This document shows, piece by piece, positions 1-64,000 of a stretch of 64,000 bases of DNA (the stretch's first letter is position 1; the number at the start of each line of letters is the position of its first letter). Origin of the DNA: Bradyrhizobium sp. CCBAU 53340 (GTDB taxonomy: Bacteria > Pseudomonadota > Alphaproteobacteria > Rhizobiales > Xanthobacteraceae). The DNA lies in contig NZ_CP030056.1 of assembly GCF_015291645.1 (NCBI RefSeq), forward strand, positions 806,001-870,000, read 5' to 3'. Position numbers and translations under genes: made by a program. The notes under the pieces were generated by a model that worked only from the letters and a program-made list of their open reading frames with translations, was not told where the DNA came from and made no database searches.

Positions 1-60
1 GAAGAGAAACAATCTGCGGGAATGGGCGGCATCGTCCCCGCAAAGCCGGTCAAGCGGTGC
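1..60. repeat. Left copy of a 60-bp direct repeat
   Basis: Positions 1-60 match 3131-3190 almost base for base; the differences are one substitution and a one-base gap. Similarity fades over the next 40 bp. The right copy lies in the non-coding stretch upstream of the DUF736 gene, so the left copy may be the rim of a duplicated leader continuing beyond the window. Confidence 0.85.
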
Positions 61-640
61 GCTTCGTCCCGGCGCCGGAGCTATGTGGGGCGAGACGTGA
101 TAATCGGTGCTGCTTGTTCGTAGCACTTCATAGGCAAGCCGTTAAGCTGCTCACACGACATCATGCCTCGTCGGCTACCAATCTTAGAAATCTGTATGAC
201 GATGAGGAACGTCCTAACGGTCCGGCTTTGCGCATCGCGGCCGCAATAACTGGGTGAGTCGGTAGTTCACCGCCTCGGCCGTCCAGTCGAGTACGTCTAT
301 CCTAGCAGCGTCATCCATGTGAACGCTGCCTCACCGTTGCAGATTAAGGCCATTCAGGTGATGACCCAGGCCAGTGCTGCGTGCACGTACCGCAGGACAT
401 CTGCGAGAACTGATCAGTACGGCCCCCGGACGCCGAGAACCAGATATCGCGGCCCTCAGCTCATCGTCGAGCCACTGCACATGTCAGATATGTTTTATCC
501 CGCCTCACGGGCATTTGTTCTCGGTGCGGCAATCCGGCGCGAAGTAGGACTTCGTCACTGCAATTCTTCGGCGGGCATGGGTATAATGTGTGATTCTAAG
601 GGATCGGTAGGACCGCGAAAAGGTCCGCCGAAAGGCAGAC
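61..640. other. Gene-free stretch
   Basis: I see no convincing coding region here. Short frames lack family resemblance and overlap on opposite strands. The stretch holds the fading end of the direct repeat and the region upstream of the MFS gene. Confidence 0.5.
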
Positions 641-644
641 CTTC

Positions 645-2354
645 GTGTGTCCAGATAATTCGCTTCGCTCATTGAACGGCCCTGTCCTGGCTCCGGGCAA
701 GCCGAAAGAGCGGTCGACGACCGAGGAAGCTGAGCCAACCTCGCCTGACCTTGAAGCTCGCCTCCACTCTGCCAAGGCCGATCGCATTACCGCCCCTCTG
801 CGGCACCGCACGTTCCGCCGCATCTGGACCGCCAGCCTGGTGTCAAATCTCGGTAGTTTGGTACAGGGAGTCGGGGTGGCCTGGGCTATGACCGAAATGT
901 CATCGTCAGCGGACAAGGTCGCGCTGGTCCAAACCGCTCTCGGATTGCCGGTGATGCTCATTGCGATTCCGGCCGGCGCAATTGCTGACCTGCATGACCG
1001 GCGCATCGTGGCATTGATTTCACTCGGTATTGCACTGACCGCCAGCGCTACGCTGGCGGTACTCGCTTTGCTGGGATTGCTTACGCCGGACCTCTTGCTT
1101 GGTCTCTGCTTTGCAGCAGGCTGTGGCACCGCGATGTTGGGACCCGCGTGGCAGGCGGCAGTGGGCGAGCAAGTGCCTCCACAAGCCCTGCCCGCCGCAG
1201 TTGCGTTGAATGGCATCAGCTACAACATCGCGCGGAGCGTAGGTCCGGCAGTCGGGGGTATCATTGTGGCCTCCGCCGGGACCGTAGCCGCGTTCACATT
1301 CAACACGATCTCGTTCGTGCCACTTATCGCCGCGCTCTATCTATGGAAGCGCGCAAGTGAGCGGTCGCGTCTCCCACCGGAACGGCTCGGCCATGCCATC
1401 CTGTTGGGCGTCCGGTACATCACGAACTCGCCACCTATTATGATCGTGTTGGTCCGAACGATCATATTCGGGTTGGTCAGCGGAGCTATCCTGGCGCTGT
1501 TGCCAGTGGTCGTACGTGATCGCCTTCTCGGTGGCGCGCCAACTTACGGCGTGATGCTGGGCGCCTTTGGCCTGGGAGCCATTTTGGGAGCGATCAATAT
1601 CTCGCTGGTGCGCGAGCGCTTAAGTAGCGAAGCCGCCATGAGATGCTGCACGCTGTCCATGGCAGCGGGTATTGCAACTCTGGCACTAAGCCACAATCCG
1701 TTGATGGCTGCGTTCGGATTGGTTCTGGCTGGTACAGGGTGGACGTTGTCTTGGACGCTCTTGAACATCGGCGTACAGCTTTCTGCACCCCGCTGGGTTG
1801 CCGCGAGGTCTCTGGCGGCGTACCAGGCCGCCGCATCCGGCGGTCTTGCCATAGGCAGCTGGGGGTGGGGACATCTCACCGACATCGCCGGCGTTGAAAC
1901 AGCGCTGCTTGTCGCAGCCTCGCTGATGCTGGCATCTCCTCTGGTCGGCCTACGATTGCGGATGCCTTCTGTTGGTGAGGGTGCCGAAGAGGGAAGCCTC
2001 CTCGAAGATCCGCAGGTGCGGTTGCCGGTCAGGGGGCGCGACGGACCTGTGGTGATCGAGATCGAATATCGGGTGGAGCAGAAAAACGCTCCGGACTTTC
2101 GGGAGGCCATGCAAGAGCTTCGGCTCGTCAGGCAGCGCAATGGCGCCTACGGTTGGTCGATCGCACAAAACATGGCAGACCCAGAAGCGTGGATCGAGCG
2201 CTATCACTTCCACACCTGGCACGACTACCTGCGCCAGCGCAACCGCTCCACCATGGCCGAGCAAGCTCTGGAAGGCGCTGTGATAAAAGACTACCACGTT
2301 GGTCCCGGCAAAGTGCGTGTCCGCCGCACGATCGAGGGTTTTGCTCGGGGATAG
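645..2354 (+). CDS. MFS transporter of the EntS-like MFS_3 family
   Basis: Predicted inner-membrane, proton-driven exporter of 569 aa. After a polar N-terminus of about 60 residues the protein shows the 12-helix pattern of the major facilitator superfamily, including a motif-A-like loop (DLHDRR, about residue 122) between helices 2 and 3. The last ~120 residues form a soluble tail (from about VVIEIEYRVEQ) that is characteristic of MFS_3/DUF894 proteins, relatives of enterobactin exporter EntS. The substrate cannot be told. The frame opens with GTG at 645 and the Shine-Dalgarno is weak, so a start further in, near residue 50, is possible. It stands alone: nothing co-directional lies within 300 bp, and the next gene is convergent with a hairpin between them. 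Length and helix content look intact. Confidence 0.88.
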   Translation: MCPDNSLRSLNGPVLAPGKPKERSTTEEAEPTSPDLEARLHSAKADRITAPLRHRTFRRIWTASLVSNLGSLVQGVGVAWAMTEMSSSADKVALVQTALGLPVMLIAIPAGAIADLHDRRIVALISLGIALTASATLAVLALLGLLTPDLLLGLCFAAGCGTAMLGPAWQAAVGEQVPPQALPAAVALNGISYNIARSVGPAVGGIIVASAGTVAAFTFNTISFVPLIAALYLWKRASERSRLPPERLGHAILLGVRYITNSPPIMIVLVRTIIFGLVSGAILALLPVVVRDRLLGGAPTYGVMLGAFGLGAILGAINISLVRERLSSEAAMRCCTLSMAAGIATLALSHNPLMAAFGLVLAGTGWTLSWTLLNIGVQLSAPRWVAARSLAAYQAAASGGLAIGSWGWGHLTDIAGVETALLVAASLMLASPLVGLRLRMPSVGEGAEEGSLLEDPQVRLPVRGRDGPVVIEIEYRVEQKNAPDFREAMQELRLVRQRNGAYGWSIAQNMADPEAWIERYHFHTWHDYLRQRNRSTMAEQALEGAVIKDYHVGPGKVRVRRTIEGFARG

Positions 2355-2437
2355 CTTGACGCCCGCAGTTGCGGACAACCGGCGGATGCGACCGCAGTGT
2401 CGCGTATTAGCGAGATGCTTCTCCGATGGAGATATTA

Positions 2438-2461
2438 CCCCGCCCGGCGAACCGGGCGGGG
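2438..2461 (-). terminator. Perfect 10-bp GC hairpin between convergent genes
   Basis: The stem CCCCGCCCGG (2438-2447) pairs perfectly with 2452-2461 around the loop CGAA. It sits 15 bp beyond the DUF736 stop and about 85 bp beyond the MFS stop, so it probably ends transcription. There is no strong T-run on either side. Confidence 0.6.
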
Positions 2462-2475
2462 CTTGGCGGAGGATC

Positions 2476-2796
2476 TCACTCGCCGTTCTTGCGCGGCCGG
2501 GACCAGAGCAGGTTGTAGCCCTCGCCACCTTCGTCGTCGAACAGGCTCGCGTAGATCGGCGCGTTGAAGGAGGGATCGTCAAGCTTGATCGAGAGGTAGT
2601 CGCGGCCCTCTTCGGAGCGCTTCGACCAGGCTGCGCCGATCTCGGCCCGACCCACATAGATGCGGTGGCTGGGCGCGTTCTCGTTGGAGCGGTTGGTCTC
2701 GGCGACGATGCGGACGCCCCTAGCCTGCAAGCTCAGCGTGACGATCTCGCCCTGGAAATCATTGCCGACCTTCTTGAAAGTTCCGATATTAGCCAT
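2476..2796 (-). CDS. DUF736 family protein
   Basis: Small soluble protein of 106 aa that matches the DUF736 family along its whole length: N-terminal MANIGTFKKVGNDFQGEIVTL, central RIYVGRAEIGAAW and C-terminal YNLLWSRPRK. DUF736 proteins are abundant on rhizobial plasmids and integrative conjugative elements, usually close to conjugation and DUF2493 genes, but their biochemical role is unknown. The ATG at 2796 has a good Shine-Dalgarno (GGAGAAG) about six bases upstream. The gene reads toward a perfect hairpin. The same-strand genes further upstream (membrane protein, DUF2493) fit the usual conjugative-element neighbourhood. This copy looks intact. Confidence 0.9.
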   Translation of the reverse strand: MANIGTFKKVGNDFQGEIVTLSLQARGVRIVAETNRSNENAPSHRIYVGRAEIGAAWSKRSEEGRDYLSIKLDDPSFNAPIYASLFDDEGGEGYNLLWSRPRKNGE

Positions 2797-3350
2797 CTTG
2801 CTTCTCCGTTGTGTTTCGAGCCCGCGACCACCGCGGCCTCGATGGCGATCTCAAGGGCGAGGACGATCGGCGACGCACCCGCTCGCGGGCTGAAGCGCAG
2901 CGGAGGACGCCGTTGAAGAGACTTTCTTGTCTCGCGAGGAATGGGCGTGAGCCCAGGGGAAGAAAGTCGCAGCAACGGCGTTGCGGCTCAGCCGATCGAG
3001 GCGCAGCCGGTCTTCGGCCAGATCGAGCCATCAAAGAGGCCTCGTGCGTCCGCGTGCTGAACCTCAAACCCGGGGAGAAGCTTGGCGAATTTCGGTTCCT
3101 CTGCACAAGAGGTCGGAACGGTTCGGGAAGGAAGAGAAACAATCTGCGGGAATGGGCGGCATCGTCCCGGCAAAGCGGTCAAGCGGTGCGGCGGGTCCAG
3201 CCGTGGCAGCTATGTGTGCCGGATCGGAAATCTCCAGCACGTGTTCGAAGGTTTCTGAGAGGACCGTCCGCCTCCTCTGCTCTGGTGAGCATCATCCATC
3301 GTCGAGGGTGCTTATTCTGCGACCTGTTCGACGACAAAAGCGCGGAAAGT
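2797..3350. other. Long leader/intergenic region upstream of the DUF736 gene
   Basis: No gene is recognised. The 550 bp separate the DUF736 gene from the membrane-protein gene on the same strand and carry the right copy of the 60-bp direct repeat. Confidence 0.5.
3131..3190. repeat. Right copy of the 60-bp direct repeat
   Basis: Matches positions 1-60 in the same orientation. It lies in non-coding DNA upstream of the DUF736 gene, which suggests a duplicated leader or recombination site rather than coding sequence. Confidence 0.85.
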
Positions 3351-3974
3351 TCATCCCTCGTTTGCCGCGGCCGTGAGAACGGGGCGGGACGGCTCTCCGC
3401 CCGTCCTTTCCGGCTCGATCGGGCGGGTCTTCGAGATGAGCGTCAAGCGCGTGAATGTTGACGAGCCGATGCAAACCGCGCCCAGCCATGCGAAGACCTC
3501 GCGCCAAGCCAGCGACGGCGCTCCGATCTGTGAGAGCGCGAACACCACGTGATAGCCGGCAACGGCCGCGGGAACGACGAACACGGCCGCAATTGCAAGT
3601 CGCAGGGCCACGTGGCGGCTAAGGGTAATGGCCAGCTGGCCGGCTGCGAGTGTGAGCACAGCGCAAACTGTGCCGACGAGCAGTGCGCCGACAATGCCCG
3701 CACCGCTGTTGAACGCCATCAATCCGATATTGATCGCAACAAAAAGCGCAGCGCATAGACCGCTAGCACAACGATCAGCCAGCAAATAGGCCGATACCAG
3801 CAATATTGAGAAGAAGCCCGAGGGCGAGCATGGTGGTGGCTCCAAGGCACGCGTGTGAGCGCTCGCGCCTTCCACCACCACCGCAGCCCAGCCGCCGACG
3901 TATAAACAAAACGAGGCGGAGTTACGGCGGGTGCGGCCTCGCCACTCGTCGGTTGACGGCAAGACGGCGCTCAC
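3351..3974 (-). CDS. Multi-pass membrane protein, conjugative-element context
   Basis: 207-aa hydrophobic protein with about four to five predicted membrane helices (LVSAYLLADR, ALFVAINIGLMAF, IVGALLVGTVCAVLTLA, AIAAVFVVPAAVAGYHVVF, VFAWLGAVCIG) and a polar C-terminus. I do not recognise a family with certainty; position between DUF736 and DUF2493 genes suggests a conjugative-element gene of unknown function. Residues ~46-75 may be read in the wrong frame: another frame over 3790-3850 gives a cleaner hydrophobic run (LALGLLLNIAGIGLFAG) that ends in a stop, as if two compensating indels had occurred. The 5' end overlaps the 3' end of the DUF2493 pseudogene by four bases, which implies one transcript. 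Confidence 0.55.
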   Translation of the reverse strand: MSAVLPSTDEWRGRTRRNSASFCLYVGGWAAVVVEGASAHTRALEPPPCSPSGFFSILLVSAYLLADRCASGLCAALFVAINIGLMAFNSGAGIVGALLVGTVCAVLTLAAGQLAITLSRHVALRLAIAAVFVVPAAVAGYHVVFALSQIGAPSLAWREVFAWLGAVCIGSSTFTRLTLISKTRPIEPERTGGEPSRPVLTAAANEG

Positions 3975-4925
3975 GCGCCGCCAAACTTCCAGACCGGAAT
4001 GCCAAGCCGCTTTGCCTTATCGGCAAGGTTGTCCTGAATGCCCGTGCCGGGGAAATGCAGGACGCCGATCGGCAGCAGTTCGAGCATCGCGTCATTGCGC
4101 TTGAAGGGCGCTGCCTTGGCGTGTTTGGTCCAATCCGGTTTGAATGCGATCTGTGGCACTTGCTGGTTGCCCATTTGGAGCCGATCAGCTCGGCGCCTTT
4201 CGGTGAAGCGCTGTGCAGCAGAACCATGTCGGGATGCTTGGCGTGCACCTTGTCGAGCCGATCCCAGACGAGGCTATAGTCGTTGAAGTCGAGCCCACCG
4301 GTCAGGGCGATCTTCGGACCCGGCGGCACCATGATCTCGGTTTCCGAGCGGCGCTTGGCTGCGATGAAGTCGCGGGAATCGATTATCGCCGCGGTGAGCG
4401 TGCGATGGCTGACCAGTGATCCCGACCGTGGGCGCCAAGCAGACCCCGTGTGGACTTCGAAGCGCTCGATCGCCTGGTCGCGGAAGAGTTCGAGACAGTT
4501 GCGGCGCTCGATCAGCGAGATGCCCTCGGCGGTTAGGCGCTCAAGCTCGACCGAGCGCACTTCCGAGCCGTTCTGCTCGCGCTGGCTCTTCTGCTGCGCC
4601 TGTTCGTTGACGTCGAGCTGGCGCTCGATGCGTTCGACGGCGCGATGGAACAGGTTGACCGTCGGCCAGAGGAGATCATCGAGGTCGGGCTCCAGCCGGG
4701 TATCGCTCAATGACGCAACCAGCGCGTCAAACATGTCTGCAACAGCGCCGGTAATGATCCTGGTCTCCGGTAGCGGCCTTGGATCGGGCTGATCGTCGAA
4801 GGGACGGTATAGGCGCGACTCAGCCTCTCATTCATGCCATATCGCGCGATCTCCGCCTCGACCCTGGGGATTAGAATCAGATCGTCGTGAGTGTCGGGGA
4901 TGAGCGATATTGACTGGAAATGCAT
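3971..4925 (-). pseudogene. DUF2493 (SLOG-like) family gene with two frameshifts
   Basis: Three reading frames together make a full-length DUF2493 protein of about 317 aa. The N-terminus starts at 4925 (MHFQSISLIPDTHDDLILIP). Near 4803 a one-base deletion moves the frame: after YTVP the correct continuation FDDQPDPRPLPETRIITG is in the next frame and leads into MFDALVASLSDTRLEPDL. A second shift near 4165 follows the SLOG core (KIALTGGLDFNDYSLVWDRL, PDMVLLHSASPKGAELI), and the end (VPQIAFKPDWTKHAKAAPFK, GTGIQDNLADKAKRLG) is again in another frame. DUF2493 proteins have a Rossmann-like SLOG fold and are common on rhizobial conjugative elements next to DUF736; ligand unknown. With two shifts no full product is expected. 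Confidence 0.85.
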
Positions 4926-5247
4926 AAGAACTCTCTGCGGGTTGTTCGGCGACTGATTTCAGTATCAGACGACCATTTCCCGACCGTTTTCATCATTCAC
5001 GAGTTGATACACGACCGCTACAGACGATCAATGACCAGCCCTGGTAGGAATGTCCCGCAGCCAATGAGGTCCCGTCGTGCGGGCCCATTCTGGGCTACCA
5101 ACTTCGGCAGGTTGATGCTTGCATTGGATTGGCATCTTGTTTCGCAGCTGCCAGCTGCCGGCGGTACTGTGCAAGCGCGCGGGCGCGATGTTTTGTAGTC
5201 GCATAGTTGGCGCAAACAATGGCACTCAGATTTGCCGTGAGGCCCTC

Positions 5248-6105
5248 ATGCGGACAATCGTACTGGACGATCGCGGCCACGCTTGGGACGCATGTTCTTC
5301 AGCTCTGCGTAAATGTTTTCTACACTACCCAGTGACCGAATTCGATTTCCTGAGTTATCTCATCAATAATATGGGTTTCGTGACAGTTGCTCTGTTCCGC
5401 CCCGGGTCGGCACAGATACGAATCCGGTTTGAGACTGCCACCCCAGTCAGCGTTGCTGCGGCGATCAATCTTGTCAGCGACCTTGGGGTGGAGCGAATGG
5501 TCATTTCAAATTCGGTAGACCTCGCCGACAAGTTGTTTTCAACTCGTTCGCAAGCGGTCACATATATAAATCAGCGGCTAGGCGAGCCTTGCCAGCGAGC
5601 GGCGACAAACATTCGATACAGGCAGATGCCGATTGAGACTTTGGTAGGCTGCCAAGGTCCACTATCCATGCTTTTGTCCTACTGGGACTGTTCGGACCGA
5701 ACCGCCGATCTGACAGCTCTGAAGAAGGCGTTGTGCTCCCCAGCCGCGGTCAGGTTCGCCGCAATTGAGGCCGTGGCTGGTCGCCTCACCATTATCGATC
5801 TCGGAGCCGGCTTCGAAATCTTCAGCAAGACCTGGCGGGAGAATGCGCCCGGCATTCCGGTTGATGAACAACCGGATTATGAATATGGGCGATGGGTGCA
5901 TCGTATGTACGAGTCCGTCCTAGAAACGCACCAACCTCGCCTAGATGAGGTCGATGCCAAGATTCTTCGCCCCCATTTGAACGACAAAGTTCAGCTGTCG
6001 TACCAACGCCTGATTGTTCCTTTCAAATACGGAAGGCGAGGAGTCACTCGTCTGATCGGCGCGTCGCTAGTGAGACAATCAATCAAACTCTCCAGCGAGT
6101 CGTAG
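5248..6105 (+). CDS. Hypothetical protein with a PAS-like C-terminal end
   Basis: 285 aa from the ATG at 5248, which has a plausible Shine-Dalgarno (GTGAGG) about eight bases upstream; the frame is open to 5119, but the extra N-terminus looks non-coding. I do not recognise the family firmly. The C-terminal ~80 residues (YGRWVHRMYESVLETHQPRLDEVDAK... SYQRLIVPFKYGRRGVTRLIGASL) resemble PAS/DUF1434-type sensor domains found in alphaproteobacteria, in which a strand-turn-strand like YxRLxxPF is followed by a short hydrophobic strand. The N-terminal half is globular and lacks membrane segments. It stands alone, divergent from the DUF2493 pseudogene, so the roughly 320 bp between them should contain both promoters. 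It might be an orphan sensor domain. Confidence 0.5.
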   Translation: MRTIVLDDRGHAWDACSSALRKCFLHYPVTEFDFLSYLINNMGFVTVALFRPGSAQIRIRFETATPVSVAAAINLVSDLGVERMVISNSVDLADKLFSTRSQAVTYINQRLGEPCQRAATNIRYRQMPIETLVGCQGPLSMLLSYWDCSDRTADLTALKKALCSPAAVRFAAIEAVAGRLTIIDLGAGFEIFSKTWRENAPGIPVDEQPDYEYGRWVHRMYESVLETHQPRLDEVDAKILRPHLNDKVQLSYQRLIVPFKYGRRGVTRLIGASLVRQSIKLSSES

Positions 6106-6439
6106 GTGACGTGCCCATTAGGCCGCCTCACATCAGGAGGTCCGCCGGGAGTCGACCAGTGATGATCATCGATGCAGTTAAACAGCTGTCAGACCTGATG
6201 AAGCAGCCCATTCATATCAAGTCTCCCCGCAACTGTTTGGTGATCACATGCCAACAGCGCGCGATTCAGCAGTTCTTACCTTCGGCTTGAGCCATAACAG
6301 CCTGGAAATCCGCAAGCATCTCGTGGCTCGGCATCCAAACGAGACGCATCGCAGTACCCCGAGCGGCGGGGCGATAAGTTGATCCTGGACAGATCAATCC
6401 TTGTATAATCGGCATGACCTGCCACTCATCCGGCAGCGG
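6106..6439. other. Gene-free stretch
   Basis: No coding region or RNA is recognised. Frames are short and interrupted on both strands. The right end runs into the C-terminal end of the IS3 transposase remnant. Confidence 0.45.
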
Positions 6440-7500
6440 TTAGAGGCTCAGGGTTTTGTACGCTGAGCGGCGCGTGTGTAGCAGCGGACGATCGGCGGAG
6501 CTGGTCGGGTTTGCGTAACCGGTCGTCCTTGCGGTGAGTTGGACGGCATAGGCCGCTGGGTGAGGTATTTAGCGACGAGTGAGGGCGCCGGATATCGTAG
6601 TCAGCGACCCAGCGGACGATCTTGGCGCGGGTGTCGTCAAGATCGAAAACGGGGTCTTGTTCAGGAGTTCGTCACGCATCGAGCCGTTGGAGCTTTCGAT
6701 GAAGCCGTTCTGCATCGGCTTTTTGGGCGCAATGAAGTACCAGTCGATGATTGTGTCCTTTGCACCAGGCAGCATGGCATTGGAGGTGAAACTCGGTGCC
6801 ATGGTCGGACACGATCATCCGTAGCTTGCCCCGTCGCTCGACGAACGTCAGCTCGCGGGCGACGCGCTGGCCCGAGACCGACGTATCCGGAACAGCCCCC
6901 CGGCACTTTTTGGTCACGTCATCGACGATGTTGAGAATGCGGAAGTGCCGTCCATGCCGAACTGGTCATGAACGAAGTCCAGCGACCAGCGTGCATTGGG
7001 CCTGGCCTGCACCAGAATCGGGGCCGGGTCCCCACGGCCTTGCGGCGAGCTCACCGCTTGCGGACGCGAGTGCTTCTTCCCGATAATGCCGGTAGATCCG
7101 GCTGATCCCCCATGGCTCTGCTTCCCGTCGTAAGAGGACGAACACCCGGCGGTAGCCGAACGACCGCCGCCGCCCGGTGGCGAGATCGCGCAACCGGCCG
7201 CGCAGCTCCGCATCCAGCGGGCGGCTGGACTGATAGCGGATCATCTTCCGGTCCGCGCTGATGATTGAGCAGGCGCTCCGCACCGACAGGCTCATGACAG
7301 CCTGCAGACGGCAGCGCGCGTGGCGGGGGGGCCCCCTCCCCTTCTTTGAAAGGAGCTCGCGAAGGGCAGCCGCATCGAATCTGCTCGGCCAGAAGCTTCT
7401 TCAGCTTCGCATTCTCCTCCTCCAGCGTCTTCAGTCGCTTGACCTCGATCCGCCGCCAAGAAACACGGTCCGTCTGGCGAGGCCTAACACGCCTCAATGT
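6440..7500 (-). mobile_element. Degenerate IS3-family element (IS407-like)
   Basis: Minus-strand pieces of an OrfA/OrfB transposase: leucine-zipper end of OrfA (RLKTLEEENAKLKKLLAEQI, near 7400), OrfB N-terminus (FGYRRVFVLLRREAEPWGISRIYRHYREE, near 7120), then QARPNARWSLDFVHDQFG with the first catalytic Asp, then [10 protein letters not shown], then [17 protein letters not shown] and finally RRPHSSLN and a typical C-terminal tail (near 6480). These lie in at least three frames, so the enzyme is dead. The first DDE aspartate and the D/E region can still be recognised. It lies directly downstream of gltB, where gltD would be possible. End repeats were not identified, so the borders are approximate. 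Confidence 0.8.
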
Positions 7501-7612
7501 TGCATCGCGATCAGTTTGATTTGGTAATTAAAGCTGTCGGCGACGGCCTTGTGTATTTACGAGGCGGTCTTCGCGCCCCACTCACCATGAGATCGTTTTC
7601 TTACGCCCCGAT

Positions 7613-12334
<4,722 letters not shown>

Positions 12335-12477
12335 TGTATTCCTCTTTCGACATTGGGTGCACTCCAACTAGCCAGTTCGCATGCGGGTTCTTGCCGCCGT
12401 AACAGCACGTGGAGTTTGTCGACGTCCTTCTAGAGATCGAGCGCCTGCAGGCAATGTGCCACCGCCATTAGGTTCGC

Positions 12478-12675
12478 CTACGGCGAAAGCTTGTACGCTG
12501 GGTGCCTCGAAAATGCGCTCTTGAATGGATCGAGTTTCTTTGTTTGCACGAGCCTGGTGAGCCTGGTGAGCAGTAACGCGACGAATGAGATCGATTGCGC
12601 AAGTGCTGAGGCCGCCTTGGCGTCAGCCTCGACTGCGAAGACCGCGCCGACCGAAGCCAGCCCAATCCAGAGCAT
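12478..12675 (-). CDS. Possible small membrane protein
   Basis: 65-aa frame with a long weakly hydrophobic N-terminal half (LWIGLASVGAVFAVEADAKAA followed by a second hydrophobic run ending in LLLTRLTRL) and a basic tail. No family is recognised and no strong ribosome-binding site stands out. It may be non-coding; it is reported because the hydrophobic pattern is better than in the overlapping frames. Confidence 0.25.
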   Translation of the reverse strand: MLWIGLASVGAVFAVEADAKAASALAQSISFVALLLTRLTRLVQTKKLDPFKSAFSRHPAYKLSP

Positions 12676-14250
12676 GCACGTGACAAAAAATGCACGAGAT
12701 AGTCATGCATAGTTGCATGATGTAACAGGTTTAAACTGGGAATCTCCCGGATGACGATGCCAAGCGGTTCACTACTGCGCGCAGGTGCCGGCGCGTGCGT
12801 GCCGGTACAGACCCAGCAAATTCGCTCGGTGAACGCCAAGGCATCGCGCGCCCAATACCACGCCGCATCGTCTCGTTGAGACCGCGTTGCGGATCACATT
12901 ATCGGAATCGACATTCACCTCGATAAGCAGGTGAATTCGATCCTGGTCAGCGGATCGACAAGATCGCCCTCGCTGGAGTTACCGAGCGTGAATCGGTTGG
13001 GCGTCTGAATGCCCATCATTGTACTCTCTGAGTTCGACTGAATTCGTGGGCGGCGCTTCCGCGCTTGCTCGTAAGGCATTTCAGCCCCATCACATGCCGC
13101 ATGGACGAACGTCGCCATGGTGTTCTCAATACCGAATTGCTGCGCACTCTGGTCGAGCAAGCGTTAGGTGGTTTCCCCTTGCAGCCATTTTGTAGAGGCA
13201 ATAGCCCTTGCTAGCCTGCTCGTCGTCCATTCTCGGCCAACCGGCCGGCATCGAAATGCCCGCGACGTTAGCACTTGTCTGGATGCGGTGGATTGTCTTG
13301 AGCCGCGAGGTACTTGGCCCTTACATTTGGCCCGCATTTGCCGGAAAGATTGCCTCGGGTTGGCCTCCAGCGGCCGCCATGATAGCCCGTCGCGCCGAGC
13401 GAGATCATCGACAGCCCCGCTTCCTTAAGCGGCGGTTTGCGATGATCCGCATAAAGCTCTCCAGGCAGCAAGTGCACTTGAGCCCGTGCATACAGATTAC
13501 GCAGATGCGCAGCTTGGTCTTAAGAGCTCAGGCAGTACGGCGGCTACGAGCTGTCAAAGCCCGAGGCTCGCTGCAGCGGGACGGCATAAGTTGTGAAAAC
13601 TTCGCCGCGTGATGCTCTGGCGCCTGGACTGAATGTCGAAACGCGCCGACGTTGTTCGAAGGACTTTGCAAGAAGTTGACCATCGTAGCTTGGCACTCTC
13701 CTCTACATGCATGCCCGGGAGCTCGCGAGGGTACAATCTCATGGTCGAAGCATTCTTCTCCCGCGCCTCATTGTCGCGGGAAGCGGTCAGATGTGGCGCT
13801 CATCACGAGAATGCCCAACGCTCAAAAACATCATCGCCGACCGCCACACGGCCGCCCCGTTTCCGTCGGAACGCAAACGCGCCTACTGTCTGGAACGTGC
13901 CAAACTGTTGGCGAACGCGACGGTACCTTTAGTGACACGGTCCGCAATGCGGCGCATAGGCGATCTGCTGAACAGCACGACGTGCTGCTCAGCAATCGGC
14001 CCGAGTTCCTCCGCCGCATTGAAGGAATGCTCCCGACGCGATGCTTCCGGTTCCGAGAAAGCGATCGAGGGCCAGCTCTAGCGAGTGCGGCGCCGGTTTG
14101 CGCGATCGGACTACAGCGACCCGAGCCGCTGTCGATAGGCCGCGGTGCATCTCGCGAAAAACACGGTTCCGATCCGGAAGAACTGCGCGCGAACTGGCAC
14201 GGCACCACACCGAAGCTCGGGTTATCGAAAGGTAGATCCAGGCCGCGAAA
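12676..14250. other. 1.6-kb stretch without a recognised gene
   Basis: Many short frames overlap on both strands, none with motifs I recognise. A 244-codon plus-strand frame at 13652-14386 runs antisense into glnK and has a composition (Arg, Pro, Ser rich) typical of shadow frames. Probably decayed sequence. Confidence 0.4.
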
Positions 14251-14589
14251 TCAAAGGGCCGCGGCGTCGGTCTCTCCGGTGCGGATGCGGACCGCGTGGA
14301 CGAGATTGATGACGAAGATCTTGCCGTCGCCGATCTGCCCGGTTTTCGCAGCGGACGTGATGGCCTCGATGGTCTTGTCGACCTGATCAGAAGCGACAGC
14401 GACCTCGATCTTGATCTTGGGCAGGAAGTTCACGGCATATTCGGCGCCGCGATAGATTTCCGTATGGCCCTTCTGACGGCCATATCCCTTGACTTCTGTC
14501 ACCGTGAGACCGTGAACACCAATGTCGGTCAGGGCGTCACGGACGTCTTCCAGCTTGAATGGCTTGATAATTGCCATAACCATTTTCAT
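14251..14589 (-). CDS. glnK: PII nitrogen regulatory protein
   Basis: 112-aa PII signal protein, full length. Trimeric sensor of 2-oxoglutarate and ATP/ADP that is uridylylated by GlnD and controls targets such as AmtB, NtrB or glutamine synthetase adenylylation. Seen: MKMVMAIIKPFKLEDVRDAL, the T-loop YGRQKGHTEIYRGAEY with the modifiable Tyr51, the B-loop TAAKTGQIGDGKIFV (here SAAKTGQIGDGKI) and C-terminal VHAVRIRTGE. The start MKMVMAI at 14589 gives the family's normal length; the upstream in-frame extension is rejected. A sigma-54-like -24/-12 element lies about 105 bp upstream, so nitrogen (NtrC) control is likely. GlnK rather than GlnB is chosen because of the promoter; no amtB or glnA is adjacent, so the paralogue assignment is uncertain. 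Confidence 0.92.
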   Translation of the reverse strand: MKMVMAIIKPFKLEDVRDALTDIGVHGLTVTEVKGYGRQKGHTEIYRGAEYAVNFLPKIKIEVAVASDQVDKTIEAITSAAKTGQIGDGKIFVINLVHAVRIRTGETDAAAL

Positions 14590-14608
14590 GGGTTCTATCC
14601 CCGCTTGG

Positions 14609-14631
14609 GCCCGGCCCGGAAGTGGCCGGGC
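14609..14631 (-). other. Hairpin in the glnK leader
   Basis: Arms GCCCGGCC (14609-14616) and GGCCGGGC (14624-14631) pair perfectly over a 7-base loop, about 20 bases upstream of the glnK start. It could affect translation or mRNA stability, or be incidental. Confidence 0.4.
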
Positions 14632-14692
14632 GTTTCTCGACTTGTTCGCCACGACGGTAAAGTTTCACTACCCGAGCACCCAGGCTCTTGAG

Positions 14693-14708
14693 ATCAAATC
14701 CCGTGCCA
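14693..14708 (-). promoter_or_regulatory. Sigma-54-like -24/-12 promoter of glnK
   Basis: Read on the minus strand, TGGCACGGGATTTGAT matches the consensus TGGCACG-N4-TTGCW with a perfect -24 block and exactly ten bases between GG and the -12 dinucleotide; the only core deviation is GA for GC. It lies about 105 bp upstream of the glnK ATG. RpoN control of glnK is common in proteobacteria. Confidence 0.65.
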
Positions 14709-14722
14709 GATCGCCGCTTTGC

Positions 14723-14887
14723 CTAACGGATTATGAAAACGGGCGGGTCAGCGAACTTGCGCGATCGCGAGATCAGCTCCTGCTTGGCCGAGCCAAATTC
14801 CAGCGGGTCCTTAGTCAGCGGGCAGACGAGGATCTGCAGCAATTTTTGATCGAACACTATTTCAGGGCGTTCGGCGGACGCTGACAT
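14723..14887 (-). pseudogene. Truncated Trm112/UPF0434 protein gene
   Basis: The frame gives [20 protein letters not shown] followed by [20 protein letters not shown], the N-terminal two thirds of a Trm112-like zinc-ribbon protein (about 65 aa in alphaproteobacteria). The expected ending (a YPIRDGIPIML-type strand) is absent; after RSRKFA the frame runs into DPPVFIIR and stops. Only one CP-type motif of the family is present. Trm112-like proteins are small partners of methyltransferases; on chromosomes they are a single housekeeping gene, so this is probably a copied scrap. It reads toward glnK and lies directly beside an IS256 fragment. Confidence 0.7.
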
Positions 14888-14940
14888 CGGCGTCTCCGGC
14901 ATTGCCTCTAACAACGCCCCGGCGCATGCCGGCAAAAAAG

Positions 14941-15300
14941 TGGACGCCGCGTCGTCTCAGCGTTCATTGCTACTGCGTTTGCCCAGACGATGCGGAGACA
15001 GAAAAGGCGCAATGGTGCAAGGTCGCCGACCAGCTCCGCCAAAATTGCCCAAGCTTGCGCGCTTGCTGGCGAGGCTTGGACCGATGTGCTGGCCTATGTG
15101 ACCTTCTCGCCGCAGCCCCGGACCAAGCAGCACTCCACCACCCAATCGAGGACCTTAACGACGAGATTAAGCGGTGCACCGAGGTGGTCGGCATCTTCCT
15201 GAACGAAGACGCCATCGTACGCCTGATCGGCGCGATCCCGCTCGAGCAAAATAATGATGAATGGGCCGTCCAACGCGGCTGTTGCATGACTCTGTAAACC
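14941..15300 (+). mobile_element. IS256-family transposase fragment
   Basis: C-terminal third of an IS256 (mutator-type) transposase in two frames: [14 protein letters not shown] in one, then AQWCKVADQLRQNCPSL and EIKRCTEVVGIFLNEDAIVRLIGAIPLEQNN in another, ending at MTL. The glutamate of the DDE triad would lie in the missing or shifted part. The same family occurs as a larger remnant near 35.5-36.6 kb, and the matching stretches allow the frame assignment. Confidence 0.8.
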
Positions 15301-15866
15301 GCTGCCAATGAATGATGCAGCCTTCAGCCTTCAGCCCTCCGGCAATCGCCAGCTGATCTGCCCGGCTCCTGCCTACGATCGCGGTGATCGCCGCCAGCGA
15401 CACCACGCAACGGGATACGATTGCCGCGGTCGGGATACCCTGTCATTCTCGTAGCGCCGGAGCCCAAGGAAAGGATGCAGATGATACATGGGCCTTAGCC
15501 CCATCGACAAGCCCACCACCCGCTATCGTTTTCGCCTGTGGGTGGTCACGAGCATCGAGTCCCCTGTCCGTTCGCGGCAGGCTGAGCTTAGGAGAGCCGC
15601 CGAGCTCAAGCGCCGCAACGGCATGGGCAGCAGGACTTTAGGCCGTTCCAAGGTCACGAGAACGAAGCCTGCGGCAGATCGGCCGTTTGTCCATCTCTCT
15701 TGTTGAGTCCGAGTCATGGAGGAGGGGATCAATCGGTGCGGAGGCCCGCTTGGGCGCAAGCTGTATTTTTCAAGAGTCTCGGGAATTCTCGATGGCGGGG
15801 TTGATCCTGCGGGCATTAGGAACCGGCAGATTGGTCGTCTGCTGGCACTCGGGTAGGTTATCTTTT
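15301..15866. other. Gene-free stretch
   Basis: Nothing recognised. Overlapping short frames on both strands lack motifs. It separates the IS256 fragment from the end of the RHE_PE00001-type gene. Confidence 0.4.
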
Positions 15867-17072
15867 TTAGAGAACACCCCAGGCTCGGTAACGCCCTCGT
15901 CCAGTGGTCTCGCGCAGACCAAGCTCATTTACGAGACTCAATGCTGCACGCGGTGTGATATCCAGCTCTTCTGCGATCATGCCGGCAGAAACGACTGGCC
16001 GGCTGAAGACGTAATCGATAAGCGCCGGCAATTTCGACGTCGATCGATGGCCGGCCACCCTTCGAAGCATCAGAGTGCGTTCGTTCAGCCACCTGTCGTG
16101 CGTCTTCAGGCCAATCTCACCAGCGGCCGTGATGGCCTCAAGCTCCGCGACGAGACGGGTTGCAAGGTCGCGCGAGCGGCGTCGCTCACGCGGGATCGTC
16201 TTCAGCCCCTCATGCAGGCAAGCCAGGTGTGAGCGTGCTTTTCTCCGATGACCTAGCAGCGCAGACGTAAGCAGCTGGCCAAGCCAGGGTCGGTGCTGAA
16301 GGGGCTCGAGACTGCGCCAGCTGTCCGCGGCAATGGCCGCCGCGAGCGTCGGAGGCAGGCTCCTGCTTTGCTGAAGGCCGCGTCTCCAGACGGCAAGACG
16401 CTTTTCTTCGTCCCAATCGGGGTCGTAGACCAGTGGATCCCGCTCGGTCATTCGACGGAGATCGCTGGTTAAGATCTGGTCGGTCTTGGCGATCGCGGCG
16501 TCGATTTCTGCGAAAGCCTGCGCGAGTCCGTCATTGCTCTGAGTTACAGAAGAGTAGTCGTGGGTTCTCGGCACATGGCTGTCCTGCTCCGCCTCATGAT
16601 GCGTAGTTCCGATGTTCGGCGGTTCGCAGTCCTCCTCTTCTATTCCATTTGTGCCGGCTAACCCGCGCAGATCGGTGATCCCGACGGACGAGAGAGCCCA
16701 GTCGGGGCCCTCGCGGTGAATGCGCCGGCGGGCGCGGAGTACATCGCGAGCTCGGCTCAGCTCGTGAGTTGGCGCACGAACATCCATGCCAGCGTCATGA
16801 AGAACGAGATCTTCGAGGTGGACGAGTTCGCCTTCCAGCCATAGAGTGGCGCATGCGTCGGTGAAGTGCGTCCGACTAATCCAACCGTCTCGGATTGGGC
16901 TTTTCGCAAGGCGCTCATCTAGACGGGCTAAAGCATCTTCCGCGGCTGCGAGCGGAAGTGCAATCGCCGACCAGGGCAACGGTTCTGGTATTTTGTAGCT
17001 ACTAGACAACGCCTTGATAACTTTGATGAGAATCGGCGACACGGAAGCTATCATGTCGCTAATTTCCGTCAT
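15867..17072 (-). CDS. RHE_PE00001 family protein (DUF1612 + HTH_13)
   Basis: 401 aa, a family found almost only on rhizobial plasmids, often next to repABC. N-terminal two thirds match DUF1612 (LPWSAIALPLAAAEDALARLDERL, HFTDACATLWLEGELVHLED, VRAPTHELSRARDVLRARRR). The C-terminal ~60 residues form a helix-turn-helix (SKLPALIDYVFSRPVVSAGM then AAEELDITPRAALSLVNELGL), so DNA binding is expected; its target is unknown. ATG at 17072; an inverted repeat lies just upstream. It is divergent from the parS cluster and repABC operon, which supports a role in plasmid biology. Length and frame look intact. Function beyond putative transcription factor is not established. Confidence 0.88.
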   Translation of the reverse strand: MTEISDMIASVSPILIKVIKALSSSYKIPEPLPWSAIALPLAAAEDALARLDERLAKSPIRDGWISRTHFTDACATLWLEGELVHLEDLVLHDAGMDVRAPTHELSRARDVLRARRRIHREGPDWALSSVGITDLRGLAGTNGIEEEDCEPPNIGTTHHEAEQDSHVPRTHDYSSVTQSNDGLAQAFAEIDAAIAKTDQILTSDLRRMTERDPLVYDPDWDEEKRLAVWRRGLQQSRSLPPTLAAAIAADSWRSLEPLQHRPWLGQLLTSALLGHRRKARSHLACLHEGLKTIPRERRRSRDLATRLVAELEAITAAGEIGLKTHDRWLNERTLMLRRVAGHRSTSKLPALIDYVFSRPVVSAGMIAEELDITPRAALSLVNELGLRETTGRGRYRAWGVL

Positions 17073-17077
17073 AGCGA

Positions 17078-17096
17078 CATAGCTTCAACTGCTATG
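17078..17096. promoter_or_regulatory. Inverted repeat upstream of the RHE_PE00001 gene
   Basis: CATAGC (17078-17083) and GCTATG (17091-17096) are separated by seven bases, five bases before the ATG. Could be an autoregulatory operator for the encoded HTH protein; only position supports this. Confidence 0.35.
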
Positions 17097-17582
17097 ATGA
17101 GCGTGCAAGCGTTAGTGCCGATCGGTCTTTAAACCGATGTCGGAGTCCTAGCCTCTATTCTCCTTCCTCGGCCGTCCGCCTGTAGAGCTGTAGAGCAACC
17201 CGGTTGGCATCATTACTACCGGCGGGGGCAGTTGCTGGGCGGCTCATCTACAAGCGGCGATGGCCCCCCACTGGGCCCCGCATGAGTCTGGCGCATGATT
17301 AGGCAGTCTGTAGCGGCGGTGCGAAGGTCATATCGAGAACTACCCCTCGCGGAGATAGCAGCCAGATTTGGCGAGTAGGCGTGGCAACGGTCGTCTTGAA
17401 GAGTTCAGTTCCGACCAGCTAACGGCGTATCGGCGGATGGTCAAAGAACGGTTACGAGACTTCTTCAAGAAGGGTTCGAACGATTAGCCAACCGTAGTTC
17501 GATTTGGAGCTTCGCGGGCCTTCACTCGCTCTGGCCAGTCGTGAGAACGCCTGTATCAAAGGCCTAGATTGAGCTAGGCTGT
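17097..17582. other. Intergenic region with a short coding remnant
   Basis: No full gene. A plus-strand stretch near 17376-17487 reads RRGNGRLEEFSSDQLTAYRR then MVKERLRDFFKKGSND and stop, which looks like the C-terminal end of a small protein but has no start; family unknown. Confidence 0.35.
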
Positions 17583-17598
17583 GTTGTCAGCTGACAAC
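17583..17598. promoter_or_regulatory. parS palindrome 1 (repABC partition site)
   Basis: GTTGTCAGCTGACAAC, a perfect 16-bp palindrome matching the rhizobial repABC parS consensus GTTNNCNGCNGNNAAC. First of three clustered copies. Confidence 0.9.
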
Positions 17599-17723
17599 GT
17601 TTTGCTGCGAAGTGTTGGTGTCGGATTCACCATTAAAATGCATTAACCATGTTTCGCCGGACGCGCGGGCTACAAGTGCTCGAATGGGCGACCCGTCGGA
17701 ATTCTGCAGATCACCTAGGAGGT

Positions 17724-17739
17724 GTTGTCAGCTGACAAC
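17724..17739. promoter_or_regulatory. parS palindrome 2
   Basis: Identical 16-bp palindrome GTTGTCAGCTGACAAC, 141 bp from copy 1 (start to start). RepB should bind it to load the partition complex. Confidence 0.9.
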
Positions 17740-17797
17740 GCCGACTCGCCTGCTTTCTCATCGCGCCTCTTTTGCCCTCCCCCACATCGCACAAGAT

Positions 17798-17813
17798 GTT
17801 GTCAGCTGACAAC
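17798..17813. promoter_or_regulatory. parS palindrome 3
   Basis: Identical palindrome, here extended by one base on each side (TGTTGTCAGCTGACAACA), 74 bp from copy 2. Confidence 0.9.
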
Positions 17814-18085
17814 AGTACGGGGGCCGACCGCAGACTACGAGACAAAGGCTCTTGAGCCGGTTCCGAGCGGGGATCGTCTCGAGCGGGATGGATCCATCCG
17901 AGCGGTAAATTGCCGGATCAACAATGTAGTTTCCTCAAGCGCCTTACCCGACCAGTCCATCTGTGTCGGTTTGGGGTGCAGTCTAGTCCCCGCTGGGACT
18001 GTCGAGGCTCGACCAAAAGTTGGAGGCCCCTTCGGGGGCAGTGGCGTGGTATGCGAGTACTTCAATCGCGCGGGTTGCATGGTCC

Positions 18086-19419
18086 ACCGGGTTGATTCCT
18101 GACATTTTGGACCGGGCTGATGCCTGACAATATTCGATCATTGTTCTCCTGTCTGCGGCGTTTCCTGCGCGATGCGGAGCCGCGCGCGCGGCGGAGCAAA
18201 GCGCAGGAAACGCCGCTCGCAATTGATCAGCCCGAGATCGCGACCGCAGAAGCGCACGAGGTGGCCGCTAGTGTCGTGCTCACAGAGGCCGACGAGCTCA
18301 CCTGCGAGCGCCTCGCCAACGAAAACGTGCTCGCCGCGCCATTTGATATCGCCGGTGGGACGCACCCGGCGAACCTCGTGATCGGCGTCGTACCAAGGGT
18401 CATCGAGACGGCGTGGCAAGGTGCGCGAGGGCGACTGCCAGAGTTTGACGGGCGGCATCTGGTCGAGCGCCTCATGTGGCCGCTCCTGGTTGAAGTGGTG
18501 GCGGAAGGCATCGAAGCGGCGTTGCTGCTCGGCGACCGTTGCCGCGGGCGGCTTCGTGGTCTGGGCCTTCAGCGTGCGGTGCATGCGCTCGTGCCGGCCG
18601 TTGTCCTGCGGGCTCGCCGGGGGGATGTAGCGCGGTTCGATACCGAGCTTGAGCCACCATACCGAGAGCGCCGAAAGGCCGCCCGCCCCCGTCGATCCAA
18701 ACGGTGCACCATTGTCGGAGCGGATCGCGGCGGGAAGGCCGATGTCCTTGAAAACACGTTCCAGGGCGCTCCTGACGCCCGCCCCCGTCGGATCGACGAT
18801 GCGCACTTCGATAAGATAGCGGCTCGCCGCATCGGTGATGGTCAGCGGATCGCAGCGGTTGCCGTCGCGGGTTCGGAACCAGCCCTTGAAGTCGATCGCC
18901 CATTCTTCGTTGGGTGCGCTTGCCGGCGCCGCCACCTCGCCTTGCGCAATCGCCCGGCGTCGGCGCCGACGCGCCTCGACCAGGCCCTCACGCTTCAGGA
19001 TGTCGCCGATCGTCGAGGCTGCCGGCCAGTCGACCTCCGGCCGCTCATGCTCAAGCCATGCCTTGATCTTCTTCGGGCCGAAATGCGGAAACCGCTGCCG
19101 CGTCGCGACGATGCGATCGGCCAGCCGCCCCGCCGTCGCATGCGGGCAACTCGCCGCCGCGTGGCTGCGCTCCTCGAACCAGCGCCGCTCCCCGCTCTCC
19201 CGACGCCGCTTCCAGACGTAGAACGTCTCTCGGCTGACGCCGTGCCGCGCGCACAGCTCCGTCACCGAAAATGCCCCCGTCTCGTACTCTCGAAACAACG
19301 CGACACGCTCCTCCACAGGACTGCTCTCCCTGAAAGGCATCGCCTGATCCTCCTTCGAATCAGACGAGCCTTGCCTGTCAGGAATCAACCCGGTCTAATC
19401 TGTCAGCACTCAGCCCGGT
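18086..19419 (-). mobile_element. IS481-family insertion sequence with doubled end motifs
   Basis: About 1334 bp, one intact transposase. Both ends start inward with ACCGGG and each carries two direct copies of a ~19-bp motif (ACCGGGYTGAKKSCTGACA) spaced 25 bp: left at 18086 and 18111, right, on the other strand, at 19419 and 19394. The two ends thus form imperfect inverted repeats of about 45 bp. No convincing target duplication was found. The element separates the three-copy parS cluster from the fourth parS and the repABC operon, without disrupting a gene. Confidence 0.85.
18138..19340 (-). CDS. IS481-family DDE transposase
   Basis: 400 aa from MPFRESSPVEERVALFREYE at 19340; 16 earlier in-frame codons run into the end repeat. 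N-terminal HTH (FSVTELCARHGVSRETFYVWKR) binds the ends; the catalytic rve domain has Asp in EWAIDFKGWFRT, Asp in AIRSDNGAPFGS and Glu in SPQDNGRHERMHRTLK. The C-terminal part (GDIKWRGEHVFVGEALAGE) is typical for the family. No frameshift, so the element may still be mobile, one of the few here that can be. Confidence 0.92.
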   Translation of the reverse strand: MPFRESSPVEERVALFREYETGAFSVTELCARHGVSRETFYVWKRRRESGERRWFEERSHAAASCPHATAGRLADRIVATRQRFPHFGPKKIKAWLEHERPEVDWPAASTIGDILKREGLVEARRRRRRAIAQGEVAAPASAPNEEWAIDFKGWFRTRDGNRCDPLTITDAASRYLIEVRIVDPTGAGVRSALERVFKDIGLPAAIRSDNGAPFGSTGAGGLSALSVWWLKLGIEPRYIPPASPQDNGRHERMHRTLKAQTTKPPAATVAEQQRRFDAFRHHFNQERPHEALDQMPPVKLWQSPSRTLPRRLDDPWYDADHEVRRVRPTGDIKWRGEHVFVGEALAGELVGLCEHDTSGHLVRFCGRDLGLINCERRFLRFAPPRARLRIAQETPQTGEQ

Positions 19420-19585
19420 CTGTACCCATCCAGCCCCCCGCCCGGCATGCAAGCAGCGGGTGGCGCATTCCTCGCTCGTGCCGCACCATTGCCCGCTTGA
19501 TGGATTGGACAGCGCAACGCGAACGCTAGCGCCATTCGCCGTCTCCAGGCGTCATCCGTTTCCCTTGCCGCTAGTTGTCCCGCAT

Positions 19586-19601
19586 GTTGTCAGCTGACAA
19601 C
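19586..19601. promoter_or_regulatory. parS palindrome 4
   Basis: Identical GTTGTCAGCTGACAAC palindrome about 0.9 kb upstream of repA and on the repABC side of the IS481 insertion. Confidence 0.9.
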
Positions 19602-20460
19602 AGTGCCGTGGCAACCGTGGAGCGTGGGGTCCGTTCACCTGCCGCTCGTTTCGCTAGGCTCAGAAGCCCCGAGCGACCAAGGAGGAGTCCGGGGTGGCCC
19701 AGGTAGCCCTGAACCAACGGCGAGCATCAGAAAACCCGCCAACTAATTCACCGCTCGGACCTCTTCCGGAGTTAAGGCGGTGAGGAGGTCATCCGTGGTC
19801 ATGGCGGGTGGTTTGGCCTCGGGCCGCGTGCGGACGGTACCATGTTATAGCGGGTCCTAGGCGCGTGGCCGCTCGCGTAGCGAAGCCTGCAATGCGCTCG
19901 GTCTTTCCCGTTTCTTTGTGGCCGGGCCTAGTGACCGCCATTCTCTCCCTTGGCGAAGGCTTGGCGCGATAACAAAGCCGTTGTCGCTCATGCCGGATGT
20001 TGAGGCCGCAAAAGTAGGTGATGACATCGTGTTGAGAAAGGCACCGCACCTTTCCTCGTCACGGCGGATTTGGGAAAAAGCCAGGCACGAAGCTTCGCGT
20101 CGCGACGCGGATGAACTCATGGTTGGCGCCGCGGCTGTCCCCTTTTGGGAATCATGAGTGATGCGATAGCCGGTACTGAGAATCTGGCGAAGCCTCTAAC
20201 GTCGGTACGGAAGCCCCGCCGGGCTGAGCGGCGCTCCGGCCCGCCAGTTCCAGATCCGTATGCGGCTTAATCCAAAGCGGGGCAGGATGCGGCCAACGCC
20301 GGCCGGTGACACCTTGATCGCTGGCGCTGCCGCGCACAATGCCTCGACGGCTAAGGTGGCTGTGGGTGGCGGGGGGTCGGCGATGAATGGGTCTGGAGGA
20401 GCGAGCGCGCAAAGTTAATCCTTTCATTCTTGCGCCGACTCGGGAATCGTGTTGAGTCTG

Positions 20461-20481
20461 CAGACGGTAATCCGCCGTCTG
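20461..20481. promoter_or_regulatory. Inverted repeat in the repA leader
   Basis: CAGACGG (20461-20467) and CCGTCTG (20475-20481) flank seven bases, 30 bp before the repA start. RepA (with RepB) autorepresses repABC promoters in known plasmids, so this is a candidate operator. Confidence 0.4.
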
Positions 20482-20510
20482 AGCTGCAAAAACCGTTTTG
20501 GATTGGAAAG

Positions 20511-21722
20511 ATGAGAGTTTTTGAGACAGAGGAGGGGTGGCCGGAGACAGCGAGCGCGCGCATTTCCTGCCATGCCACTCTACTCTCTGGTCAACTCCGC
20601 TCGTTGGGCGCCGCCCTTTTTCCACCAGCGGCTGCCAAGACTCTTCGCCCGTTCTCCTCCGGAGAGGTGGCCAAGATCGTTCGCGTGTCAGACGGCTATT
20701 TGCGGCAACTTTCCCTCGACGGCCTGGGACCTGCCCCCGCGATCGGTCATGGCGGGCGGCGGTCGTATACCTTAGCTCAAGTGAATGAGCTGCGGGCCTA
20801 TCTGGCTGCAGCCCGCCCGCGGGAGGCAGTTGATTTTCTCCCACGGCGGCGCCCCGGCGAAAAGCTTCAAATCATCACGGTCGCTAATTTCAAGGGCGGC
20901 TCGGCCAAAACAACGACCGCCCTGTATCTGGCCCAATATCTCGCCCTTTCCGGCTTTCGAGTTCTGGCCATCGACCTCGATCCGCAAGCCTCTTTGTCGG
21001 CCATGTTCGGCTATCAGCCGGAATTCGACATTGGGCAAAGCGAAACCATTTACGGCGCCATCCGCTATGACGACCAGCGCCGCCCCATGCGTGAAGTTGT
21101 GCGGCCGACCTATTTCGAGGGTATAGGCCTAGTGCCTGGCAATCTCGAACTCATGGAGTTTGAGCATCACACGCCGCGCGCCATGGTCGAGCGCCGCGAA
21201 CGTGGACATGATCTTTTTTTTCGCCGCCTAGCGAGCGCAATCGATCAGGTAAGCGACGACTATGATGTCGTGGTGATCGACTGCCCACCTCAGCTCGGCT
21301 ACCTGACGATGGGCGCTTTGAATGCGGCGACGGCGATGCTGGTGACAATCCACCCGCAGATGGTCGATGTCGCATCGATGAGCCAATTCCTTCTGATGAC
21401 GTCGGATTTGATGTCCGTCATCGAGGAGGCGGGCGGCCGCCTCGATCACGATTTCATCCGCTATGTGATCACGCGCCATGATCCGAATGACGTGCCTGAG
21501 GCTCAGATCGTTGCGCTGCTGCGCAATCTGTTCCGCGAAAACGTGCTGCAAGCGACAGCCTGGAAATCCACTGCGATCTCCAATGCTGGCCTGACAAAAC
21601 AATCGCTCTATGAGCTTGACCGCGGATCCGTCGGACGCGGCGCCTATGACAGGGCGGTTGAATCTGTCGATGCTATCAATGCGGAGATCGTGCAGCTGCT
21701 GAAGAAGGTGTGGGGACGATGA
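20511..21722 (+). CDS. repA: Plasmid partition protein RepA (ParA-type ATPase)
   Basis: 403 aa from ATG 20511, with GGAAAG five bases upstream; upstream in-frame codons add a basic extension not usual for the family. RepA is the ATPase that moves and positions plasmid copies and, with RepB, represses the operon. Seen: N-terminal helix-turn-helix-like segment (FSSGEVAKIVRVSDGYLRQL), deviant Walker A (FKGGSAKTTTALYLAQYLA), Walker A' region (RVLAIDLDPQASLSAMFG) and Walker B (YDVVVIDCPPQLGYLT). First gene of repABC; its stop overlaps the repB start (ATGA), so translation is coupled. Intact. Confidence 0.96.
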   Translation: MRVFETEEGWPETASARISCHATLLSGQLRSLGAALFPPAAAKTLRPFSSGEVAKIVRVSDGYLRQLSLDGLGPAPAIGHGGRRSYTLAQVNELRAYLAAARPREAVDFLPRRRPGEKLQIITVANFKGGSAKTTTALYLAQYLALSGFRVLAIDLDPQASLSAMFGYQPEFDIGQSETIYGAIRYDDQRRPMREVVRPTYFEGIGLVPGNLELMEFEHHTPRAMVERRERGHDLFFRRLASAIDQVSDDYDVVVIDCPPQLGYLTMGALNAATAMLVTIHPQMVDVASMSQFLLMTSDLMSVIEEAGGRLDHDFIRYVITRHDPNDVPEAQIVALLRNLFRENVLQATAWKSTAISNAGLTKQSLYELDRGSVGRGAYDRAVESVDAINAEIVQLLKKVWGR

Positions 21723-22738
21723 GCAAGCGCACGGATGCTATCAGGGGGCTTTTTACTGCCGCACCTCAGACGAGTCCGTTGTCAGCTGACAACACAGCAC
21801 CAGCGCCGCTGGCGCGGGTGTCGTCAGGTGCTGTGCGCTCGCTGAAGGAATCTTTCTCAGAAGTTGAGAAGGAGAATCAGGAGCTTCGGGACAAGCTCAC
21901 ATCTGGCGCGACGATCGTAGAGATCGATCCCGGTCTGATAGATCCCTCGCCCGTGTCTGATCGTTTTCGCGACGACGACACGGCTTCTTACGAACTTCTC
22001 AAGCAATCGATTTCGCAGATCGGCCAGGAGGTTCCTGTCCTCGTCCGCAAGCATCCGACAATGCCGGGACGATATCAGAGCGCTTATGGTCATCGCCGGG
22101 TGCGTGCCGCGCGCGAGCTGGGTATTGCCGTCAAAGCGATCCTAAAACCGCTCTCCGACGAAGCCCTCGTCGTGGCACAAGGCCTTGAGAACGCGCCGCG
22201 GGAGGATTTGAGCTTCATCGAGCGCGCGATGTTCGCAATGCGCATCGAAGATGCCGGGCACAAGCGCGCAGTCGTTCAAGACGCGCTCGCAGTCGATAGG
22301 GCCGAAGCGTCAAAACTGATTGCGGTTGCGAGATCCATTCCGCCCGACATTATCGATGCTATTGGCAAGGCCCCAAAGGTTGGCCGCGGGCGATGGCAGA
22401 GCTTTGCTGATCTCTTGGCGGATGCGTCGGTGATCGACCGCGTAAGGGCGGCGATCGGGGACGACAAGTTCGCCGGCCGTGAGTCAGACGACAGATTTCT
22501 GACGGTGTTCTCGGCCGCGAATAAACCTGCTGCAACTCGCCAATTCGCGCGATCGTCTGCTGTGCTCGCCTCAGATGGACAGCGCATCGCTCAGGTCCGT
22601 CAGGGCGATCGAGAACTCAAGTTGACCATCGACAAGAAGGTCCCGGCGTTGTTCGCGGACTTTCTTATCACCCAGCTTCCGAACCTGTTCGAGACGTTTT
22701 GCAAATCGGACAGATCCGAGGAGACCACCGGGGCTTAG
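21719..22738 (+). CDS. repB: Plasmid partition protein RepB (ParB-type)
   Basis: 339 aa starting at the ATG overlapping the repA stop. ParB-like CTPase/DNA-binding protein that recognises parS and stimulates RepA. Seen: N-terminal basic segment, the ParB core (VPVLVRKHPTMPGRYQSAYG then HRRVRAARELG, containing the GHRR-type motif), ENAPREDLSFIERAMFA and a helix-turn-helix region (RAVVQDALAVDRAEASKLIAV). A parS palindrome lies in its own first 25 codons (21778-21793), so RepB binding would touch its own gene. Intact and of typical length. Confidence 0.96.
   Translation: MSKRTDAIRGLFTAAPQTSPLSADNTAPAPLARVSSGAVRSLKESFSEVEKENQELRDKLTSGATIVEIDPGLIDPSPVSDRFRDDDTASYELLKQSISQIGQEVPVLVRKHPTMPGRYQSAYGHRRVRAARELGIAVKAILKPLSDEALVVAQGLENAPREDLSFIERAMFAMRIEDAGHKRAVVQDALAVDRAEASKLIAVARSIPPDIIDAIGKAPKVGRGRWQSFADLLADASVIDRVRAAIGDDKFAGRESDDRFLTVFSAANKPAATRQFARSSAVLASDGQRIAQVRQGDRELKLTIDKKVPALFADFLITQLPNLFETFCKSDRSEETTGA
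21778..21793. promoter_or_regulatory. parS palindrome 5, inside repB
   Basis: Fifth identical GTTGTCAGCTGACAAC, within codons ~20-25 of repB. The encoded residues (LSADN) have no constraint requiring it, so the site itself is probably selected. Confidence 0.88.
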
Positions 22739-22776
22739 CCGCCTCATGAACAACCGCGAACCAGGAGCAGCACGGC

Positions 22777-22836
22777 AAAAGAAAAAAGGCCCCCGCAACG
22801 TCACCGTCCCGGAAGCCTCTCTTCGTAGTTTGGCGA
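22777..22836 (-). ncRNA. Counter-transcribed RNA (ctRNA, incompatibility RNA) of repABC
   Basis: In the repB-repC gap, on the minus strand: -35 TTGACT (22864-22869), a -10-like TTCTCT/GATTCT at 22841-22848, and about 55 nt later a terminator: GGCTTCCG can pair (with two G-U pairs) with CGGGGGCC, followed by six T's (22782-22787) and a second T-run. Length, position and orientation match the small antisense RNAs that repress repC in repABC plasmids. The 3' end is certain to a few bases, the 5' end is inferred. Confidence 0.8.
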
Positions 22837-22933
22837 CTAAAGAGAATCACTTCCGCGCACCATAGTCAAGAGTCTTGTGAGAGACGGCGCCGTTTCGGCG
22901 AGCAGATTTTCTTTGCCCGCATAAGGCAAAGAC

Positions 22934-24166
22934 ATGCAATCACGTGCCCCAACGACGCCCTTTGGGCGGCGCTCGTTGAAGCTTGCCCATGTGGCAACAC
23001 AAGTCGCAGTATCGACCAGGCCATCGGAAAAGATCGTCCATAAATGGAAGATCTTTCAGGCCATCTGCATCGCAAGGCCGCGCCTCGGTATCTCTGAGCG
23101 TGCGCTGACGGTGCTGGATGCTCTGCTCAGCTTTCATCCCGAGACTACGCTCACGGGTGAGGGTGACCTCATCGTGTTTCCGTCAAACAATCAGCTGACG
23201 CTGCGAGCTCACGGCATGCCGGTGTCCACGTTGCGGCGTCATCTCGCTGTGCTTGTCGACGCCGGGCTCATCGTTCGCAGGGATAGTCCGAACGGCAAGC
23301 GCTACGCTCGCAAAGGCAGCGGCGGTGACATCGAGCGCGCCTTTGGCTTTGACTTGTCGCCACTCGTCGTTCGCGCCGAAGAGTTCGAGAGGCTGGCTGA
23401 GGAAATCAAAGCGGAGGCTCGTGCTATCAAACATGCGCGCGAGCGCATCACACTCTGCCGTCGTGACATCGCCAAGATGATTGCAACGGGCATCGAGGAA
23501 AACGTGCCGACCCACAGGGAATGGAAGGGGCCGGCTGATTGGGACGAGGTGCATCGGGCATTCCGTTCGATCGTCGAGACGATTCCACGCCGGGCGACCT
23601 GCCAAGAACTTGAGGCGATCGCCGACGAACTATCGCAGCTTGCCGACGACGTCCTCAATCTGCTGGAAACTCACGTCCAAGCAGCAAATATGAGCGCCAA
23701 TGAGTCCCATACTGAGCGTCACTTACAGAATTCAAACCCAAACACTCTTACTGAACTTGAACCTAGCCTCCAAGAAGGCAGGGCGGCGAGTACCGAGCCG
23801 CAACCACAACCGGCGCGATTTGCGGAAGGCTCCTATCCTTTGGGTATGGTCTTGAGCGCATGTCCAGACATCGTCGACTACGCCAAGGGAGGGATTTCAA
23901 ACTGGCGCGATTTCATTGCGACTGCGGCGGTCGTTCGATCCATGCTTGGCATCAGTCCCAGCGCGTGGGAGGAGGCGCAGAGCGTCATGGGGGAGACTCA
24001 GGCTGCAATTGTGGTCGGCTGCATCCTGCAGCGAGGGGAGGTCATCCGTTCAGCCGGCGGATATCTGCGGGGGCTGACGCGAAAAGCCGAGGCCGGCGAA
24101 TTCTCGCTCGGGCCAATCCTAATGGCGCAGATCAACTCACGACTGCACGAAAAACGAAGGGCCTAA
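22934..24166 (+). CDS. repC: Replication initiator RepC
   Basis: 410 aa, complete. Binds the replication origin inside its own gene and limits replication. Seen: family N-terminus (FGRRSLKLAHVATQVA), winged-helix part (ISERALTVLDALLSFHPE, LRAHGMPVSTLRRHLAVLV, DAGLIVRRDSPNGKRYARK) and the C-terminal domain (LVLSACPDI-like segment MVLSACPDIVDYAKGGISNW). The centre (about 23690-23770) is clearly richer in A+T than the rest of the gene, which is where oriV lies in studied repABC plasmids. It follows repB after a 195-bp gap with the ctRNA on the other strand. Weak Shine-Dalgarno (AAGG) as usual for ctRNA-controlled repC. Confidence 0.96.
   Translation: MQSRAPTTPFGRRSLKLAHVATQVAVSTRPSEKIVHKWKIFQAICIARPRLGISERALTVLDALLSFHPETTLTGEGDLIVFPSNNQLTLRAHGMPVSTLRRHLAVLVDAGLIVRRDSPNGKRYARKGSGGDIERAFGFDLSPLVVRAEEFERLAEEIKAEARAIKHARERITLCRRDIAKMIATGIEENVPTHREWKGPADWDEVHRAFRSIVETIPRRATCQELEAIADELSQLADDVLNLLETHVQAANMSANESHTERHLQNSNPNTLTELEPSLQEGRAASTEPQPQPARFAEGSYPLGMVLSACPDIVDYAKGGISNWRDFIATAAVVRSMLGISPSAWEEAQSVMGETQAAIVVGCILQRGEVIRSAGGYLRGLTRKAEAGEFSLGPILMAQINSRLHEKRRA
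23690..23770. other. Probable oriV: A+T-rich patch within repC
   Basis: Local A+T content rises well above the surrounding repC sequence. In characterised repABC plasmids the origin of replication lies in an A+T-rich segment in the middle of repC; position and composition fit, function is inferred. Confidence 0.5.
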
Positions 24167-24856
24167 CGGCTAGTCTAGGTAAGTGTCTCTTGGGCCCAGC
24201 GGCTCGGGCCGTCGCAGGTTTGATGTTGAGGTTCAATTTGAAGAGGTCTTGGCTAACGGACTGGGCGCGAAGGCGACAGCACCTCAAGAAACGTCAGGCC
24301 AACATTGCGTACGGGCTAATGAGCGGTGACACCCACAGATTAGATCGTATGCGCCGTCGTTTTGCAACGACCTCAAGGCGCCTGATTCGTTCGCCGCAGC
24401 GCAGCAATTATCCGCCGCCAATTAAGCCCTTCGAATCTGTCTTGGCCTTGCATCGCTGTCTTTACGTCATGGCGCGCAGCCACGGCTGGCGCCATGGCGT
24501 CGACCACCGCCGGTACGAACTGCGGAACGTCCGCTTTTGTTGCCGGCGCCAGGTAAACACCTGTTGCGGTATCAGCCCGTGTCGTCGGGCATCTCGTCGC
24601 CGCCAGCGCCCACGAGTTTTGGCCGAGTGATATGCCTCGATAATGCTGCGCCGCGCTCGAGCATAGCTCTATAAGCCGCGCGACCATGCGTCCGCGAGTC
24701 TAAACGAAATGCTCAGGTCCGAGAATTATAAGGCTAACGTTTCTCATCTGCGACCTGCCGTGTGGGTAAACAAAAACCTGATCTGACGATCAGCCAAGGC
24801 ACGAAGGCAATGCGCAACGGAACCAATCGTGCCGGCCGTTTAGACGGTCCACGCCT
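24167..24856. other. Intergenic region between repC and groEL
   Basis: No recognised gene apart from a doubtful 104-codon minus-strand frame (24373-24687). No terminator with a clear T-run was found after repC. Confidence 0.4.
24373..24687 (-). CDS. Doubtful hypothetical protein
   Basis: 104-aa frame (starts MVARLIELCSSAAQHYRGIS, ends RIIAALRRTNQAP). Composition is fairly protein-like, but no family is recognised, the ribosome-binding site is poor and it may be a chance frame. Confidence 0.22.
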   Translation of the reverse strand: MVARLIELCSSAAQHYRGISLGQNSWALAATRCPTTRADTATGVYLAPATKADVPQFVPAVVDAMAPAVAARHDVKTAMQGQDRFEGLNWRRIIAALRRTNQAP

Positions 24857-24890
24857 AAAAAAGGGTAACCCCGGCATTGCTGCCAGGGTT
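24857..24890 (-). terminator. Rho-independent terminator of groESL
   Basis: On the minus strand AACCCTGGCA (24890-24881), loop GCAA, TGCCGGGGTT (24876-24867, one mismatch) and then ACCCTTTTTT with the T-run at 24862-24857. It is about 85 bp beyond the groEL stop. Confidence 0.85.
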
Positions 24891-24973
24891 TGTGCTGTTG
24901 GATTTTGCTCAGCGAGATCCCGGATCGGCGGTACACCGCTTGCGCGCTGCACCGCGTCCGGGACGACTCGTCG

Positions 24974-26626
<1,653 letters not shown>

Positions 26627-26660
26627 TTAAGGTGTTTGACTGGAGGGAGGAGGGAGGCTC

Positions 26661-26975
26661 TTAAGCCGCCTTCTTCTTGGACTCGGCGACCTCGAGAACG
26701 CCCATCACGTCGCTCTCCTTCATGATCAGCAGGTCCTGGCCGTCGATCTTGACCTCGGTGCCGGACCACTTGCCGAACAGCACGCGGTCGCCGACCTTCA
26801 GGTCGATCGGGATCAGCTTGCCAGCTTCGTCGCGGCCACCGGGGCCGACGGCGACGACTTCGCCCTGGGAGGGCTTTTCCTTGGCAGTGTCGGGAATGAT
26901 GATGCCGCCAGCGGTCTTCTCTTCTGCGTCGATGCGCTTGACCACGACGCGGTCGTGAAGCGGACGGAATTTCAT
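26661..26975 (-). CDS. groES: Co-chaperonin GroES
   Basis: 104 aa, full length: [20 protein letters not shown], the mobile loop ([19 protein letters not shown]) that docks to GroEL, and [20 protein letters not shown]. Heptameric lid of the GroEL chamber. ATG at 26975 has an excellent Shine-Dalgarno (AGGAGG, five to six bases upstream). It leads the groESL operon, with the CIRCE-type inverted repeat in its leader. No defect is visible. Confidence 0.98.
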
Positions 26976-27017
26976 GCAGTCCTCCTAATATTTGCACGAG
27001 TTGAGACTTCAACCTTG

Positions 27018-27044
27018 TGAGCAATCGATGCCTACGAGTGCTAG
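27018..27044 (-). promoter_or_regulatory. CIRCE-type inverted repeat (HrcA operator)
   Basis: On the minus strand CTAGCACTC - nine bases - GATTGCTCA, versus consensus TTAGCACTC-N9-GAGTGCTAA: 8 of 9 and 7 of 9 matches with exact spacing. It lies 43 bp upstream of groES, where CIRCE is found in other groESL operons. Confidence 0.8.
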
Positions 27045-28204
27045 CGCAGACGCAGCTGAAATAGGACGGGGCTTCTACAGGAGCAAGAGCTTCCAGCAAA
27101 AAATCACACTCAGAAGTCGTCTCTGCCAGAATCATTTATCGTAGCTAACTGGCCCGGCCGCTATTAGCGCAGTGTGAGGTTGCCCTGCTCGGCCGAGGTC
27201 TGCACGATTTCGCGGCGGATGCTCTTGGCCTGGAAGAACGCTCAGACATTGGTGCGCTCGAGAGTCTTAGTAGTTGCTAAAGCCATTCTTGGTCTCATTG
27301 ACTGCTCGGATACGGCTCCGGCCGAAACGAACCCTAGCGCTGATGAACGCGCGACGTAACAGGAGTTCGCCGGGCTTGCTTCAGTGGACGGAATTCTCAT
27401 CGAGTTAGCCGCGACATCCGCAACAGCCAAGGAGTGTGAACAGGTTCGGGATGCCGTCTCGTTCTAGGCAAGCCGATCTTGAAAAATAGCGCCTTTTTTC
27501 ATCTCGCTCCATCGCTAACCTTGGCAGTTGACCGGAGCTGGATGAAAGCGGCCAGGGGCCGGCGGCGACCTCTTCAAGGAGCTGAACGAAACGCCCGCGC
27601 GGGAGAACTGAATCAAGACGAGATCAGCGCTCACGCAAAGTTCAATCGCGCTTCGTCCGCCCTTCTTCCGCGGTGATGCTGATGATCGTATACGCATGCT
27701 TCTCGCGTCTTATATTGCGACGAGATGGGCTTCCGGGGAGGCAACGAGATGCAACGCCCCCGGTTTCACCGCATCTTCTTCAGACCGCTCGCGAAGAGTG
27801 GGGGCGGCACACGACTGGATCGGGGGATACGCCGAGTCCGCCCCCGCATCACCTTGAGAGGATTGGTGACGCGAGTTTGAAGGTAGCAAACAAGGCGATA
27901 GCGTAGCTACTGCAACTATCTCACACCAGGATGGCTCGCATGAGGGTTGAATCGGCCGTGGCGATAGGTTGTATGCTGTTGGGTCCTCGGGTGTCCCGGC
28001 TGTGCGGAGAGAAGAAATGCCGATTGTCACGACAGCGAGCGCAAGTGACGGACAAAGAACATTGCAGACAAGACGAAAGATGTGGTTCGGAGCCTAACAT
28101 CCATCAGCAACAATGCTTCGATTTTCGCCGTTAGTCGCCCCGCTCAACGCGGTCTTCAATCTCGATAGTGCGTCAGACTGACCTCTTTTTGCGCTCTGAT
28201 CTTC
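27045..28204. other. 1.1-kb stretch without a recognised gene
   Basis: The first part holds the groES promoter region. Near 27160-27260 a minus-strand remnant reads FFQAKSIRREIVQTSAEQGN then LTLR and stop, apparently the end of a lost gene I cannot name. Nothing else is recognised. Confidence 0.4.
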
Positions 28205-29162
28205 CCCCGAGAAAGCGGACGGGTTTAAGCGGCTTTTAGCTCCATCTCGATCGGAGGGATATATCCGATGGCGGAATAGAGCCTGGTTCGATTGGAGAAG
28301 CCCGCGATGAAGGCGAAGATGTCGCGCCGGGCTTCGGCACGGGTCTGGTACTGACGATGATGAACGAGCTCGGTCTTGAGGGTGTGGAAGAACCTCTCCA
28401 TCGGGGCATTGTCGTAGCAGTCGATGCGTCAGGCCCGCGGCGGTAAGGGCCGCGCGATACTCGTGTGAAGCGTACTGCACTCCGCGATCGGAATGATGGA
28501 CCAATCCGGCGTCCGGCCGCTGCTGGCGAAGCGCCATCGTCAGTGCGGAGGAGACGAGTTCGACCCGCATGTGATCCGGCATCGCCCAACCGACGATCTT
28601 GCGGCTGAAGAGGTCCATGACGGCTGCCAGGTACAGCCAGTCCTCCGCCGTGGGACGTAGGTGATATCGGCCAGCCAGACCCGGTTTGGGGCCGCGGCGG
28701 TGAAGTCGCGCGCGATCAGGTTTGGTGCGATCGGCAGATTGTGGCGACTGTCGGTGGTGCGGACGCGACATGGCGGCGCCATGATCGCCCGAATGCCATG
28801 CCGTCGCATCAGCCGTTCGATCCGGCCACGGCTGGCCCACGTCCCCGCGTCCGCAGGGCGGCGTGGACTCGAGAACTGCCGCTGGCTGCTCTCGCGATGG
28901 ACCTGCCGGATCTCGGCATCGGCGTCGCCTGCGTGGTGGGCCGCCACGCCGCCGATGCCGGCTCCTGCCGGAATTTGTCTATCCAGCGGCGCAGCACCGC
29001 GCAGACCGAGCTCCTTGGCGACCGATCCGATCGATCGACCACTCGATACCGCCAGTTCAACGGCCTAGCGTTTGTAGTCCTCTGTGAACCATCGAAGTTG
29101 ACGTTCTGGCATTCGATACCTCCGGGCTCTCTGAGCTACTACAGGTGTCCACTTATTCGGAG
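28205..29162 (-). mobile_element. Degenerate IS3-family element
   Basis: OrfA starts at 29111 (MPERQLRWFTEDYKR), then a stop (TAG) replaces a sense codon before AVELAVSSGRSIGSVAKELG; a frameshift follows before RRWIDKFRQEP. OrfB pieces in several frames: RIERLMRRHGIRAIMAPPCR, NRVWLADITYVP (first Asp), YLAAVMDLFSRKIVGWAMPD, and LVHHSDRGVQYASHEYRAAL (second Asp). The ends carry a related inverted repeat, CCGAGAAAGCGGAC on the left and CCGAATAAGTGGAC read inward on the right, so the whole element is present but dead. Confidence 0.82.
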
Positions 29163-29337
29163 GAGGTGCAGAAGTCCTATCTCACGAGCGTCAGAAAGGC
29201 GCCGATGCATCAGCCGCTCAGAGCAGCCGTCATGGATTTTGAGGTGGTGCATGATCGCGTGCTGCGCGATCACATTGGCGTTCGAGGTCATATGTCCCTG
29301 CAACTTCCTGGCCGCAGAAACGATCTCCGGGGGGCTG

Positions 29338-30140
29338 CTAAATAGCCCAGTCGCCAGCGAGTGATCGCCAGTTCCTTGGAGAAAGCGTTGACCAGGATCG
29401 TCCGTGAACGTACGCCGGGCTGCGCCATGACAATCGATTCATGGCGCTCACGAGTGAATACGAAGCTGGAATAGCATTCGTCGGAAAAGATCCATAACTG
29501 GTAGTTGATGCGAGGCCTCCGATAGCTCGAAGGGTACTTCGATCATAGACTGCACCAGTAGGATTGTTGGGCGAGTTGACGATAATGGATTTCGTGCGCG
29601 GTGTACCAGCGGCGCGGATTGCGTCAATATCGGAATTATATCGGGGCGGGCGGGCATCAACGAACACGGGTTTTGCGCCAGCGAGAAGAACCTGGGACGG
29701 GAATGTCGGCCGGCAGGGACGAATGGCGATGGCCTCGTCACCCGGATCCAGCAGAGCCAACGCAACATTGAGCAGCCCTTGTTTTGCATCCGCTTCGAGA
29801 CTCTAACTGCCGCTGGATGAACATTCAGTGGCAGGTCAGCAGTTATAACGATATCGTTCAAATGCCAGCCGATGCCGGTTTCCGATGACAGCTTTTCGGC
29901 AACGGCGCTGCGAAGCGGCGTCAGGCCGATGGCATCCGTATAGCGGTTTATCTTGGCCTTGATGGCGGCAATTGCCCCCTCGCGGGCCGATGATGGTGGA
30001 TCGATGATCACTTCACCCGCCGCCAGATCGATGATCGGACGGCGCCATCGGCAGCTAACTTAGCTGCGTCACGAGCGGCGGCAGTGCCCGAACCTAAAAG
30101 CAAAGACAGTGGTTGCGCCAGCAGGCGCTCCTCCTGAGCT
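29338..30140 (-). pseudogene. PLP-dependent class I/II aminotransferase, frameshifted and truncated
   Basis: Pieces in three frames reconstruct the N-terminal 60% of an aspartate-aminotransferase-like enzyme: LAQPLSLLLGSGTAAARDAA then KLAADG (near 30090), IIDLAAGEVIIDPPSSAREG then INRYTDAIGLTPLRSAVAEK (30040-29870), then ALLDPGDEAIAIRPCRPTFP, AGAKPVFVDARPPRYNSDID and IIVNSPNNPTGAVYDRSTLR with the family motif SPNNPTG. The PLP-binding lysine region is not intact. Its neighbour on the same strand is a PEP mutase gene; a phosphonate-type pathway would use such a transaminase, but this is speculation. Confidence 0.75.
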
Positions 30141-30445
30141 GATTGTGGTCTTTCACGATCGAACCACTCGGCCGCATTTCGCGATCTGCTCAGTCATAGG
30201 TCGCGCTTCGATTACGGCGAACTCCGCAGCAGATGAAGCCTCATAGCCACTCGAGATAGGCGCTCCCTCCTCAATCCAGGCAATGCGTCCTTTCGATTGA
30301 AAAGGGCAGCAGAACGTCCTCCCGCCGGAGTATCGGAAACCGCAACGCCAAACCAATGTGCTCGAAACCGCTACTGAGGCGGTGTTCACCAACAGCGCGC
30401 GAGCGACTCCGTCGTGGCCAATCGGCGTGGCACATCGGTGGAATG

Positions 30446-30599
30446 TGGAACCTGCGCGCCGGATGATCGTGTCAGCGAGCCGATCACGCCCTTCCACGCT
30501 AAAGGAGAGGACGCACTGACCGTGCTGCATTTCTGCGGTCGATTGTACAGCGCATTGATCACGTGCATTGGCAAGAACAGACTGTGATTCGGGTCGCAT
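30446..30599 (-). pseudogene. N-terminal fragment of a PEP-mutase gene (copy 2)
   Basis: MRPESQSVLANARDQCAVQS followed by TAEMQHGQCVLSFSVEGRDR and LADTIIRRAGS aligns with the first ~50 residues of the intact PEP mutase at 31171-32085 (MQSQSVLGNRPK, SLAEMLRAQI, LSFLMEAHDALSGAIAKRAG). About 40% of residues match and then similarity ends. The surrounding 189-codon frame (30153-30719) continues with unrecognised sequence, so it is chimeric. Confidence 0.6.
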
Positions 30600-31170
30600 G
30601 CGGAATTCCTTGCAAGTGACGTGTGAGCAGTCGGGCGCACGTCGGTCAAATATTTGATGCACCGACGCCACCATATCAATTGATAAGTGTGGTAGTTGAT
30701 CGCACAACCTGTAAGGCATTGGCTTCAGTGGAATGCGCTCTGCAATTCAAAGATCTTCGGTGCTGTCGATGGCGTAACGCCTGAGATCGTCGCATGCATG
30801 GCTGCGAGCTGCAACTTTCGAACAGACAAGCAAGAAGCTTTTCTGTGCGGGCCTTGTAGCTCCGGACTCGATGATATCGTGCAGGGCCGCAACGATTGTC
30901 GACCTCGGGGTAGCGCCCAGAATTGCACCTGGTTCATCGTCTTAAATGGTCGTGGTCTATTGGCGAGAGGGTTGCCGCGGTTTGTTTCGTGCGGAAACCC
31001 GGAAATCGAGCCACGATCCGACAGGAGAAACGATCGACCCTTTCATTAACGGAGCTGCTGCGGCGACATCCGTTGCCTGGCCGATCATCAGATACTTTAA
31101 GCGGGACTATCGACAAGGGCGATTGAACCGCAACAATCGATCGAGAACGAGATATCGGGTGGATGAAGAC
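30600..31170. other. Gene-free stretch
   Basis: Only short frames without motifs. It separates the PEP-mutase fragment from the intact copy. Confidence 0.4.
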
Positions 31171-32085
31171 CTATCCTGGGTCAAGATATCGCTCTTCCGC
31201 GCGAGCGAGTTCGTCGTACCTTAATAACTCGAAGATCTCTTCAAGGGTCGCGATAGCTGGCTCAATGCTGGCAACGCCTTCCTCAGCGATAATGCGGCCG
31301 CAGACGTGCCGCATTGCCGCAGTCGCAGCTCGCATGGAGTGATTGGCCCAGATCACGGTAGAGATGCCGGCATCACGGTATGACGAGACCGGCGTTCGAT
31401 AGTATTTTGTTGGAACGATTACGACAGGTCGGTGGTTCTGCCAGGAACTCGCGAACGAGAGTATCTCGTCCGCCGTGCTCTTACGCGAGTGAATGAGGAT
31501 CGCGTCGGCTCCCGCAGCGGCGTAAGCACTAGCGCGTACCAGTGCTTCGTCCATTCCATGGCCGGCGATCAGGGCTTCGATCCGAGCCACGAGGACCAAG
31601 TCTTCCGCCACTGTATCCTTCACTGCCCGCAGACGGCCGGAGAATTCATCGATATCTGCGAGCGGATGCCGATCGCCAATGAACGAGTTCATTTTCGGAA
31701 AGCAGCTGTCCTCAAGCGCGACGCCGGCAGCGCCGCGCTGACGGAGTTTCCGTGCCAGCAGGCGTGCATTGTTGAAGTTCCCGAAGCCGCCATCACCGTC
31801 AACGAGCACAGGCAGTTCGGTCGAGTCGACGATCCGCTCGACCACGTCGACGAGTTGGCTCCATGATGCTTCGTTGGCATCTCGGTAGCCAAGAGAGGAG
31901 GCGATTGCGAGGCCCGACGCCCACAGACCTTTGAATCCCGCGCGCTTGGCGATTGCGCCGGAGAGCGCATCGTGAGCTTCCATGAGGAAGGAGAGGTCGC
32001 GGTTGGAGCAGATCTGAGCGCGCAGCATTTCTGCAAGTGAGGCGCATGGTTTAGGGCGGTTGCCGAGAACTGACTGTGATTGCAT
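31171..32085 (-). CDS. aepX: Phosphoenolpyruvate mutase (PEP phosphomutase)
   Basis: 304 aa from the ATG at 32085, which has a strong Shine-Dalgarno (AAAGGAG). Isocitrate-lyase/PEP-mutase superfamily; PEP mutase converts PEP to phosphonopyruvate, the entry into phosphonate synthesis. Seen: MEAHDALSGAIAKRAGFKGLWASG, the nucleophile/Mg site VLVDGDGGFGN, and the gating loop LEDSCFPKMNSF, which keeps the FPKxNS signature of PEP mutases although the preceding residues differ from the more usual EDKxFPK. Also EALIAGHGMDEALVRA. No phosphonopyruvate decarboxylase is nearby, so the pathway is incomplete in this window. It could be a related C-C lyase; the loop favours PEP mutase. Confidence 0.85.
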   Translation of the reverse strand: MQSQSVLGNRPKPCASLAEMLRAQICSNRDLSFLMEAHDALSGAIAKRAGFKGLWASGLAIASSLGYRDANEASWSQLVDVVERIVDSTELPVLVDGDGGFGNFNNARLLARKLRQRGAAGVALEDSCFPKMNSFIGDRHPLADIDEFSGRLRAVKDTVAEDLVLVARIEALIAGHGMDEALVRASAYAAAGADAILIHSRKSTADEILSFASSWQNHRPVVIVPTKYYRTPVSSYRDAGISTVIWANHSMRAATAAMRHVCGRIIAEEGVASIEPAIATLEEIFELLRYDELARAEERYLDPG

Positions 32086-32195
32086 CGCGACTCCTTTGTT
32101 GGGACATGTGACCGGCGGACATTCTCGGGATGTTCTGCCAGTTCTCGATCGAGGTAAGCCGATCGCGCTCGTGTGGCTCAAGCGATAGCTGACAT

Positions 32196-32214
32196 GCATT
32201 ATCTAGATAAATGC
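32196..32214. promoter_or_regulatory. Palindrome upstream of aepX
   Basis: TTATCTAGATAA is a perfect 12-bp palindrome (32199-32210), extended by GCA on the left and, after one base, TGC on the right. It lies 110 bp upstream of the PEP-mutase start and may be an operator. Confidence 0.4.
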
Positions 32215-32310
32215 TTAGACGTGGCAGTTGACCGAACGACCAAATTATTGGCGAGCGCTGTGGGATACTTCGGGGAGTTCGGTTAAGCCCTAACATCGCA
32301 CCTGCCCTGA

Positions 32311-33357
32311 TTAACTCGCCGATCTGCCGCTCGAGCGCTGCCCGCTTGCATACTCCCTTAACAGCCACTTGGTGGTTCTATAGCGGCCGACGTAAAGCTT
32401 GTAGTTGCGGAGCCGCGCCCGCCTCTTGGCGGATTGCCGGCCGGTGCTGCCGTCCTCGTACAGTGGCTCCATGCTTATGTCGAAGTCGAGGTATGGCATC
32501 ACCGTAAGCTCGAGGAAGCGAGCGCCTTCGAAGTCTTTGCCGCTATGGGCTGGTTTGTAGCTGGCACGAATCAGCATCGAGCGCAGCAGCATGTGATCCT
32601 CGCCATAGATCTGGGTGAAGATCTTGCGCTTCGGCCAGACGATCGACCGGGCGATGATTTCATTCTTGCGTTCCACATAGGCGCAGGCCAAATCGCCGGC
32701 GCCATAGGCGCGCGCCGGGTGCTCCGTGGCATTGCCGTAGCCGCCATACTTGCCGAGCTTTTCGACCGGTCCTGACATGCAGCTGGACGGGCCGACAATA
32801 TAGACATGCTCGATCTCGTCCGGTGTTCGCGCTAGCTTCAGTTCGAGGCCCTGCTGATCGGCCGCGAACAGGTTGGCGAGTTGGGTGATCTCGTCCGCGC
32901 CGACGAAGTCGGCAAGGTACTTCTGCAGGTAGGTTCCGACCTTCATCTGAGTGTGGAGGTCTCGCTCACCATTTTCCACGCTCTCGGTGAAGGCAATCTT
33001 GCTTTTGTCCTTCCTGGAAACATGCAGAAAATGGTCTTTGGGAATCTGGTCGGCCCACCAGACGCCGGACGCAAAGAATGGTTTTTGATATTCGCCCCGG
33101 TCGAAGCGGGCCTGCTCGCGGCAGCGCCAGTTCGGGTCCGGTCCCTTGCGCGGGATCAGTTTACGGTTGAGGGTATTGGAAAGCCCGATCTTTTTCGACC
33201 CCCGCGTCTCTGCGATGGTTAGCGCCGCCTTGCTGGCACCGTCGACGAACGGCACGAATGTCCCGGGGGCGGGCATTTCGACGATCTGGTACATCAGGCG
33301 ATGCCCGGTGCCGGCGAGCTGCGCCAGATCGGCCTCTGTGATTTTATTGTCGCTCAT
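32311..33357 (-). CDS. Hypothetical protein coupled to the thioredoxin-like gene
   Basis: 348 aa. I do not recognise the family. It is a soluble protein with several conserved-looking blocks (PGTFVPFVDGASKAALTIAE, VWWADQIPKDHFLHVSRKDK, EHVYIVGPSSCMSGPVEKLG, ARAYGAGDLACAYVERKNEI, YGEDHMLLRSMLIRASYKP). The last ~25 residues are low in complexity and may be out of frame. Its ATG overlaps the stop of the upstream thioredoxin-like gene (ATGA), so both are translated together. Because the partner is a thiol-redox protein with a TPR tail, they may act in one process; the function is unknown. Confidence 0.6.
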   Translation of the reverse strand: MSDNKITEADLAQLAGTGHRLMYQIVEMPAPGTFVPFVDGASKAALTIAETRGSKKIGLSNTLNRKLIPRKGPDPNWRCREQARFDRGEYQKPFFASGVWWADQIPKDHFLHVSRKDKSKIAFTESVENGERDLHTQMKVGTYLQKYLADFVGADEITQLANLFAADQQGLELKLARTPDEIEHVYIVGPSSCMSGPVEKLGKYGGYGNATEHPARAYGAGDLACAYVERKNEIIARSIVWPKRKIFTQIYGEDHMLLRSMLIRASYKPAHSGKDFEGARFLELTVMPYLDFDISMEPLYEDGSTGRQSAKRRARLRNYKLYVGRYRTTKWLLREYASGQRSSGRSAS

Positions 33358-34528
33358 GCGTCATTTTCACGCGTCTGAATACTCGCCCTTAGCTTTGGCG
33401 GTGAGGCGGAGCCAAACAAAAGCGCCTCTAAAGCCTTCTCAGTGCTGTACTTGGCCAGGGCCTGAATTAACGGCCGCACATAATACTGTCTCTCTTCTTC
33501 CTGTATGAGCTTCGAATCGCTCAGCGAGGTCAGTGCCAGTTCGATCAACTCGATCGCCCGTTCCTTGTTGCCGCTCTCGTAATAGTACTCAGCGATCGCC
33601 CCATAAGACCGGAACTTATAGCCATCGGCTTGCGGTGGATTCAGCCATAAAATGTGTTCAGCCAAATCCCTGCCCATTGCAAAGCGCTCGGCAAGGGGGA
33701 GGTGCGAGGCATCATTTGCCGGATCGAAGAGTTGGGTTAGAGCCACCGTCATCAATTCCTCGGACCCTTTATCGATCGCGTCACGAACCAATTGGCGCAT
33801 GACGGGCAAGCCGGCCCGTAAGTCGCGAATTTTGTGAAGCAACAGATTGACATGAATCTCACGAAGGTCGATTTCGTCCGGCATCAAGACGAGCCCCTCT
33901 TGGACCGCCGAGAGCGCCGTCGTCCAATCCTTTGCCCACAGCGCCGCCCGAAGTTTAGCGTAGATTGGCGAGGTGGGCGTTAGCTCGCGGGCTACCCGTT
34001 GGTTCTGCTCAATCCGCTTCGCGTCGGCGGCTTTAGCTTCTTCGCTGGTTCGCCAGACCCCTTGAAGAACCTTCGGCAAAACATCATTGAGTTGCATTGG
34101 ATGTCCTATGAACGCGATGTGGCCGTCGCGATCGACGACGAAAGAGATGGGAATCCCGGAGCAAAACTGGGGTCTCCCCAAAGCTGCTTCATCTCGCCTG
34201 TGAAGTCGAACGCAATCCGATAGTTCAGTTTCGGAGACGTTTCGGTCAACCACGCCTCCAACTTGGTTCTGGCCTCGTCCGCCGTTGGTGCTTCTTCGCC
34301 ACATGCGACTCCGATGACCTCAACTCCGCAATCTTTATATTTCTCCTGCAGTTGAACGAGATAGGGCATCGCCGCCGTCATACATCGTCCGCACCTACTT
34401 GCCCAAAATTCGACAATGTAGACTTTCCCGCACTCGAAGTTCGCAAGGGGCTGGCCACGCAGCCAACTCCCCACCTTGATGGGAGGAGCCAAAGATTCCA
34501 TGCGCAGCGCCACGTTGCTGTCCGACAT
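33354..34528 (-). pseudogene. TlpA-like thioredoxin with C-terminal TPR region, frameshifted
   Basis: Frame 1 (34528 to ~34150) gives a thioredoxin fold: MSDSNVALRMESLAPPIKVG, VYIVEFWASRCGRCMTAAMP with the redox pair CGRC, and YRIAFDFTGEMKQLWGDPSF. A single shift near 34165 follows; the cis-Pro strand continues in the other frame (SGIPISFVVDRDGHIAFIGH). The C-terminal ~250 residues are helical, TPR-like (WTTALSAVQEGLVLMPDEID, YESGNKERAIELIELALTS). Together about 391 aa. No signal peptide is seen, so it would act in the cytoplasm. One indel is enough to inactivate it; everything else is in order, so the damage is recent or a sequence error. Confidence 0.75.
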
Positions 34529-35496
34529 ATTATCAAACCCTACGCGACTTATTTTGACCGCTTGTCTCTAAGAAACGGGTGGAGAGCATCGATCGCGTGC
34601 GTGCACTCAGCACTCTTAGTACTGCGTGTTTGCAATGAGTGTGCCAGCGGTCGGAGCGCGTTAGGCCTATGATCGCACTTTTGAAAACCCCCCGGCGCCC
34701 AATTCGGGCAGTGTTCTGAACCAGACGCGTTTGGCGCCAATGTCACAAACTAGACACAGATCGCGCCTTGCGCCGCCTACAAACACTGGTGTGGCGGTTG
34801 TGAGCCGACTTACAAGTATAGCTGGTGAGCTAGACGGATGGTCCGACAAAGACGAACAGTGTGTCCGCCAGCATGGCTTGCTTCGATAGCTCCGACCAGC
34901 GCGCGACTTCGTTGTGTTGCACGTCTTAGGTTTAAAGGCATGCAGAAGGGAGCTACGCACGGCATGAGAAAAGCGGGGTAACGAGGCCAGTGCCGAAGCA
35001 TGCCAGAAGCTCTCAAGGAGAGCGATATGCCGCGAAGGAGATTGCAAACATATCCCATTTCGTCAGCCCGACGAGATCGACGACCCAGTGACCAATGTCC
35101 TGCGCGCCGCGGCAACTTCTGGGCAAGCTATCACGAAATTATCTTGCCACGGTAAAAGGAGTTGAAGCCGACGAAAGCGCCGTGTCCTGTGGCATGGTTA
35201 TGGTCCGTCGCGAACGATCAGGCCGGCAGCGGCCCGATCGAAGTAGCGCGGCCGAATGTCGCAACCGCGGGGCGGCTCGAGATGGCGAGCTGATTCCTGC
35301 GTGAGGTTTGTCTGGCGCCGAACCGGCGTCCGGCGAAGCGGCGATCGACGTCTTAGTGGAAAATTACCGCGCCAAGTAGGGCCAGGTGATCAGATTGTCT
35401 ATCAATAATCGTGCCGCGCTGCTAACCTTCTACGGCTCTCTAGCCGAACATGGGATTCACTTGCGCACGACCACCCGCAACTTCCGAAACGACGAG
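34529..35496. other. Gene-free stretch with a possible CoA-transferase scrap
   Basis: No intact gene. Near 35325-35380 the plus strand reads ASGEAAIDVLVENYRAK and stop; the DVLVENYR block resembles family III CoA-transferases, but the evidence is too short for a call. Confidence 0.35.
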
Positions 35497-36600
35497 ATGA
35501 TGAAGCTTCGCGCGCCCGTGGAGAAGGCCCCAGACCTGCGCGAGATGATTGGCTTTGCCGCCAACGGCTGATGAAGCTGGAGGTCGCCGTACAGACCGGA
35601 GCGGCCTACGGCGAGCAGAGTGCCAGCGGTTGAACTACGCATTCCCAAACTGCGCAAGGAAGCTACTTCCCGGGTTCCTGGAGCCGCGCCGCATGGCTAA
35701 GAAAGCGCTGAGCGCAGTGACGAGGAGGCCTACGTGCAGGGCGTCTCGAACCGCTCGGTGGATCATCTCGTGCAGGCCATGGGCATGACCGGGATCTCCA
35801 AAAGCCGGGTCAGCCGGCTCTGCGGTGACATCGAAGACAAGGTGTGAAGGCTTTCCTCGCCTGCCCGATCGAAGGCGACTGGCCGTATTTGCGGACCGAC
35901 GCCACCCACCTGAAGGTGCACCAGAATAGCCGCATCGTCTCGCTCGCGGTGTTCCTCGCGGCCGGTGTCAACGGCGACGGCCGGCGCGAGATCCTCGGCA
36001 TGGACATGGGCCCGTCCGAAGCCGAGGCGTTCTGAACGACTTTTCTGCGCAAGCTCGCCCACCGCGGCCTACGTGGCGTAAAGCTGGTTGTGTCCGATGC
36101 CCATGAGGGCATCAAGGCCGCCGTCAGCAAGGCGCTCAACGCGACCCGGCAGCGCTGCCGCGCGTCCCCTTCATGCGCAACGTCTTCGCGCATGCGGCAA
36201 GAGCCGGCCGGCGCGTCGTGTCCGCCTTCATCGCCACCGCGTTCGCCCAACACAATGTTGAAGCGGCCAGGGCGCAGTGGCGCAAGGTCGCCGATCAGCT
36301 CCGGCCTCAAACTGTCCAAGCTCGCGACCCTCATGGACGAAGCCGAGCTCGGCGTGCGAGCCTATATGAGCTTCCCGGCTCCGCACCACGCCAAGCTCCA
36401 CTCGACCGATCCGATCAAGGGCCTCAACGGCGGAATAAGCGGTGGACCGAAGTCGTCGGCATCTTCCCAATGAAGACGCCATCGGTCGCCTCGTTGGTGC
36501 GTTTTTGCTCGAGCAAAACGACCAATGGGTCCTCCAGCGCGCCCGCTACATGACACTGGAAACCATCGCGTCATTGAGCGATCATCGTCGTTCTGCCCGC
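35497..36600 (+). mobile_element. Degenerate IS256-family transposase gene
   Basis: Nearly full-length mutator-type transposase in several frames: MMKLRAPVEKAPDLREMIGF (35497), RIPKLRKEATSRVPGA region, GISKSRVSRLCGDIEDKV, then KAFLACPIEGDWPYLRTDAT (first Asp), GVNGDGRREILGMDMGPSEA, a stop in place of Trp after EAEAF, LAHRGLRGVKLVVSDAHEGI (second Asp), AFIATAFAQHNVEAARAQWR and RWTEVVGIFP, ending near DTLETIA-type tail MTLETIASLSDH. At least four frame changes and stops. The 14.9-kb fragment belongs to the same family. Confidence 0.85.
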
Positions 36601-36728
36601 TGTGGCAGGCTGATGCCTTCCGACCCGCCGGAACATCGGCGGTGACCTGCCGCCAGCTACACCACGCCACGGAACACGATCCGCCCAAAACGCCGTGATC
36701 GACGGGCTGAGCCGTCGCCTACAGAACT

Positions 36729-37060
36729 GCCGCGCGCTCAGATATGCTCCACCAGCGAACTCTCCTTTTCCATGGAAGCTCACGATGCGCTCTCCAGCGT
36801 GATCCCAAGAACGCAGGGTTCGAAGCCCGTGGGCGGCGGGCCTACCAATTCTGCCTGCTCTTTCGGCTCGCGAGACGCCAATAAGGATCATGGAGCCAAC
36901 TCATCGACATGGTCGAGCGGATCGTCGACTCGACCGCACGGCCTGTGCGCGTTCACGGTGATGGCTCCTTCGGCAATTTCAATAATGCGCGCCTGCTAGC
37001 ACGAGAACTTCGTCAGCGCGGGCGTCCCGGGTGTCGCGTATGAAGGCCCCGGTGAGAGCC
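36729..37060 (+). pseudogene. Decayed PEP-mutase gene (copy 3), inverted relative to the intact one
   Basis: Reading ELPRAQICSTSELSFSMEAH then DALSSV corresponds to residues ~24-45 of the intact enzyme (EMLRAQICSNRDLSFLMEAH). Frames then change: SFGSRDANKDHGANS (cf. SLGYRDANEASWS), LIDMVERIVDSTA-type text, VHGDGSFGNFNNARLLAREL and RQRG, covering the Asp motif region in shifted frames. Only the first ~45% of the gene remains. Nucleotide similarity is higher than that of the copy-2 fragment. Confidence 0.75.
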
Positions 37061-37146
37061 GACGCGAACTAGTTGCCAAGGCTCGCATGATGCCATCCAC
37101 GCAGCATTCCCGGGACTTGAGGCCGTCGCGAAAGCTCGACGTCGCG

Positions 37147-37419
37147 CTAGTCCTTATCCTCGTCGCGCTCCTGCGACGGATCTGAGATCAGCTTGAGGCG
37201 TATCGCCTTGATGATACCCAGGACGCGGGTCCTCGTATCAAGCTCTTGCCGGGCGTTCTTAACATGATAATTGACCGTATTCTCGGTGATCTTCAGTTCC
37301 TTCCCCATGACGATCTCCCTTCTGCCCCCAACTGGAGGCATTGTTTTTCGCGCTCGGATAGCTTCACTGACGTATCGTGGTTCATGTTTTAGGCGCTCCG
37401 TATTACGACCAGATCGCAA
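37147..37419 (-). pseudogene. C-terminal remnant of a LuxR-type regulator
   Basis: ELKITENTVNYHVKNARQEL then TRTRVLGIIKAIRLKLI is the helix-turn-helix of LuxR-family (quorum-sensing type) regulators. The start of the same domain (LSEREKQCLQLGAEGRSSWG) is present upstream but in another frame, joined by a shift near 37310. The ligand-binding N-terminal domain is absent. Not functional. Confidence 0.75.
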
Positions 37420-37749
37420 TCTCTAACCAGCAAGCCGCATGCCAGTTGGGGGCTTGAGAAAATCAGGCGACAAATGCTTGAGAAAGGGCGGACGATCGAT
37501 TTGCGTCGCCTTAGCGGTCGAAGCATCGCGACATAAGTCGGAAACTCAACGTCCCCTTTGCAGCACCGGCGACATCAGTCGATATCGATCAAGAAGAGCG
37601 CGGCCTAGAATGGGACCGTTTTGCTCTCTTCATCTGCGGCGACGGCGCGGTGTGTAACTGAACAGTAACCGGCATGTGGCCCCCACCGAGCCGCCGCTCG
37701 GTTTGCGCTCGATAAAGCCTGGCATGAGCTGATCGGTGGAGGTGGAACG

Positions 37750-38211
37750 ATGGCAAATGCCATGCTTGATGCCAGGCAGGAAGATGACGCCTATCGTCGC
37801 GTCGAGGTGATCACCGGGGAGCGCCGACGGCGTCGGTGGACTAGCGAGGAGAAGGCCCGGATCGTGGCAGAGAGCTTTGAGGAGGGTGCGAACATCTCCG
37901 AGGTTGCGCGGCGCAATGGCGTTTCGCGCGGGCTGCTTACGGTGTGGCGCCGCCAAGTTGCGGCGGCGGTGGGGGGCAAGGCACCGAACTTCGAGCCAAT
38001 CGAAATTGGTCCCGGGATCGATAGCGGGACAGCGGGCGAGCATGAACGTATTTCCGGGCTACAGACGAGGCCTTTGGAGATCGCCGCGCCGCCGGCCAAG
38101 GTTTGCGGAGTTGTCGAGATCGAGGTGAACGGGGCGCGCATCCGGGTCGAGCCGGGCGTTGAGCTGGCGACGCTGTCGACCGTGCTGGCGGCGCTTCGGG
38201 GTATCCGGTGA
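37750..38211 (+). CDS. tnpA: IS66 TnpA
   Basis: 153 aa. N-terminal helix-turn-helix (RRRWTSEEKARIVAESFEEG then ISEVARRNGVSRGLLTVWRR), typical for the first protein of IS66 elements that is required for transposition, probably by DNA binding. The C-terminal part (VVEIEVNGARIRVEPGVELA) is usual in the family. Its TGA overlaps the tnpB start. Intact. Confidence 0.9.
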   Translation: MANAMLDARQEDDAYRRVEVITGERRRRRWTSEEKARIVAESFEEGANISEVARRNGVSRGLLTVWRRQVAAAVGGKAPNFEPIEIGPGIDSGTAGEHERISGLQTRPLEIAAPPAKVCGVVEIEVNGARIRVEPGVELATLSTVLAALRGIR

Positions 38212-38561
38212 TTGCGCTACGCTCTGACCTCAAGGTGGTGCTGGCGACACAGCCGGTCGATTTCCGCAAGTCGGTGCATACACTGTCGGCACTGGTGAGC
38301 GAAGCGCTGCGTGCGAATCCGTATTGTGGTGACGTCTTCGTGTTCCGCAGCAAACGCACGGACAGAGTGAAGCTTCTGGCGTGGGACGGCAGCGGCATGG
38401 TGCTGGTGACGAAGTGGTTGCACCAGGGGCACTTCACCTGGTCGCTGATCCGCGAAGGCGTGGTGCATCTCAGTGCGACACAGCTCGCAATGCTGCTCGA
38501 CGGACTCGAGTGGACGCGCGTCTCGGCCAAGCTCGTGAAGCAGCCGGCAATTGTCGGCTGA
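38208..38561 (+). CDS. tnpB: IS66 TnpB (IS66 Orf2)
   Basis: 117 aa starting with GTG that overlaps the tnpA stop. Full match to IS66 Orf2: LATQPVDFRKSVHTLSALV, DVFVFRSKRTDRVKLLAWDG, GMVLVTKWLHQGHFTW. Accessory protein needed for IS66 transposition, role not defined. Intact. Confidence 0.92.
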   Translation: MIALRSDLKVVLATQPVDFRKSVHTLSALVSEALRANPYCGDVFVFRSKRTDRVKLLAWDGSGMVLVTKWLHQGHFTWSLIREGVVHLSATQLAMLLDGLEWTRVSAKLVKQPAIVG

Positions 38562-38600
38562 GAGGAGAGGATTTCGCTGGAGCCTGCGGCGCGCGGAGGT

Positions 38601-40164
38601 ATGGTCCATTTATGGCGATACGCCCCGGGACGTTTCCCGACTGATCCAGCCGCTCTAACGGAGATGGTGCTCGCGCTCGACGCCCAGAACGAGAAGCTGC
38701 GTGTTGCGGTGCAGACGCTCAAGGAGATGATCTTCGGGAAGCGCTCGGAACGCCTTGCCACGCTCGTGGCCGAACAGCTTGCGCTTGAGCTTGACGATCT
38801 TGAGACCAGTGTCACGCCGCCTGCAGCTGCCAACGACGATGCACCTGCGGTGAAGCCGTCCGATAAGCTACGTAAGAAGGCGCGCCGCAACATCGGCGCG
38901 TTGCCCAAGCATCTGCCGCGCTGTGAGCAGGTCCTGGAGCCGGAGGTGACGGCCTGCCCGTGCTGCCAGGGCCAGCCTCACAAGATCGGCGAGGACGTCA
39001 GCGAGGTGTTGAACGTGATCCCGGCGCTCCTGCGCGTGCTGCGCACGATCCGTCCCAAATACGGCTGCCGCGGCTGCACCGATGGCGCGGTCCAGCCAAA
39101 GTGCTGCCGCGCCTGATTGAGGGCGGTATGGCCTCGACGGCCCTCGTGAGCCATATGGTGGTCTCGAAGTTCGCCTGGTATTTGCCGCTGTACCGGTAAG
39201 TTCAGATCCTGGCCGGCCACGGCATCCATCTTGACCGCGCGACACTCGCCGGTTGGGTCAAACGTACCGCCTGGTGGCTCAGGAGCCTTTATGAGCTGTA
39301 GCTGCGGATCATTCAGGCTGCGCCGCGCGTGTTCTGCGACGAGACGCCGATGCCGGTGCTTGATCCAGGACGACATCGTCCCCGCATCTGCCAGTTCTGG
39401 GCGCATGCTATGGATCACCGGCCATGGGGTGGCCCCTCGCCGCCGGCGGTTACCTACGTATTCGCCGACGGCCGCGGCACCGAGGAGATCGCCGGACAGT
39501 TGACGGGCTTTTGCGGCGTTCTGCAGGTGGACGGTTATGCCGCCTACAAGGCCGTGGCCCGCCGTCATGGCGGCGCGATCCAGCTCGCCTTTTGTCTCGT
39601 CCATGCTCGACGCAAATTCGTCCAGGTGTACAAGTCCACGCAGTCGCCATTCGCGCGCGACGTGATTGAACGGCTGCAGGCGGTCTATGCGATCGAGGCA
39701 GAGATCCGCGGCAGCAGTGCGGAGCAGCGGCTGGCCGCCCGCCGCACCAGGAGCGCCCCGTTGATGGTGGCGCTCAATGCGCTACTGATTGAGATGAGCT
39801 GTTTTCCCAATCGAAGCTGACAGAGGCGATCAACTATGCGCTCAATCACTGGGACGGACTGACGCTGCTTCTCAGCGATGGCCGCGTCGAGGTCGATTCC
39901 AACACGGTCGAGCGTTCCATGCGCCCGATTGCCATGGGAAGACGCAACTCCTTGTTCAGCGGGAGCGAAGGCGGTGCCGAGAGCTGGGCCATCCTCGCGT
40001 CGCTCATGAACACCGCAAAGCTCCATGAGCTCGATCCGCAAGCCTATCTGACCGACGTGCTGGAGCGCATTGTCTCCGGTGGAACCAAGAGCCATCAACT
40101 GCGCGAACTGCTCGCCTGGCACTGGAAGGCGGCGCGCCAGCGCACCGCACAGGCCGCGGCATGA
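38601..40164 (+). pseudogene. IS66 TnpC transposase, broken
   Basis: Would be a ~510-aa DDE transposase. N-terminal leucine-zipper and zinc-finger part are intact (ALDAQNEKLRVAVQTLKEMI then FGKRSERLATL, CEQVLEPEVTACPCCQGQPH). A frameshift near 39108 precedes RLIEGGMASTALVSHMVVSK; two stops follow (YR*VQILAGHG and YEL*LRIIQAA), then PRVFCDETPMPVLDPG with the first Asp, VLQVDGYAAYKAVARRHGG with the second, a shift near 39800 and the C-terminal TEAINYALNHWDGLTLLLSD with Glu in VERSMRPIAMGRRN. So the element cannot move by itself. Confidence 0.9.
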
Positions 40165-40784
40165 GCCCGGGTCGTCATAAAGCAGCGTCGTCAATGACGG
40201 CAGCCGCGATGCCACTCGAGGAGCTCGAGCGATGGCTGCAGGCTAGGGTCGATCAGCATCCTGACGCCACCAATCTCCCCATGCTCGACGGCTACGTCGC
40301 CGCAATCGTGGCCGGACCGGTGTCGATGAGCCCACTCGACTGGATCTGCCCGCTGCTCGCCATCGATGCCGATGCCTTCAACCACGGCGGCACCCCGGAG
40401 TTTGCAGCCATATCGGCTGTCGTCCTGCGTCACAACGACATCAGCAACACCCTCTCGACCGCACCCGACAGGTTCGCGCCGATGCACCGGCGTAAACCCA
40501 GTGGAGACGTCGATCCGCGACCATGGTGCCAAGGCTTCTACGCCGCGATGCGGCTCAAGCTATTGGCGTGGGCACCGTTGCTGGACATCGGCAACGTCAA
40601 TCACGGCCTACTTCTACCTATCCTGCTGCACTGTCGCGACGATCAGGGCCGACCGCTGCTTGGACCGCCACGAAGCGGCCGCGAGACCAAGAAACTTCTG
40701 CGTAACGCCCACGCCGATATTCCCACGGCGGTCGAAGCCTTGCGGCAATACTGGATGCCGATCCGCTACGCCCGCGCTCACTGA
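40161..40784 (+). CDS. UPF0149/YecA-like passenger protein of IS66
   Basis: 207 aa. Overlaps the tnpC stop (ATGA) and ends 32 bp before the right end repeat, so it belongs to the element. Matches the UPF0149 (YgfB/YecA) family: LERWLQARVDQHPDATNLPM then LDGYVAAIVAGPVSMSPLDW, and a helical remainder (PWCQGFYAAMRLKLLAWAPL). Many rhizobial IS66 elements have such a gene behind tnpC; it is not needed for transposition as far as known. The usual C-terminal SEC-C zinc motif of YecA is absent. Intact. Confidence 0.82.
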   Translation: MSPGRHKAASSMTAAAMPLEELERWLQARVDQHPDATNLPMLDGYVAAIVAGPVSMSPLDWICPLLAIDADAFNHGGTPEFAAISAVVLRHNDISNTLSTAPDRFAPMHRRKPSGDVDPRPWCQGFYAAMRLKLLAWAPLLDIGNVNHGLLLPILLHCRDDQGRPLLGPPRSGRETKKLLRNAHADIPTAVEALRQYWMPIRYARAH

Positions 40785-40907
40785 TCACTGCGGACGTGGG
40801 AGCTCATGCCGGTTACCTTCAAAATAACCGCGGCAGCGCAACCTACGGGAATCTCGCAATGCATCCCCGCTTTGGGACTGAAGGCCGTGGGGAGGGGGCC
40901 AAGGTCC

Positions 40908-41350
40908 TCACGCGTGTGTGTCGCCTGACCCCGGCAGTACAATGGTCAAACACTTGATCAACGCAGCCGTGGAAAACGGTTTGGCAAGAAAGCAGATCCC
41001 GCCAGCCTTGATCGCTCGTGCGCGCACCCCATCGCCGTGATGAAGATGAACGGCATACGATGACCGGGGCTTCGCATATGCATCAGCAGGTCAATTCCGC
41101 TCATCATGGACATTTGGACGTCGGTAATCACGCAGGTCGTCTCGGCCAATGCCGCAGCGCGCAGGAACTCCTCGGCGGAGGCAAAGGCAAGGACCGCGTA
41201 TCCGTACGATGCCAGAAGATTGCTCGTTGCACTGCGAACGGATGGATCATTGTCGATGACCGAAATGATAGAAGGCTTTGACAAACTGATTGCTCGTGAT
41301 CCGGGCTGCTCCGCCTGCGGAATGTTCACAGTAGAGGGGCTACGAGCCAC
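40908..41350 (-). pseudogene. Stand-alone response-regulator receiver domain, frameshifted
   Basis: N-terminal receiver part is clear: SIISVIDNDPSVRSATSNLL, the phosphorylation site in CVITDVQMSMMSGIDLL, PFIFITA. Near 41030 the frame moves and the end (RARAIKAGGICFLAKPFSTA then ALIKCLTIVLPGSGD) with the conserved Lys-Pro of the last strand follows in another frame. It would be a FixJ-like single receiver domain of about 145 aa without an output domain. Confidence 0.75.
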
Positions 41351-41612
41351 ATCAGAGGTTTGGGAGCAGCTTGAGTGTCGGGAGAAGGAGACGCTGCAAG
41401 ACGCGGAACGTCTAACCGAGCAACTTCTGGACCGGCTGATTTCCGAAAGTTTGCCGGACGAATCCGTAACCCAGGATCATGTCAATGTACTGTATCGGCA
41501 TTGGCCATTGCCGATGTACAATCTCGACCTCCATCCGATCCCGGTATCTCTCGAAGAGCTGAAGGCCGAGCAGGAGCGCCTCCTCTGGGCAGAGGTCGGC
41601 GACCCTCGATGA
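41251..41612 (+). CDS. Doubtful hypothetical protein
   Basis: 120 aa from an internal ATG (MTEMIEGFDKLIARDPG). It has acidic, helical composition (LECREKETLQDAERLTEQLL, SLEELKAEQERLLWAEVGD) that looks more like protein than the neighbouring frames. It overlaps the start of the response-regulator pseudogene on the other strand. Family not recognised; real status uncertain. Confidence 0.28.
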
Positions 41613-41749
41613 CACTGACGATTTGAGTGATCAATCCGATATCAGCATGAGTTTGCGAGGTTTGAGCTGGTCCCGCAAATCTGAACAGCGCGATAAGTGG
41701 AGTTTCTGCCTGACGGCGGGCAAGATTGACCCGCGAATCAGGAGCGACG

Positions 41750-42061
41750 ATGAGCAGACGAGCACGGCGGAACGACACTGCGGCTTTCACGGCGAAGGTG
41801 GCGCTTGCCGCCCTCAAGGGTGACGGCACGCTGGCACAACTGGCGGAGCAGTTCGACGTTCACCCCAATCAGATCACATCGTGGAAGGCGCAGCTCGAAG
41901 GCGGCGCTGCCGATGTGTTCGGTCCGGACGGCGGGAGTCGGATCGCCGAACCCACCATCGACGTGAAGTCGCTGCACACCAAGATCGGCGAGTTGACGCT
42001 GGAGAACGAGTTTTTAGAAGGAGCGCTCACCAAGGCGGGATTGCTGAGCGCAAAGCGATGA
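41750..42061 (+). CDS. IS3-family OrfA
   Basis: 103 aa (MSRRARRNDTAAFTAKVALA...), with helix-turn-helix (GTLAQLAEQFDVHPNQITSW) and C-terminal leucine zipper (LHTKIGELTLENEFLEGAL). ATG 41750 preceded by GGAG. The stop overlaps the orfB start (ATGA); family members make an OrfAB fusion by frameshifting. Intact. Confidence 0.9.
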   Translation: MSRRARRNDTAAFTAKVALAALKGDGTLAQLAEQFDVHPNQITSWKAQLEGGAADVFGPDGGSRIAEPTIDVKSLHTKIGELTLENEFLEGALTKAGLLSAKR

Positions 42062-42884
42062 TCGACCGTGAACACGATCTGCCGATCAGCAAGCAGGCGG
42101 AAGCCCTGAGCATCAGCCGCGGCAGCGTCGATTACCTGCCGCGTCCGGTGTCGCCCAAAGACCTCGCGCTGATGCAGCGGCTCGACCGGCTGCACCTGGA
42201 GTTTCCATTCGCCGGTTCGCGTATGTTGCGACGCCTACTGGCTGCAGAGGGGTGCAAGATCGGCCGCCGGCATTTCAAACCGCTGATGCGGCGGATGGGG
42301 ATAAAGGCGCTGTACCGCCGTCCGCGCACCACCCAACCCGAGCCCGGGCACAAGATCTATCCATAGCTGCTGCGCGGTATGGAGATCACGCGTCCGAACC
42401 AGGTTTGGGCGATGGACATCACCTACATCCCGATGGCACGAGGCGTCGTTTATCTGGCCGTGGTGCTGGACTGGGCGACCCGCCGGGCGCTGTCGTGGCG
42501 GCTGTCGATCACCATGGAGGCCGCATTCTGCGTCGCGCCACTGGAAGATGCCATGGCCCGTCACGGCAAGCCGGAGATCTTCAACACCGACCAGGGCTCG
42601 CAGTTCACCGGCGCGGCGTTCACCGGAGTGCTCGCTGACAATGACATCGCCATCAGCATGGAGGCCGCGGCGCCTGGCGGGACAACGTGTTCGTCGAGCG
42701 GCTGTGGCGCAGCGTCAAATACGAGGAGGTGTATCTGCGGGCCTACGACAGCGTCAGCGAAGCTCGCGCCTCGATCGGCCGTTATTTGGACTTCTACAAT
42801 TGCCGCCGTCCACATTCGAGCCTTGACGGCGGCACACCGGATCAAGCCTACTTCACCTCGCTGCCGCTTCGCACGGCAGCCTAA
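42058..42884 (+). pseudogene. IS3-family OrfB transposase with stop and frameshift
   Basis: MIDREHDLPISKQAEALSIS then FAGSRMLRRLLAAEGCKIGR form the N-terminal HTH part. A TAG at 42364 interrupts between KIYP and LLRGMEITRP. The catalytic core has NQVWAMDITYIPMARG (Asp), EIFNTDQGSQFTGAAF (Asp) and, after a frameshift near 42680, NVFVERLWRSVKYEEVYL (Glu) and RPHSSLDGGTPDQAYF. Inactive. Confidence 0.9.
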
Positions 42885-43111
42885 ACCCGGCAGAGGCTCC
42901 ACTTATCGACGCGCAGTTGCTGTTCAGACAACCGGGACCAGGTCAGTTACGCGGCCAAGGTCATTCGAATGGGACGCCTTCTTTGGTGTACCCAAGTTTG
43001 TCGGCGGCGACCACTAGTTCGTCTCAGGGTGGGTCGCGCATTTATATGGCTTGGTCACGCCTTGGTCGAAATGCATCTCGCCGAGGCACGAAGAGACACC
43101 CGCTATAGGGG

Positions 43112-44030
43112 CTATGACCGCAGCTTTTCGATCTCCGAACGCAACTGCGCATGTTTTTCAGGATTTTGCGTTTTCAATTTTGCGATATTGAGCAGCTTCC
43201 GCCGAACCGCCGGTAATTGCGCGGCCTGCGGTAAGCCGATAGGCCTCGAAGTCCGGCTCGCCGTCATGGAGCGTTAGCAGAAAGCGCATCGCCGCGTCGT
43301 CGAGCCGTGCAAGCATATCGGACAATAACCGCGACCGCGCTGCCTTGAGCTCGTTGAGGCCGACGGGCGGCACCGTCACTCCCTCGAACTCCTTGGCAAA
43401 GATGTCATCAAGTTCTGACAATGACGGACGGACGAGTTCATGCGGAGGACGCCCCGAACTTGCGACGTAGACGAGGAACGTGCGGTAGAGCGCGTCGGTC
43501 AGTTCTTCATTGTCATACAGAAACTTCACCTCGAAGAGGTCGCGCGGATGCTGTCGGTCGACAGCAGCATTGAGCTTGCCGCCGAAGAGATCCTCGAATG
43601 CCACCACTTGCATCTCCGCAAATCCGAAGGCTTCGGCGGCCGGATCGCTGACGACGCGAAGCTCGGGAGCGTGAACCTTGCCGCATGCGACAGGTGACGT
43701 CTCGACTTTGATTTCGGCGCCAGCCTGCCGGACGAGGAGCCGCGTGTCGTTATTGTCGCTGCCGGCGATGCGCTGAACGCTGACGCCGCGGAGATCACGC
43801 TGAATATCCTCGCGAATGCGATCAAGAGCGGCGTCGATCCCTGCGAGGGTTGCGTCGCGGTCGCCGATCGGCAAGTAGACGAGGTCAATATCGACCTACA
43901 GTCGTGGCATGTCGCGATAAACGAGATTGATCGCGGTGCCGCCTTTCAGAGCGAAGCTGTCCTGACTCGCGATGTAGGGCAATGTCCGGACCAGCAGCTC
44001 CACCTGGCGCATGTATCGTTCACGCGCCAT
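43112..44030 (-). pseudogene. AbiEii-type nucleotidyltransferase toxin with nonsense mutation and frameshift
   Basis: Toxin half of a type IV AbiE-like toxin-antitoxin pair, ~305 aa when restored. Starts at 44030: MARERYMRQVELLVRTLPYI then SFALKGGTAINLVYRDMPRL with the NTase motif GG(T)AINL. A TAG at 43894-43896 falls exactly in the DxD strand (PRL*VDIDLVYLP, expected LSVDID). The rest (FAEMQVVAFEDLFGGKLNAA then HPRDLFEVKFLYDN) is in frame up to a shift near 43200, after which the native end (AKLKTQNPEKHAQLRSEIEK) is in another frame. AbiEii proteins are GTP-binding NTases that stop growth during phage infection. Start overlaps the antitoxin stop by 11 bp. Confidence 0.88.
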
Positions 44031-44455
44031 CGACCGTTTCCTGTGGCACGAGCTCGGCCGGAACTGTCATGCGACAGGTCGGGTGAAGCCGCCCGCCTTG
44101 CACAAGGCTGCGGTCACCGCGGCCCAATTCTATATGGGCGGTGTCGATGTGCTTTCGCCACGGATGTACATGCTTGTCCGCATAAATGAAAAACAAGCGC
44201 TTGACTTTGATGCTGCGGCACTCCTCGAGCAGTTGGTTCAGCAGTTTTGGTCGCAGGCTCACCAAGCCCTCGAACAGCGTATCGACCTTTTGGAAGCTTT
44301 CATCCGCAGGGAGCTCATCCAGCATTTCGAGAATCGCTCTCTCAGGCGAAGACATCCTGATCGGCCATCTCCAGGGGCTGAGCGCAAGTTCGCTGTTATC
44401 GTTGTCCGACAGGCTGAATGCGGCATCCTCGACGCCGACCGGCTGAGATCCAAAC
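44020..44455 (-). pseudogene. AbiEi-type antitoxin, N-terminus deleted
   Basis: C-terminal ~145 residues of an AbiEi antitoxin/transcription factor: FGSQPVGVEDAAFSLSDNDN, PIRMSSPERAILEMLDELPA, IKVKRLFFIYADKHVHPWRK and LVQGGRLHPTCRMTVPAELV. The winged-helix N-terminal DNA-binding domain is gone: upstream of about 44455 the frame runs antisense through the SbcD-like gene. The antitoxin thus can neither repress nor probably neutralise, and its toxin is broken as well. Confidence 0.85.
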
Positions 44456-44467
44456 GGTGCGTCGGAT

Positions 44468-45701
44468 GTCTGAGCGGTCAGGAAGGTCCCGCGGCTGAAA
44501 GAATCCGAACGGCGACCCGAGCAGCCTTCGAGGACCTTGTCACCCAAGCGATCAACGGACAGGTTGCTTTCATGATCATCGCCGGCGATCTCTATGATGG
44601 CGACTGGCGCGATTTTCAGACCGGGCTCCTTTTCGTCCGGCAGATGGGGCGCCTGCGCGCGGCGAACATCCCGGCTTTCGTTCTTCACGGCAATCACGAC
44701 GTTGAAAGTCAGATCACTAAACGGTTGCCACTCCAGGACAACGTGCAGGTGTTCAGCTATCGCAAATCCCAGACCTTCAAACTCGACGATCCTCGCGTTG
44801 CGATCCACAGTCAGAGCTTCCGTATGCAGGCGACGACGGATAACGCGGCGGCGGCTTATCCACCGCCCGTGAAGGGGTATTTCAACATCGGTGTTCTACA
44901 CACCGCCCGTGGAGGACCGAAAGGCCCCCATGAGAATTACGCACCGGGTACGCTCGATGAACTGGTAAACAAGGGCTACGACTACTGGGCTCTTGCACAC
45001 GTGCATCAGGGCGGCGTGCTGCACGAGCAGCCGCACGTCTCTGCGGCAACCTGCAAGGCCGCCATATCCGCGAAGCCGGCGCAAAGTCGGCGCAGTTGAT
45101 CACGGTGAGGGACGGCGCGCTGCAAGGCATTGAGCCATTGCATACCGACGTCGTGCGATGGATATATCTCGACGTGCCGGTTGGCGAACGCGCACGATTT
45201 GGGGACGTCATCGATCAAATCAAGAGCATCATCGGCGAGGCCACCAGAAACGCAGAGGGCCGGTTGCTGGCCTGCCGCATCCAGCTGAGCGGCGCGACCG
45301 CTCTCCATGGCGAGTTGCTGGCCTCCGGGCTGCAATTGCTGGCGGAAGCGCGCGCCGCAGCCCTCGCGCTCGGTGAAGAGGTCGCCTGGATCGAACGCGT
45401 TATCAATGTGACCAGATCGGCATCGGCGGTCTGCATTCTGTCGGATGGGAGCGCGATCAACGATCTCCCTGTCCTGCTGGCTCATGCTGCGGACGACGCT
45501 GACTTGCAGGCGGAGATCGCGAGCGATCTGGGCGATCTCGTCCGCAGGCTTCCGCATGATGCCGCGCTGGATATCGACGATCCGCTTCTGGAGGCGGCGA
45601 TCAACAAAGACTTTGGCGCGGTGATTGAGCAGGCAGGCGCATATCTGAGCGCGCGCTTGGCTGCGAGAGAGGCGGTGATCCATGCGTGTCCGTTCCCTTG
45701 A
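44468..45701 (+). pseudogene. SbcD/Mre11-like metallophosphoesterase, N-terminus deleted and frameshifted
   Basis: Nuclease subunit of an SbcCD/YhaO-YhaN-type DNA-end processing complex. Homology starts abruptly (LSGQEGPAAERIRTATRAAF) about 30-40 residues inside the usual protein, so the first metal-binding Asp-His motif is missing. Seen: FMIIAGDLYDGDW (metal Asp), FVLHGNHDVESQITKRLPLQ (Asn-His), FNIGVLHTARGG and YDYWALAHVHQGGVL (His-x-His). A frameshift near 45060 leads into GALQGIEPLHTDVVRWIYLD and the C-terminal domain to 45701. The 3' end overlaps sbcC-like start by 20 bp. Inactive. Confidence 0.88.
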
Positions 45702-48700
45702 CCTGATCCGGTACGGACACTTCACCGAAGCCTCGCTTCATATTCCGTCTGAAGGGCCCGATTTTCATATCGTGTATGGCGAGAACGAGGCCGGCAAGTC
45801 GACGACGATGTCGGCGATTGAAGAGCTGCTGTTCGGGATTCCGGGTCAGTCTGCAAGAAACGTTCTTCATGAGAACGCGGCGTTGCGCATCGGCGCGACG
45901 TTGGAACGTGAGGGAACGGAGCTATCGATCCGGCGGCGCAAGGGCAACAAGGACACGCTGCTCGGCCTTGACGAGCTGCCTCTTCCTGCGGGCGACGGGC
46001 TGCTTGGACCGTTGGTCGGCGGGATAGATCGCGCATTCTTCTGCCGGATGTTCTGTCTCGCCCATGAGCGCCTGCGCGATGGCGGCCGGGACATCATCCA
46101 GGCCAAGGACGATGTCGGCGCGACCTTGTTCGCCGCGGGGGCGGGCGTCTCCGGTCTTCGCGATCGACTGGCGGCGATGCAGGAAGAAGCGGACGGGCTG
46201 TGGGGCAGCCGCAGGGCGGGGCACCGGAAATATTACCAGGCGGAGGAACGTCTCAAAGAGGCCGAAGCGACGTTGCGCCAACACACGGTCACCGCGACCA
46301 AATGGCAGGAGCTGAAATCCGCCTATGAAGAGGCGCGCGACGCTGTGTCCAGATCGAGAAAGAGATCGAAGAGCAAGTCGCCGAGCTCGCCAAAATCGTG
46401 CGCGTCCGGCGCGTTTATCGCAACGTACGGCGTCTCGGCGAAATCGAATACGAGATAACGGCCCTCGGCGTCGTTGCCGATCTGCCCGCTGATGCCGCGA
46501 AGCAATTCGACAAGGCGTCGGCCGATAACGCCGCCGCGGAGGCGCGCATCACAGCCTTTCAGAAACAGATAGCAACGTTCAGCGCTGAGCGCGCCGCGAT
46601 CGCGATAGACGATAACGTTCTGCTCCATGAGGCGGAGATCGAACGCCTGTCCAAGCTCAGAATCCAGCTCGCTTCGGGAAGAGCTGATTGCCAAAGCGGC
46701 GGGCGGAGCTCGCAGCGGCGGAAGACGCTCTCAAGTGGGCCGCGTCCGAACTGGCTTGGACGGGTGAGACCGCCGAGCTGGTTGATAGAATCCCGCCGCG
46801 TGCCAAAGCTTCGGCCGTGCAAGGCTTGCTGACCTCTCGCGGCGGCCGCTTTGCGGCCGTCGAGAATGCCCAGAAGACCCTTGAAGACGCGGGCGAAAAG
46901 CTGGCCAATCTCCAGGCTCGCATTGAGGCGATCGGGACCCCCCAGGATCTGTCGGGCTTGGCGGGCGTGGTCAAATCCACTTCCGCCTTGGGCGATCTTG
47001 ACGCTCCTCTCCTGGCTACCCAGCGAGAGTATCGGGACGCGGATGAACTATGTCGGCAGCAAATGGCGATGATGAATCCCGCGGTCGTTGACGAGACGAG
47101 TTTGCGCGCCATGAAAATCCTGGTCGAAGCCGCAGTGAAGGCACATCGCGACGCGGTGCGCGATCTTGAAGGCCGTACTCAAAGCCAGCAAGCGGCTATC
47201 CGCGATCCGACTCGGGCTGTCGAGAACAATCGAAAGTCCTACGCGCGGTTGGTATCCGATGAAAAGATCGTGTCGGCCGAGGATTTGACGAAGCTGCGGG
47301 AACGCCGGGACGCAGGATGGCCTATCATCAGGCGTCGGCATGTCGACAATATCGCAGTGCCGGAATCGGAAGAGCGCGCCTTCGCAGATGGCGACGCGCT
47401 GCTCCACGCCTATGAAACGGCTGTCGGCCATGCCGATGCGGCGGCGGATCAGCGGTTTCAGAACGCAGAGTCGACGGCTGCGGCCATGGTGCTGGCTCGG
47501 CAGATCGCCGACCAGCAAGACGCTCTCGACTCCAACAAGCAAGAACTTGCCTCGTTAGCTGCAGAGCGGAGCGCCTTGGCCATGCCTGGGCCGGCATGTG
47601 GAACGGTGTCACGGATGGCCCGTTGCCCCCTGACGAGATGCTCGACTGGCTCGACGCGAGGGCCGATCTGCTGGATCAGATCGCCAAGCGCGACGGCGCA
47701 GCTCGCTCGGCAACGTCGCTGCAACACGAAATCGCAGAAGCCAAGCGACAGCTAGTGGGCTTGCTGCAGGATACGGCGATTGCGGCCTCGGCAGGCAGCC
47801 TGCCCCTGAACGGCATTTTGGCGACGGCGGAAGTGCGCATCCGCACGGAAGAGGCGAATGCGCAAAAGCGGACCGAGCTTGCGCTCGATGAGCGGAAGCT
47901 CAAGGCCGACGTCGAGCGCAAGCGCGGTGTGGTCGAGGGCGCCGAGAAAGAACGCGCCGCCTGGAATGCGCAGTGGAAGGACGCCTTGGCGGCGCTCAGT
48001 CTTTCGGCTGAAGGTCCCATTGAGACCATTCAGGAGCAAATCGACGCGATCGACCAGATGCGCGAGACGTCAGTTAAGATTGCGGACTTGCAGCACGAGC
48101 GAATCGGAAAGATCGAGCGCGACATCAAGGCGTTTGCAACGGAGGTCGAAAGGCTCGTTGCATCGGTGTCGGTGCAGCTGGCGGGTGAGGACGCAGACGA
48201 GGCCGCCCTCAAGCTTCATGCACGATTGAATGCGTCGAAGCAGGCGCGTGACTCACTTAACGAGAAGAGTGAAGCGGTTGAAAATCTTCAGAAGAAGCTG
48301 GACGACTGCGACAGGTCGAGAAATGACGCGCGGGTCATTATGACAGGGCTCCAACGGGCGGCCGGCGCTGGAACGATCGACGCGTTGCGCGAAGCTATTC
48401 AGCGGTCTGACCAACAACGCGCGCTCAAGGATGAACGGGCGCGGTTGCGCGACGCTCGAAGCCGATGGTGACGGTCTTGGCCTAGTGGTTCTCGCCGAGG
48501 AGTGCCACAGCAACGATCCCGACCAGGCTGCGGCGCGGGAACAGACTTTGAAGAAATCGCTCGAAGAGGTCCGGGAGCGGCAACTGACCAATATCCAGCA
48601 CAGTAAAGATACCGAGCGCGTATTCGAGGCCGTCGGCGGCGACGCTGCCGCGCAATATGCGCGCGTTCGTTCGGCGTCGGTGATCCTCAGATGGGCGATC

Positions 48701-49162
48701 GAGCGGTTCCGGCGTGAAAAGCAGGCGCCGCTGCTCAAGCGAGCCGGGGAATTGTTCTCGATCCTGACCGCCGGTTCCTTCGAACGGCTTACGCTCGCAT
48801 ACGATGAGAAGGATGTTCCGCACCTAGCGGGTCTGCGCGGGGATGGAGGCGCCGTCCCAGTATCAGGACTGAGCGAAGGCGCGGCCGATCAGTTGTTGAT
48901 GGCCTTACGCATCGCTGCCGTAGAAGAGTATCTTACGCATTCCGCGCCAGCGCCATTTATCGCCGATGATCTTTTCATCAATTATGACGATGCGCGGGCT
49001 GCGGCTGGTTTCAAAGTCCTGCAACAGCTGGCGGAAAAGACGCAAGTGCTCTTCTTCACTCATCATCAGCATCTGGTCGGCGTTGCCCGCACAGCTTTCG
49101 ACGGGCATGTGGCGACCGCGGTTCTCGAACCCCGCGGGGTTCCGATAAAGAACGTGGCCTGA
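45682..49162 (+). pseudogene. SbcC/Rad50-like (YhaN-type) ATPase with four frameshifts
   Basis: Restored length ~1155 aa; partner of the SbcD-like nuclease. Seen: MRVRSLDLIRYGHFTEASLH, Walker A YGENEAGKSTTMSAIEELLF, then long coiled-coil segments (KAAVEAHRDAVRDLEGRTQS-type, IQEQIDAIDQMRETSVKIAD), and the C-terminal ATPase half with signature VSGLSEGAADQLLMALRIAA, Walker B PFIADDLFINYDDARAAAGF and H-loop QVLFFTHHQHLVG. Frame changes near 46350, 46680, 47585 and 48460. No zinc-hook CxxC was noted. Four independent lesions mean long-standing loss of function. Confidence 0.88.
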
Positions 49163-49514
49163 CGGGTAGACGGCATCAGCGCGAGGGATCGAAGCCGGAC
49201 GGCGGGTGGGCTCGTTCACGAGCCCGGCCGGTGAGCCAGCACGCGGAGCGCGCTGCCGAGGCTATTCCTCAAGCCGCCATCGGCTATGCAGGGGCCTTGC
49301 CGATGGTAATCGCATCGCCGACAAAGCACCGCAGCGGCGTTGATCTTCTTTAGGATCTCGATGGGCGAGGTTGAAATTGGATGAGATTGCGGGCGACTTC
49401 AATTTCGGGAACTGCAAAGACTGGCCGATAGCAGTGAGGCGACTATCTGCACTCTCTGTTAGAAAACGGGCGTTCGGTGTACCTGCGAACGATCCGAACG
49501 ACTCCGTCGCCTGA
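49163..49514. other. Gap between convergent genes, with a hairpin
   Basis: No gene. GGGCTCG-TTCA-CGAGCCC at 49208-49225 is a perfect 7-bp stem that could end transcription of the sbcC-like gene; no T-run follows. Confidence 0.45.
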
Positions 49515-52500
49515 TCACGCGCAATCATACAGCACGCCAACGACTCCTCGCGCAGTGACCAAGGTCGGTATCACGCCGAAGATATCGGTCGCCTCGGTCG
49601 CGAGGACAATCGACGAACCGAGGCCGCCGATCGTCTCGAATTGGCGGAGGTGAGCCAACTTACCGGGCAGACGGGCACCGACCCGCTTGAGAATGCTCGT
49701 ACCATCATCGAGCGTTACTGCGACAAGTGTGTTCTCCCATCGATCGAGATAGCCAATTGTTAGCTCGGCGCCGCCCAAAATGATCTGACCGGGAAGCGCG
49801 AGTGGAACGGCGCTGTCCTCTCTGACGCGGTAAGCGACGACGACGTGCGCAAGCTCCGGCACCATATCGACAGGCGTTGCCTCGCCACTTCCAGGCGGCG
49901 GCGGCATATCGGTGAAGATTGCGCCGACAATGCGGTGCACGCGCAGCTTGCTCTCGTCGAACGTCAGTGTCGGGCGCGAGGTCCGCGGGTCGGGCATCTG
50001 CGCAGCTAGCGAGACACCGATTGCGCCACGTGACGTCACCAGCCGTCGTGCCAGCACTCGATTGCGATACTGAGCAATCACAAGATGTTGGTCGCGGCCA
50101 GGATAAGGTTCAACCTCGACGATCGCGACCGCGCCGCCGGGGATAGCAAAGCCCAACGTGTCGCCGCGGACGTAGAAGAGCGCTTTGCCCTCGAACCATT
50201 CGCCACTAAGCCGTTCGACAGCAACATCTTGCGTCCCGCCCACGGGCAATTCGCCGACGAACGCGGCGATTTCTGGGCAGAGCGGAACGGAAAAGGTGGG
50301 GCGGATGATCGGCCGCAAGGGCGCGACGTCCGTTCTGCTCTCGGAAGGCGCGAGTGGCTCGCGCCACCGGTACAAGCGAAATTGTTCGTGGACCTTTTCG
50401 ATGCTGGTCCGCAGCCGCGCGAAGTCGGCTTCGACAGCCTTTACGTCCATGTAGCTGATCGACGCCTTGTCGTGGTGCGACGTGTTGAGGACACGCCGCG
50501 GCTCCGCCCCTTCGGCGAGGGCGGTATCCTCCGCGAACCGCTTGACGACCGGATTGGCAAACAGTTCGCCTGTCCCGATCGAGACGAGCCCGCGCAGCTT
50601 GTCCATCAGAGGGATGAGCGTCAGCGGCTTCGTCGATGTGGCATACGCGGGATGAGCAACATCATCGAATAGATCACCGAGCCGCGATTCGAGGAAGACG
50701 CGCAGGCCGCATAGTTCTGTGCGTCAGAAGCGGAATCGGAGTTCATATGAAACGCGTGGCGCCCGCGATCGATCTCCTCGATCGCTGGCGAGACGATGAG
50801 AGTCGGCCGCACCGCGTTCACCGGGTGGACAGATAGATGCTCAACGCGGTCGGCGGCACGATTCTCGGCAACGAGCGAGCGGGCGAACTTGCGATCGTGG
50901 GTGGTCACTAGAAGCTGAGCGCCCGCCTCGGCGAGCCCAGCCAAACCTCGCGCGAGGCGCTCGCGATTGTCGTTGTCGAGCATTCTGCGGGTCGTCGAGC
51001 ACCAGCAATGACAGACCGCCGCGGGTTGTGAGGACGTGCTCGCGGAAGGCGAGAAAGAAGCCGAGCAGCGCGCCGCGCAGCGCAGAAGCGTTGGAGACAT
51101 GCTGGGCAGGTGCGGTCACGCCCTCGCGGCCGACCTTGAGCTCAAGTACGCCCCGTGCGTCCATACCAGTTCCGGTAAGGTCGGGAGCAAAGCCGGTCGC
51201 GTTGCGGTAGATCGCGCGCCGCCAGTGCTCCGACCGGTTGTGCAGCTTCGCCCGTAGCGCCTCAACCTGAGACTGGGCGAGCTCGGCGAGTGGCACAAGC
51301 AGATCAAGCGCGGATACGGCCCTGCAGCAGGCGTCCATACGCGCCTGCTTCGATGCATGTTCCACGCGGGCGGCTTCTATCCGGCGAACATATTCGATCG
51401 CGGTATTAAGCGGCGCGACGCCCTCAACGATCGCGAGCAGCGATGACAATCGGCGGCCGATCGCCCGGCTCGCGTCGGCGGCACCGTCCTGGCCGCGCCG
51501 AACGGCTGGAGGAAACTCTTCAGTGCTGCGGCGTTGGCTCCGCGCCATTCGGCGAACGCCAACGCACGCACAGTGCGGTCGACTATCCGCTGCAACGCCG
51601 TCGTTCCAGTCACCAATACGGCAGGCAGCACACGAGTGTCCGGTTCTTCGAAGGCAGGCAAAGTCGCGAGGCGCTCATCCACGAGCGCCGAAGCATCGGC
51701 GCGAAGCGCCGATAGCGCACCGCGGAACGATTCCGTCCCGAACAGTTCGTCAATCAATCCAGCTCTCAATAAGTCGATGGGTGACCCTGGCAAGTCGCCG
51801 CGGGTTTCCTTCGCGAGGGTAGGCGGAAGATCTTGGAGGAGGCGACTGCACCAGTGCGACGACATTCGGCGACGGTGCGCGCGATAACCTCGCGGTCTCG
51901 CGTGGCTTCCGCTAGGTGGTCGCTGACCGTATTACCAGTAACCGGATCGCATTCCCCGTGGAGCGGGCCGACGCAAACCGGGCACATGCCGTCATCGGCA
52001 TGGCCATGCTCGTGCATCCAGGCGGAAAGCCTAGCGTACAGCTGCGCCCGCCGCGCGCGGTCGGGGCTCGCAGCAAGCGCGGCCAGCGTCGCCGCCTCGG
52101 CATCGATCTGCGCCAACAGTCTGGCGACCACCGCGATCTCGTCGGCGCTCGCCGACAGGGCCGAGAGCCGCGCGATGGAGGGCAACTCGCTGAGATGCTT
52201 CGATAGCTGTTCGATGGCTGGCCGAATGCTCGCCTCGAGGTCGTCGCGGGCCTTCTTGTCCTCGGGGTTGAATTGTTCGCCCAATACTTCGCGCGCCTTG
52301 GCCAGTGCCGTCGCCTTCAGGGCCGCGAAATGCTCATTGATCTTCTGGATTCCGCCTTTGGAATCCTCAGCATCGACCGCAGGTGCATCTCCTTCGAATG
52401 CGATGGCGGGAAATTCCGCGACGGCGCCGGCGAGGTCGTCGGCAGCCTGCTGGTAGCGTTCTACGACTGATGCGTTGGGCTTCGAGTTCCTTGGTCGTGC

Positions 52501-53413
52501 GCTTGGCAATCCGCTCGGACGCTTTACCGGCATGCTTGGCGAGATCGACGAGGTCAGCGAGGCCGGTCAGGCGGGCGACTGCCTCGCCGAGTTGCGACGT
52601 AGAGCCGACCGCCAGAAACGGCAGCAGCGCGGGCATGGTCGTCGCAATGCGCGAGGCAATTGGGTCGATGCCGATTGCGTCGAGATCGGGCGGTGTCTCG
52701 GTGATCTTGCCGCGCGGGGTGCGGCCCTCCTGGTGGCGGAGGGGTGGCAGCGGGTCACCGTGGGCGTCGACGAAGGTTAGCTCGACCCAACTGTCGGCTG
52801 GAATCGCCTCGCCGTCCGCAGGCAGATCGCTAGCTTTGTGTGGCATAGGCGTGATTGCCGACATCGGGTGCGTCGTTACCGTGTCGTCGTTGCGCGCGGC
52901 CTCGCAAACGAACTCGGTCGGTCCCTCCTCGGGTGGGCGCTGGGAGCGGATGAGGTGACCGGTCAAACACCAGACGATGGCGTTGGCGATGGACGTCTTG
53001 CCCGAACCATCGGCGCCCTAGGTGACAGTCTTGCCAGATTCGAAGACGAACGTGTCGGGAGGCGCGGTGGAACGACCGTAAACGTGCAGCCCAGCAAACC
53101 GGTGTGCGACGACCTTTACCAGCCGCAACACTTTGACAGTGCGAGCTTGACCATCATCAGCCGCGGTCTCCAGCGTCGGCGGCTCCGTCCCAATGACGTT
53201 GATGATTGCCTCGACGTCGCCTGCGGAAAGATTACCGGCCCACTTGCCCCGATTGCGGCGATACCAATCCAACACCGCGCGGGCATCGTCTGAGTCTATC
53301 GAAAGATGGTCGCCCGCGGCGACAGCGACGGCTCGCCCGCCGATCAAATCGGCGAGCAGTGTGTCGGTAGTAAGCAGATGAATGTCACGCGGTGCCGGTG
53401 AGTCTTCGTTCAC
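49515..53413 (-). pseudogene. Giant SMC/Rad50-like ATPase with CxxC hook and C-terminal LexA/S24-like domain, decayed
   Basis: Restored length ~1300 aa, GTG at 53413 with AAGGGGG upstream. After ~130 residues a Walker A follows (GADGSGKTSIANAIVWCLTG), immediately preceded by a TAG (53019-53021). Then a helical arm (LARLTGLADLVDLAKHAGKA-type), a CPVC motif (DGMCPVCVGPLHGE, near 51980) resembling the Rad50 zinc hook, the returning arm, Walker B LSLLVLDDPQ and H-loop QLLVTTHDRKFA. The C-terminal ~240 residues (WFEGKALFYVRGDTLGFAIP, LVIAQYRNRVLARRLV, LRVHRIVGAIFTDMPPPP) look like a LexA/S24 peptidase fold, with Thr-Leu in place of the catalytic Ser-Met and Arg in place of Lys. Frameshifts near 52470, 51830, 51500, 50985 and 50690. 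Likely DNA-sensing defence ATPase; family not identified. Confidence 0.78.
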
Positions 53414-53529
53414 GTTTGCCCCCTTTGCCGGCACTTACCCTGTGAACGCTTATCAGTCCAGCGAATTGAAGGTCCGGCAGCGGCGATGTTCCTTGCGGAT
53501 CCAAATTCAGGACCGGCAACTTGAGTACA

Positions 53530-53990
53530 AGGCTGACCGCGCGCGGCTTGAGGCCAACAAGATCGCTGATGCTCGCCAAGTCGTTTCGGACGACCTCCGT
53601 TGCTTGATCAAGCTCGCGGAAATAGCGGGCAATGTTGAAGGCGAAGGAATCGTAGTTGTCAATGATGGCAATCAAAGTGCACCAGCTGCTTCAGCACGAA
53701 ATGCATCAAAGATCCGCTGAGCCTTGGCGAGCGTCTCCTCGATTCGGCCTCTGGGTCCGACAGCACCGTTATTCCACCGCCGGCATGAAATACGGCCAGG
53801 TCGTCGTCGATCGTGACAGTGCGGATCGCAATGTTCGTGTCCATGTGCCCGTTGAAGCCGATCGCCCCGCAATATACCTCTCGCGCCACGCGCTCGATTT
53901 CCGCAATAATTTCCATCGAGCGCACCTTCGGTGCCCCGGTGATGGAGCCGCCGACGGCGCATCCACACGACAATACATCATTGCGCGATC
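53530..53990 (-). pseudogene. Scrap of pabB-pabA (aminodeoxychorismate/anthranilate synthase)
   Basis: The C-terminal end of a chorismate-using component I (GGSITGAPKVRSMEIIAEIE then VYCGAIGFNGHMDTNIAIRT, with the end LAKAQRIFDAFRAEA in another frame) is followed by the first ~46 residues of component II amidotransferase (MIAIIDNYDSFAFNIARYFR then ELDQATEVVRNDLASISDLV). The arrangement (component I end joined to component II start) is that of an operon. Both borders are abrupt: the left abuts the SMC-like gene start, the right an unrelated frame. Not functional; folate or tryptophan precursor genes are surely elsewhere. Confidence 0.8.
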
Positions 53991-54115
53991 GATCAGCATC
54001 ACGCGGCCCTACTGCGCAGGGCGGTATCACTACCGGGGGTTGACACGCAAAGATTTGTTGCACCACTATGGCCAACCGATACTAGGATGCAGACCAATCG
54101 AGCGCGGACGCGAAC

Positions 54116-54457
54116 TTGACGATCGAAACAGCCACAATCCCCATCGTCCGGACACCGAAAACCAACGGCATCGTCCCCCTCGATCTCGTCGAAGCGATGT
54201 CAGTGGTCGCCGCCTCTCGCGCCACCCTCGCGATCATCAAAGCCTACGAAGCGGCCGGCGTGACCGGCAATGTCATGGTTCCGCTCGTCACAGACTGTCC
54301 AGTTGATCCCGCCACACTCGGCCGGGCAATACGGCGGGTCTGGAAAGCCGCATTGGAGGATGTTGGAAACGGAGGCTCCGTACGGGTCGAACTCCGACCT
54401 AGAGCGGTTCACAGATTTATTGAATCGGAAGGGATCCCGGATCTGGGGCGAATATGA
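54116..54457 (+). CDS. Hypothetical protein, probably truncated
   Basis: 113 aa, TTG start (MTIETATIPIVRTPKTNGIV). I do not recognise the family. The middle (LVEAMSVVAASRATLAIIKA then YEAAGVTGNVMVPLVTDCPV) looks like real protein; from about residue 85 on it reads into the flank of the IS630 element and is probably artificial. It lies between the pabBA scrap and IS630. Confidence 0.35.
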   Translation: MTIETATIPIVRTPKTNGIVPLDLVEAMSVVAASRATLAIIKAYEAAGVTGNVMVPLVTDCPVDPATLGRAIRRVWKAALEDVGNGGSVRVELRPRAVHRFIESEGIPDLGRI

Positions 54458-54492
54458 TTCAAGATGCTGGCTGGGCTGGAGGCCAGCATCTG

Positions 54493-54943
54493 ATGGTCCG
54501 ACCAATTTCCAACGATTTGCGTAAGCGCGCGGTATCCGCTGTTGCCAAGGGTGAGAGCTGCCGATCTGTGGCGGAACGGTTTGGCGTTGCGGTCTCGTCA
54601 GTCGTGAAGTGGTCTCAGCGTTATCGAGCGACCGGCTCGGTAGCCCCCGGCAAGATGGGTGGTCACCGCAAGCCTGTGCTTGATCCGCACCGGGCCTTCA
54701 TCGTCGAGCGGATCACCGAGACGCCGCACCTGACGCTGCATGGTCTGAAGGCAGAGCTGGCAGCCCGTGGGGTCAAGGTCTCACACAACGCAGTCTGGCT
54801 GTTCCTGCGCCGGGAGGGGCTGCGGTTCAAAAGAACACTGTTCGCCCTCGAACAGGCTCGCGCCGACGTCTCTCGTAGGCGCCTGCGTTGGCGATCTTGG
54901 CAGGCCGGGCTCGATCCGGGCCGGCTCGTCTTCATCGATGAGA
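54493..54943 (+). mobile_element. IS630-family transposase, 5' half
   Basis: MVRPISNDLRKRAVSAVAKG then SCRSVAERFGVAVSSVVKWS is the paired-type HTH; RVKVSHNAVWLFLRREGLRF-type and RLVFIDES with the first catalytic Asp follow. After GATGAGA the sequence changes to a group II intron. The other half lies at 56294-56663. About 45 codons of the middle are missing from both. Confidence 0.88.
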
Positions 54944-56293
54944 GTGTGCTGCAGACAGCGGAAGGAGTTCAAATGAACTAAGACCGATGGTGAAGCTGCG
55001 AGAAAGATGGGGGCGGGCCCCCGAGATCAGCTTTCAGGGGCGGGTCTCAAACCAATCCGAGCTGCTGCGGTAAAGAGCTGTGGTGGTGAGCGTCGGATCA
55101 GAAGTTCGGAATATACCGAGCAGGTGAGTGTCCGAAAGACGAACGAAAGTGAACCCTCCTGAGACGCGTCGTTATTAATTCAAGTGTCGTCAAAACCAGG
55201 ACCGTCTCGTCAACCTGGGACACGTCCGCCAGATGCCTGACGACTGGGCGGGCGGCGACCGGCGTAGAGGGGGCGTGAGTCGGACACAGGCTTTCGCGTG
55301 GAACTGCAGGAACCAGGCTCTTGATGCCAAGGGAGAAGCGCAAGCGGTGCCAACCGCGAGGCGGGAGTACCGATGCAAGAGACTGGGGCGGACCGATCCG
55401 TAGGAGCGTTGAGGGCCCTGTAATGGGGACGGAGCAAAGGGATCGGGTCAGGTAGTCGTACTCTTGGACCAACTGGAAACAGGATGACTTCGAACAGTGC
55501 GATAAACAAGCCGTTCTCGATTGAGAAGCGGCGAGTGTACGAAGCGTACAAGGCGGTCAAATCCAATCGCGGAGCGGCTGGAGTGGACGGACAGACCTTC
55601 GAGATGTTCGAGAAAGACCTTGCAGGGAATCTCTACAAGATCTGGAATCGGATGTCGTCGGGGGTGTACTTTCCACCTCCGGTGCTCGCCGTCTCCATTC
55701 CAAAGAAGACCTGCGGCGAAAGGACTTTAGGTGTGCCCACTATCAGCGATCGGATGGTGGTCAAACGGATGATTGAGCCGGAACTGGAATCCATCTTCCT
55801 GCCGGACTCTTACGGTCACAGGCCAGGAAAATCGGCTCTGGACGCCGTGGGCGTCACGCGTCAGCGGTGCTGGAAATATGATTGGGTCCTGGAGTTCGAC
55901 ATCAAAGGACTGTTTGACAATCTCCCGCATGATCTTCTTGCTGAAGGCGGTCCGGAGACACGTGAAATGCAAATGGGCGCTGCTCTACATCGAAAGATGG
56001 CTGACGGCATCAAGGGAAAAGGACGGGAAGCTCGTTGAGCGGATCCGCGGAACCCTCAAGGGGCGTGATCAGCCCAATACTGGCCAATCTGTTCCTGCAT
56101 TATACGTTTGATCTCTGGATGGCGCGGACACATCCCGACCTTCCTTGGTGTCGGTATGCCGATGACGGACTGGTGCACTGCCGGACCGAGCAAGAAGCAG
56201 AAGCCATTAAGGCGGAGCTTCAAGCGAGGCTGGAAGTGTGCGGACTTCAGATGCATCCGACGAAGACGCAGATCGTTTACTGCAAGGACAACT
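54944..56293 (+). mobile_element. Group II intron, 3'-truncated, inside IS630
   Basis: Starts with GTGTG (54944-54948), matching the GUGYG 5' end of group II introns, directly after IS630 coding sequence. About 540 bp of structured non-coding DNA (ribozyme domains I-III) precede an intron-encoded reverse transcriptase. Right side ends in the RT gene near 56293; maturase end and ribozyme domains V/VI are missing, so splicing is impossible. Junction bases GACAACTCACGG fit both RT and IS630, suggesting a microhomology deletion. Confidence 0.8.
55484..56293 (+). pseudogene. Group II intron reverse transcriptase, truncated and frameshifted
   Basis: LtrA-like RT: RRVYEAYKAVKSNRGAAGVD (RT0/1), SSGVYFPPPVLAVSIPKKTC then ERTLGVPTISDRMVVKRMIE (RT2), LEFDIKGLFDNLPHDLL (RT3, catalytic Asp), and, after shifts near 55945 and 56060, RGVISPILANLFLHYTFDLW (RT4) and WCRYADDGLVHCRTEQEAEA with the YADD active site (RT5). 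Ends at IVYCKDNSR; thumb, maturase and endonuclease parts are missing. Confidence 0.88.
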
Positions 56294-56663
56294 CACGGCA
56301 CCCTTCGTCTTCGACGGCCCGATCAATGGCGAATGCTTCCGCGCTTACGTGAAGCACCTGCTCCTGCCGACCTTGCGCGAGGGCGATATCGTCATTCTCG
56401 ACAATCTCGGAAGCCACAAGTCGAACGCTGTCAGACAGATGATCAAGGCGGCTGGCGCCAGGCTCTGGTACCTGCCGCCATACTCGCCCGACCTCAACCC
56501 GATCGAGCAGGCATTTTCCAAGATCAAACACTGGATGCGGCAAGCCCAGAAGCGCACCCTCGAGGACACCTGGCGCCATATCGGTCACCTCGTCCAGGAG
56601 GTCCAGCCCCGCGAATGCGCCAACTACTTCGCAAACTCAGGTTATGCTTCAATCAAAATGTGA
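56294..56663 (+). mobile_element. IS630-family transposase, 3' half
   Basis: QLTAPFVFDGPINGECFRAY then DIVILDNLGSHKSNAVRQMI (second catalytic Asp) and LPPYSPDLNPIEQAFSKIKH (third, Glu) up to ECANYFANSGYASIKM. In frame in itself, but separated from its 5' half by the intron remnant. Confidence 0.9.
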
Positions 56664-56763
56664 AACGCTCTAACGAGGACGCGGTCGATATCATCGCAGG
56701 ACCTGCAACGGACATCCGTCCCGACAAGTCGAGCAAAGCCAGCTTCCCGCAGCCGTCGTCCTC

Positions 56764-57862
56764 TTAGAATCCATACGGCCGTTCGGCCCAGCGCAGAAGC
56801 ACTCGAGCATCCCGATTGGGCAAGATGACACGCTGATCGCGGAGGCCCTTGGCGATGGTTTGACCAACCTCCGGCTCGACGCGATTGCCATGCGTAATCA
56901 GAAAAAACCAGCCGAATGGAACGCCGACTTCACGGTCGATCGCTTCCACGCGGTCCATCAAGAAATGGACGGACGCACCTCCCACGCCAAGCCTCTCGTC
57001 CGGCAGATGAAGGGGACGCGGCACAAATCCAACCTCGCGCGTGCCTTTGTGGTCGTAGTCGCAAATATCGAGGGCCCAGTGCGCGTAGACGCGTTCAGCC
57101 GAGGCGCTCGATTCGTCCCAGTCCTGGAAGAAACGGTTCTCCCGCGGTACGAACTCGAACCAGTCCGGCACCAGTTCAAGAAACGGCGTCTCGGTTGTGC
57201 CCTCCCGTGTCACTTCACGCACCGCACGACGTTCCATCTCCGGCCGCTGCGCCTCGCGCCTCTCGCGCTCGAGTCGGGCGCACCGCGTAAGGTAACTCCG
57301 AACGTAGATGACGCTGCTGCCCGCGCGCCCAAGCATCCGATAGAGCGGACCCGCGATGACCTTGTTGTCGGACATCTCTTCGTGCGTGATCCATGACGGA
57401 TCGAGTAATTCGTCCTTGCCCCAAGGGCGGTACGTCGATTGACGATCGGCCCCGCACGCGATTCGACTTCCCGGCCGAGACGGATTTGCACATAGTCCGC
57501 CGCGCCCGATCCAGTCGGCGCGAAGGCGTAGACCGTCTTACCGCGCCATTCAGAAGTCTGAAGATCGCTCTGGCGCAATCGCGTCCAGAGCGCGCCGATG
57601 TCGCCGTTGTTCTTGGCAAGCTCGGCTTCCATCCACGACCGGTATTCTGCGATCCGTGTCCCGTCAGCGGCGATCACCGAGCGTCTGTCGCGCCAATACT
57701 GGTCATCGATGGCCGCCGTCGAAAATGGGAATCCAGCAAACGTCTCTGTCAGCGCGGCCGCCAGCGCCGTTTCGTTAGCTCCGATCGGAAGACGGGCGAG
57801 GACCGCCTCGATCGTGGCGGGATCGGGCAGTCGTGCGGAACATTCTCCGGAGGCTCATCCAT
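56764..57862 (-). pseudogene. Unknown gene coupled to the second AbiE pair, frameshifted
   Basis: Restored ~365 aa, starting MDEPPENVP at 57862. A shift near 57825 leads to LPDPATIEAVLARLPIGANE then WRDRRSVIAADGTRIAEYRS and KTVYAFAPTGSGAADYVQIR; a second near 57390 to DNKVIAGPLYRMLGRAGSSV then TPFLELVPDWFEFVPRENRF and PFGWFFLITHGNRVEPEVGQ. I recognise no family; no membrane segment or ATPase motif. The start overlaps the stop of the truncated AbiEii gene (ATGGATGA), so it belonged to that operon. On the same strand, past the inserted IS630/intron/pabBA block, comes the SMC-like ATPase; originally the two may have been neighbours. Confidence 0.6.
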
Positions 57863-58079
57863 GACTTGATCCCATCATCGGAGCCTGTTTCGCCGCGCGC
57901 TCGATCTCTTCCATTGACGCCAGGATGTGCTCGAACCGAAGCCCCGCCGCAAGATCATTGGCGTCATGTTCGCATAGTCACGCGCGAGCGCGTCGATCGG
58001 CGCACGAGGCCGGTTCGCTGTCGTTAAGAAAAGATCGAACTTCTCGCCGGATGACCTCCTTGCAAGCTGCGCTGCTCAC
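57855..58079 (-). pseudogene. AbiEii-type toxin with its middle deleted
   Basis: Begins with GTG overlapping the DUF6088 stop: MSSAACKEVIRRE, then (shifted) FDLFLTTANR, the usual first ~25 residues of AbiEii/DUF1814 proteins that pair with DUF6088. It jumps straight to a C-terminal end (ALARDYANM, then shifted NDLAAGLRFEHILASMEEIE). The NTase core is absent. So a deletion of about 220 codons plus two shifts killed the toxin, while the adjacent reading frames remain translationally coupled. Confidence 0.65.
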
Positions 58080-58760
58080 GAGCCATCCTCCGGTATGGCG
58101 TCGTCACGCTCGAGCAAGGGCCTAAGGAAATCCTGCATCCAGATCGGCATAGCTGACAGACCTGCGCGAAGATCGTCGCGAATCACCCTTCCATGCTGCG
58201 GATTTGCAAACAGTCTGTTCAGGAGGTTCACTATTGGCTGTCGATCATACCTACTTGTCATCATGTCCTGCATCCAATAGAGCGCCTGCACGACGCGCAT
58301 GCCTGGACGTCCGGCCCAATAGAGACGGCTGGGCGCTGCCGACTTGAAATGGATGACCTGCTTTCCAAGGATGATCGGCTTCAGGCGGGCGTCGATCAGG
58401 ACCTCGATGCGCGATGGGACGGCCCTGGTGAAGCCGAGATCATTCGCGGTAGTCATCCCGTCAACCACGACGCGGGCTTGGTCGCGGCGCGCCACGGCCT
58501 TGATGACGGCGCGATAGTCGGGGATTCCCAGCTTGCCCGTGAAATTGCTCTTTCGCGGCCGGTCGTAGAGGCCACGATCGAAGCGGCGTAGTTCGCCAGC
58601 CACGACCAGGCGCTGCAACGCCTTGTCGACGGTCGCACGGCTTCCGAAGTCGGCGAAATTGTCCATACCTCTGTGGGTGCCGCGTCGATGCGGGCAATGA
58701 GCCGCGATCGGAGGTCCGGGGTCGGCTCCTTGAGCGTGTCCGAAATATGATGTAAATTTC
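58076..58760 (-). pseudogene. DUF6088 (AbiEi-like) antitoxin with N-terminal frameshift
   Basis: Main frame 58076-58666 (MDNFADFGSRATVDKALQRL then GELRRFDRGLYDRPRKS, ARRDQARVVVDGMTTANDLG, IIHFKSAAPSR-type strand) matches DUF6088 proteins, winged-helix antitoxin/regulators partnered with AbiEii toxins. The expected N-terminus (SDTLKEPTPDLRSRLIARID then AAPTEVWT) is upstream in another frame, joined by a shift near 58675. Start codon of the native gene is not clear. Divergent from the wHTH-NTase-PP2C operon. Confidence 0.72.
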
Positions 58761-58845
58761 GGTCGGAAGCAACTCAGCTGCGATGGAATCTTTGACTGGA
58801 ACTCGCCCGTTTTGAGCGGTCAAAGGACCTAAGACCTCGGACCAG

Positions 58846-58875
58846 TTGACGGACACCCGTCTGCACGCATACTGT
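58846..58875 (+). promoter_or_regulatory. Promoter of the wHTH-NTase-PP2C operon
   Basis: -35 TTGACG (58846-58851), 18-bp spacer, -10 TACTGT (58870-58875). The -10 overlaps the palindromic operator that follows, and the start codon lies 22 bases downstream, so the leader is very short. Confidence 0.6.
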
Positions 58876-58897
58876 CCTCAGTCCTAGGACAGAGGAC
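58874..58897. promoter_or_regulatory. 24-bp palindromic operator abutting the start codon
   Basis: Half-site GTCCTCAGTCCT is followed by AGGACAGAGGAC; the 24 bases are symmetrical except for one A/A pair in each arm. It covers the end of the -10 box, the likely transcription start and the Shine-Dalgarno (AGAGG) and ends directly before the ATG at 58898, ideal for autorepression by the encoded winged-helix protein. Confidence 0.7.
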
Positions 58898-59470
58898 ATG
58901 CGCGCGGAACCCATGAAAAGTCAGGATATTGTCGTCCTGCTGAAGCTCGTGTGCTTGCAGGATCATGAGCACGCCGGCGGGGTAGGCCCCTTTGGCCAAG
59001 ATGGCGAAGACCCATACTCGGTGCGGGGACTCGAGACGTCCCTCGGAATCAGCAAAACCGAAGTCGCCGCCTCGATCAAGCGCAGCCTTGCATCGGGTAT
59101 GGCAATTAAGCGCCCGATGACGAGCCGTCCCGATCCCAATCGCAGGAACCTGCGCGACTTCATCACATACGGCCTGAAGTTCGTTTTTCCGGCAAGCCCG
59201 GGTCCCATGCAGCGCGGCATGCCAACGGCATTCGCCGCCCCGGTCCTGAAGGACTTACTCTACAGCGCGGGTAGCCTGATTCATGTTTGGCCTTATGCGC
59301 GCGGCCGCGAGATGGGGCAGTCCGTCGCGCCGCTGTTCAAGACTGTGCCGAAAGCCGCCGAGAGGGATGATCGCCTCTATGCCTATCTGGCTCTCGTCGA
59401 CGCAATACGGCTCGGCAATCAGCGCGAAGCGAGTCTCGCGGCCAACTTGCTCAAGGAGAGACTAGGGTGA
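58898..59470 (+). CDS. Winged-helix regulator-like protein, first gene of an NTase/PP2C operon
   Basis: 190 aa, ATG right behind the palindrome with AGAGG five bases upstream. I see a helix-turn-helix in the first third (LLKLVCLQDHEHAGG... YSVRGLETSLGISKTEVAAS then IKRSLASGMAIKR), then a polar, partly helical domain (RDFITYGLKFVFPASPGPMQ, RDDRLYAYLALVDAIRLGNQ). No named family recognised, but the pairing of a wHTH protein with an AbiEii-like NTase is that of type IV/NTase toxin-antitoxin modules, so it may be antitoxin and autorepressor. Its stop overlaps the NTase start (GTGA). Intact. Confidence 0.65.
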   Translation: MRAEPMKSQDIVVLLKLVCLQDHEHAGGVGPFGQDGEDPYSVRGLETSLGISKTEVAASIKRSLASGMAIKRPMTSRPDPNRRNLRDFITYGLKFVFPASPGPMQRGMPTAFAAPVLKDLLYSAGSLIHVWPYARGREMGQSVAPLFKTVPKAAERDDRLYAYLALVDAIRLGNQREASLAANLLKERLG

Positions 59471-60167
59471 CCATCCAGGGGCATCTCAAGGAAATGCTGA
59501 AGACAGTCGCCGGCGCACTCGGCGATGAGCTGCGTGCGCGATTGGTCTTCGTCGGAGGCTGCACAACCGCTCTCTACATAACGGATCCGGTCACCCTCGA
59601 AGGAGTCAGATCGACAGATGATGTCGACCTGATCGTGGATCTCGTCGGCTTCCCGGAGTGGGCAAAGCTGGTGGATCAGTTGCGAACGCAGGGTTTTTCC
59701 GAGACACCCGAGGACAATGTCATCTGTCGGATGAAGCTTAATGAACTCAAGGTCGATTTCATGCCCGACGACGAGAAGATCCTCGGTTTCAGCAATCGTT
59801 GGTACGCAAAGGGCATCGAAACAGCTGTTGAGACGCCCCTGGATGATGCCATTACGATTCGTCGCCTCACGCCGCCCTTGTTCATCGCAACGAAGCTGGA
59901 GGCTTATCGCGGAAGAGGTAGTGGGACCTTATCGGCAGCCGCGACGCCGAGGACATTCTCCTGCTCGTCGACGGGCGGGAGGAACTGCTTGACGAAGTTG
60001 CCGCCTCCGATGCAGACATTAGCTCATACATTGCCGAGCAATTCGGAGCGCTGCTCGCAGATCGCGACTTCGATCATTTCCTCGAAGGAAATATTCGCGG
60101 CCCGGTGGGGCGTGCTGACATTGTTCGCGACCGATTCGTTGCATTGAGCCAGTTGGGCAACGGCTGA
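59467..60167 (+). pseudogene. AbiEii-like nucleotidyltransferase with one late frameshift
   Basis: GTG start overlapping the wHTH stop. NTase core: ARLVFVGGCTTALYITDPVT with the GG motif, STDDVDLIVDLVGFPEWAKL with Asp-x-Asp, and LNELKVDFMPDDEKILGF with the third Asp. FIATKLEAYRGRG is the conserved Lys helix. Near 59925 a one-base change shifts the frame; the native C-terminus (DLIGSRDAEDILLLVDGREE then SSYIAEQFGALLADRDFDHF) is in the next frame and ends at 60167, directly before the PP2C start. Such enzymes transfer NMPs or nucleotides to tRNA or proteins in toxin systems. A single indel: recent loss, or a sequencing error. Confidence 0.8.
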
Positions 60168-60168
60168 T

Positions 60169-60955
60169 ATGGCGTTTGCAATCCAATGGCACAGCCAGCA
60201 GGGAACGAGGACGACCGACAACCGGGATTGCGCCGGGATCGGCATACGCCAGACGTCGGCCCTCGCCATAGTGCTCGACGGTTCGACCTCTGGAGCAGAG
60301 AGCGGAGCCTTTGCCCACGAGATTGCGCGTCGGATGGTCGATTGGTACGTGTCGACCGACGAAAACATCACCGCGGGGGTTCTCACAGCTCAACTTCGCG
60401 CGACGCATGCTAAACTGTCGAAACAGTTTCGGAGGGATTCGGCGAGTTACCTTCTGATGCATGTCGGCGCTGCTCAAACAGCTCTCGTTCTGCACGCAGG
60501 CGATTGCCTGGTTGGCCGTCAGGCGCCGGCGGGTCCGATGTCCTGGCTAACCCAGCCGCACACGCTTGCCAACTCGGTGTCGCAGATGACGATCGGCGAC
60601 CTTGCGAACGATAGCGGTCGTCATCGCCTCACGCGAAGCTTCCGCTCGCGAGAATTCGTCGAGCCAGCTTTCTGTTCAATTGCGCTGGACGACACGCCAG
60701 TGCTCGTGGCGACTGACGGGTTCTGGGCCGAGCTGGATCATCGCCAGCAGAGCGCTTTCATCCATGGTCGCGTTCCGGAGAACGCCGGAGAGAGACGACC
60801 GCAGCGTACTTCAGATCACACGACTCGGAAGAGGCGGGTTGTCCAAGGTCTCACGGAGCGAGCCTCCTCGCAGAATCTACATGGTCTGCAAGCGCAAAAT
60901 TGTCGCAAATTTTGCCCCTCTCGATCGAGACAAATTTCGTGGCGTTGAGACGTGA
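60169..60955 (+). pseudogene. PP2C-type Ser/Thr phosphatase, frameshifted near the end
   Basis: Begins one base after the NTase stop. PP2C motifs: GTRTTDNRDCAGIGI, ALAIVLDGSTSGAESGAFAH (metal Asp-Gly), LMHVGAAQTALVLHAGDCLV, RLTRSFRSREFVEPAFCSIA and VLVATDGFWAEL (metal Asp). Near 60780 the frame changes; the last metal motif (ERDDRSVLQITRLGRGG) is in another frame, ending at 60955. It would be a small cytoplasmic phosphatase of ~262 aa. A phosphatase in an operon with an NTase suggests control by protein phosphorylation, but no kinase is seen in the window. Confidence 0.72.
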
Positions 60956-61064
60956 CAGATTTTGTGTGGAATTGACCTGGCATGGACGAGTTTTTGGCTA
61001 ACGAGATTCTAAATTTCTTCTCTTACGGTGCCCGCGGGCAATTGAAGACCGTGGAGTGTTCTGG

Positions 61065-61394
61065 ATGTTTGCCAAGTTGATGCTTCGCGTTCGTGGTCAG
61101 CTGATTGCGGGTTTTGCAGCGGAATGTGCGATCATAGCGCTCTCATTCGGATATGCGGTTTTCGCAGTTAGCGGAGTCTCAACCACCGTCAATGAGATGG
61201 TGGGTCTTCGTACGCCGGTTGCGATCGCCAGTGCCGAGTTGGCCGGCAATACCGTAGTCTTTGTCGCTTCCGAGAAGGCTTCGGCTAACCTAGAGTCGGT
61301 TGCCTGCGCCACTGAGCAGATGAGCTCATCAGTGACCGAAATCGGCCGCCAAGTGTTGGATGCCGCGCGCATTGCGAGCGCCGCGGTTCGATAG
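61065..61394 (+). pseudogene. Methyl-accepting chemotaxis protein with the middle deleted
   Basis: N-terminal membrane anchor MFAKLMLRVRGQLIAGFAAE with CAIIALSFGYAVFAVSGVST is joined directly to a piece of the signalling domain (ASANLESVACATEQMSSSVT then EIGRQVLDAARIASAAVR). The sensor, second membrane helix, HAMP and most of the hairpin are missing. The end runs into an IS110 fragment at ~61385. Confidence 0.75.
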
Positions 61395-61800
61395 GTGCCG
61401 TCGGCGACATTCGGCGCTTTGCCGATCCGACCAGGCTGGTGAGCTACCTGGGGCTGAACCCGAGCGTCAGGCAGTCTGGCGAGGGCCCCTACCATGGCAG
61501 GATCACCAAGCAGGGCTGCGGCCAAGCTCGCGGAATGCTCGTCGAAGCAGCATGGGCTGTAGCCCGTTCGGCGGGACCGCTGCGTGCATTCCTTCAACGT
61601 GTCGCTGCACGACGCGGCAAGCACATCGCGGCAGTCGCGACGGCGCGGAAGCTGGCGATGATCATCTGGCATATGCTGACCAAGAGCACTGACTAAATCT
61701 GGACGAGGCCGGCCCTGCTGGCGCACAAGTTCCGGAGCATCGAACTGCGCGCTGGACTACCCACCAGCCATGCCAAGCGTGGATCGGCCTATGATACAAC
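61385..61800 (+). mobile_element. IS110-family transposase fragment
   Basis: C-terminal Transposase_20 part: IGAVGDIRRFADPTRLVSYL then GLNPSVRQSGEGPYHGRITK, ARGMLVEAAWAVARSAGPLR and KHIAAVATARKLAMIIWHML. The DEDD N-terminal domain is absent and a stop follows TKSTD. It directly continues from the MCP fragment. Confidence 0.85.
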
Positions 61801-62870
61801 ATCCCCGCGAAGAGGGCTGAGGAACGAGCAGGCGTGGAATGCGCCGAGAAGGAGTATACGAGATTGGCGGCCAAAGCCGCGATCCCGACACAGCAAGGCT
61901 TCTGCAACATAGGGCTTGTCTACAACATCCGTGTCGGTCGGCTTGCCGGGCTGCGAGAAGTCCAGCATGACGCCGCGCTGGTAGGCCCACAGGTCAAGAT
62001 CGCGCGACACGAACTCGCTGCCTTGATCGACGCGGATCGTGGCCGGGAAGCCCGCTTCTTTGCAGGCCCTTTCCAGCACCGCCACGACGTCGGCGCCGCG
62101 GAAGGTGAACCGTGGCGCCAGCGCCGGTGAGAACCGTGAGAAGATATCGACGATTGTCAGCACGCTAAGCTTGTGTCCTGTTGCCAACTGGTCATGGACG
62201 AAGTCCATCGCCCAGGTCTCGTGGATCGCGTCGCCGGCTTGCGATCATCGCGCAGCTTGACTTTGACGCGGCGCTTGGGCCTTTTTGTTGCGCAATTGCA
62301 GGCCCAACTCGCGATAGACGCGCCGGGTCTTGTTCTGGCACGGCGCCCATCCTTCACGACGCAGCAGCACGTGAACGCGGCGATAACCGTAGCGAATGCG
62401 GGCATGACAGGTCTCCTTGATCTTCTGCTCGAGGGCAGCTTGGCCGGAGCGACGGGACTTGTAGTGGTGGGTCGACCTGTCAAACTAAAACGCCGCACAG
62501 GCCCTGCGGATCGAGACCTGCCATTCGTTGCGGACTTCGTCAACCAGCTTGCGCTTCCGGCAAGGCCTCATAGCCTTCGGCGGATCACGTCCTGCGGCAT
62601 CTCCTTGTCGAGCGACAGGCCCGCGACCAGTTTCTTCAGCTTGCCGTTCTGGGCCTCGAGCTGCTTCAAGCGCGGCATCTCCGTCGGCAGCAGTCCGTCA
62701 CACTTCTTCTTCCAGTTGAAGTAGGTCGCTTGGCTGATCCCGACCTTGCGGAAGATCTTCGCAGCCGGGACGCCATCGTTGCCCTGCTTCAGGATGAACG
62801 CCTTCCGGGCGTCCGAGAACTTCGAGGCCTTCATCGTCCTTCGCTCCTCCCAGCCGAGGGGATTCGGCAG
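61789..62870 (-). mobile_element. Degenerate IS3-family element (IS407-like)
   Basis: OrfA intact at 62568-62834: MKASKFSDARKAFILKQGND then GVPAAKIFRKVGISQATYFN and zipper LKQLEAQNGKLKKLVAGLSL. OrfB in pieces: a region near 62330-62200 in shifted frames (YGYRRVHVLLRREGWAPCQN-type text), then at 62208 MDFVHDQLATGHKLSVLTIV (first Asp), GFPATIRVDQGSEFVSRDLD (second Asp) and, before the end, an altered DDE-end. Same subgroup as the 6.4-kb remnant but a different element. Confidence 0.85.
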
Positions 62871-63669
62871 CGAAAACTCTAGCCAAAGTGGTCCAGCTTG
62901 CCGGCCTCAGATCATGTCGTTGAACCGACACGCACGATGGTTTCACCGAAAGGGTTAAGTGTTGGCGCCCTGCCTTCGGTCATGAAGCGCTCGAAATTGA
63001 GCGATCTTAACGTCGCTACCGTGTTGCCCCGTTGCGAGCGCTTCTAAGCCTGCTCGTTGTCGTCGCGCTCGCGCACAACCGTTCGGCGCGGCGAAGGACG
63101 TTGATCATCGAGAGGAGATCGTCAGCGTCGGCTTCAATGCGGCTCTTCACTCGCATCCCAGTCGGAAACTGAAGATGTCGGCGACCGCGTCCAAGACCTG
63201 CTCGCCATCTGTCTGGAGCCTCTGATTCCGATCCTGCGGTGTTTGAAAAGGCGGTAGGCCTGAAGCAGGTGCTCGATTACGACTCGGTCGCCGGATCAGA
63301 AGGCCTGGTGCGGCTCGAAATCGTCATGCTCGCGCATGTGAGGGGACTGCGTCGCAGGCAAGCTCGAGCGGGTCCGTGGGACCATAGGACACCGAGAACC
63401 AACAGTCAGAGCTTGGCTCTTTTCGTACCAACGCGTCGCGCTTCAGACAACGTGTCGGGAGTCGGACGACGCGAAATCATCGCTGGCAAACCAAATGGCC
63501 AACTCTTTTCGAATTCCGTCGGCTCTGGGGGCGCGAGCCGAGTGATCTAAGGGCTGGTATGGCGCTTGCTTAAAGAGAGGCGGAACCACGTCTACGCCCC
63601 CTGGCGATTAAATACCTTCGCCTGCGATGGACCTAGGAGATCGGTTCTTTAGCACGAGGAGCTAATAGC
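62871..63669. other. Gene-free stretch
   Basis: No recognised gene or RNA. Short frames on both strands, including a 103-codon plus frame (63239-63550), lack motifs. The right end is the leader of the amidotransferase gene. Confidence 0.4.
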
Positions 63670-64000
63670 ATGTCCGGTGTTGCTGCTGCGTTTCTATGCT
63701 CTTCAAGCAAGTCACGGGCGACGGTTTATGATCGGCTCAAGCACATGGTTCCGAAACTTGCATTTCGCGGTCAGGCGGGGGTCGGCATTGCAGCTTTCAT
63801 GCACAAGGAAGGTGTTCGATATGCGAGAGCGCTTCAGTCCTCATGCGACTCAGTGCGCATTGAGCACGATGAACAGGATCCGAATTTTAGGCCCCATGTT
63901 GCAATCGCCCATATCCGTAGCCGATGCCGCGGAATCAGCGATGGCGGGGACCTTCAGCCAATTCACAACAATGCGGGCACCAGCCGCAGTTTGGCAATTT
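63670..64000 (+). CDS. Class-II glutamine amidotransferase-like protein (PurF-like), partial, catalytic Cys replaced by Ser
   Basis: Open frame from ATG 63670 (GAGGAG eight bases upstream) to the window edge, 110 codons. N-terminal Ntn-type amidotransferase features: MSGVAAAFLC at the N-terminus, LAFRGQAGVGIAAF (the RGQD/YD-x-AG block), VAIAHIRSRCRGISDGGDLQ (the GHxRYxT block) and PIHNNAG. In functional enzymes Met1 is removed to expose Cys; here residue 2 is Ser. That could mean a glutaminase-dead paralogue or a different N-terminal nucleophile. Resemblance is closer to PurF than to GlmS/NodM, but the synthase half is outside the window. Confidence 0.65.
   Translation, partial: MSGVAAAFLCSSSKSRATVYDRLKHMVPKLAFRGQAGVGIAAFMHKEGVRYARALQSSCDSVRIEHDEQDPNFRPHVAIAHIRSRCRGISDGGDLQPIHNNAGTSRSLAI

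What the first reader, a model, noticed from the sequence alone, without database searches (positions are those of the whole stretch)
58846..60955. Three-gene operon wHTH - nucleotidyltransferase - PP2C phosphatase, tightly coupled
Seen: one strand, GTGA overlap between genes 1 and 2, one-base gap between 2 and 3, promoter and operator in front. Known: AbiEii-like NTases are toxins, usually with a wHTH antitoxin; some NTase toxins (MenT3) are silenced by serine phosphorylation. Inference: the phosphatase may set the toxin's phosphorylation state, a three-part toxin or defence module I cannot match to a described system. Genes 2 and 3 each have one late frameshift here.
Basis: partly seen in the sequence, partly recalled or inferred. 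Interest (0 to 1): 0.75.

Follow-up and report, generated by a model that had tools for sequence, protein, structure and literature searches.

The report
Broken toxin trio with own phosphatase
A worn-out copy, on a peanut-nodule bacterium's plasmid, of a widespread but unstudied three-gene unit (DNA-binding protein, toxin-like enzyme, phosphatase) that may include the phosphatase thought to switch such toxins back on.

Summary
The operon is real. Its three products match PADLOC's uncharacterised candidate defence system PDC-M21 A, B and C (E 9e-77 or better). In the window B and C are frameshifted, and the same bases stand in five plasmid records and L017, so this is no read error. Relatives are often intact. 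On a 95-row tree C (PP2C) is confined, but for one uncertain row, to one clade whose A has a long linker. In a B-led sample 24 of 24 intact B have A upstream, 5 have C. C is broken or absent in 27 of 70 loci with intact B, and intact in 0 of 8 with broken B. A palindrome with a -35 box precedes A in most loci. B keeps the threonine that is MenT1's auto-phosphorylation site; reversal there was said to need an unknown phosphatase (PMC7205606).

The parts
58846..58851 (+). -35-like box TTGACG
   Evidence: TTGAC starts 32-39 bp before the operator core in 58 of 66 loci with that core, 2.0 expected
58873..58898 (+). operator: 26-bp palindrome TGTCCTCAGTCCT/AGGACAGAGGACA
   Evidence: conserved in relatives
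58913..59470 (+). gene A (PDC-M21A): winged-helix DNA-binding protein, intact; likely autorepressor and antitoxin (ORF opens at 58898)
   Evidence: PDLC04515 5.6e-82; AlphaFold model pLDDT 93.4, pTM 0.90
59467..60147 (+). gene B (PDC-M21B), first piece: AbiEii/MenT-like nucleotidyltransferase, homologous for residues 2-155; Thr50 in RSTDDVD corresponds to MenT1 T39
   Evidence: PDLC04516 9.2e-77; relatives hit PF08843 and MenT1 8an4
59922..60167 (+). gene B, second piece in another frame
   Evidence: PDLC04516 positions 155-231, 8.5e-26
60169..60948 (+). gene C (PDC-M21C): PP2C-type phosphatase, in frame with its family for residues 1-207; later part out of frame, DNA homology to 60882
   Evidence: PDLC04518 1.3e-82
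58076..58666 (-). neighbour, not part of the operon: AbiEi-like antitoxin (DUF6088), divergent
   Evidence: PADLOC AbiEi 9.2e-86, PF19570 5.1e-25

Best explanation
The locus is a decayed copy of PDC-M21, a toxin-antitoxin-like defence module. A is a winged-helix protein that binds the palindrome before its own gene and represses the operon. A also binds the nucleotidyltransferase B and drives it to phosphorylate itself on the active-site threonine (Thr50 in RxTxDxD), which silences it, as reported for MenA-MenT pairs. C, a PP2C phosphatase whose metal ligands are conserved in its family, removes that phosphate and re-arms B. C may dock on the long linker of A that is found where C is found. 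B, once active, would act on tRNA or another nucleic acid and stop growth during phage attack. Shown here: gene order, families, conserved operator, conserved Thr, dependence of C on B, tie between C and the linker, defence-like neighbourhood. Inferred: repression, autophosphorylation, the role of C, the docking, the target, the trigger.
For: PADLOC matches of all three proteins. B relatives match PF08843 AbiEii (23 of 52) and their profile finds MenT1 8an4 (E 4e-4), whose RFTRD aligns with B's RxTxD; the paper places the phosphoacceptor T39 there. All 95 B rows have Thr or Ser at that place: 94 Thr, 1 Ser (L096 missed the search pattern and was read by eye, CHTDDVD). C rows keep D20, D37, D183 and G184 in 39 of 39, D210/D211 in 90% or more (one row, L017, is the broken copy). 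C is not intact in any of 8 loci with broken B, against 43 of 70 with intact B: Fisher p 0.001, near-copies not removed, kinship not corrected (L017 scored broken by hand). B stays open with C broken or absent in 27 of 70 loci, so C is not needed to hold B down, as expected of an activator. All 42 measured rows with C have an A linker of 37 residues or more; of 27 rows with a linker of 24 or less, 22 lack C and 5 could not be judged. Linker length follows presence of C after correction for kinship: p 0.0006 over 79 rows, 0.015 inside the clade, 56 rows. Operator and -35 conserved. 24 of 24 intact B in the B-led sample have A upstream. Literature: antitoxin-induced autophosphorylation silences MenT1 and, by the same model, MenT3 (PMC11375011); its reversal 'required an unknown phosphatase', and the phosphatase PstP did it only slowly (PMC7205606).
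Against: No step of the phosphorylation cycle is tested. The threonine is as conserved where C is absent (15 of 15 in the clade Thr; 21 Thr and 1 Ser outside) and may be kept for catalysis. A hit no AbiEi profile in Pfam or PADLOC; MenA families were not tested apart. The linker tie points to A as the partner of C. Inside the clade 15 tree rows have a long linker without C. Independent contrasts on well-supported branches were only 3-4, too few to test.
Confidence: 0.42

Rival explanations
1. C acts on A. Phosphorylated A (long linker or N-terminal helix) holds B or the operator; C dephosphorylates A and so frees toxin or promoter. The kinase would be B or a host enzyme.
For: C and the linker of A go together. 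The linker is the least confident part of the A model (residues 21-30 at mean pLDDT 67).
Against: My first candidate site, Ser3 of MKSQD, fails: Gly with C present in L041 and L080, Ser without C in many loci. I did not search the linker systematically for another acceptor.
Confidence: 0.2
2. C reverses nucleotide addition, not phosphorylation: B attaches a nucleotide to a protein (A or a host target) and C removes it, a writer-eraser pair.
For: SidD removes AMP from a protein (PMC3656104, only a search listing seen; that its fold is PP2C-like is recalled). B is a nucleotidyltransferase.
Against: The characterised MenT relatives modify tRNA (abstracts). C resembles Stp1-type phosphatases.
Confidence: 0.13
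3. C is a restraining partner (antitoxin-like), as the phosphatase PfpC is in the kinase-kinase-phosphatase system KKP.
For: KKP is a tripartite toxin-antitoxin defence system in which the phosphatase neutralises (PMC11341870, abstract, section 9).
Against: In 27 of 70 loci B stays open with C broken or absent, and the two-gene relatives outside the clade show no C except L134. No kinase gene was seen in the operon.
Confidence: 0.12
4. The grouping is accidental; PP2C is a passenger gene.
For: C is absent from most of the wider A-B family sampled by B (19 of 24).
Against: Same strand and tight spacing from alpha- to gammaproteobacteria, down to an 8-kb Acinetobacter plasmid. 0 of 8 loci keep C after B breaks. 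PADLOC models all three as one candidate.
Confidence: 0.03

Closest known systems
PADLOC candidate system PDC-M21 (A, B, C)
   Same: All three proteins match its models
   Different: Here B and C are broken. No paper naming PDC-M21 was found (0 papers; main texts of open PMC papers only, no supplements or preprints), so its mechanism is undescribed as far as I could see
MenAT / AbiE nucleotidyltransferase toxin-antitoxin systems
   Same: B has the RxTxDxD core and PF08843 matches 23 of 52 relatives; toxin-like gene follows a DNA-binding gene
   Different: A hits no AbiEi profile; the third gene is a phosphatase, which MenAT and AbiE lack (recalled)
KKP kinase-kinase-phosphatase (PMC11341870)
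   Same: Three-part module with a phosphatase; phosphorylation-based toxin control and phage defence
   Different: KKP's toxin is a kinase pair and its phosphatase is the antitoxin; here no kinase gene is in the operon and loss of the phosphatase is tolerated

Membership tests
PDC-M21 (PADLOC) | matches to component models A, B and C in one operon | tested here: met
   B and C frameshifted in the window, intact in relatives. PADLOC's own system rule was not seen
AbiEii/MenT nucleotidyltransferases | NTase core with RxTxDxD and Pfam AbiEii profile | tested here: met
   RxTxDxD in 93 of 95 rows, one with Ser (L129), one with Cys for Arg (L096); PF08843 in 23 of 52 members, not in the window protein itself
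AbiE system | antitoxin of the AbiEi (COG5340/DUF6088) family | tested here: not met
   A hits no AbiEi model in Pfam or PADLOC up to E 1
Type VII (toxin modified) toxin-antitoxin | antitoxin-dependent modification of the toxin | not testable with these tools
   Only the acceptor Thr is conserved
PP2C/PPM phosphatases | metal-binding aspartates | tested here: met
   D20, D37, D183 invariant in 39 rows, D210/D211 in 90% or more; last pair lost in frame in the window copy. That these are the metal ligands is recalled
KKP | two Ser/Thr kinase genes with the phosphatase | tested here: not met
   The operon holds wHTH, NTase and PP2C only; no kinase is annotated next to A-B-C in the loci
anti-phage defence system | measured protection against phage | not testable with these tools
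   Only neighbourhood evidence

The most novel reading that the evidence does not exclude
PDC-M21 is a self-contained, reversible phospho-switch for a nucleotidyltransferase toxin: antitoxin-driven autophosphorylation off, operon-encoded PP2C on. C would be the dedicated phosphatase that work on MenT toxins called for, recruited once together with a docking linker in the antitoxin.
Probability: 0.33. Interest if true: 0.82.

Novelty: new variant of a known kind. Interest (0 to 1): 0.62.

Why it matters
Toxins of the AbiEii/MenT family are widespread, and two (MenT1, MenT3) are reported silenced by phosphate in the active site. One study states that reversal needs an unknown phosphatase and found the cell's own Ser/Thr phosphatase slow and unspecific (PMC7205606). 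A natural operon that already carries a PP2C beside such a toxin, with an intact copy in a legume symbiont, makes that question directly testable. It would also give a mechanism to a candidate defence system that so far has only a number.

Tried and rejected
Ser3 of MKSQD in A as the target of C: suggested by 12 sequences, rejected on the loci. Two other conserved threonines in B (positions 33, 34) mark the clade, not C itself. Independent-pairs test of linker against C: too few supported pairs; a phylogenetic regression on the same quick tree was run instead, so both rest on one approximate tree. AbiEii partner of the minus-strand AbiEi: no PADLOC hit in 57912-58075, left open. Orphan C genes over all genomes: not counted.

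Rows left out: loci with under 1 kb after B and no intact C, two-gene loci L010, L012, L013, L015, and loci with B absent were not counted; L017 (identical to the window) was scored C-broken by hand because its later frame differs; by coverage it had passed as intact (then 1 of 8). Near-copies were kept in that table. The B-led sample overlaps it (L145 and L148 look like L080 and L095).

The neighbourhood control is 16 arbitrary chromosome stretches of 10 genomes, while many test loci are plasmid-borne; part of the contrast may be mobile DNA as such. Families overlap heavily (many HsdS models, each in 2 members), so 182 against 2 is not a count of systems, and how many of the 129 proteins matched was not shown.

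Full report
What is there. The window lies on contig 2 of an 8.44-Mb genome. Its 58700-61000 stretch is 100% identical to five plasmid records of peanut-nodule Bradyrhizobium, one of which may be the window's own, and 57501-61500 is identical to L004 (one of those plasmids) and to L017, a contig of another strain. Gene A (58913-59470) is intact. Gene B is open from 59467, but its family match continues in another frame from 59922 to 60167. Gene C opens at 60169 and leaves its family's frame after about residue 207. Since several records share the same bases, the damage is fixed. This is the only copy of A, B and a strong C in the genome.

What the proteins are. PADLOC's candidate system PDC-M21 matches A at 5.6e-82, B at 9.2e-77 plus 8.5e-26 for its second piece, and C at 1.3e-82. 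Pfam sees no family in A and none above cut-off in B; C just misses the PP2C_2 cut-off (23.8 of 24 bits). Across relatives, 23 of 52 B proteins match AbiEii (PF08843) and 10 of 58 A proteins a MarR-type winged helix. The profile of ten B relatives finds a nucleotidyltransferase-like protein (5uvd, 2e-7) and MenT1 (8an4, 4e-4) among solved structures. The C protein of L005 finds Stp1 (2pk0, 2e-4); two BURRH hits rank higher by short repeat matches. The A model (185 residues, pLDDT 93.4, pTM 0.90) has an N-terminal helix, a less certain linker and further helices and strands (reading these as a winged helix is mine).

How common and how linked. In 219 genomes of the order, only the own genome and G116 hold strong A, B and C. 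Three other genomes have weak A hits, and the next C hit is 9e-14, which I take as generic PP2C; in G116 most of C lies on another contig. Among plasmids (tblastn, E up to 1e-5) the window's A finds 124 records, and B and C of L005 find 117 and 89. A-B-C was annotated in line in Sinorhizobium, Agrobacterium, Vibrio, Pseudomonas, Caballeronia, Acinetobacter, Stenotrophomonas and Oceanisphaera plasmids. A-B without C was seen in Cylindrospermopsis, Deinococcus, Hymenobacter, Mitsuaria, Aquabacterium, Calothrix and Oscillatoria (states). Samples led by B, 385 class and 398 phylum genomes, partly overlapping, gave 24 intact B loci outside the own genome; 24 of 24 have A directly upstream (22 over the full profile, L160 and L162 in part), 5 have C. 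One locus elsewhere, L064, has an interrupted A with intact B.

History. On a tree of 95 B proteins (quick method), one clade of 64 rows (SH-aLRT 98) holds 38 intact and 8 broken C, 15 rows without C and 3 unknown. Of 31 rows outside, 25 lack C, 5 are unknown and one, L134, has C on a long uncertain branch. Holding all long-linker rows together is not rejected (AU p 0.524). The simplest story is one gain of C with a longer linker in A, then repeated loss: presence of C needs 12 changes, the linker 2; the tree itself cannot tell gain from loss. Linker length and presence of C stay linked after correction for kinship, modestly inside the clade (p 0.015).

Dependence. In the A-led long-linker sample (78 evaluable loci, near-copies kept): B intact with C intact 43, C broken 10, C absent 17; B broken with C intact 0, C broken 3, C absent 5. 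So far C does not outlive B, while B often outlives C.

Control region. Palindromes before A score 9.5 on average against 4.7 in shuffles. The core GTCCnnGGA(C/T) stands in 66 of 80 long-linker loci and 0 of 32 others; ATTCnnGA(A/T)T in 21 of 32 others and 0 of 80 long-linker loci. TTGAC starts 32-39 bp before the core in 58 of 66 (2.0 expected). In the window the operator abuts the -10-like hexamer and reaches almost to the start, which suits repression by A; that A binds it is inferred.

Defence setting. 129 neighbour proteins from 37 loci with C matched 182 PADLOC families at 1e-20; 127 proteins of 16 arbitrary chromosome stretches matched 2 (mad3 in 5 members, PDC-S45 in 1) (caveats in Tried and rejected). 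Named cases: Gabija-like genes beside L005, Ppl beside L008, and in Mitsuaria (L132, a two-gene locus) A-B sits between hsdS and hsdR of a type I restriction system.

Mechanism and literature. Arrowsmith et al. 2024 (PMC11375011; abstract, passages and discussion seen) report that MenA1 makes MenT1 phosphorylate itself at T39, which blocks it, and extend the model to MenT3 S78; the word phosphatase does not occur there. PMC7205606 (passages) says that reversal needs an unknown phosphatase and that PstP needed 12 h, unspecifically. PMC11541572 (passages) calls dephosphorylation an attractive possibility. B has the same acceptor, Thr50, in the RxTxDxD core. KKP (PMC11341870; abstract and section 9) shows that a phosphatase can be part of a tripartite system, though there as antitoxin. 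PMC12988326 (passages) describes PDC systems as unvalidated candidates found by guilt-by-embedding. No paper on PDC-M21 or on an NTase-PP2C toxin system was seen in the listings, or in passages of PMC13092281; the library lacks preprints and most subscription papers, and supplements could not be read.

Verdict. A decayed member of a listed but, as far as I found, undescribed defence candidate. The window copy itself is probably inactive apart from A.

Noticed in passing
window 58076-58666 (-): AbiEi-like antitoxin gene diverging from the operon; no AbiEii partner recognised in 57912-58075. L019 holds related DNA (12319-13118) near its intact A-B-C.
   Followed up: partly
L132:214-7800: Two-gene A-B lies inside a type I restriction system, between hsdS and hsdR, in a Mitsuaria plasmid.
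   Followed up: partly
L014 (7742 bases): An 8-kb Acinetobacter johnsonii plasmid devotes three of its eight annotated genes to A-B-C.
   Followed up: no
upstream of A in 112 loci: Operator half-sites switch from ATTC-type to GTCC-type between the two-gene and the long-linker clade; L011 has C but an ATTCG-type palindrome.
   Followed up: partly
window 55484-56038 (+): Fragment of a reverse transcriptase; transposase-like ORFs nearby were noted by eye only.
   Followed up: no
phylum sample, family f227 (e.g. L153, L154, L163-L168): 16 of the 32 matching genomes belong to one unnamed family of small genomes, f227; how many of that family were searched is not shown.
   Followed up: no
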